From the NCBI GenBank assembly GCA_025352065.1, contig JANXUC010000156.1, forward strand, positions 1 through 33,102: a DNA stretch of 33,102 bases, written 5' to 3'. A program made the translations under genes and the position numbers. Shown here piece after piece: positions 1 through 33,102 of the stretch (positions are counted from its first letter, which is position 1; every line of letters starts with the position of its first letter). The notes below the pieces were generated by a model. It did not search any database. It saw nothing but the letters and a program-made list of their open reading frames with translations, and had not been told where the DNA came from. This DNA comes from Acidobacteriaceae bacterium. Its GTDB lineage: Bacteria; Acidobacteriota; Terriglobia; Terriglobales; Acidobacteriaceae.

Positions 1-83
1 GGCATGCCCGCATGTCCGAAGACCAGCATGTCCATGTCGCGATTCAGGTCCTTGCTATACCAGCGATGATGTTCACGATTCAT
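1..83 (-). CDS. Esterase-like protein, 5' fragment cut by the window edge
   Basis: An ATG on the minus strand at 83 opens a frame of 27 codons that runs off the left edge without a stop. The visible peptide begins MNREHHRWYSKDLNRD and continues with a stretch ending LVFGHAGMP. From memory this resembles the N-terminus of esterase-family (alpha/beta hydrolase) proteins common in Acidobacteria, which start with a similar HRWYS...M.LLVFGH block. The catalytic serine and histidine would lie outside the window, so activity cannot be judged. It is divergent from the asparagine synthetase gene, sharing the 132-bp gap between them. No convincing ribosome binding site precedes the ATG. The call rests on 27 residues only. 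Confidence 0.5.
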   Translation of the reverse strand, partial: MNREHHRWYSKDLNRDMDMLVFGHAGM

Positions 84-215
84 AGGAGAAAAAGTCCGGA
101 AAAACTGTGGCGGCCATTTTCTTACTTTCGCGATGGAATGGCAAATCGGCGTGGATGCTACAATCCACCCCTTAGCATTTAGCATTCGTTCCCAAAATAT
201 GAGGAGTACTTCTGC

Positions 216-2141
216 ATGTGCGGAATTGTAGCCTTCTTCTCCCGTCCCAACCCCGTTTCGTCCGATGCTCTACAACGCGCCACGCAGAGCCTCTATCATC
301 GCGGTCCGGACGGACAGCGTCACTGGATTTCCCCTGACCGCCGCGTCGCTCTCGGTCACGCCCGCCTCAGCATCATTGACCTTGCGACGGGCGACCAGCC
401 AATTGCCAGCGAGGATGAAAAGATTCACATCGTCGTCAACGGCGAATTTTACGGCTACGAACCCATCCAGCGGGAACTGGAAAATGCCGGCCACCGCTTG
501 CGTACGCGTTCCGATAGCGAAATCGCGTTGCATCTGTACCAGGATGTCGGCGTACAGTGCCTCCATCGCCTTCGCGGTGAGTTCGCCTTCGTACTTTGGG
601 ACGAGCGCAATCGCACCCTGTTCGCCGCTCGCGACCGCTTCGGCATTAAGCCGCTGTTCTATGCTTTCCACAACGAGACGCTTTACTTTGCCTCCGAAGC
701 GAAAGCCCTGTTCGCTGCCGGCGTGCCTGCCCGTTGGGATGCCGAGTCCATGTATCACGCGGTTGAATTTGGCGGACATCAAACGCGCACTCTGTATGAC
801 GGCGTGTTTCAGGTTCCTCCCGGCCACTATGTGCTGGCGACCGACAAGCATATCGAAGTGAAGCAATACTGGGATTTCAACTATCCCAAGGCCGATGCAA
901 CCAGAACGCACCGTTCCGATGCCGACTATGCCGCCGAACTTCGTCATGTGCTCGAAGAGGCGGTCCGTATCCGCCTGCGCGCAGACGTTCCCGTAGGCTG
1001 CTACCTGAGCGGCGGGTTGGACTCCTGCGCAGTGATCGGTCTCGCCGCCCGGCATCATCCTGATCCGATTCGCGCTTTTACTCTCACATTCGATCATGCT
1101 GATTACAACGAGGAAGAGCAAGCCAAGGAGATGGCTTTGAAAGTGGGCGCCGAGTTCTGCCCCATTCCAATCACTCAAGATGACCTTGCCGATGGTTTCG
1201 CCGATGCCGTAACGCAAACCGAAGTGATGTGCAACAACGCTCACGGGGTCGCGAAATATTTTTTGAGCCGCGCGGTGCGGGATGCGGGCTACAAAGTTGT
1301 CATCACCGGGGAAGGCTCCGACGAGATTCTCGGCGGCTACGCCCACTTCCGCCGGGACATGGTGCTTTACAACAAAGAGATTGATCCGGACGCCTCTGCA
1401 TCTCTGCTAGAGGAATTGGAACGGAGCAATCCAGTCTCTCGCGGATTGCTATTGCCGCATGGCGAAGCGGGCCAACTTGGGAGCGTACAACGCGCGCTGG
1501 GATTTGTTCCGTCCTGGATTGAAACTTTTTCGGCCCGTTCTATGAAAATGAGGAATTTGCTGGCCGGCGATTTTCATGCAGCTTGCAGCGAACGAGATTC
1601 TTTTCACGGCCTGTTCAGCGGCCTCGACGTCCGCAACCAACTCACCGGGCGGGATGCGGTGCATCAGTCGCTTTACCTGTGGTCGAAGACTCTCCTGCCC
1701 AATTACATCCTGACCGTCCTCGGCGACCGCATGGAAATGGCGCACTCCGTCGAAGGCCGCGTTCCTTTCCTGGATCATTACGTTGTCGAACTGATCTGTT
1801 CGCAGCCCGTCACGCAGAAAATTCATGGTATGACGGAGAAGTATGTTCTAAGGGAAGCGGTCAAGGACGTTATCACCGATACTATCTATCGCCGCCAGAA
1901 GCACCCGTTCCTAAGTCCACCCGCAACACTGAATCCCAAAGAACGCCTCAGCACGATGATGCAGGACACGCTGCGCGGCCCGGTCATGGCTTCCATTCCA
2001 TTCTTCGATCAGAAGAAAGTCATCGGCCTACTGGATGGCCTGGACACCATGGACGAAGGTGCCCGCGTCGCCAACGATCAGGTTTTGATGTTGTTGATGA
2101 GTGCCTGCGTGCTGCAAGAAAGATTCGGACTTGCGGCGTAG
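216..2141 (+). CDS. asnB: Asparagine synthetase (glutamine-hydrolysing)
   Basis: The 641-residue protein has the two-domain AsnB layout. The N-terminal Ntn glutaminase domain starts with MCGIVAFFS, so Cys2 becomes the nucleophile after Met removal. It also shows YHRGPDG (27-33), ARLSIIDL (49-56), NGEFYGY (75-81) and RSDSEIAL (98-105). The C-terminal synthetase domain carries the ATP-pyrophosphatase loop SGGLDS at 265-270 and a later GEGSDEILGGY block. The family makes asparagine from aspartate, glutamine and ATP; close relatives amidate other substrates in capsule or antibiotic clusters, and sequence alone does not separate these. GAGGAG at 201-206 sets the ATG at 216. It stands alone, followed after 13 bases by a GC hairpin (2155-2174). 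No key residue appears missing. Confidence 0.93.
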   Translation: MCGIVAFFSRPNPVSSDALQRATQSLYHRGPDGQRHWISPDRRVALGHARLSIIDLATGDQPIASEDEKIHIVVNGEFYGYEPIQRELENAGHRLRTRSDSEIALHLYQDVGVQCLHRLRGEFAFVLWDERNRTLFAARDRFGIKPLFYAFHNETLYFASEAKALFAAGVPARWDAESMYHAVEFGGHQTRTLYDGVFQVPPGHYVLATDKHIEVKQYWDFNYPKADATRTHRSDADYAAELRHVLEEAVRIRLRADVPVGCYLSGGLDSCAVIGLAARHHPDPIRAFTLTFDHADYNEEEQAKEMALKVGAEFCPIPITQDDLADGFADAVTQTEVMCNNAHGVAKYFLSRAVRDAGYKVVITGEGSDEILGGYAHFRRDMVLYNKEIDPDASASLLEELERSNPVSRGLLLPHGEAGQLGSVQRALGFVPSWIETFSARSMKMRNLLAGDFHAACSERDSFHGLFSGLDVRNQLTGRDAVHQSLYLWSKTLLPNYILTVLGDRMEMAHSVEGRVPFLDHYVVELICSQPVTQKIHGMTEKYVLREAVKDVITDTIYRRQKHPFLSPPATLNPKERLSTMMQDTLRGPVMASIPFFDQKKVIGLLDGLDTMDEGARVANDQVLMLLMSACVLQERFGLAA

Positions 2142-2154
2142 GAAGCTCGTGTAG

Positions 2155-2174
2155 GGCGAGCATTCCTGCTCGCC
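2155..2174 (+). terminator. Palindromic repeat, possible weak terminator of asnB
   Basis: Arms ggcgagc (2155-2161) and gctcgcc (2168-2174) pair perfectly around a 6-base loop, 13 bases after the asnB stop. The following sequence (aggttttag) has only a short T run. It could be a weak intrinsic terminator or simply one of the dispersed intergenic palindromes. Confidence 0.4.
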
Positions 2175-2300
2175 AGGTTTTAGCTCGTGTGGAGCAGACA
2201 CTCTTGTCCGCGGCTCTTCGTACCTATTGGGCGATCGACACTGCCGGTTACTACCATTAGCTACAGGCGCATTGCAACAAATATCTCAAAAATCGAATTT

Positions 2301-2345
2301 GTCATCCTGACCCTGAGCGCTCTTTGCGAAGGGGAAGGATTCCCG
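2301..2345. repeat. Dispersed repeat, gtcatcctga variant
   Basis: This stretch begins gtcatcctga and ends gaaggggaaggattcccgg. It looks like a diverged member of the intergenic family also seen at 2445-2480, 8545-8576 and 32004-32032. It lies in non-coding DNA. Confidence 0.45.
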
Positions 2346-2402
2346 GCTACTAACGCCACAGCACTGCTGAGAGGTATTCTCACCGCATATCAGACCTGCC
2401 AG

Positions 2403-2438
2403 GTTGTTGAAAGACTCTAGGTTGCTGAAAGACTCTAG
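2403..2438. repeat. 18-bp tandem duplication
   Basis: Two adjacent 18-bp units, gttgttgaaagactctag (2403-2420) and gttgctgaaagactctag (2421-2438), differ at one base. They sit in the non-coding gap directly before a dispersed repeat. Confidence 0.85.
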
Positions 2439-2444
2439 AAGGTT

Positions 2445-2480
2445 GTCATTCCGAACAGTTTTATCCTGAGGAATCTGCTG
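2445..2480 (+). repeat. Dispersed repeat (gtcattccgaac ... gaggaatctgct family)
   Basis: The stretch opens gtcattccgaac and closes with gaggaatctgctg. The same opening and closing words occur at 32004-32032 and, inverted, at 8545-8576. From memory, such elements are common between genes in soil bacteria and give spurious peptides beginning CHSER. All three copies here are intergenic. Confidence 0.6.
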
Positions 2481-2532
2481 TTTTCCAGGGGTTTGACATG
2501 TTTCGTAGACCGAGGACACACACACTTGCGCC

Positions 2533-3147
2533 TTACCGCCCACCCACTCTTACCCGATCAATAAAGTAAACCTTCTGCAGCGCATCCCTCTTAGCCTGAG
2601 CAGCTTTCGGAGGCTCCGTCGTCCGACCAGCCGCCCGTAACCGTCGAATGCGGCTCACCGCACGAGTGACCACACCTGCGAGTTTCGCCCCATAGTCTTC
2701 CGTGCGCTCTGCCCGCAGATACCTCCGTGTCTCCTCCGCGGAAAACCACGTCGGATTCCGATAAGTTTCCTGCGGCGTATCCAGCCGTGTAACCTCACAC
2801 AAATGCGCGCTCACCGAAAGCTCGATGACCACCGAGCTCCGTGTATCGCCTTTGCGCCCCACGTACCGCGTGAACGAAGCTTCTTCCATCCGCCCATGCA
2901 CACCAGCTTCTTCAAAAGCTTCCAGCGCAGCAGCCTGCGCATGCGTTAGCCCGGGTTCTGCGTTCCCCTTAGGAAATATCCAGCGCCGCCCCCGCGTCTG
3001 CACCAACAGGAACTCAATGTCTTCGCCGCGCACGCGGTAGCAAACTGCGGCCACTTGCTGGCACCCACGCAGTCCGCGTAGCCGCGAAACATGAAAAAAC
3101 TTCCCCGAGGATGTGCCGCTAGGAGGTCGCGATCCGCCGTTAGCCAT
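2533..3147 (-). CDS. Nudix hydrolase
   Basis: The chosen ATG at 3147 gives 204 residues beginning MANGGSRPPSG. The open frame extends 31 codons further upstream, but that part has no Nudix-like content. The core includes VAAVCYRVRG, FLLVQTRGRRWIFPKG and a Nudix box starting GNAEPGLTHAQ. In the 23-residue box the metal-binding glutamates of the EExG end are kept (E16, E19, E20), while the usual first Glu and the Arg of the REU triad are both Leu. This resembles diphosphoinositol-polyphosphate/Ap4A-type Nudix proteins. The family cleaves nucleoside diphosphates linked to another group; the substrate cannot be told here. The Arg/Lys-rich C-terminus is unassigned. The gene stands alone, divergent from the small protein at 3446. 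Confidence 0.85.
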   Translation of the reverse strand: MANGGSRPPSGTSSGKFFHVSRLRGLRGCQQVAAVCYRVRGEDIEFLLVQTRGRRWIFPKGNAEPGLTHAQAAALEAFEEAGVHGRMEEASFTRYVGRKGDTRSSVVIELSVSAHLCEVTRLDTPQETYRNPTWFSAEETRRYLRAERTEDYGAKLAGVVTRAVSRIRRLRAAGRTTEPPKAAQAKRDALQKVYFIDRVRVGGR

Positions 3148-3285
3148 ACAACCACACTGCACGAAGCCAATCCGTCTGACTAGCTGTAATCTTGATACCC
3201 AACTTGGATGGCAAGAGCAGTTTGGATGGCCTGGTCGCAAGTGCAGTAGGAATTGATGCCATTCTGCCTCAATTAAATGCTTAAT

Positions 3286-3299
3286 TCTACATATGTAGA
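3286..3299. promoter_or_regulatory. 14-bp perfect palindrome upstream of the Nudix gene
   Basis: tctacatatgtaga is a perfect palindrome in AT-rich non-coding DNA between the divergent Nudix gene and the small CxxC protein gene. It could be an operator for either gene. No regulator is adjacent, so this is tentative. Confidence 0.3.
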
Positions 3300-3445
3300 G
3301 TTAGGGCTTTTTTGGACGTAGTTCGCCATTTTCTGTAAAGAGGGAATCCTTCTCCATACTTGCGTCAGACTCATTCCCGCGCCAGTATTTGGGCAGCCCG
3401 CAGTTTTGCGCGCTAGCACTGGTGTTGGAGGATTTCTTGGACAAT

Positions 3446-3781
3446 ATGTATTGCCTTCGCTGCAACCGCGAGCTCGATGCGGGACACAAATCCTTAGCCG
3501 TTTACATGTTTGCGCAGACTGTCGGCATCCGCCCGCGCCAGAAGTCGGGAGCCCAGCGCATCAATTTCTGTCCGCCATGCTCAGTCTCCTTAGCCATGGG
3601 ACCCGCTCCAGAGGGCGCCCTGAACATCGCTGCCTGGAATATGCTCCGCGACGTCGTAGGAGCCGACCCAGCCCTCAACCAGGCCGCCTGGGAGAGCATT
3701 CGGGGCATCGCAGGCTACCTTCCGGCAACAGGGACGGATGGCTCGCGACGGACCGCGACCAACGGCTACTTTGAATTCTAG
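3446..3781 (+). CDS. Small zinc-ribbon-like protein of unknown function
   Basis: The 111-residue protein starts MYCLRCNREL. It has two CxxC pairs, C3-LR-C6 and C42-PP-C45, separated by 35 residues, as expected for a zinc ribbon or a treble-clef-like zinc site. The remainder (PEGALNIAAWNMLRDVVG, then ALNQAAWESIRGIAGY) looks helical, and the tail is probably disordered. The frame is also open to an ATG at 3389; the ATG at 3446 is preferred because it puts the first CxxC at the extreme N-terminus, as in related short proteins, and a GGAGGA lies upstream at 3427-3432, although the spacing is long. The function is not recognised. It is followed by 289 bases without a gene. Confidence 0.6.
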   Translation: MYCLRCNRELDAGHKSLAVYMFAQTVGIRPRQKSGAQRINFCPPCSVSLAMGPAPEGALNIAAWNMLRDVVGADPALNQAAWESIRGIAGYLPATGTDGSRRTATNGYFEF

Positions 3782-4070
3782 CGGCGTACTGAATTATCGG
3801 GGCGTGGCTCCTGTACGCCGTGCCTTTTCAATCACTTACGCCGTACAATTGCCTCCATTACCATTCAACCTGAATTTTCGACGGTTCGTTGACTTCTGGA
3901 TGCGCCGTCGCGTAAGTCCTTGTAAGTTATAAGAGTACAAATACACCCAGAAGAATTTCGGTTCCGCTACGCGATTCCAAGGGAAATGCCTTGGGTCTGA
4001 CACCTTCCCCAGGTTCAACCCATAACAACAATGATTTGTTGCAGTTAACGTTTCGCGAAAGCGAGAGGAC
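3782..4070. other. Non-coding leader upstream of the radical SAM gene
   Basis: No gene is seen. An 8-bp inverted repeat (cggcgtac 3782-3789, gtacgccg 3813-3820) follows the preceding stop and could weakly terminate that transcript. The later part (about 3915-3950) is AT-rich and is a likely place for the promoter of the radical SAM gene, but no clear -35/-10 pair was identified. Confidence 0.4.
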
Positions 4071-6179
4071 ATGCATAAGCCAATCAAGTACGTGGAAAAA
4101 GCTCTAACCTTCGGCGCAAAGGGCGCATGGGTGGTTTTCGATAAGCTCAACAGCATCAAGCACGCTCCCGGCCTCATTCCTAAATGGTCGGACAAGCCAT
4201 TGCTGAAGTCCTACGAAAAGAGCAAGCCGCCGCTAGGCTGGCCGCGCACCACCGATTCGCTCTGTCCCAAGTGCGTCCCTGAAATTCGTCAGCAGATTCT
4301 CGACGGCAAATTGCCCTACGAAGTCCTGATGAATGAGAAGGTTGGCGAAATTAAGGCTCAAATTATTGAGCGCGACGGCAAGATCCTAATGGTCAAGGAC
4401 TGCGCCATTCACGGTCATTTTGAAGACGTGATGTCGATTGACCCCGAATTTTCGGATCACCTCGAGAAGGTGTTCCCGGGCCGCGATATTCGCGCCCACA
4501 ACGACGAAAAGCTGCATCACCACGGCAGCAGCACAGTTAAGTATGGTCGCGGATCGGTGTTGACCATTGATCTGACCAACCGTTGCAACATGATGTGCGA
4601 TCCCTGCTTCATGGATGCCAACCAGGTCGGATTCGTCCACGAACTGACGTGGGAAGAAATCAAGACCATGCTGGACAACGCCATTACCATCAAGCCGCGC
4701 CGCCAGATGTCGGTGCAGTTTTCGGGTGGCGAACCGACGCTGTCTCCGTACTTCCTGGACGCGGTTCGCTACGCCCGCAAGGTGGGTTACAACTCCGTGC
4801 AGGCGGCGACCAACGGCATTGAGTTTGCCAAGAGCGTTGAATTCTCCCAACAGGCCGCGGAAGCTGGTTTGCGTTACGCCTACCTGCAGTTTGACGGCAT
4901 CGGCAACGCGGCGAATGCTCATCGCGCGGTCGGCAACCTGTTTGACGTAAAGCTGAAGGCCATCGAAAACCTGCACAGCGCTGGCGTCGAAATCGTGCCG
5001 GTTGTGACGATCGTCAACGGCATCAACAACGAGCAGGTTGGACGCATTATCAAGTTCGCTTTGGACAATCCGAAGCGCATCAGCTTCCTGTCGTTCCAGC
5101 CTGTTTCGTTTACGGGCCGCGATGAAGCCGTTACCGATGACCGCCGCGAAGCGCAGCGCTACACGCTGTCGCATCTGGCGCATGATGTGAAGGCGCAGAC
5201 TGGCCTCGGCGAACCGACGCGCGACTGGTTCCCGATCTCCTTTATGAGCACGTTCTCCGATTGGGGCGATCTCATCAAGGGTTCCGGCGCGGACTGGGGT
5301 CAATTAAGCTGTGGCTGCCATCCCAATTGCGGAACCGGCATGGCCATCATGATCGACAAAGAAACCAAGGAAGCGGTTCCAGTAACGGCGTTCCTGAAAG
5401 GCGACCAACTGGCGCTCGACGTGCAGAAGGTCAACGATGCCGCGCGCGGCAAGTTCCTCTCCGTCTTCGGCATGGCGCTGGCTCTGATGAAGAATTACGA
5501 CTCCTTCCAGTCGCCCACGCACTTCAAGATGCTGGATCTGCTGAAGAAGTTCGACAAGAACTTCAACGCTACCGGCAAGAACTACGGCAAGGTCGGTCCG
5601 GATCGTACGATGGAAGATGTGATGAAGCGTCGTCAGGATCGCTGGAATTTCCTGTTCATCGCAGGCATGTGGTTCCAGGATCTGTACAACTACGACTTCC
5701 GCCGCACTGAGCAGTGCATCATTCCGTACGCCACGCAGGAAGGTGAAATCTCCTTCTGTGCCTACAACACCGGCGTGGGATGGCGCAATATCATCGAGAA
5801 GATGCACATGACCGCCACGCTCACCAAGTGGTATGAAGAGCACGGACGCCATGAAATCTTCGCTGGCGGCAAGAAGGTCAAGATGGAATCGAACGAGCAC
5901 ACGCTGATGCTGCGTGACGAGATCGTAACCACGGAAATTCAGCACGATCTCGATTCGAAGGGCATTGCCAAGACAGCCCGCGAAGAAAAGACGCGCGCTC
6001 GCGACGAGAAACAAAAGACCGACTCGCTGCACGATGCCAAAATGGCCGCGCTGTACAGAGAAGTAGTTCTAAAAGAAAAGCCGCAGGCGTCGGAAGGCGG
6101 GTTTATTCCGCTGACGGCGTTGGGTTCGGCGCCAGTGGCTCCTAAGCCGCCTGTAGCTGAGGAAGTACTGGGCGACTAA
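4071..6179 (+). CDS. Radical SAM protein resembling tetraether lipid synthase (Tes/MJ0619)
   Basis: The 702-residue protein has the radical SAM signature CNMMCDPC (C172, C176, C179), followed by SGGEPT (218-223), AATNG and LQFDG. The block before the signature (DSLCPKC, C65/C68; KDCAIHG, C111; VLTIDLTNRC) and later blocks (SFQPVSFTGR at 341-350; SCGCHPNC, C414/C416/C420; EQCIIPYATQEGEISFCAYN, C549/C563) match, from memory, the archaeal Tes/MJ0619 family. That family joins lipid tails by C-C coupling and holds several iron sites. In Acidobacteria an equivalent reaction would make iso-diabolic acid. The substrate is inferred, not shown. The Lys/Glu-rich C-terminal 90 residues look extra. GAGAGG is only two bases from the ATG, so initiation is slightly unusual. 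The gene is monocistronic and ends at a strong terminator. Confidence 0.8.
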   Translation: MHKPIKYVEKALTFGAKGAWVVFDKLNSIKHAPGLIPKWSDKPLLKSYEKSKPPLGWPRTTDSLCPKCVPEIRQQILDGKLPYEVLMNEKVGEIKAQIIERDGKILMVKDCAIHGHFEDVMSIDPEFSDHLEKVFPGRDIRAHNDEKLHHHGSSTVKYGRGSVLTIDLTNRCNMMCDPCFMDANQVGFVHELTWEEIKTMLDNAITIKPRRQMSVQFSGGEPTLSPYFLDAVRYARKVGYNSVQAATNGIEFAKSVEFSQQAAEAGLRYAYLQFDGIGNAANAHRAVGNLFDVKLKAIENLHSAGVEIVPVVTIVNGINNEQVGRIIKFALDNPKRISFLSFQPVSFTGRDEAVTDDRREAQRYTLSHLAHDVKAQTGLGEPTRDWFPISFMSTFSDWGDLIKGSGADWGQLSCGCHPNCGTGMAIMIDKETKEAVPVTAFLKGDQLALDVQKVNDAARGKFLSVFGMALALMKNYDSFQSPTHFKMLDLLKKFDKNFNATGKNYGKVGPDRTMEDVMKRRQDRWNFLFIAGMWFQDLYNYDFRRTEQCIIPYATQEGEISFCAYNTGVGWRNIIEKMHMTATLTKWYEEHGRHEIFAGGKKVKMESNEHTLMLRDEIVTTEIQHDLDSKGIAKTAREEKTRARDEKQKTDSLHDAKMAALYREVVLKEKPQASEGGFIPLTALGSAPVAPKPPVAEEVLGD

Positions 6180-6203
6180 GTCGCGCTAGATTGAAGAATA
6201 AGA

Positions 6204-6233
6204 GGCCGCTCCGGGTTCCGGAGCGGCCTTTGT
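6204..6233 (+). terminator. Intrinsic terminator after the radical SAM gene
   Basis: Arms ggccgctccgg (6204-6214) and ccggagcggcc (6218-6228) form a perfect 11-bp stem with a 3-base loop, followed by tttgttt. It lies 25 bases after the stop codon. Confidence 0.92.
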
Positions 6234-6513
6234 TTGTGTTCATGAGTTGTTTTTATGAAGACTTCGGTTTTGTGCTTCCGCACGTTTTGGCTTGCTGCTG
6301 GGATTCCGACTTGCTGCTGTAGTCCGTGTAAGTGTATGAAAACAAATACACTTAAGCTATTGTCCTGGCAATTGTGCTAATTATATGGTGTAATATAAAT
6401 ATAAAGAAAGAAACTGCACAGATTCTTGTTAGCCTCACACATGTAGGTGGTGCGAATCTGACAATTTTCTGGGGACTAATTCGATAATAAAATTATGCTC
6501 TGAAAAAATTTAT
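6234..6513. other. AT-rich leader of the AbiE-like pair
   Basis: These 280 bases hold no gene and are clearly richer in A and T than the surrounding DNA. They contain a direct repeat of cttgctgctg (near 6292 and 6311), an inverted repeat at 6329-6354, a second inverted repeat (cagattc 6419-6425, gaatctg 6454-6460) and a TAATAT box near 6391. This is a plausible regulated promoter region for the downstream pair; the exact promoter is unresolved. Confidence 0.5.
6329..6354. promoter_or_regulatory. Candidate operator, 9-bp inverted repeat
   Basis: taagtgtat (6329-6337) and atacactta (6346-6354) are exact reverse complements separated by 8 bases. AbiEi proteins are known to bind inverted repeats upstream of their own operon through a winged-helix domain, so this is the best operator candidate. 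It lies about 160 bases upstream of the first start codon. Confidence 0.5.
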
Positions 6514-7635
6514 ATGATTGAATATAAACTTCTTGATCTTTTACGCGAAGGCCTAGATTCCGGCACCATAATTCCGCCCGGAGTTCAAGCTAAGATCGTT
6601 GCAATTGGACCCTCCTTCGAAGTGGCCGACCAGCAGATGCAAGTGGACGCCATCGTCGAATTCACCGTGAGAAATCTACCCAACAAACCTATTACGGCAA
6701 TCATTGAGCTGAAATCGCGCCTTACGCCAATGGTTCTTGAGGGAGCGGTTCACCAAGTCCTCCGTTATCGGAACGCGCTTCGCAGGTCTGGCGCTTTCGC
6801 GGACCTCTACCCCATGGTGGCAGCGCCGTACATCTCGGATTCTGTACAGCAGCGATGTAAAGAGCTAGGCATCGGCTACATCGACTTGAATGGAACGTTT
6901 GCGTTGATCCGTGATGACATCTACATTGACGTCGTCCGCCGCGCAATAGCATTCAAAAATCCTCAGGGAATCCAGAACATCTATTCAGGGAAATCACGCC
7001 GCATCATCCGAGTGTTGCTAACAAACCCTCACAGACCATACAGACTCGAACAACTCGCTTCTGAAACTCAACTTAGCATAGGTCAGATTTCTCAAGTGAC
7101 GAGGCGGCTCCAAGACGACGGGCTTCTGGATCGAACTTCTGCGGGATGTGTCCTAACCAGACCTCGGAAGTTGCTCAGGCAATTCGCACAAGGACTCAAG
7201 AGGGATTACGTCCACAACCGAACCGTATTTACTGCATTTTCCGAAAAATCACCTACCCAATTAGCGACACTACTTCAAGATATCTGCTCGCGCAGAGAAA
7301 TTCAGCACGCGTTCACGTTAGCCAGCGGATTAGAAGCCAGCGAGCGGAATGTTAGAGAGGAACTGACTGCCGTATACATCAACGTGCCACCCGATCACTT
7401 GAGAGAGGATATTCAGTTGGAAGCGGTGGAAAAAGGCGCGAACGTGCTCCTGATGAAACCACCAGATCCAGACAACACTGACGCCGGTGGCGTATTCTAC
7501 CGCCCGCGAAAGCTGACTAACGGGCTGATTGGCGTAAACCCCATACAGCTCTATGTCGACTTCACCGTGCAGGGCAGTAGGGGGGAAGAGCAGGCAGATT
7601 TTCTGCTTGAGCATGCATTAGGCTTCCGAGAATAA
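6514..7635 (+). CDS. AbiEi-family antitoxin-like protein (winged helix plus nuclease-like fold)
   Basis: The 373-residue protein matches the long AbiEi-type family. Its N-terminal part has D45 in VDAIVEF and E65-L-K67 in AIIELKSRL, an arrangement like a PD-(D/E)xK core, then GIGYIDLNGTFAL (119-131). A winged helix-turn-helix follows at about 162-215 (RIIRVLLTNP, QLSIGQISQVTRRLQDDGLL). A C-terminal domain of about 150 residues is unassigned. In type IV toxin-antitoxin systems AbiEi represses the operon and counteracts the AbiEii nucleotidyltransferase; some systems give abortive phage defence. Here the next gene starts directly after the stop (TAA then ATG), so the two are almost certainly translated together. 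Whether the ExK site is catalytic is unknown. The island context suggests transfer. Confidence 0.75.
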   Translation: MIEYKLLDLLREGLDSGTIIPPGVQAKIVAIGPSFEVADQQMQVDAIVEFTVRNLPNKPITAIIELKSRLTPMVLEGAVHQVLRYRNALRRSGAFADLYPMVAAPYISDSVQQRCKELGIGYIDLNGTFALIRDDIYIDVVRRAIAFKNPQGIQNIYSGKSRRIIRVLLTNPHRPYRLEQLASETQLSIGQISQVTRRLQDDGLLDRTSAGCVLTRPRKLLRQFAQGLKRDYVHNRTVFTAFSEKSPTQLATLLQDICSRREIQHAFTLASGLEASERNVREELTAVYINVPPDHLREDIQLEAVEKGANVLLMKPPDPDNTDAGGVFYRPRKLTNGLIGVNPIQLYVDFTVQGSRGEEQADFLLEHALGFRE

Positions 7636-8463
7636 ATGGCCAACGCAATCGAACTGACAAAAGACTTTCCTGCGTCGCGCGAAAGAGCTGTTCTCCTTGA
7701 ACTGCTGAACCTTATGCGCACACTCGAACAGGAAAGAATAGAGGGAGTTATCTGCGGAGGCTGGGTACCGTTCTTGAAGGAGCTTGCACGTCATTCCCAG
7801 ACAGACCATAGCATGAGCTTAGATATCGACCTTCTCCTTCGCGCCAAGGCACGTGAGCGGGAGACGATTGATCGCATCAAGAACCTGTTATCCAAATCGC
7901 TCGGCTTCGAAACAAGTAGAGCCACCCCTTTTCGCTACGAAAAGAGCATCGACGGCAATGTTGTGCAGCTTGATCTCTTGGCGGACCTCCCTCGCACGCA
8001 AGAAGATGAATCCGTTCGTAAGGTCTACGGGACGAAAACAAGTCTCGACTTGTGCCTAGTTGATGGGGGAGAGGATCTGAACGATCACGTCGAGAGAATC
8101 CAAATCAACTTCCGCGAGGGTGACCACATCCAGACCTTTGAAATTCCTGTCCCTGATGCTACGGGTTTCATCGTTCTGAAGACGACAGTGTGTCGATATC
8201 GGGAGAAACCCAAAGACCCATACGATATCTACTACTACTGCCGTTACTCAGAAGACCCTGACATTATCCGCCAGATGCTGACAACTTCCCTCCATGAACC
8301 AGCAGTCGCCCGGGCTGTTGAAGCCTTGAAGAGGATGTTCAAGCACGAGGACTCGAAGTGGGTCGAAATGGTTCTAGATCACATGAGCGTCACGGGGGAT
8401 GCGCGCGACCGCGAAGCGCAGTTTGTGGTCCGCACCGTGCGTCGAGTGAGCGACGGCTTGTGA
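7636..8463 (+). CDS. AbiEii-like nucleotidyltransferase, candidate toxin
   Basis: The 275-residue protein has nucleotidyltransferase features: ICGGWVPFLKEL (39-50, the GG motif) followed by SLDIDLLL (61-68), whose D63 and D65 would bind metal. Further on lies VVQLDLLADL, which may supply the third acidic residue, and KPKDPYDIYYYC matches the conserved K..D..D block of AbiEii-like proteins. Family members are GTP-using nucleotidyltransferases, and some modify tRNA ends. The start follows the AbiEi-like stop with no spacer. A role as toxin is inferred from pairing and order, since solitary proteins of this fold can have other roles. A dispersed repeat and then the RAYT locus follow downstream. 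Confidence 0.7.
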   Translation: MANAIELTKDFPASRERAVLLELLNLMRTLEQERIEGVICGGWVPFLKELARHSQTDHSMSLDIDLLLRAKARERETIDRIKNLLSKSLGFETSRATPFRYEKSIDGNVVQLDLLADLPRTQEDESVRKVYGTKTSLDLCLVDGGEDLNDHVERIQINFREGDHIQTFEIPVPDATGFIVLKTTVCRYREKPKDPYDIYYYCRYSEDPDIIRQMLTTSLHEPAVARAVEALKRMFKHEDSKWVEMVLDHMSVTGDARDREAQFVVRTVRRVSDGL

Positions 8464-8544
8464 ATGGCTCAAGCGGCGTGGCATTCTGGCGACATGGGAA
8501 ATCTGGGGACGGAAATCCGCGGGTAGACGGGACATTCGCCACCA

Positions 8545-8576
8545 GATTTCCTCACGATAGAGCCGTTCGGAATGAC
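8545..8576 (-). repeat. Dispersed repeat (gtcattccgaac family), inverted copy
   Basis: On the minus strand this stretch begins gtcattccgaac and ends gtgaggaaatct, matching the family at 2445 and 32004. It lies between the AbiEii-like gene and the RAYT locus. The open frame covering it on the minus strand gives the typical spurious peptide CHSERLYREE. Confidence 0.55.
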
Positions 8577-8636
8577 AAACGGTGAGAAGGATGAGCGGTG
8601 GGGAAGCGTCCTCAGGGGCTAAAGTTGATGGGTGCC

Positions 8637-8671
8637 CCAGGTTCGCGTACGTTTTTTGTACGCTAACCTGG
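8637..8671. repeat. REP palindrome A (class 1)
   Basis: Arms ccaggttcgcgtac (8637-8650) and gtacgctaacctgg (8658-8671) pair with one mismatch around a T-rich loop. The TAG stop of the transposase frame (8663-8665) lies inside the second arm. It is similar to the reverse complement of 32953-32989, including the flank gggtg.agga. Confidence 0.88.
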
Positions 8672-9208
8672 GTGTAGGAATACTCGCGGAAGTTTCGTTT
8701 CGTCTTGGCCCTCCCGATCTCGCGCAGTCCATTCCGATTCGATTTCCACGACTCCAGTTTCCTGTAGAGAGTAGTGTCGAAAGCTACTCCACTTCCAGTC
8801 TCCCGCTTCTCTTGCCAACCCTCGTTTGACCGGATTCCGGTGGAGATATCGTAGTTTGATCTTAAACTCTTCCTCATCCCGGATGTTTCGGTCGTAGTAG
8901 CGCTTCTCCCAGAACGGACCGGTTCTTGATGATCCGTTGTTGAGACGCTTCGTGAACGACAACTTGAGATAGTGCATGGCATCGGCCAACGAGGCCTGTT
9001 CCGGTTCGCTTACAAGAAGGTGAACGTGTTCGGGCATGACGACATATCCGTAAATACGCACGTCGAAGCGGCGTCGCATTCGTTCGAGGCATTCGACAAA
9101 GAGATCGTAGACTTAAGGAGAAGTGAAGTTTGGTTGTCGTCGTAGGCAACTGAACGTCAGGAAATGAGTTTGTTTCGATTCGTGGAAACGCACTAGACCG
9201 CGTGTCAT
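8663..9208 (-). pseudogene. REP-associated tyrosine transposase (RAYT), interrupted by one TAA
   Basis: Reading from the ATG at 9208 gives MTRGLVRFHESKQTHFLTF..., a typical RAYT start. Codon 32 (9113-9115) is TAA, and the same frame then continues VYDLFVECLERMRRRFDV to the stop at 8663, 182 codons in all. The HUH motif is PEHVHLL (H61, H63). A Tyr lies in ADAMHYLKLSF (Y80), though its catalytic role is not certain. WEKRYYDRNI, YLHRNPVKRG and WKWSSFRHY are typical of the family. RAYTs are single-strand DNA transposases related to IS200/IS605 TnpA and are linked to REP spread. A restart at the ATG at 9079 would keep the HUH site but lose the first 43 residues. One base change would restore the frame, so the loss is probably recent. 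Confidence 0.85.
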
Positions 9209-9250
9209 GGATTGAAACTATACCTGGGCTAACTGGTGGTGCAAGCAGTA

Positions 9251-9285
9251 CCCATGTTAGCGTCAAAATACGACGCGAACATGGG
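9251..9285. repeat. REP palindrome B (class 2)
   Basis: Arms cccatgttagcgtc (9251-9264) and gacgcgaacatggg (9272-9285) pair with one mismatch around a 7-base loop. On the minus strand the flank is gggtactgcttgcaccac, the same flank as palindrome C at 32838-32873. It lies about 40 bases upstream of the RAYT start codon. Confidence 0.88.
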
Positions 9286-9383
9286 GCACCGGGTGTGGCC
9301 AATGACGAGGGTGTACCCAAAGGAGAATGAGATGGGAACCGGTCCAGATGAAGTCGAGCAAGCTCTGCTGCCACACGAGCTTT

Positions 9384-10379
9384 CTACTTCCAGATTCCCG
9401 TGATAACTTGCGCTACGCCATCTCCAGAGTCTCTGCGCAGCGGCTCCAGGCTAAAATTGTCTTCGATGGTGCGCAGGACGCTGTAGTGGTTGACTGCGGT
9501 CGAGACTTCCTGCGGCTTCACCATGTCTCCGAGGAAGACGGTGTAGATGCGCTCGGGCTTTTTGTTGCCTTCGGATTCGTCGTAGGTGATCACGACCAGC
9601 GTGCGCTTGAGGGCGTCATCTTTCGGGAGCCAGGTGGTGGGGTCAAAATTCAACCAGGACGTCAGAAAGTTGTAGAGCCAGTCGGAAGATTTCCGCAGGC
9701 CCTTCTGGGGATTGAATATTGGATCGTGGCCGTCATCGTCCAGGTTGGGGCTGTAGAACATGTATTCCGGCAAGGGATGCTTTTGAGGGTCGGCGATGAA
9801 GGCGCGAATGTCGGCTACGAAAGCATTGTTCTTGTCCTGTGTGTCTACGCCGACTACGTTATGAAAAGTCTTGGACTGGACCGCATGGAAACTCAAGAAG
9901 GGAACATGCTTGCGGGTGTATCTCCCGCTGCCGCTGGCAAGAAACGGCGTTGAATCGCTGGGTTTGGCCGGGTAGTCTTCCGCGTAATTCTTCCAGTTGA
10001 CCAAATCGCCAATCGTCCTGTGTTCGCTGTCATCGTTGAGATTGACCTGGCGGTCGTTATTGAATCGGTTGTGCGTGTCAAAGTCGCTGCCGGCGATCAT
10101 CGCCAGGTAGTTGGGATAGGAGTGATGGTAGAGGTTGCCGAAATTGGTGAAGCTTACTCCTTTGGCGGCAAGGCTCTTGAAGAAATCGCTTTGGATGGCG
10201 GAGTCGTAGTCCTGATTTTCCAGGACGACGACGAGGACGTGGTCAAAATGCTTGGGCTTGGGAGCGGGAGTGGGTGCGGAGGTGCTCTGAGCGAAGCTGA
10301 GAATGCTTAGACTGCTTAGACTGCAAAACCAAATTACACTGAGGACAAAGCGACGGTGGCACCGAAGGAAAAATTGCAT
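9384..10379 (-). CDS. Secreted phosphoesterase (acid phosphatase/phospholipase C superfamily)
   Basis: The 331-residue protein starts with a signal peptide (basic MQFFLRCHRR, then a hydrophobic stretch ending SILSFAQS). The mature part has motifs of the PF04185-type phosphoesterase family: VLVVVLENQDYDSA near residue 48, with the nucleotide/metal-binding ENxxYD; YPNYLAMIAGSDFD; SPNLDDDGHDP; VVITYDESE; and NHYSVLRTIEDNF near the C-terminus. Members hydrolyse phosphomonoesters or phospholipid head groups in the periplasm or outside the cell. The substrate is not predictable. It is divergent from the glucokinase gene across a 119-bp gap. The length fits the short acid phosphatase subgroup better than the ~700-residue phospholipases C. 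Confidence 0.85.
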   Translation of the reverse strand: MQFFLRCHRRFVLSVIWFCSLSSLSILSFAQSTSAPTPAPKPKHFDHVLVVVLENQDYDSAIQSDFFKSLAAKGVSFTNFGNLYHHSYPNYLAMIAGSDFDTHNRFNNDRQVNLNDDSEHRTIGDLVNWKNYAEDYPAKPSDSTPFLASGSGRYTRKHVPFLSFHAVQSKTFHNVVGVDTQDKNNAFVADIRAFIADPQKHPLPEYMFYSPNLDDDGHDPIFNPQKGLRKSSDWLYNFLTSWLNFDPTTWLPKDDALKRTLVVITYDESEGNKKPERIYTVFLGDMVKPQEVSTAVNHYSVLRTIEDNFSLEPLRRDSGDGVAQVITGIWK

Positions 10380-10498
10380 GTCTTCTCCAATCTCCGAAAC
10401 GCGGCGGCGCAGCAGGCTCCGTCGCCGAAACTATCTCCTTATTTTATAGCGTAGAATGTGGTTCGCATAGGAACCGCAACTCTCTGAACGGAGAAAAA

Positions 10499-11218
10499 AT
10501 GACCGTTTCCAAGAAAGCCGTTGCTGCTAATCCCGCCGCAAACTCGTCGCGTAAAGTCCTCGTGATCGATGTCGGGGGAACCCATATTAAGGTGCTGGCC
10601 ACGGGGCAGAAGGAGTCGCGCAAAGTAGAATCCGGCCCAACCATGACGCCTACGATGATGGTGCAACAAGTGAAGCAGTTGGTGAAGGATTGGTCCTACG
10701 ATGTTGTATCCATTGGATATCCTGGCCCTGCAGTTCGTGGGCATCCAGTGCACAATCCAGCGAACCTTGGCATTGGCTGGGTGGGATTCGACTTTCACAA
10801 AGCGTTTGGGAAGCCGGTTCGGCTGGTTAATGATGCTGCCATGCAAGCTCTGGGCAGCTATCAAGGCGGAAGCATGCTGTTTCTGGGTCTGGGAACCGGG
10901 CTTGGTTCCGCGCTCATGGTGGACGGAATCCTGGAGCCGATGGAACTCGCGCACCTGCCTTACAAAAAGGGGAGGACCTACGAAGACTATGTGGGTTTGC
11001 GTGGGTTGCAGCGCCTGGGCAAGAAGAAGTGGCGCAGGTGTGTCACAGAAGTCGTCGAAATCTTTAGGCACGCGCTGGAAGCGGACTACGTGGTTCTGGG
11101 TGGGGGCAACGCGAAGTTCATGAAAGAGCTGCCCAAAGACACCCGCCTCGGCGCGAACGAGAACGCGTTTGTTGGCGGATTCCGGCTGTGGGAAGAGGAA
11201 CGGCACTCGGCAGGTTGA
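10499..11218 (+). CDS. ppgK: ROK-family kinase, probable polyphosphate glucokinase
   Basis: The 239-residue protein begins its kinase core with VLVIDVGGTHIKV (20-32, phosphate-binding DVGGT). It has VNDAAMQALG with the likely catalytic base D112, LGLGTGLGSALM (129-140) and a sugar-binding ELAHLPY. Polyphosphate glucokinases of this compact type phosphorylate glucose with polyphosphate or ATP. The overall length and these motifs fit PpgK better than NagC-type repressors, because no DNA-binding domain is present. The first 17 residues look like a flexible extension. A GGAG just upstream supports the ATG at 10499. It precedes the lipid gene run by 121 bases, so it is probably a separate unit. 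Phosphoryl donor preference is inferred. Confidence 0.82.
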   Translation: MTVSKKAVAANPAANSSRKVLVIDVGGTHIKVLATGQKESRKVESGPTMTPTMMVQQVKQLVKDWSYDVVSIGYPGPAVRGHPVHNPANLGIGWVGFDFHKAFGKPVRLVNDAAMQALGSYQGGSMLFLGLGTGLGSALMVDGILEPMELAHLPYKKGRTYEDYVGLRGLQRLGKKKWRRCVTEVVEIFRHALEADYVVLGGGNAKFMKELPKDTRLGANENAFVGGFRLWEEERHSAG

Positions 11219-11260
11219 TTTTGGCCAGTGAACAGCGAGCTTCCTAGTCCGAAGCTTCTC

Positions 11261-11288
11261 GTTTCAGCCTGCCAATTTTGTTTACAAT
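11261..11288 (+). promoter_or_regulatory. Tentative promoter of the lipid gene run
   Basis: GTTTCA (11261-11266) and TACAAT (11283-11288) are separated by 16 bases and lie about 50 bases upstream of the first gene. The -10 box is good and the -35 box is weak. It is offered only because the gap between 11218 and 11340 is the natural start of the transcript. Confidence 0.3.
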
Positions 11289-11339
11289 AAGAGAGGAGCG
11301 AATTCATCGCACCACGAACCTCCCGGCTGGACTGCGTAT

Positions 11340-13721
11340 TTGACCCTACCTACCCACAATCAGGAGCCCGATCCGCCCACCAGCCCCGTCTATTGGCGAG
11401 TGGAAGGCAGTCTACTCAACCTTAGCGTAGTGCGCCCCATAGGATTTTTAACCTGGAACGGCCAGAGCTTTCTGGAGCGCATGGTGCGCCGCGGGCTGGT
11501 TTTGCTGATGGCGTTGTTGCGTCCTTTCTTGTATGCCGTGGATCGCACCATGGCGACGCGGGTTGTCCATACCGTGCTGCGAGGCGTGAGTCGAGACCGG
11601 CTGGACTTGCTGGGGCAGGAATACTTTCAATACAAGCTGAAGCCACAACTCAAGGATGAAGGAACGCGGCAGCTGCGGCGACTGGTGGAGTCCGGCGCGG
11701 AAGTCGTGCTGGTGAGCCAAGGGTTGGAGCAGGTGATGCGGCCGCTGGCGGAACATTTTGGCGTGAAGTGGCTGATAGCGAATCGGCTGGAATTTCGCGA
11801 TGGCATTGCCACCGGTCGTTTGCTGGATGCAGTGATTCGTCCGCGAGGATTGTTCGCGCGAATTACCGGGAGCGACCCGAATGGACGGAAGGGTGTTGTG
11901 CAGCTGGCACGAGATCTTAAGTTGCCGGCAGAGGAGCTTGTAACTTCTGTTCGATCTGCGAAACGTGGCGAAGGAGTGCCAGCGCGTCCGTTAGTTTTAT
12001 TTGAAAATCGGTATGGCGCGCAGCAATCTGCGAAGCCGCTATCCGTGCGTCATGCTATGACGGGTAAGCATGTAATGCTGGTGGGATTTACCGGGTTCAT
12101 CGGAAAAGTTTGGCTGGCGAACACGTTGATGGATTTGCCGGAGATTGGGAAGATTTACCTCCTGATTCGGCGGCAGAAATCGAATCCGGCAATTCAGCGT
12201 TTTGAGCGTGTGGTCGATGAATCTCCGGTTTTTGACAAGCTGGAAGAGCGTTATGGTGCCGAGTTTGGACGTTTCATCGCTTCCAAGGTCGAGGTTGTTG
12301 AGGGCGATGTCACGCAGCCGGGGCTTGGTTTTCATCCAGAGGTTGGAGAGCGGCTCAAGCACATGCTGGATGTCGTCATCAACAGTTCGGGGTTGACGGA
12401 TTTTAATCCGGACTTGCGTGACGCTCTGGCGGTAAATGTGGATGCCACGGTCCACATGCTCGATTTTATTCGCAGCAGCGACCACGCTGGGCTGGTACAT
12501 CTTTCCACCTGTTACGTGGCGGGCCAGCGCGATGGCCGCATTAGCGAAACCTTGCGCAGCGACTACACGCCGGTGCGCGCGCCAGGTTTCGATGCGGAAA
12601 GAGAGCTGCAGGCTCTGCGTCAGCTTGTCGTGGATGCCGAGAAGCTTTCGGAGAGTTCGAAAGTTACGGACGAATTGAAGCGCCAAGCGCTGGACAAAGA
12701 ACATGCGGCGCGTGGCTTGCAAGGTGCTGCGCTGGAGAATCAGATTCGCAAGAACCGTATCCGCTGGCTCAAGGATTATGTGACTGAGGTTGGCATGGCG
12801 CGGGCGCGCGAACTCGGGTGGCCCAACACCTACACGTTTACCAAGAGCTTGGCGGAGTCGCTGATTGCAAAGCGTGGCGCGGGACTTCCAGTTGCAATTG
12901 TGCGCCCAGCCATTGTAGAGACTTCCACCTCGAAGCCGTTTCCAGAGTGGAACGAAGGCATTAATACTTCAGCGTCGCTGTCGTATTTGCTGGGCACGTA
13001 TTTCCGGCAACTGCCTACCAATGAACGCAAGCGGCTGGATATTATTCCGGTGGATGCGGTGTGCCAGGGAATGACTTTGATTGCCGCAGCTGTGATTGAG
13101 CGCCGTCACGACGCCATGTATCAACTGGCGACTTCCGTGACGAATCCGTGCGATATGCGCCGGTCGATTGAGTTGACCGGGTTGGCGCATCGGAAGCACT
13201 ATCGCGCGCAGGAAGGCTTAGAATACTGGCTGCGCTTGCGCTTCGATACGATTCCCGTCTCGAAGCAGCGTTACCGAAGACTTTCCGCTCCGGCGCAACG
13301 CCATATGGTGCAGGCTATCCAGAGGGTGATGGCGCCGCTGCCGTTGAAGAAGACTCCTCTGGCGCGTGCCGAGCGCAATCTGGAACGTCTGGAAAAACTG
13401 ATCGTGCTGTTCGAGCCTTTCATTTTGCACAACGAGCACGACTTCGTTGCCCAGAATGTGGAGAAGCTCACGCGGCTACTTCCTGAAGAAGAACGAGCAA
13501 CCTTCGGATACAATACGAGCAGCCTAGATTGGTGGGAATATTGGATCGATATTCACATTCCCGCGTTGCGGCGATGGACCTATCCGCTGATTGAGGGCCG
13601 CCCTATCGAAGTGCGCCCGAGCCGGAATTTTCGCATGAACGATTGTGCGTCGTCGGCGGGCATCCAGAATGAGCCGCAAGTTCTTCCAACCGGAACGGGG
13701 CCAACGTGGCAATATTCCTAA
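11340..13721 (+). CDS. Fatty-acyl reductase with N-terminal degenerate HAD domain
   Basis: The 793-residue protein is a fusion. Residues about 17-205 resemble a HAD-IB phosphatase: VSQGLEQVM (motif II, S126) and [15 protein letters not shown] are recognisable. The nucleophile motif DxDGT, however, reads RVEGS (20-24), and the DxxxD motif IV is not found. Residues from about 243 form an NAD(P)-binding reductase of the male-sterility/thioester-reductase type, with GFTGFIGK (249-256), HLSTCYVAG (387-395) and YTFTK (Y498, K502). A charged helical insert lies at 420-475. Such enzymes reduce acyl-CoA or acyl-ACP to aldehyde or alcohol. The start is an in-frame TTG; no ATG or GTG was found between it and the conserved region. 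The next gene overlaps by 16 bases. Confidence 0.82.
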
Positions 13722-14839
13722 CCGGGTCGACCGGATATATCGGGGGATATATCGCGGCGGGGCTGCTGGAGAGCCATCGCGAGCCGCTTAATTTACTGGT
13801 GCGAGCACGCGACACGCACGAGGCGGAGACACGTTTGTGGCAGTCACTGCAATTGCATTTCGAGTTTCCGAAATTTGCCGAGCTGTTGCGAACTCGCGTG
13901 AATATCTTCCGTGGCGATCTTACGAATTCGCGTTTTGGACTGGATGAAGGCGACTATCGGAAATTGGTCGAGACTACAGACTCAATCGTCCACTGCGCCG
14001 CGTCCTTGAATCGGAAATCTGAGAAGAGCTGCTTGAATACGAACCTCCGCGGCACTTTGGAGGTTGTACAGTTGGCTCGCCGCGCGCAGGATCATCACGG
14101 GCTTCGTCGCATCAGCCATGTAAGCACGGTCGCAGTGGCAGGGAAGCGATCGAACGAAGTTGTGGAAGAAGACAAGTCAGTTGATTGGGATCGCTCGGAC
14201 TACGATCCCTATGCGCGTACGAAGAAGTTTTGCGAACACATGATTCGCGAATTACTGCCGGAAGTGCCGCATACGATTTTCCGTCCCAGCATTGTGTTGG
14301 GGGATAGCCGTTGGGCTGCCACCACGCAGTTCGACATGGTGCGCTCGTTTGTATTCCTGGCGGGGCTGCCGATATTGCCTTTCCGTCCGACGGATAGGAT
14401 CGACATTGTAAACGTGGACTTTGTAGCCGACGCTATTGTGACGCTGCATCAGAAGCCGAATCCAAAGCACGATATCTATCATCTGTCTTCTGGAGCCATG
14501 GCCCAAACATTTCGCGAGCTTACCGACGCGCTTGCGGAAGCGCGCGGCAAGAGGAAGCCCGTATATCTGCCGAAAATGGCGAGTTCGTTTTCTGGGTTAG
14601 TGGATCGCTTGGCGTCGCGCAAAGGGACCATTGGGCGCAATGCCGCGCTGTTGAAAGTATTTATGCCGTACCTCTTGTGGAATACGGTGTTTGACAACAG
14701 TCGTGTTGTAGAAGAAATGGGAAGCAAGCCCGTCCCATTTTCGCGATACAGTCTGCCACTATTGAAGTTCAGTCTTGATATGAAGTTCCAGTACCAGTAC
14801 AAACCATGGCCAGCTTCTGCGGGAGGTTCCGCCGCATGA
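13706..14839 (+). CDS. Thioester-reductase-like SDR (NAD-dependent epimerase family)
   Basis: The 377-residue protein starts at a GTG inside the end of the preceding gene. It has a Rossmann motif GSTGYIGG (7-14), [16 protein letters not shown] and the catalytic DPYARTKK (YxxxK). It also has [12 protein letters not shown] and [10 protein letters not shown], as in extended SDRs of the thioester-reductase/male-sterility class. It probably reduces a thioester, an aldehyde or a keto group on an acyl intermediate, acting with the larger reductase encoded just upstream. The C-terminal 100 residues ([10 protein letters not shown] onward) resemble those of carrier-protein-linked reductases. There is no transmembrane segment. 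The tight overlap on both sides argues for a shared complex or pathway. Exact substrate and reaction direction are unknown. Confidence 0.82.
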
Positions 14840-16245
14840 TGGATTTTTTGCTGGAAGCGTGGGTGAGCTCGACGATTGAGATGACCCGCCTGCGATGGAT
14901 GATGGGCGGAGGTCAGGCTTGGCGTCCGGGCGAGAAGCTGAAGCTGTTGTTTGCTGGCTACAACGGCACCCGGAACACAGGTTCTGACGTGCGAGTGGAA
15001 GAAATGTTGCGTCAGGTACGGCATGTTCTTGGCGCCGATCGCTGCGAACTCAGCGTGATGACGCAGAAGTTTGATTTTACGCGTGGATACTTCAAAGACA
15101 CACGGCAGGTGCATTTGCCAGATATTTTCCCGCCGTTTCTGCAAAGGGAAGTCCCGCGACATCACGGTGTGGTCGCCTGCGAAGGTTCAATGTTCAAGAG
15201 CAAGTTCGCCAACGCGCTCACCACGATGATGATTGGCTCGCTGGGCATGGCTTCCGCGCAGAATAAGCTCTCCGTTGGCTATGGGGCGGAAGCAGGCCAC
15301 ATGGATCCGCTCGTCTCGAAGATGTGTGGACGTTTCTGCCGCGAGTCGCTGGTGATCACGCGCAACGAAGAATCGCGAACGATTTTGCGCGAGCTTGGGG
15401 TGCCGACGGAGTTAGGTTCCGATACGGCATGGACTTTCGAGCCGCTTCCTCCCGAATACGGCAAGGTTGCGTTGCGGAAAGCTGGCTGGGATGGCACGAC
15501 GCCTGTGCTCGTGGTCTGCCCGATTAATCCTTTCTGGTGGCCCGTGAAGGCTTCGCTGGGGAAGTATGTTGCGCGAGGTCTGACAGGCGCCTACAAGCAG
15601 AGTCATTATCGCTCGGTTTATTTTCATACGTCCGGTCCGAAGGTAAATGCCGCGTACACCCACTATTTGACTTCGATTGCTCGCGCGGTGGATGCGTTTC
15701 GTAAGAACAACAAAGTATTTGTCGTGATAGTTGCAACGGAGCGTCTGGACGCGGACGTCTGTCACCGCATTTCGGACCAACTTGGTGGTGTTGCCGTTCT
15801 GACTTCCGACGATTACGACATGTATCAACTGGTTAGCATTTTGCGAGCGTGCCACATGATGGTTTCGTCGCGCTTTCACGGGATTGTGACCTGCATGCCT
15901 GGATTGGTGCCGTCAGCTGGCATCACGATGGATGAGCGCATCCGGAATTTGATGAACGAGCGCGGACACCAGGACCTGCTGCTTACAGTAGACGATCCTG
16001 ATCTGGAACCGAAGCTGCTGGTTGTTCTGGAAAAGTTGAAGCGCGAAAGCGAAGCAGTTGCCACGGGCATCGGTCGCACGGTTGTAAAGAACTTGAAGAC
16101 GATGGCACGCATGGGCGTTTACTTTGAGGAAGAAGTCCAGCGGCGTTATCCGGAATTCCCCATTCGCACGGGTACTTATGGCTGGGAAGAATACTTGCCG
16201 CCGCTGAGTCCAACTCTACAAAAGTTGGTTGAGGCCTACGGATGA
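14836..16245 (+). CDS. Polysaccharide pyruvyl transferase family protein
   Basis: The ATG at 14836 overlaps the preceding stop (ATGA) and has GGGAGG at 14821-14826, so it is preferred over the in-frame ATG at 14806; the product is then 469 residues. [19 protein letters not shown] near the N-terminus and [13 protein letters not shown] near residue 355 are the usual N- and C-terminal landmarks of the CsaB/pyruvyl transferase (PF04230-type) fold, a GT-B-like structure. Known members transfer pyruvate from phosphoenolpyruvate onto sugars of cell-surface polymers. Finding one inside an acyl-activation operon is unusual, and the acceptor could be a glycolipid. No signal peptide or clear transmembrane helix is present, so it is probably cytoplasmic or peripheral. 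Confidence 0.82.
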
Positions 16246-17951
16246 GTGCGCCCTCCTTCGCTTCTACTGGCAATTGCGTGCAGGATATTTTCGACCAGCT
16301 TGCGCGACAGAGTGAAACACCGGTGCTGGAGGAATGCCGCGAGTCTGAGTGGCTCCGCGTAACCGGCGGGGAAGTGCTGGCTTTGGTGGCGGCGGCGCGA
16401 GCTTACCTTGTGAATGCGGGAGTGCGTCCCGGCGACCGCTGCGGACTTCTCGCTGAAAATGGAATTCGTTGGGTTGCCGCGAATCTCGCGATCATAGCTG
16501 AGGGCCTGATCTGTGTTCCACTTTACGCCCGGCAGGCGCCTACGGAACTTGTTGCGATGATGCGGGATTGCGAACCGGCACTGTTGTTCTGTGGGACCCG
16601 GGATTTGAAGGATGCAATTCGGAAAGCCTGTCCGGATGGCCCCAGAACGATTCTATTTGAGGAAATGTTTGTAACGCACTCGCTGGAACCGAAGCCCAAT
16701 GGTCCGTTGGTGACGGTGGAAGGCTCTATGCCGATTACGATTATTTATACCTCTGGAACATCGGGTGTAGCCAAAGGCGTGGTGCTGACCGTTGGGAACG
16801 TTACGCATATGCTGGGCTGCACCTGCTCTCGTCTTGACTTACTGATGAAGGGCAGCGAACGCCAAGACCGCGTGTTGCATTATTTGCCGTTCTGTTTTGC
16901 CGGTTCATGGATTCTCCTGCTGACAAGCCTTCTACGGGGTAGTCTCTTGACCATGAACCTGGATTTGAACAGTTTGGCGGCGGACCTTCGAACTACAGCG
17001 CCGGATTATGTGCTCAATGTTCCTGCGTTGCTGGAGCGTATGCGGCGCGGTGTTGATGAACAGATGCAGCGCAAGGGTGGATTGCTGTCGACGACCTATT
17101 CGCGAGCGAAAGCGGTATTTCTTGGGCGAACCATGCAGACGTCCGCGAACAGGAAAGCCTCTTCCGCGTGGGAAGGACTATGGCTCGGGTTGGCGAACAT
17201 GTTGGTGTTTCCGGTGATCAGGAAGAAGATGCTGGGAGCAAATTTGAGAGCGCTCATTTGTGGGTCGGCGCCGCTTGCGGTCGAGACGCAGCTGTATTTT
17301 GCAATGCTCGGCGTGCCAGTTTTGCAGGTATACGGACTGACGGAAACAACAGCGATTTGCACGATGGACGATCCGCGATCGGTGGAGCCAGGCCTTGCTG
17401 GGCCTGCCATCCCGGGTATCGAGATGAAGTTGGGAGAGCATCAGGAAATTCTTGTTCGTGGTCCGAATGTGTTCGCGCAATATTGGAACAGGCCCGAGGA
17501 GACATCAAAAGTTTTCGAGGACGGATGGTTTCACACCGGCGACCAAGGTGAGCTGACGGCTGCGCGGAACTGGAAGATCGTTGGGCGACTGAAGAATCTG
17601 GTCATTCTCGGTTCGGGCCACAATATCGCGCCTGAGCCCATAGAGGATGAACTCCTGCGACAGCTGGCGGGCGCGCAGCAAGTTGTGCTGGCCGGAAACG
17701 GGCGTGGTTATCTCTCCGCCATCGTTACGGGCAAGGTGCAGCGCGAGCAGGCTCAAGCTGCGCTCGATGCGGTCAATCCTAGCCTTCCGCATTACAAACA
17801 AGTGCGGGCGTTTCATATTTCGGCGGAGCCTTTTTCTGTGAAGAATGGTTTGTTGACCGCGAACGGCAAGTTGAAGCGCGACGCGATAGCCCTTTGCTTT
17901 AAGAACGAGATTGAAGATATGTACAGTTCGCGCGTCGGAGTGGCGAGTTAG
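16242..17951 (+). CDS. Long-chain acyl-CoA synthetase/acyl-AMP ligase (first)
   Basis: The 569-residue adenylating enzyme has the P-loop-like IIYTSGTSGVAKGVV near residue 170, LPFCFAGSW, VYGLTETTAICTMDD, DGWFHTGDQGEL and GRLKNLVILGSGHNIAPEPIE. It ends with LTANGKLKRD, which holds the C-terminal Lys needed for adenylation. It probably activates a fatty acid to acyl-AMP and then passes it to CoA or to the acyl carrier protein encoded downstream. The start ATG overlaps the preceding stop by four bases, and the crotonase gene begins one base after its stop. A second ligase of identical length lies further downstream, so the two may differ in substrate or acceptor. Chain length cannot be told. Confidence 0.88.
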   Translation: MSAPSFASTGNCVQDIFDQLARQSETPVLEECRESEWLRVTGGEVLALVAAARAYLVNAGVRPGDRCGLLAENGIRWVAANLAIIAEGLICVPLYARQAPTELVAMMRDCEPALLFCGTRDLKDAIRKACPDGPRTILFEEMFVTHSLEPKPNGPLVTVEGSMPITIIYTSGTSGVAKGVVLTVGNVTHMLGCTCSRLDLLMKGSERQDRVLHYLPFCFAGSWILLLTSLLRGSLLTMNLDLNSLAADLRTTAPDYVLNVPALLERMRRGVDEQMQRKGGLLSTTYSRAKAVFLGRTMQTSANRKASSAWEGLWLGLANMLVFPVIRKKMLGANLRALICGSAPLAVETQLYFAMLGVPVLQVYGLTETTAICTMDDPRSVEPGLAGPAIPGIEMKLGEHQEILVRGPNVFAQYWNRPEETSKVFEDGWFHTGDQGELTAARNWKIVGRLKNLVILGSGHNIAPEPIEDELLRQLAGAQQVVLAGNGRGYLSAIVTGKVQREQAQAALDAVNPSLPHYKQVRAFHISAEPFSVKNGLLTANGKLKRDAIALCFKNEIEDMYSSRVGVAS

Positions 17952-17952
17952 C

Positions 17953-18756
17953 ATGCGCGAATTCAAGGGGCAGACACTTTCATGGGGATGGAAAGACGCC
18001 GTCATCGAATTGATACTACACCGGGCGCCTGGCAACGAAATTGGGTCGGTGACCTTAGAGGAGTTAGAGAAATTTGCCGCGGTTCTCGACGATCTAAGTA
18101 GAGAGAGTCACGCTTTGATCATGCACAGCAGCGTACCTGCCGGTTTTTGCGCAGGTGCGGACTTGCGGGAGTTGTTTGAACGCTCCCAGCAGATGAAGAG
18201 GGAAGAAGCTATCCGCAGCGTGCGAGATTTTCTCGAGCGAATTCACGCTGTATTTAATAAGATCGATGCCTCCCCGCTAACCACAATCGCCGCCGTGCAT
18301 GGCGTTACATTCGGCGGAGGATTTGAGCTGGCGCTAATCTGCGATCTTATTGTCGCAGACAAAATGACGCGCTTCTGTTTCCCGGAGCTCCGTCTTGGAT
18401 TGATTCCTGGATTCGGCGGAATCCCCCGCCTGAAGCGGGATTTGGGCAATGCCGTTGTGCGCGATCTGCTGCTTACCGGACGCAGCTTTAATGCGACCAA
18501 GGCGCAGCAGATTGGCTTGGTGAGCCAACTTGTGGCGGAAGGCGAAGCTTTACGGGCTGCTCGAGCAACAGCGGTCCAGATGGGTAAGTTTGATCGCCGA
18601 ACTTCTGCAGCGGCGAAGCAATTTGTTAAGCCTATTCCCCATGAAGAGCTATGTCGCGAGATCGATATTTTTTGTGATCTGTTTGCACAGCCGGCTGTTG
18701 AAGCCGGACTTAGAAAATTTGTGGAGAGCACGGATGCTCTGCCTTATCTACCTTGA
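17953..18756 (+). CDS. Enoyl-CoA hydratase/isomerase (crotonase) family protein
   Basis: The ATG at 17953 follows the upstream ligase stop directly and gives 267 residues; the in-frame ATG at 17911 would lie inside the ligase gene. Crotonase motifs are SSVPAGFCAGADL (oxyanion loop) and GVTFGGGFELALICD followed by FPELRLGLIPGFGG. The two glutamates used by hydratases are both present, in GGGFEL and in FPEL, so hydration of a 2-enoyl thioester is plausible. Placement between two acyl-AMP ligases and before an ACP suggests an acyl-ACP or acyl-CoA substrate. The fold also covers isomerases and the diffusible-signal synthase RpfF; the typical hydratase motif order argues mildly against the latter. 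Confidence 0.85.
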   Translation: MREFKGQTLSWGWKDAVIELILHRAPGNEIGSVTLEELEKFAAVLDDLSRESHALIMHSSVPAGFCAGADLRELFERSQQMKREEAIRSVRDFLERIHAVFNKIDASPLTTIAAVHGVTFGGGFELALICDLIVADKMTRFCFPELRLGLIPGFGGIPRLKRDLGNAVVRDLLLTGRSFNATKAQQIGLVSQLVAEGEALRAARATAVQMGKFDRRTSAAAKQFVKPIPHEELCREIDIFCDLFAQPAVEAGLRKFVESTDALPYLP

Positions 18757-18777
18757 AGAATCTACGGATAGTGAAAG

Positions 18778-19020
18778 ATGCCAACACTTGATCAAACGCT
18801 TGATGAAGTTCTAACTCTCGCTGCCGCGCAGTTTAAAGTTCCGCGTGAGAACTTGAGTCCAGACGATGATTTCTTTCAGAAGCTTGCCATCGATAGCTTG
18901 CAGGCGCTGGACCTGCTAACCCGGTTGGAGAATCACTTCCACGTCGAGCTGCCGGATTATGAAATGCAGGGAGTTTCGGATTTCCGCACGCTGGCAAGCC
19001 GAATTCAGGCACGCCTGTAA
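18778..19020 (+). CDS. Acyl carrier protein
   Basis: The 80-residue acidic protein has the phosphopantetheine attachment site AIDSLQAL, with Ser40 as the modified residue. It fits the four-helix ACP size, with ENLSPDDDFFQKL before the site and LENHFHVELPDYEM after it. It is a dedicated ACP rather than the fatty-acid synthesis AcpP: the sequence around the serine is IDSLQ rather than ADSLD, and it lies among ligases and reductases, not with fab genes. It probably receives an activated acyl chain from one of the two ligases and presents it to the crotonase or the reductases. The gap to the crotonase gene is 21 bases, and 113 bases separate it from the next ligase. Confidence 0.92.
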   Translation: MPTLDQTLDEVLTLAAAQFKVPRENLSPDDDFFQKLAIDSLQALDLLTRLENHFHVELPDYEMQGVSDFRTLASRIQARL

Positions 19021-19133
19021 AGTGTAGTCGCGACCTATCGCCAGCGGATAGGAGGCGTGGTCCTCAAGTAGTAATCAGCGACCGCCATTGCTTGCTGTGT
19101 GCTTCTGCGCGTGTGTGGTGAAATAAGTATTGA

Positions 19134-20843
19134 ATGCTGGACCTTACAAAATATCAGAGTCTCGGCGAAGCGTTGCGGGATGCACTCGACCGCTGGCCCA
19201 ACGAAGTATGCCTGATCGAGTCCGACCGGGATCGTGAATGCATACGGCTGACTTACTCCGACTTCAAGGAGACTGCGCTGCCTTTGGCGCGTGCTCTGCA
19301 GGATGCGGGTTTTCGCCCCGGGGATCGCGCCGCTATCATCATGACCAATCAGTCAAAGTGGCTCATATCGGCCTATGCGGTCATGTTTTGCGGTGGCGTT
19401 CTGGTTCCACTTGACTACAAACTTACAGCGGCGGAGCACTTGCAGTTGCTGGCGCACTCACAAGCCAAAGTGTTGTTCACGGAGTTTCATCTTTGGCGTG
19501 CAATTTCTCAGGCAGTGGGCTTTGATGGCCTTGCAACTGAAACGGTTTTGGTCACCGAAGCACCAGGTAGCGCAGGCCTGGTAAAGGCGTTTCGGTGGGA
19601 AGATTTTCGCCGGAAAGGTGCGCCCGATCTTGCTCCGCGAAAGCGGGACGACTGGGCCACCATTGTTTATTCGTCCGGAACCGGTGGTCGCCCGAAAGGT
19701 TGTGTCCTTACGAATGAGAACTATTTGGAACAGTGTGCGGCCCTGACTTCGCTGTTTCCGTTTTGGCCCGGAGTGCGCTATTTGAGCATTCTTCCGACGA
19801 ACCACGCCGTCGATTTCATGGTCGGTTTCCTTGGACCTTTCGTTTGCGGGGCGACGGTTGTGCATCTCCGTACATTACGCCCGGAGTTTGTACGCGACGC
19901 GTTCGTCCGTTACCGGATCACCTATATGAGTTTAGTCCCCATGGTTCTCAAGAATCTGGAACGGGGACTGCGCTCGAAGTTTGATGAAATGTCCAGCAAG
20001 AAGCGCTGGGTGCTGGATCGCCTGATTGCGTTGAACCGATTGCTGACTCGAGGTCGGCCGCGCGCAGCAATAAGCCGGTTACTCCTCCCGCAAATCCATC
20101 GCGCGTTTGGCGGGGGGCTCCGCGCGATGTTTGTGGGCGGCGCATTTATGGAAGCGTCCACCTTGCAGTTTTTCTACGATCTTGGTGTTCCGGTTTCCAA
20201 CGGCTACGGCCTTACGGAAGCCGGGACGGTCCTTACCCTCAATGATTGCAAGCCTTTTCGCTCGGATACGGTAGGGAAACCTCTCCCGGGAGTGGAGCTT
20301 CGCATTTTGAACCCAGACAGTGAAAATATTGGCGAAGTCGCCGCGCGCAGCAAGACTATTATGTCGCACTACTTGTCGGACCCGGAGCTGACTGCCAAGA
20401 CCATCGTAGATGGCTGGTTGTTGACGGGCGACCTCGGACGCTTCGATGACACTGGGCACCTTCAACTTTTCGGCCGCAAGAAGAACATGATTGTGACTCC
20501 CGGTGGAAAGAATATCTATCCCGAAGATATTGAGACTGCCTTTGATGGCTTGCCCGTGAAGGAGTACTGCGTCTTCGCTGCGAACTATATCTGGAAGAAG
20601 AACGACCTTGGGCGAGAAATGCTGGTGATCGTCATCCTGCTTGAACCGGGCCAGGAATTTACGAATGCTCTAAGGGAAGACCTGTCTGCGCGCAACCGAC
20701 GCTTGCCGGATTTCAAACGAATTGGCGGATATTGTGTTGTTGCAAAAGACTTTCCGCGGACTGCCTCCATGAAGATAAAGCGGAACCAGTTGGCGGAGGA
20801 ACTTGGTAAAGTCCTGCAACGCTCGGACGTGATCGAACTGTGA
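19134..20843 (+). CDS. Acyl-AMP ligase/acyl-CoA synthetase (second)
   Basis: The 569-residue enzyme has the adenylation motifs [17 protein letters not shown] near residue 180, [32 protein letters not shown] and [21 protein letters not shown]. The C-terminal Lys region reads [10 protein letters not shown]. It resembles long-chain acyl-CoA synthetases and acyl-ACP synthetases. Because it directly follows the ACP gene, it is the better candidate to charge that ACP. The 113-bp gap before it is the largest inside the run and could hold an internal promoter, although none was clear. Its stop overlaps the GTG start of the lipid kinase by four bases. It is clearly a paralogue, not a recent duplicate, of the ligase at 16242, since motif residues differ throughout. 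Confidence 0.87.
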
Positions 20844-21742
20844 GCGAGAATTTTCTAGCTGTGGTCAACCCGGCTGCCGGAGGTGGCCGTTGCGGCAAGC
20901 TGGTAGGAGACGCGCTCGGACGTCTGCGCGCCCAGGGTTTGACGATCGATGTTCAAGAGACGGGTGCGGAAGGTCATGCCGTGCGAATTGCTCGTGAGGC
21001 CTACGCCCAGGGATATCGCAAATTCATTGCTGTAGGTGGTGATGGTACCGCATGCGAGATCGTGAATGGTCTCTTTCCAGAAGCGGAAGGGAAGGAGCCT
21101 CCAACACTAGGATTTCTCCCGCTCGGCACGGGCAATTCTTTTCTTCGGGACTTCACAACGCAAGGAATGTCGTGCTCGATGGAAGCTTTGATTGCAGGGA
21201 AGTTGCGGCCTTGCGACGTATTCCGACTCCAGCATAAAGAGGGGGACTACTATTTTATTAACCTGCTCAGCATGGGCTTTGCTGCGGACGTAGCCATGCT
21301 TCGGCACCGACGTTTCCGGCGCTTTGGGGAACTGGGATATTTGCTCTCCTTGTTTGTCACCCTGGCGGAGCTCAAGCGACGTGCGTTTCCCCTGACGGCG
21401 GATAGCGCCGTAGATGTGGATGCACGCCGTAGTCTTTTTCTGACCTTCAACAACAGCAAGTTCACTGGTGGAAAAATGATGATTGCGCCGGATGCGCAAA
21501 CCGACGATGGTCTTATTGAATACGTTCGCTGGGGTCCGATCGGACGGCTTGGCTTGATCCGCAATCTACCGCGACTTTACACCGGAACGCATACGCAGCA
21601 TCCGCTAGCCGAACGAAGTGGCGTCCGACAGGTGGAGTTTCAATTGGAAGCACCCGTCGACGTGATGATTGACGGCGAGGTGGCAACCTTGCACTGCGAG
21701 CGCCTAAATGTTTTGCACCACGCACTCCGCGTCGTGATATAA
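20840..21742 (+). CDS. Diacylglycerol kinase-family lipid kinase
   Basis: The 300-residue protein starts at a GTG overlapping the preceding stop (GTGA). It shows [10 protein letters not shown] (8-17), the ATP-binding [13 protein letters not shown] (66-78) and [12 protein letters not shown] (94-105), diagnostic of the DAG kinase/sphingosine kinase (YegS/DgkB) superfamily. The C-terminal beta domain includes GFAADVAML and VDVMIDGEV. These soluble enzymes phosphorylate a lipid alcohol such as diacylglycerol. In this operon the substrate could be diacylglycerol or a long-chain alcohol-derived lipid made by the reductases; that is inference. The usual GGDGTxNE has Cys at the Asn position (TACE), a variation worth noting. 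The next gene starts 14 bases later. Confidence 0.87.
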
Positions 21743-21756
21743 AAAGTAAGAAATTC

Positions 21757-22173
21757 ATGGGCGCAAATTTAAACAAGAAGAAAGAAGTTCCCCAGTCCGC
21801 CGTTGCCTCCGCAGCTCGCAATTTCGCGATTCTTGCATTGGTTGCAGCGGCTTTTGCTGGAGCCTGGTATTTGGGCCGAATGCATGCACAGGGACGCGTC
21901 GACCATTTTGCCCAATGCCTGACCGACAAGGGTACGGTGATGTACGGACTCTTTTGGTGCCCGCATTGCGAGGAGCAGAAGAAGGCTTTTCGCGCATCGT
22001 TTCGCAAAGTCAACTATATCGAGTGCGGAACCTCCGATCACAAAGAAGAGGCGCGGTGCATTCAGGACCATGTCACCAACTTCCCTACCTGGCAGTTTGC
22101 GAATGGCGAACGTCATGAAGGTGAGCTGTCGTTTGAAGATTTGGCGGCCAAGACGGGATGTTCGCTGCGGTGA
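21757..22173 (+). CDS. Membrane-anchored thioredoxin-like protein
   Basis: The 138-residue protein has one N-terminal transmembrane helix (about 21-40, FAILALVAAAFAGAWYLG) and an exported thioredoxin-like domain. The active site is C68-P-H-C71 in GLFWCPHCEEQKKAF, with the cis-proline at P110 in NFPTW. Extra cysteines lie at 54, 90 and 101. From memory the domain closely resembles the C-terminal thioredoxin domain of bacterial VKOR-thioredoxin fusions, which carry the same YG.(F/Y)WCPHC...Y.EC...C...PTW pattern. The next gene encodes the VKOR membrane part and overlaps this one. It would pass oxidising equivalents to secreted proteins. Its place at the end of a lipid operon may be incidental. 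Confidence 0.85.
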   Translation: MGANLNKKKEVPQSAVASAARNFAILALVAAAFAGAWYLGRMHAQGRVDHFAQCLTDKGTVMYGLFWCPHCEEQKKAFRASFRKVNYIECGTSDHKEEARCIQDHVTNFPTWQFANGERHEGELSFEDLAAKTGCSLR

Positions 22174-22607
22174 GCCGTAAGCGGTATTACCTCGCAATCA
22201 TTTTTTGCTGCACGCTGGGAGCCTTGGTTTCCGTTCTCGCATTGCAACACCACTATCGTCGCGACGGGTCGTCTTTTTGCAATTTCAACACGACCTTCAA
22301 CTGTGATGTGGTAAATCGCAGCGCCTATTCGGAGGTTGCTGGAATCCCCGTCGCCTTGCTGGGCTTGATGGCGTATCTGTTCATGACTGGCTTGTGTGTG
22401 TTCCAGAGAGAGAAGCAAGAGACTCCGGCGCTCTTGCTCTTTTTAAGCGGGGCGGGACTTGCGTTTTCTCTCTACCTGACCTATGTCGAAGCTGAAGTGT
22501 TGCGGACCTGGTGTGTTCTGTGCCTAACCTCGCTGGTCTTGATTGCGCTGATTGCCATGTTGTCGGCTTTGCGCGTCCGTTCGGAGCCTCGCGAGATTCG
22601 CTCGTAG
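22158..22607 (+). CDS. Vitamin K epoxide reductase (VKOR) family membrane protein
   Basis: The 149-residue protein has four predicted membrane helices (about 11-30, 63-82, 90-110, 119-140). C41 and C49 lie in a loop ending FNCDVVNRSAYSEVAGIP, and the quinone-proximal C119-VL-C122 lies in TWCVLCL. Bacterial VKOR proteins reoxidise a thioredoxin-like partner using membrane quinone, replacing DsbB. The upstream gene supplies that partner. The ATG at 22158 gives a 16-base overlap; an in-frame GTG at 22170 would give a four-base overlap and a product four residues shorter, and is equally possible. Many bacterial VKORs carry the thioredoxin domain fused at the C-terminus; here the two are separate and in reversed order. 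Confidence 0.9.
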   Translation: MFAAVSRKRYYLAIIFCCTLGALVSVLALQHHYRRDGSSFCNFNTTFNCDVVNRSAYSEVAGIPVALLGLMAYLFMTGLCVFQREKQETPALLLFLSGAGLAFSLYLTYVEAEVLRTWCVLCLTSLVLIALIAMLSALRVRSEPREIRS

Positions 22608-22632
22608 CCCTTAGCCAAGTCCAACCTTGCCC

Positions 22633-23481
22633 ATGACTGAATCGAACCTAACATTGCCTGGCGCTCGGCAAAATACGGCAGAAGCATGTAGTCAGGACGA
22701 GGGAGAGCTTCGCTTTCACGATCTGCCCAGCCGCGTTTTCGGCAACACGCGCAAACTTCGCGTTTGGCTACCGCCTGGATACGAGGCTCGCGAGAATGAA
22801 GGCCGCCGCTATCCCGTCTTTTATATGAACGACGGGCAAAATTTGTTTGACCCTGCAACTGCCTTTGCAGGCGTCGATTGGCGCGTGAATCAAACGCTTG
22901 CGCGTCTGTCCCGAGAGTTGGTCGTGCCGCCGCTGATTGCCGTAGGCATTGACAATGCAACGGTCGAGCGCATCAAGGAATTTCTCCCCTATCGCGCGCT
23001 GTATCCGTCGGTGCCAAAGCCTTTAGGAAAATATTATCCGGATTTCTTAATCCGAGAGGTGATGCCGCTCATTGAGCGCAGCTATCGAGTGCTGCAGGGC
23101 GCGAAGAATACCGGCCTCGGTGGGTCATCGCTGGGAGCGCTCATTTCTTTACATACCGTAATTGCGCGCCCTGGTATTTTCGGGAAGCTTTTGCTGGAAA
23201 GCCCGTCTCTTTTTGTTTCGAATAAGCAACTGCTCAAAGATAGTCGCACCTGTGAGACTTGGCCGCAGCGCATTTTTCTTGCGACTGGCACCCGAGAGAC
23301 CGGGCAGCCGGATCGAGATCGACGCATAGTGGACGACGTGCGGTCTCTAGCGCACATCCTGCATTTAGCCGGTCTTCGCGAAAAGCGTCTTCGCGTGGTG
23401 ATCCAGGAAGGTGTCGGTCACAACGAGGGTGCGTGGGCGGATCGCTTTTCCGAAGCGGCTTCGTTCTTGTTCGGCACCTAA
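22633..23481 (+). CDS. Esterase of the EsteraseD/Fes type (alpha/beta hydrolase)
   Basis: The ATG at 22633 gives 282 residues; a TTG two codons earlier is also in frame. The protein shows [42 protein letters not shown] and the nucleophile elbow [12 protein letters not shown]. It ends with GVGHNEGAW, which supplies the catalytic histidine. This is the PF00756-type family, which includes enterochelin esterases, mycolyltransferases and S-formylglutathione hydrolases. No signal peptide is evident, so action in the cytoplasm is likely. It follows the VKOR gene by 25 bases and may be the last gene of the run. It could release or transfer an acyl product, but this is unproven. Its stop overlaps the stop of the convergent membrane protein gene by four bases. 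Confidence 0.85.
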
Positions 23482-25265
23482 TCCGAACCCGAAGGCCTGC
23501 TGTTTTTGGTCGTACTTTCTGGTGACATGTCTTCCGGTGTGTAGGGCTGAAGGTGGGGTGGTACGTGGTCCGGCTGCAAACTCCAAACCTTTCGATCCTG
23601 AAAATATTCGATCAGCTTCCGATTTTCCGAATTGCCCATATCGCGCGTCCAAACGACCTGTGAGGCATCGATGTTGGCGCGGTTATAAACCCATTCCTGG
23701 TTCACGTCGTGGCCCGGTAAATAGCGCACAAAAATAAGATGCTTTTGTCCGGAGTGTTCAAGGTCTTCTAGCATCGCAGCCCGTGCAAGATTGCCGCGGG
23801 GCCAGGTGGGTTCAAGTTGAATGTGGCCGGCAATCGCGACTAATCGAAGAACAATCATGGCGATTGACACCAAAGGAATGATCCGCACCAGCGTCACGCC
23901 GAAGCGGTCCTTCTTCCAACGCCACAACCGCAAATGGCGTGCTCCCTGGACGAGGAACAAATACAGCAAGCATGTCGCGGGAGCGACGTAGTGCGCAAAG
24001 GTCCACGTCTCGACCAAAACGCCAAAAAGAAGTATACCTACGATCACCAGAGGGAACCGCATTCTGCGATCTCGCCAAATCCACGGCCATGCCAGACAGG
24101 GCAGAGTCAGTACGACAGCCAAATAGAAACTCCAAAGTTCTGCCAGCTTATGAAAAATTCCGCTGGCAAATCCAGAGGCTGTTCGCTCGGCAAGAAAAGT
24201 TCGCAGTTCCCAATATTGATAGAAGTCGCGCATTACGGCATGATCGTATCCGGTAATGTGCCGGGCGGGAAGAAACAGAAAGTAGGGTGCTTCCGCGTAG
24301 GTTTCCCGGTTCGTTTGATATGCCATGCGAACCGGGCTGCCCGTGACCTTGTAGTTGAAGTAGGCCATCAGACTGCCAAACAACACCAGGAACATCGCGA
24401 CGGGAAGGGCACCGCATAGCCATCGGGTTTGAAGTGGCACTTCAGATATTCCGGAGGCCGGTTGCGGAAAAGGTGTCTTGCCGATAATCCAACATAGGAA
24501 CACAACCGCTACGGGGATGCTCAGGAGAAATCCTTCGTAGGGCCGGCTGTTCGCCATCAGCAATAGCCCGATCGCGAGGAGCACGGCATCGCGAATTCGT
24601 GCCGTGCGCTGCAAACGAGGCCAGGCGCCCAGCACAAGCGCTCCACCCAACGCGGCCGCTGAGCTTGCAAAGTAGGAATTCATCCAGTAGCTCAGGATGC
24701 CGAGGCGTAGTACTGCCAGCATTCCACCGTAAAGCGCCCAGCGCGGCGGAACCCAAGCCTGCAGCATCCAGCAGAACGCGCCGCACATCGCTCCGGTGAC
24801 CATCCAGACTCCCCACCAGGGATGGCCTAGCAACAACTTGCCAACCGCAAGAATTAGCGCTTGTGCCGGTGGATACATCGACATATATGTCGGTTGATGA
24901 ATGATGTGGAAGCTTTCAAAGAATTTCCAAAACGGATGGGTCGGATTGGTGAGCCTGCCAGACAGAAACGTATCGGTCGCCAGCAGGTAACTAAAATCGT
25001 CGTGCCAATAAGGCTCTGGGATACCCAGCAGCGGAACCAGGGATGCGCGCAGGATCAAGGGAAGGATCGTAACTACTGCGATTGCGGTGCGCCGGTTGTT
25101 GGCCAAACGAGTGAGCGCAGATTCTACCCGCGCAAGCCCAGCAAAGGGCAGTCGCCTAGGACGCCTCCAGGGAAAAAATACGGCAATTGCGATCGTCGCA
25201 ACGAGAAGAGCAGCCTCCAGGATAGCCAGGAAATTCGGCATCAGATTCGTAGAAGCAATTTGCAT
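23478..25265 (-). CDS. Polytopic membrane protein, GT-C (family 39-like) glycosyltransferase candidate
   Basis: The 595-residue protein has about 10-12 hydrophobic helices. After the first two comes a periplasmic-type loop with [16 protein letters not shown] (85-100), where D89 and D90 occupy the position of the acidic metal/donor-binding motif of GT-C transferases such as PMT and ArnT. The following [18 protein letters not shown] block is, from memory, typical of a family widespread in Acidobacteria. GT-C enzymes use polyprenyl-phosphate sugars on the outer face of the membrane. The C-terminal 100 residues form a soluble domain ([20 protein letters not shown]). The acceptor is unknown. It is on the minus strand, downstream of the phosphofructokinase by 119 bases and convergent with the esterase. 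The function call is moderate. Confidence 0.7.
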
Positions 25266-25384
25266 GGTTCAAGTCGGCTCGCGAGCTTTACAAGCTCACC
25301 AGAAGAGCGCACAAACAGCAAGCCCCATCATCCAGATGCGAGCGATGACAGGGCTGGCTCCTCCGTGATTGTCTTTTCAACTAC

Positions 25385-26437
25385 CTACTTAGCAGGCTTA
25401 TCCAACACGCCTTCGGCCACCGACATCAAGTCCTGATCCACGCGGCGATTGGAGGCTATTGCTTCCGCCAACGGGATCGACGTAATCTTGTTGCCTTTGA
25501 GGGAAACCATCTGGCCAAACTTGCCTTCGTGCACCAGATCAATGGCACCCAAGCCGTAACGAGTTCCAAGTACGCGGTCGAAAGCGCTCGGCGTTCCACC
25601 GCGCTGGATGTGACCTAGAATCGCGGATCGTGTTTCATATCCAGTCCGCTTTTCAATCTCCGTCGCCAGGAAATTACCGATGCCGCCGAGTCGCGCGTGT
25701 CCGAATTCATCCACGCCGCCAGCTGCCAATACATTCGATTCGCCCGCCGCTCCAGTCGCAACTTTCGCGCCCTCCGCTACCACAACAATGCTGTACAGTT
25801 TTCCTGCATCGTGTTGCTTACGGATAGTGCCGCAGACGGCTGCAAGATCAATCGGACGTTCAGGGATGAGAATGACATCCGCGCTGCCGGCAATGCCAGC
25901 ATACATCGCGATCCAGCCCGCATCGCGTCCCATCACTTCCACAACGATTACGCGATTATGCGATTCCGCTGTCGTATGCAGGCGGTCGATACATTCCGTC
26001 GCAATGCCGACAGCAGTATCGAATCCAAACGTAAAATCCGTGCCCGCAAGATCGTTGTCGATTGTCTTCGGACAGCCAACCACCTTCACGCCAGCGTCAT
26101 CGAGCTTTTTCGCCACGCCCAGCGTGTCATCTCCGCCGATGGCGATCAGCGCGTCCAAGCCATTTTTCTTGAAGGTCGCCTCAATGCGGGCCAGCCCGTC
26201 CGGCTGCTTGGTTGCATTCGTTCGCGACGTCCGGAGAATCGTGCCGCCAATGGGCAGAATGCCATTTACCGCCGCCAGATCCAACGTCATCGTCTTATTA
26301 TCCAGCACGCCCCGCCAGCCTTCCAGGAAGCCGATAAACGAGTCGCCATAGTAATTGGTGCCCTTACGAACCACCGCCCGAATCACTGCGTTGAGTCCAG
26401 GGCAATCGCCGCCGCCGGTTAATAGGCCAATCTTCAT
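25385..26437 (-). CDS. pfp: Phosphofructokinase with PPi-dependent signature
   Basis: The 350-residue protein begins MKIGLLTGGGDCPGLNAVIR and has the PFK active site PKTIDNDLAGTD and VEVMGRDAGWIA. At the two positions that separate donors it has Asp104 (GGDD, 101-104) and Lys124 (CPKTIDND). ATP-dependent enzymes have Gly at 104, and the Asp/Lys pair is the established signature of PPi-dependent PFKs. The size fits the short, mixed-substrate group III. It should interconvert fructose 6-phosphate and fructose 1,6-bisphosphate reversibly with pyrophosphate. AGGAGGG just before the ATG is a strong ribosome binding site. It is divergent from cstA over 194 bases, so both carbon-metabolism genes may be regulated from the same gap. 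Confidence 0.9.
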   Translation of the reverse strand: MKIGLLTGGGDCPGLNAVIRAVVRKGTNYYGDSFIGFLEGWRGVLDNKTMTLDLAAVNGILPIGGTILRTSRTNATKQPDGLARIEATFKKNGLDALIAIGGDDTLGVAKKLDDAGVKVVGCPKTIDNDLAGTDFTFGFDTAVGIATECIDRLHTTAESHNRVIVVEVMGRDAGWIAMYAGIAGSADVILIPERPIDLAAVCGTIRKQHDAGKLYSIVVVAEGAKVATGAAGESNVLAAGGVDEFGHARLGGIGNFLATEIEKRTGYETRSAILGHIQRGGTPSAFDRVLGTRYGLGAIDLVHEGKFGQMVSLKGNKITSIPLAEAIASNRRVDQDLMSVAEGVLDKPAK

Positions 26438-26586
26438 CTTGCCCTCCTTGATAAGAGAAAAAGTTCAGTTTGGATTGAGGCAGGTACAGCATCTTCGCGA
26501 TACGGGCGCTTAATCCATATCGCGGGCTAAAACTCTTTGTCGAAAGCGAAAAACTAGCTTACCATTCCGAGACGCGCTCGTGTGGC

Positions 26587-26604
26587 GGCGAAGCATGCTT
26601 CGCC
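26587..26604. repeat. 18-bp perfect palindrome in the cstA leader
   Basis: ggcgaagcatgcttcgcc is its own reverse complement. It lies 27 bases before the cstA ATG, within the gap shared with the divergent PFK gene. It may be a dispersed intergenic repeat, a protein-binding site, or a hairpin that limits cstA translation, since the gene lacks a clear ribosome binding site. Confidence 0.6.
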
Positions 26605-26631
26605 CAGGTTGGAGCGTTTTCACCTTTTCCG

Positions 26632-28686
26632 ATGACAAAGATTGTTCGAACGATTATCTGGTTCGCCGTCGCCGCCCTCGGGACTCTTGCTGTCTCTGTT
26701 ATCGCCCTGCGCCGCGGAGAATCCATCAACGCCATGTGGCTGGTCGTCGCGGCAGGCTGCTGTTATTCGCTGGGATATCGCTTCTACAGCAAGTTCGTAG
26801 CAACAAAGGTCTTACTGCTCGACCCTCTCCGCGCCACTCCAGCCGAACGCCTGGAGAACGGTCGCGACTTCGTCCGCACCAACAAATGGGTCGTCTTCGG
26901 ACACCACTTTGCTGCCATCGCAGGTCCGGGCCCGCTCGTAGGCCCGGTCCTCGCCGCTCAATTCGGATACCTTCCCGGTACGCTTTGGATCTTGGCCGGA
27001 GCCGTTTTCGGTGGCTGCGTCCAGGATTTCGTGATCCTTCTTTTCTCCGTTCGCCGCGACGGCAAATCTCTCACCGAAATGGCGCGCGAGGAGATTGGCA
27101 AAGTCGGCGGCTTCATCGCCTACGTTTCAGTTCTCGCCATCATTGTCATCTTACTTGGTGTGGCTGCGCTGATTGTCGTCAACGCGCTGAAGGGAAGTCC
27201 ATGGGGAACCTTCACCATCGCGATGACGATTCCAATCGCGCTGCTAATGGGCCTCTATCTGCGTCGCATTCGCCCCGGCAAAGTATTGGAGACCTCGATT
27301 CTAGGCTTCGTCCTGGTCATGTCCGCCATCGTCGGCGGGCAGTGGGTTTCGCAATCGCCAACCTGGGCACACTGGTTCACCTACTCCGCCTCGACTCTAG
27401 CGATTGTCATCATCATCTACGGATTCGCCGCCTCCGCATTGCCTGTCTGGCTGCTACTGGCTCCCCGCGATTATCTGAGTACATTTGTAAAACTCGGCAC
27501 AATTTTCATGCTCGCACTCGGCATCGTGCTTGTGCGGCCCCAGCTCCACATGCCGCCGCTGACGCGATTTATAGACGGCACCGGACCGGTCTTTGCAGGA
27601 AACCTTTTCCCCTTTGCATTTATTACCATCGCCTGCGGCGCCATCAGCGGATTTCACTCTCTGATTTCCAGCGGTACCACTCCCAAATTGATTGCTCGCG
27701 AAACTGAAACTCGCATGGTCGGATACGGCGCCATGCTCGCCGAATCCATGGTCGCGATCATGGCCATGATTGCCGCCTGCACCATGCAGCCGGGCGTGTA
27801 CTTCGCGATTAACAGCCCTGCCGGAGTAGTAGGCCAATCCCCGGATGCCGCCACCGCCACAATTTCGCAATGGGGATTTCCTGTTACCGCCGCGAACATG
27901 GCCGCCCTCGCCCATGCTGTCGGCGAACAGACGCTCTTCAATCGCACCGGCGGCGCTCCGGCATTTGCCGTGGGCATGGCTCAAATCTTCGCGCATAGCC
28001 TTGGCGGAGATGCGGTGATGGCCATCTGGTACCACTTCGCCATCATGTTTGAGGCGCTCTTTATTCTCACCGTCCTCGATGCCGGCACTCGCGTTGGACG
28101 CTTCATGGTGCAGGACGCTCTCGGCCACATTTGGAAGCCAATTGGTAGAACCAGCTGGTATCCCAGCATTTTGAGCACCAGCGCACTTATCGTAGGCGCT
28201 TGGGGATTCTTCCTGTGGCAGGGCGTGAAAGATCCTCTCGGAGGTATCAATTCACTCTGGCCTCTTTTCGGGATAGCAAATCAACTTCTTGCCACCGTCG
28301 CGCTCTGCGTTGCGACGACCATCATCATCAAGATGCACCGGGCCCGCTACGCTTTGGTAACGTTGCTGCCGCTCTGCATCCTGGTCAGCATCACGTTCAC
28401 CGCGTCCTACCACAAGATTTTCGATCCCAACCCGCGCATTGGATTCCTAGCCCATTCCAAATTGTTAGCAACGCAGGTAGCAACTGCTTCGAAGCCGGAG
28501 GAGTTAGCTCGACTCATCTTCAACGACCGCCTGGATGCAGTGGTGGCGGGAGTACTGGTGTGTCTCGTGTCGCTGATCTTGATTGAATCCGTGCTGGAGT
28601 GGTCGCGCGTGCTGTACGGACAAAAAGAAGCCAGCGTGAAGGAATCGCCATTTGTCCTGAGCCGCTTCGCCGAGGAGGAAGCGTGA
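26632..28686 (+). CDS. cstA: Carbon starvation protein CstA/BtsT-type transporter
   Basis: The 684-residue polytopic protein matches CstA throughout: [20 protein letters not shown], a block near residue 90 that includes [62 protein letters not shown] and [19 protein letters not shown]. In E. coli CstA and BtsT import pyruvate (and, for CstA, are linked to peptide use) under carbon limitation. Around 16-18 helices are expected. The length is close to the family's ~700 residues. There is no clear Shine-Dalgarno before the ATG. The next gene, a YbdD homologue, overlaps the stop, as in E. coli where ybdD follows cstA. The substrate in this organism is inferred from the family. Confidence 0.95.
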
Positions 28687-28877
28687 GGCGAGGAGTCATC
28701 GGAAAACGAATCGGCCTGCTCATCGAAACGCTCTCGGCGATCCTTCGCGAGATTTTCGACGAATCCGCCTATGCCCGCTTCCTCACGACCGAAAATTTGA
28801 TTTCATCCCGCGCCGCCTACGCGGAGTTCCTACACGAAACAGAACATACTCGCGCCCGCCGCCCACGCTGCTGCTGA
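28683..28877 (+). CDS. ybdD: YbdD/YjiX-family small protein, partner of CstA
   Basis: A GTG at 28683 overlaps the cstA stop (GTGA) and gives a 64-residue protein. It ends [19 protein letters not shown], which aligns with the C-terminus of E. coli YbdD, where a YEEFF...R block is also followed by a terminal RCC. The middle part ([11 protein letters not shown]) matches the YxxYVEH region. The E. coli homologues lie directly after cstA and btsT, and the family is believed to act with these transporters. The cysteine pair at the very end is the striking conserved feature; its role is not established. The four-base overlap implies translational coupling. A dispersed hairpin follows 10 bases after the stop. 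Confidence 0.88.
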
Positions 28878-28887
28878 CCTGTGTAGC

Positions 28888-28904
28888 GCTGGCGTCCCGC
28901 CAGC
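28888..28904. repeat. Short palindrome after ybdD
   Basis: gctggcg (28888-28894) and cgccagc (28898-28904) form a perfect 7-bp stem with a 3-base loop, between the convergent ybdD and response regulator genes. It has no T run. The surrounding phrase (tgtagcgctggcgtcccgc) looks like a dispersed intergenic repeat; it could also act as a weak bidirectional terminator. Confidence 0.55.
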
Positions 28905-28947
28905 AGTCGCGAGGGCATCCTGCACTCGTAGTTTTAATAACTGCGCG

Positions 28948-29670
28948 CTATCCCTCCGGCTCCGCCACAAACTCATACCCCACACCGCGCACCGTCAACA
29001 AATGCTTCGGATTCGCCGGGTCCACTTCGATATATCGCCGCAGCCGCACAATAAAATTATCAATCGCTCGCGTGTCCGTATCCTCGTGCAGATTCCAAAC
29101 GTTTTCCAAAATCGCCTTCCGTGACACCGGACGCCCGCTGTTCGTAATTAAGAATCGCAGCAAGTCTGTCTCCATCAAGGTCAATTGAAAAACTCTGTTC
29201 CCGGAGTGGAGCCGCAATTGCTCGAAATCAACGAGCTTGTCTCCAAAACGAAAGCTGCTACCCGCGACTGTCGGAGCCGTCGAAGAAGTCTCTTTCAGCC
29301 ATTTCTTTCGACGCAACAAACTCTCAACCCGCGCCATCAAAATATCCAGGTTGAACGGCTTCGGAAGATAATCGTCCGCCCCAGCCTCAAAGCCGATCAA
29401 CACATCTTCCGGACGACCGAGCGCCGTCAAAATCAAAACCGGAACATAGTCTTGCGCCTGACGCAGTTCCCGCACCACCGTAAAACCATCCTTACCCGGA
29501 AGCATCACGTCCAGCACAACCGCGTCGAACGGCTCTTTCTCCTGCAGAAGCGTCCGCAGCGCATCTTCGCCGTTCTCGACGACCTTTACCCCATGCCCTT
29601 CGGCTTCAAGATTAAATCGCAGCCCCTCGGCAATATGCGTTTCGTCTTCAACAATAAGGATCTGACTCAT
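28948..29670 (-). CDS. OmpR/PhoB-family response regulator
   Basis: The ATG at 29670 gives 240 residues beginning MSQILIVEDE; an in-frame TTG two codons earlier is less likely. The receiver domain has the acidic pocket E8/D9, phosphoacceptor D54 in VVLDVMLPGKDG, T82 and K104 in YLPKPFN. The C-terminal winged helix (about 140-237) has LTLMETDLLRFLITN, VSRKAILENVW, DNFIVRLRRYIE and LLTVRGVGYEF. It should bind DNA when phosphorylated by the kinase encoded 25 bases upstream on the same strand. Target genes are not evident in the window. Its 3' end converges with the cstA-ybdD unit, with 70 bases between them. Confidence 0.94.
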   Translation of the reverse strand: MSQILIVEDETHIAEGLRFNLEAEGHGVKVVENGEDALRTLLQEKEPFDAVVLDVMLPGKDGFTVVRELRQAQDYVPVLILTALGRPEDVLIGFEAGADDYLPKPFNLDILMARVESLLRRKKWLKETSSTAPTVAGSSFRFGDKLVDFEQLRLHSGNRVFQLTLMETDLLRFLITNSGRPVSRKAILENVWNLHEDTDTRAIDNFIVRLRRYIEVDPANPKHLLTVRGVGYEFVAEPEG

Positions 29671-29695
29671 CTTCAATTAACCTTACGAACTCGTT

Positions 29696-30610
29696 CTAAG
29701 CGCTCTCACGCCGATGCACCCTCGGCAGTCGCAAATGAAACGTGCTGCCTTTCCCAACACCTTCACTCTCCGCATAAGCGTCGCCGCCGTGCTGGCGCGC
29801 CACCGAGCGCACAATAAACAATCCCAGCCCAGTGCCTTTCACCTGTCCAAATCCCGCTGTATGCGCTCGATAGAATCGCTTGAATATCCGCTTCAATTCC
29901 CGTCGGGGGATGCCGATGCCTCGATCCTGCACGCTGAAAATCAGCGTATCGATATTCGGAGTCGTCAGATTCACCACAATGTCCGGCTTGCCGCCCGAAT
30001 ACTTCGCCGCATTCTCCAACAAATTCGTCACCGCAGTCAGCAGCTGTTCCGGATTTCCGCGCACCAGCATCGGCTCTTCCGAAATCTCGTCCGTCCGCAA
30101 AGCCCCAGCCGGCAACGCATGATGCAAACTCGTCGACTTCACCGCGTTCTTCACAAGCGTTCCAAAATCTACCTCGTCCCAGTCCCGCCGACGATCTCCA
30201 TGGCGCGCTTCTCCAGCCTGCAACACGCGCTCAATCGTCCCCAAGAGCCGCTCTGTGTCCGATAGCATCACGCCATAAAACTGTCGTCGTTGCGCCTCGT
30301 CCAACTGCCGCCGCTCCAGCGTCTCCAGGTACAACCGAATCGACGCCACCGGAGTCTTGAGTTCATGCGTAACGGCATTCAGAAAACTATCCTGCTGCTC
30401 ATTGCGCCGAACCTCGCGCACCAGAAAAATCGTATTCACCACCACCCCAGCTATGATGAGTCCGAAAAATACAATGCCCAGCACCAGCGGCACCACGCGC
30501 CGCCAATTCAGCACGATCCAGCCAACGTTCAGCCCCACCGCCAACAGCACAAGGACGACGCCCAGCGTGATGAAGAATGCAATCGTCTTGTTAGGGCTGC
30601 CAATCCGCAT
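29696..30610 (-). CDS. Membrane histidine kinase without a large sensor domain
   Basis: The 304-residue protein has two membrane helices (about 10-34 and 39-64) joined by a loop of only a few residues, so no extracytoplasmic sensor domain is present. The HisKA helix follows at once, with H82 in NAVTHELKTPVAS. The ATPase domain has the N box LTAVTNLLENAAKYS, the G1 box VQDRGIGIP, FKRFYRA and GTGLGLFIV. It forms a two-gene unit with the response regulator downstream. A signal could be sensed within the membrane or through a partner protein, as for other short intramembrane-sensing kinases. The ATG at 30610 is the first start, and no conserved residues lie upstream of it. Confidence 0.93.
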   Translation of the reverse strand: MRIGSPNKTIAFFITLGVVLVLLAVGLNVGWIVLNWRRVVPLVLGIVFFGLIIAGVVVNTIFLVREVRRNEQQDSFLNAVTHELKTPVASIRLYLETLERRQLDEAQRRQFYGVMLSDTERLLGTIERVLQAGEARHGDRRRDWDEVDFGTLVKNAVKSTSLHHALPAGALRTDEISEEPMLVRGNPEQLLTAVTNLLENAAKYSGGKPDIVVNLTTPNIDTLIFSVQDRGIGIPRRELKRIFKRFYRAHTAGFGQVKGTGLGLFIVRSVARQHGGDAYAESEGVGKGSTFHLRLPRVHRRESA

Positions 30611-30721
30611 GAGGGTTCGCTGCGCTGATTGAAATCACGTAGGCCCAGGCGCCTCGCCTGTGGCATCGGGCGAAGCCCGAGACTTCATAATCAGTCTAGA
30701 CGATAGTAGACAACCCCAGCC

Positions 30722-30759
30722 AAAAGAGAAACCGCGACTCTCTTAGCAAGAAGTCGCGG
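30722..30759 (-). terminator. Intrinsic terminator, minus strand (after the desaturase)
   Basis: Arms ccgcgact (30732-30739) and agtcgcgg (30752-30759) form a perfect 8-bp stem. On the minus strand the stem is followed by tttctctttt (30731-30722). It is placed to end the desaturase transcript, which stops at 30865. Confidence 0.75.
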
Positions 30760-30780
30760 TCGTCGCGCAAAACTAAATAT

Positions 30781-30850
30781 GTTTTGAAAGGGCGCGGCTT
30801 CAGCCGTGCCCTTGAGCCTTCAAAACGATTGAGCTTTAGCCCCCGAGGGA
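30781..30850. repeat. Dispersed palindromic repeat (gttttgaa / agggcgcggcttcagccgtgccct)
   Basis: An outer pair gttttgaa/ttcaaaac (30781-30788 and 30819-30826) encloses an inner palindrome agggcgcggct-tc-agccgtgccct with small mismatches. A second phrase, gagctttagcccccgaggg, follows. The inner palindrome is of the same type as 32078-32097. It lies between the desaturase stop and its likely terminator. Confidence 0.65.
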
Positions 30851-30864
30851 CAATAAATACCGCC

Positions 30865-31830
30865 CTAGTCGCCAGCCGCCGCCGAGGCCAAAACTTCCGG
30901 ATTCTCCACACTCATATCTTCCGGCACCAGCTTGTCGACCTTCGCAGCAGCCGTCTTCGCCGTCAACGCCTTCGGCAGCTTAATGTCCCAAGCCAACCCC
31001 AGCATCCGCAAAGCGGCAATGCCATACCAGTTCGTATCAATCTCATACCACGCAATCCCATGCTTCGCAGCCTGCGGAGCTGCATGGTGATTGTTGTGCC
31101 AACCCTCACCAAACGTAAGAATCGCCACCCAAAAGCTGTTCGTCGAATCATCGCCGGTCAAGAAGCGTTGCGATCCCCACATGTGGGTGGCCGAATTTAC
31201 TAGCCAGGTTGCATGCAGACCAACCACCATCCGGAAAAACAGTCCCCACAGCAGAAACGGCAATCCGCCAACCGCAAGCAGCACAATGCCAAGAATGACA
31301 GTCGGTACGTAGTGATATTCGCTGATCCAAAGATGAAATTTATCTTTGCGAAGATCCGGCACATACGGCAGCAGCTCGTCCGTCTTGGCATGCATCGCCT
31401 TGCCCGTAAGAATCCATCCCATGTGCGCCCAAATCCCACCATCGCGCGGAGAATGCGGATCGCCTTCTTTATCCGTGTTCTGATGATGCACGCGATGCGT
31501 CGCCACCCAGGCAATCGGACCGCCTTCCATGGCCAACGTTCCGCAAGTCGTCAGAAAATATTCCATCCACTTCGTCGTCTTATATCCGCGATGCGTCAGC
31601 AGCCGGTGATAGCTCATCCCAATGCCCAGCGATCCCGCCACCCACCAAAGTACAAACGCAACGGCAAACGCCTTCCACGTGAAAAAGAACAGCGCAGCGA
31701 CAGCCGCAATATGGAACAGGATCATGAAAATCGTCGTGCTCCAGATGACGGGCTCTTTGAAAGTACGGTCGCCCAAGCGTTGGCTCGGCGTCCTTTCGCG
31801 AAAGCTGTGTGTAGGGGCTGTGGTGCTCAT
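30865..31830 (-). CDS. Membrane fatty acid (acyl-CoA/acyl-lipid) desaturase
   Basis: The ATG at 31830 gives 321 residues beginning MSTTAPTHSF; the open frame runs 35 codons further upstream but has no family features there. Three histidine boxes bind the di-iron centre: H75-RLLT-H80, H112-RV-HH116 and H245-NN-HH249, with the extra NSATH motif at 212-216. Four membrane helices are expected (about 31-50, 53-73, 176-200 and nearby). This is the delta-9-type desaturase family acting on acyl-CoA or lipid-bound chains with oxygen. It stands alone. Together with the radical SAM and reductase genes it adds to a lipid-modifying theme in the window, but there is no direct link. The regioselectivity is inferred from the family only. 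Confidence 0.92.
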   Translation of the reverse strand: MSTTAPTHSFRERTPSQRLGDRTFKEPVIWSTTIFMILFHIAAVAALFFFTWKAFAVAFVLWWVAGSLGIGMSYHRLLTHRGYKTTKWMEYFLTTCGTLAMEGGPIAWVATHRVHHQNTDKEGDPHSPRDGGIWAHMGWILTGKAMHAKTDELLPYVPDLRKDKFHLWISEYHYVPTVILGIVLLAVGGLPFLLWGLFFRMVVGLHATWLVNSATHMWGSQRFLTGDDSTNSFWVAILTFGEGWHNNHHAAPQAAKHGIAWYEIDTNWYGIAALRMLGLAWDIKLPKALTAKTAAAKVDKLVPEDMSVENPEVLASAAAGD

Positions 31831-32003
31831 AATGGCTGGAACCTTGCAGTCGTATTGAACTCCAATTACGACACTAGCAGGGCTTCGAAATGAGCACTGT
31901 AATACTTGTGTAATCCCGAATGGGTGAGGGTACACAAAGGTAATAGAGGGCTTCAGGACCTGGCTAGTGACCCATGTCGCCTGCCCAGTCTCTTCATGGT
32001 TTT

Positions 32004-32032
32004 GTCATTCCGAACGCAGTGAGGAATCTGCT
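32004..32032 (+). repeat. Dispersed repeat (gtcattccgaac ... gaggaatctgct family)
   Basis: This is the clearest copy in the window: gtcattccgaacgcagtgag followed by gaatctgct. Related copies are at 2445-2480 and, inverted, at 8545-8576. The open frame across it gives the spurious peptide CHSERSEESALARS. Confidence 0.7.
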
Positions 32033-32077
32033 CTTGCTCGCTCGATCGAAATTCCGACCATCATCCGACTCGGGAAG

Positions 32078-32097
32078 GGCACGACTTCAGTCGTGCC
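32078..32097. repeat. Dispersed palindrome ggcacgact-tc-agtcgtgcc
   Basis: Nine-base arms ggcacgact (32078-32086) and agtcgtgcc (32089-32097) pair perfectly around a 2-base loop. The inner palindrome at 30788-30812 is a variant of the same word with compensating changes (cggct/agccg), which suggests that the hairpin itself is what is conserved. Confidence 0.7.
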
Positions 32098-32176
32098 GCC
32101 CATGGGCCACCCCTTTCTTGTTATGTCAGGGAGATCAAAAGCAACGTCTGGGCGCCCGCCCACGTGCCGCGTCCGC

Positions 32177-32199
32177 GACCAGAGAATCATCCTCTGGTC
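32177..32199 (-). terminator. Hairpin directly after the SnoaL-like gene
   Basis: gaccagag (32177-32184) and ctctggtc (32192-32199) pair perfectly around a 7-base loop, two bases beyond the stop codon on the minus strand. No T run follows, so it may protect the transcript end rather than terminate it. Confidence 0.4.
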
Positions 32200-32201
32200 C
32201 T

Positions 32202-32666
32202 TTAATCCTTGCAGTCAACCTTGTTGTCCTGCGCGGCAACGACCCGCCACTTCCCATCGCGCTTCAACCAGGTATCGGTCCAGACCTGGCACTGCTTCGC
32301 TTGGGGATGCGCTTTATCTTTGCCGATGGCGTGCTCGCTGCCGTAAATGATGGCCACATTTTCGCTGAAGAAGCGCACCTTGGCATCGTCGAGCGCGCAG
32401 CCGTGTGCTGAGTGTGGACCTTTTTCATCGCGTAGCTCATCAGCCTTGCTGTAGCGCTCGCCGCGGGTGGTCGTACCCTGGAAATCGTCGGCCAATAGCT
32501 CAGAAACAACTCCATTATTCGTACACACGCCTTCGGCCCACTTGCGCTCCATGTCGATCATGAACTTCGCGGATTTGTCGTCAGGTGTGGCCCAATGGCT
32601 TTGCTGCGCATGAACGGCGGACATAAGAACTACGGCGCAAATCACTTGCAGAATTTGATGACGCAT
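32202..32666 (-). CDS. Secreted NTF2/SnoaL-like (DUF4440-type) protein
   Basis: The 154-residue protein begins with a signal peptide (MRHQILQVICAVVLMSAVHA, cleavage likely before QQ). The mature domain of about 130 residues resembles the DUF4440/SnoaL-like cystatin-fold family: FMIDMERKWAEGV, VSELLADDFQGTTTRGERYSKADELRDE, FFSENVAIIYGSEHA, VWTDTWLKRDGKWRVVAAQDNKV. Members are small cone-shaped domains with enzymatic or ligand-binding roles; the function here is not known. A GGGGGAAGG sits directly before the ATG, unusually close. Two cysteines (QCQVW and the final DCKD) could form a disulphide outside the cytoplasm, where the VKOR system would act. It stands alone between repeat-rich gaps. Confidence 0.8.
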   Translation of the reverse strand: MRHQILQVICAVVLMSAVHAQQSHWATPDDKSAKFMIDMERKWAEGVCTNNGVVSELLADDFQGTTTRGERYSKADELRDEKGPHSAHGCALDDAKVRFFSENVAIIYGSEHAIGKDKAHPQAKQCQVWTDTWLKRDGKWRVVAAQDNKVDCKD

Positions 32667-32837
32667 CCTTCCCCCTGTATCGAATACAACAGGGACAATG
32701 TAAACCCTTTTGTCTAAAGCCTCAAGCCCGACGATTTTCCCAAGCGGCTGGCGGCTGAAGGTCCTCGCTCTGCGCTCCGGCTGCGGGGAATCAAGAGCGG
32801 AATGGTTCGGTCACCCGCCCTGCGAACTAGCACGGTG

Positions 32838-32873
32838 CCCTAGGTTCGCAACGTTTTTTGTTGCTAACCTGGG
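32838..32873. repeat. REP palindrome C (class 2)
   Basis: Arms cctaggttcgcaac and gttgctaacctgg pair with two mismatches around a T-rich loop. The right flank gggtactgcttgcaccac is identical to the minus-strand flank of palindrome B at 9251-9285. Confidence 0.85.
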
Positions 32874-32952
32874 TACTGCTTGCACCACGAGTCAGTCTCG
32901 GTGTGGTTCCAACTATAGAAAAATAAAACAGTCTTTTGCGAGTGCTCCTCCA

Positions 32953-32989
32953 CCCAGGTTAACGTTCACAAAACGAACGTGAACCTGGG
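32953..32989. repeat. REP palindrome D (class 1)
   Basis: Arms cccaggttaacgttc (32953-32967) and gaacgtgaacctggg (32975-32989) pair with one mismatch around a 7-base loop. On the minus strand the flank gggtggagga matches the gggtgtagga flank of palindrome A. Confidence 0.87.
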
Positions 32990-33008
32990 GCACCGGATAC
33001 TTTTTCTT

Positions 33009-33045
33009 CAAATCACCAAATCACAAATCACCAAATTACAAATCG
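33009..33045. repeat. Short A-rich imperfect tandem units
   Basis: Units of the form aaatcac(c)/aaattac are repeated about five times. This is a low-complexity tract in non-coding DNA without an evident function. Confidence 0.6.
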
Positions 33046-33102
33046 CTCTTTTGACTCCCCCCGCATTCTCCGATAGCCTTACAGTTTCCTGAATGAGCAC
33101 AA

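Follow-up and report, generated by a model that had tools for sequence, protein, structure and literature searches.

Branched tetraethers are widely used as palaeothermometers, and the Acidobacteriota are their best known makers. GDGT-MAS, or Tes, is the archaeal tetraether synthase, which connects two lipid tails at their ends by Csp3-Csp3 coupling. For its representative MJ0619, the closest solved enzyme to the one considered here, the metal ligands are given in PMC9433317, including the rubredoxin pattern C9/C12/C33/H36; that paper describes the roles of the remaining metal cofactors as not clear. Bacterial homologues of Tes have been proposed to make membrane-spanning lipids, by Zeng 2022 for Acidobacteria and brGDGTs (PMC8941075) and in a Solibacter paper (PMC10087280), and acidobacterial Tes homologues as possible makers of such lipids are already in print. 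A 2025 paper regards this activity of the bacterial homologues as unconfirmed (PMC11868695). In the Myxococcus elb ether-lipid operon, ElbD, with FAR, ACS, ACP and acyltransferase, is accompanied by the HAD protein ElbB and the epimerases ElbA/E (PMC9131029).

Here, we analyzed a stretch of 33,102 nucleotides (the window) from the 4.25-Mb genome of an Acidobacteriaceae bacterium, whose acidobacterial origin had been recognized in the first-pass annotation. On the forward (+) strand, to which all coordinates below refer, an open reading frame at 4071 to 6179 starts with ATG and runs uninterrupted to its stop codon. The encoded protein of 702 amino acids contains the Pfam domain Radical_SAM and a zinc-ribbon-like N-terminal domain. 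It belongs to a group of Tes/GDGT-MAS-like radical SAM proteins, called family B below, that are candidate membrane-spanning lipid synthases. Relatives in several families share 76 to 88% identity with the window protein across most of its length, and the closest named records (about 83 to 87% identity) come from soil and peat Terriglobia, gp1 Acidobacteriaceae and Ca. Sulfotelmatobacter, which places the organism in subdivision 1 or close by. In a plasmid collection, weak matches were present in 33 of 72,556 records, none of which covered 80% of the query. Directly 3' of the gene, at 6201 to 6231, lies a terminator-like hairpin of 14 pairs with a T-rich tail, in line with the earlier claim that the gene has its own terminator. 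No sigma-70-like promoter was found between positions 3700 and 6600.

The first-pass annotation had described the protein as Tes/MJ0619-like. Its best solved relative is indeed GDGT-MAS/MJ0619 (7tol; phmmer E 3e-61), and the best curated model is NCBIfam Tes (NF045702), with an E-value of 2.8e-93 and a score of 313.2 bits, below the membership cut-off of 450 bits. Full-length family B rows score about 284 to 349 bits on this model, and the rows over the cut-off in the phylum and class searches belonged to other genes. A structure model was built from 54 sequences (54 of 65 representatives plus the window) and reached a mean pLDDT of 89.7. It replaced a first, shallower model from 20 sequences, which modeled the metal sites poorly (mean pLDDT 73.9; Z 29.3 against GDGT-MAS). 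The predicted structure has the GDGT-MAS fold, with 475 of 498 residues aligned to 7tom at 2.6 A (Z 43.5) and a Z score of 39.0 against 7tol, which is the same protein; the best match to a different protein was MoaA, at Z 20.5. Since the score lies below the curated cut-off and one auxiliary cluster is missing, the protein is not Tes proper, and plain Tes membership was rejected (313 versus 450 bits, [Fe4S4]N ligands absent). Thus, the proposed resemblance held in sequence and predicted fold but did not extend to the curated family or to its full set of clusters.

The ligands were mapped by a MAFFT sequence alignment of 32 family B rows, 29 acidobacterial Tes proteins and 3 TrsS-like proteins; a sequence-based map was used because the structure aligner gives no residue pairs. 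For the motif counts, identical proteins were dropped (138 to 125 in family B and 38 to 29 in Tes), as were candidates below 300 bits. All motifs named in the first-pass annotation were recovered at the same residues (C65/C68/C111, CNMMCDPC, SFQPVSFTGR, C414/C416/C420, C549/C563 and EQCIIPYAT...FCAYN). In the alignment, MJ0619 residues C33, H36, C98, C102, C105, C338, C455, C470, Met439, Gln268, Ser271 and Arg275 are matched by the same residue in 32 of 32 family B rows. The rubredoxin-type iron site (4263 to 4412) comprises C65, C68, C111 and H114 in a CX2C...CX2H arrangement. C111 and H114 align with MJ C33 and H36, and C65 and C68 have cysteine counterparts in 28 of the 29 acidobacterial Tes proteins, the remaining one showing a gap; MJ C9 and C12 lie outside the MJ fragment aligned. 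An LCPxC-type motif occurs in 125/125 family B relatives, as does the radical SAM [Fe4S4] motif CX3CX2C, which in the window protein reads CNMMCDPC (C172, C176 and C179; 4584 to 4607).

The [Fe4S4]C cluster of GDGT-MAS is likewise represented, by C420, C549, C563, M533 and Y553. In the CGCHPNC block (5310 to 5330), C420 corresponds to MJ0619 C338, and C414 and C416 are extra cysteines. M533 (5667 to 5669) corresponds to Met439, reported as a labile ligand of the GDGT-MAS [Fe4S4]C cluster (PMC9433317). C549 and C563 (5715 to 5759) correspond to C455 and C470, and between them Y553 takes the position of Tyr459, where it is invariant in 20 aligned rows. Judged by conservation, MJ C338, C455 and C470 would be the ligating cysteines of this cluster.

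A different picture was obtained for the segment in which Tes carries the [Fe4S4]N ligands. In the window protein this segment (residues 145 to 157; 4503 to 4541) reads H149-x-H151-G and contains no cysteine. Tes C73, C77, C80 and the following His, presumably MJ H83, align with a gap, H151, S154 and K157, respectively, the last being mostly K or T across family B. The [Fe4S4]N motif CX3CX2CX2H was found in 0/125 distinct family B members, versus 29/29 acidobacterial canonical Tes and 3/3 TrsS-like proteins. Of the 125 family B members, 123 lack any cysteine in the stretch separating the rubredoxin site from the radical SAM motif, and two have one there. An HxHG-type motif is present in all 125 and a CGCHPNC-type block in 124. 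In the predicted structure, residues 141 to 160, around H149 and H151, have a mean pLDDT of 61 to 63. Thus, a comparison of the auxiliary ligands with MJ0619/Tes matched the rubredoxin and C-terminal cluster residues but not those of [Fe4S4]N, and in this respect a result that the first-pass annotation had named as counting against its reading was partly obtained. The matched ligands predict two [Fe4S4] clusters and a single rubredoxin iron, not three such clusters. As the roles of the remaining GDGT-MAS cofactors are not clear, the loss of [Fe4S4]N by itself does not exclude coupling.

In the tree, a quick search calculated without bootstrap, the 32 family B rows included group together with an SH-aLRT support of 100, and the stem leading to this clade measures 1.83 changes per column. 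The clade is nested inside the acidobacterial Tes rows, with a support of 80 for the nearest group, and the 3 TrsS-like proteins form a separate clade (support 100). Because long branches meet at the family B stem, the exact origin of the family among bacterial Tes is unsure; on the aligned sequences, family B is a separate Tes-derived clade.

Family B is widespread and canonical Tes patchy. In a sample of 297 genomes from across the Acidobacteriota, 143 carried family B (E-value band 1e-190): all 33 members of the class to which the window belongs, and 110 of the remaining 264, these 110 spanning 39 further families. Within the class, 365 of 399 genomes matched the window protein at 1e-150. 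Canonical Tes over the cut-off was found in 27 of 199 phylum genomes and 36 of 399 class genomes. Comparison of the two class lists placed family B in 29 of the 36 Tes genomes. In the phylum, both genes occurred together in 8 of the 27 Tes genomes, and family B occurred in 85 of the 172 others; a Fisher test on these counts gave p 0.06 without correction for kinship and was not taken as support. Of 237 genomes in the family of G482, 206 had a Tes-model match of any kind at 1e-60, 41 of them over the cut-off. None of 20 named-record genomes, taken from 80 named loci and all picked for carrying family B, had Tes over the cut-off, and three genomes of one or two contigs (G010, G027 and G053) gave no match to the window protein at 1e-10. 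Scoring was limited to the top candidates of each genome (in the large searches two, three, six or seven), and a second copy may thus have escaped detection; 11 to 15 genomes were left out of each of the class (399) and G482-family (237) lists.

The acyl-modifying operon that had been placed about 5 kb from the gene was confirmed. It begins at position 11340, in the same orientation as the family B gene and 5.2 kb downstream of it, and an AbiEii-like gene pair lies in the gap. Its first gene encodes a fusion of a fatty acyl reductase (NAD_binding_4) with a HAD phosphatase domain (11340 to 13721). This is followed by an NAD-dependent epimerase/reductase family protein of the ElbA/ElbE kind (13706 to 14839), a polysaccharide-pyruvyl-transferase-like protein (14806 to 16245), an AMP-binding acyl ligase (16242 to 17951), an enoyl-CoA hydratase/isomerase (17911 to 18756), an acyl carrier protein (PP-binding; 18778 to 19020), a FadD-like long-chain acyl ligase (19134 to 20843) and a diacylglycerol/lipid kinase (20840 to 21742). 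No acyltransferase was found among the downstream genes scanned, and the ElbD combination of reductase, acyl ligase, ACP and acyltransferase is not present here as one chain. Two other acidobacterial genomes (L192 and L193) do have this one-chain form. The split form was found in 9 of 297 phylum genomes at an identity of at least 56%; 31 further genomes matched at 28 to 37%, and in 29 of these the matching frame was as large as ElbD (1,442 to 1,525 amino acids).

Among 107 family B loci (106 distinct sequences, not a random draw, with at least 6.5 kb of downstream sequence visible in 78), an elb-like operon lies downstream of family B in 10, on the same strand in all 10 and 243 to 5,164 bp away. 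The other 97 loci show no such operon, and neighbors vary in most loci. For the 9 operon genomes of the even phylum sample, the operon was linked to family B in 3 and located on another contig in 5, and one genome (G062) had Tes without family B. Canonical Tes follows family B on the same strand 0.4 to 2.7 kb away in G265, G679 and G603 and lies 3.7 to 11 kb away in G121, G073 and G511, giving at least 6 genomes with both genes on one strand within about 11 kb; many genomes that have both genes carry them on separate contigs. PlsA/Ger-type ether formation was considered separately and rejected, as PF09989, the sole Ger part searched, had no match in the genome of the window and matched in 4 of 14 control genomes, including Thermotoga maritima.

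The lipids reported for carriers of family B were then compared with their genes. Pyrinomonas methylaliphatogenes K22 contains more than 40% membrane-spanning iso-diabolic and ether lipids (PMC4644332). The genome assigned to this strain (G086) carries two family B genes (69% and 52% identity), with nothing else matching the window protein at 1e-10 and no Tes match over the cut-off. The fatty acids of Chloracidobacterium validum include iso-diabolic acid (PMC12816986). Its assigned genome (G096) has one family B gene and two weak matches in the TrsS-like range, again with no Tes match over the cut-off. Two further genomes, G576 and G511, are taken by us to be those of Acidobacterium capsulatum and Koribacter, respectively. 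In G576 the single match to the window protein at 1e-10 is family B and no Tes exceeds the cut-off, and G511 has both genes. Iso-diabolic acid has been reported for A. capsulatum, with no brGDGT at low oxygen, and iso-diabolic tetraesters have been reported for Koribacter (PMC13274423). Subdivision 1 strains are reported to contain 12 to 49% iso-diabolic acid (PMC11354219, PMC12935467, PMC6252331). Edaphobacter aggregans, a maker of iso-diabolic acid and brGDGTs, was assigned by Zeng 2022 one Tes homologue, 32% identical (PMC8941075), and this homologue would fit family B. For Solibacter usitatus, two Tes homologues and brGDGTs are reported but no detectable iso-diabolic acid (PMC10087280), and the species may be a counter-example to the coupling reading. 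The family holding a Bryobacterales record (G383) mostly carries family B, so the gene may occur there without iso-diabolic acid. Thus, the co-occurrence of gene and lipid expected from the first-pass annotation was seen in two reported iso-diabolic acid producers that lack Tes over the cut-off, but Solibacter may break it.

The distribution and gene neighborhood favor a role in membrane-spanning lipids, and family B is a good candidate for, and probably is, the coupling enzyme of iso-diabolic-type membrane-spanning lipids. We infer the substrate and reaction, and a common pathway with the elb-like operon and canonical Tes. By analogy with GDGT-MAS (PMC9433317), the enzyme would join the terminal (omega) carbons of two iso-branched chains, mainly iso-C15, on two membrane phospholipids to give iso-diabolic-acid-type membrane-spanning lipids; iso-diabolic acid is 13,16-dimethyl octacosanedioic acid. 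SAM would be cleaved by the site-differentiated cluster at C172/C176/C179, and the resulting 5'-deoxyadenosyl radical would abstract hydrogen from the end of one chain. The radical left on the carbon would be stored in a C-S bond to the C-terminal cluster (C420, C549, C563 and the labile M533) until a second SAM activates the other chain end, whose attack would form the C-C bond. A more specific proposal, to which we give an even chance, is that family B is the iso-diabolic acid synthase of Acidobacteriota. It would have split early from bacterial Tes, been inherited vertically and lost one iron-sulfur cluster, with the invariant HxHG in place of this cluster, perhaps forming a different metal site with C414/C416. 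Its substrates would be iso-C15 chains in both ester and ether linkage, and part of subdivision 1 would encode it beside a split elb operon in a compact brGDGT-type locus.

Against this reading, the coupling in Acidobacteriota might be performed by Mss of the Thermotoga/Bacillota type, while family B modifies membrane lipids by a different radical reaction, for example Gms-like cross-linking between chains, the formation of rings or a shift in methyl position. Among bacterial enzymes, it is Mss for which functional support in fatty acid coupling has been reported (PMC11868695, PMC13274423, citing Sahonero-Canavesi 2022), an Mss gene in family B genomes could do the job, and the long family B stem fits a changed function. 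Yet family B keeps the C-terminal cluster set together with Met439 and Tyr459. In addition, it matches the Tes model at 3e-93 while T. maritima gives no match at 1e-25, which places family B nearer to Tes than anything in that genome. In acidobacterial MAGs from the Black Sea, Mss homologues were reported in 11 of 97 and Tes homologues in 17 of 97 (PMC11868695); family B is more widespread in our genomes than Mss in those MAGs, although samples and cut-offs differ. We regard this explanation as unlikely, though not negligible.

A shared pathway is a further alternative, in which family B and canonical Tes act together (e.g., on a second chain pair), family B giving half-coupled or ester-type lipids and Tes completing brGDGTs. 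The same-strand neighbors in six genomes, the presence of family B in 29 of the 36 class Tes genomes and the occurrence of both genes in the presumed Koribacter genome, along with its reported tetraesters, agree with such a division of labor. However, family B usually occurs alone: in the phylum sample, Tes over the cut-off is absent from 85 of 93 genomes with family B, and 19 of the 27 Tes genomes lack family B. This alternative appears improbable. A TrsS-like or other maturation radical SAM protein without a lipid role is more improbable still. The TrsS model NF045646 does score the window protein at 207.2 bits, and a TrsS-like paralogue is encoded elsewhere in the genome. Membership requires 490 bits, however, far more than this score, and the Tes model scores the protein higher, at 313. 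The TrsS-like proteins also form their own clade, lack Met439 in 3/3 cases and lack the C338 and C470 equivalents in 2/3. On score, tree and ligands, TrsS identity was rejected, and coupling by family B remains our preferred reading.

In the part of the literature covered, nothing was found on the loss of the N-terminal cluster, on family B as distinct from Tes, or on linkage to a split elb operon. A candidate apart from Tes that is near-universal in this class would explain why Acidobacteria include many makers of iso-diabolic acid and few makers of brGDGTs. Such a candidate would also serve environmental surveys better as a marker gene and reveal which metal sites of the coupling chemistry are dispensable.

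Compared with known systems, family B is closest to GDGT-MAS (7TOL/7TOM), with which it shares the predicted fold across nearly the whole enzyme, the residues of the radical SAM, rubredoxin and C-terminal cluster sites, and Met439, Tyr459, Gln268, Ser271 and Arg275. It differs in the absence of the [Fe4S4]N ligands and in having the extra cysteines C414/C416, an N-terminal helix and a C-terminal extension; after FCxYN, a median of 137 residues follow in the 125 family B relatives versus 30 in the 29 acidobacterial Tes proteins. Acidobacterial canonical Tes belongs to the same superfamily, is 32 to 37% identical to family B (19 compared) and sometimes adjoins it, whereas its [Fe4S4]N motif is kept and its distribution is patchy. 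Mss is similar in its proposed tail-to-tail coupling of fatty acyl chains and in its Tes-like predicted structure (PMC13274423); the T. maritima genome, which gave no Tes-model match at 1e-25, suggests a difference as an indirect control. Finally, the downstream operon and Myxococcus elb both combine a fatty acyl reductase, HAD, NAD epimerase, acyl ligase and ACP in one cluster, but in the window the domains are on separate genes, with a reductase-HAD fusion and an additional pyruvyl-transferase-like protein, hydratase and lipid kinase.

Genes of family B, the Tes-derived clade of the window radical SAM protein, were found adjoining canonical Tes genes on one strand in three genomes (G265:C7:11931-16000, G679:C84:55682-59532, and G603:C60:12481-18842). 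The two were also on one strand, within about 11 kb, in G511, G121, and G073, and such neighbors could form a two-enzyme locus. The sites in G265 and G679 correspond to loci L247 and L248. In the G511 locus (L249), from a genome of the size of Koribacter, a serpin gene (14658-15884) is flanked by the family B and Tes genes.

Across family B, the HxHG motif (H149 and H151 in the window protein) is conserved, as are the extra cysteines C414 and C416. The four residues may constitute a new metal site replacing [Fe4S4]N. The window's own genome also encodes, outside the window, a TrsS-like radical SAM paralogue (L035, G000:C74:20559-21890), which scored 315 bits against the TrsS model (cut-off, 490 bits). 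It carries an N-terminal cluster motif and lacks equivalents of MJ0619 C338 and C470.

Within the window, the radical SAM gene is separated from the elb-like operon by a gene pair (6514-8463), encoding an AbiEii-like nucleotidyltransferase and a weakly classified protein, which is perhaps an insertion of toxin-antitoxin type. A 595-aa ORF (23478-25265, minus strand) had no match in Pfam, NCBIfam, or PADLOC at an E value of 0.001.

One-chain proteins of the ElbD type, combining reductase, ligase, ACP, and acyltransferase, are encoded in L192 (9669-14207) and L193 (6288-10715), with a HAD gene nearby; both loci come from acidobacterial family f21, which includes Pyrinomonas.
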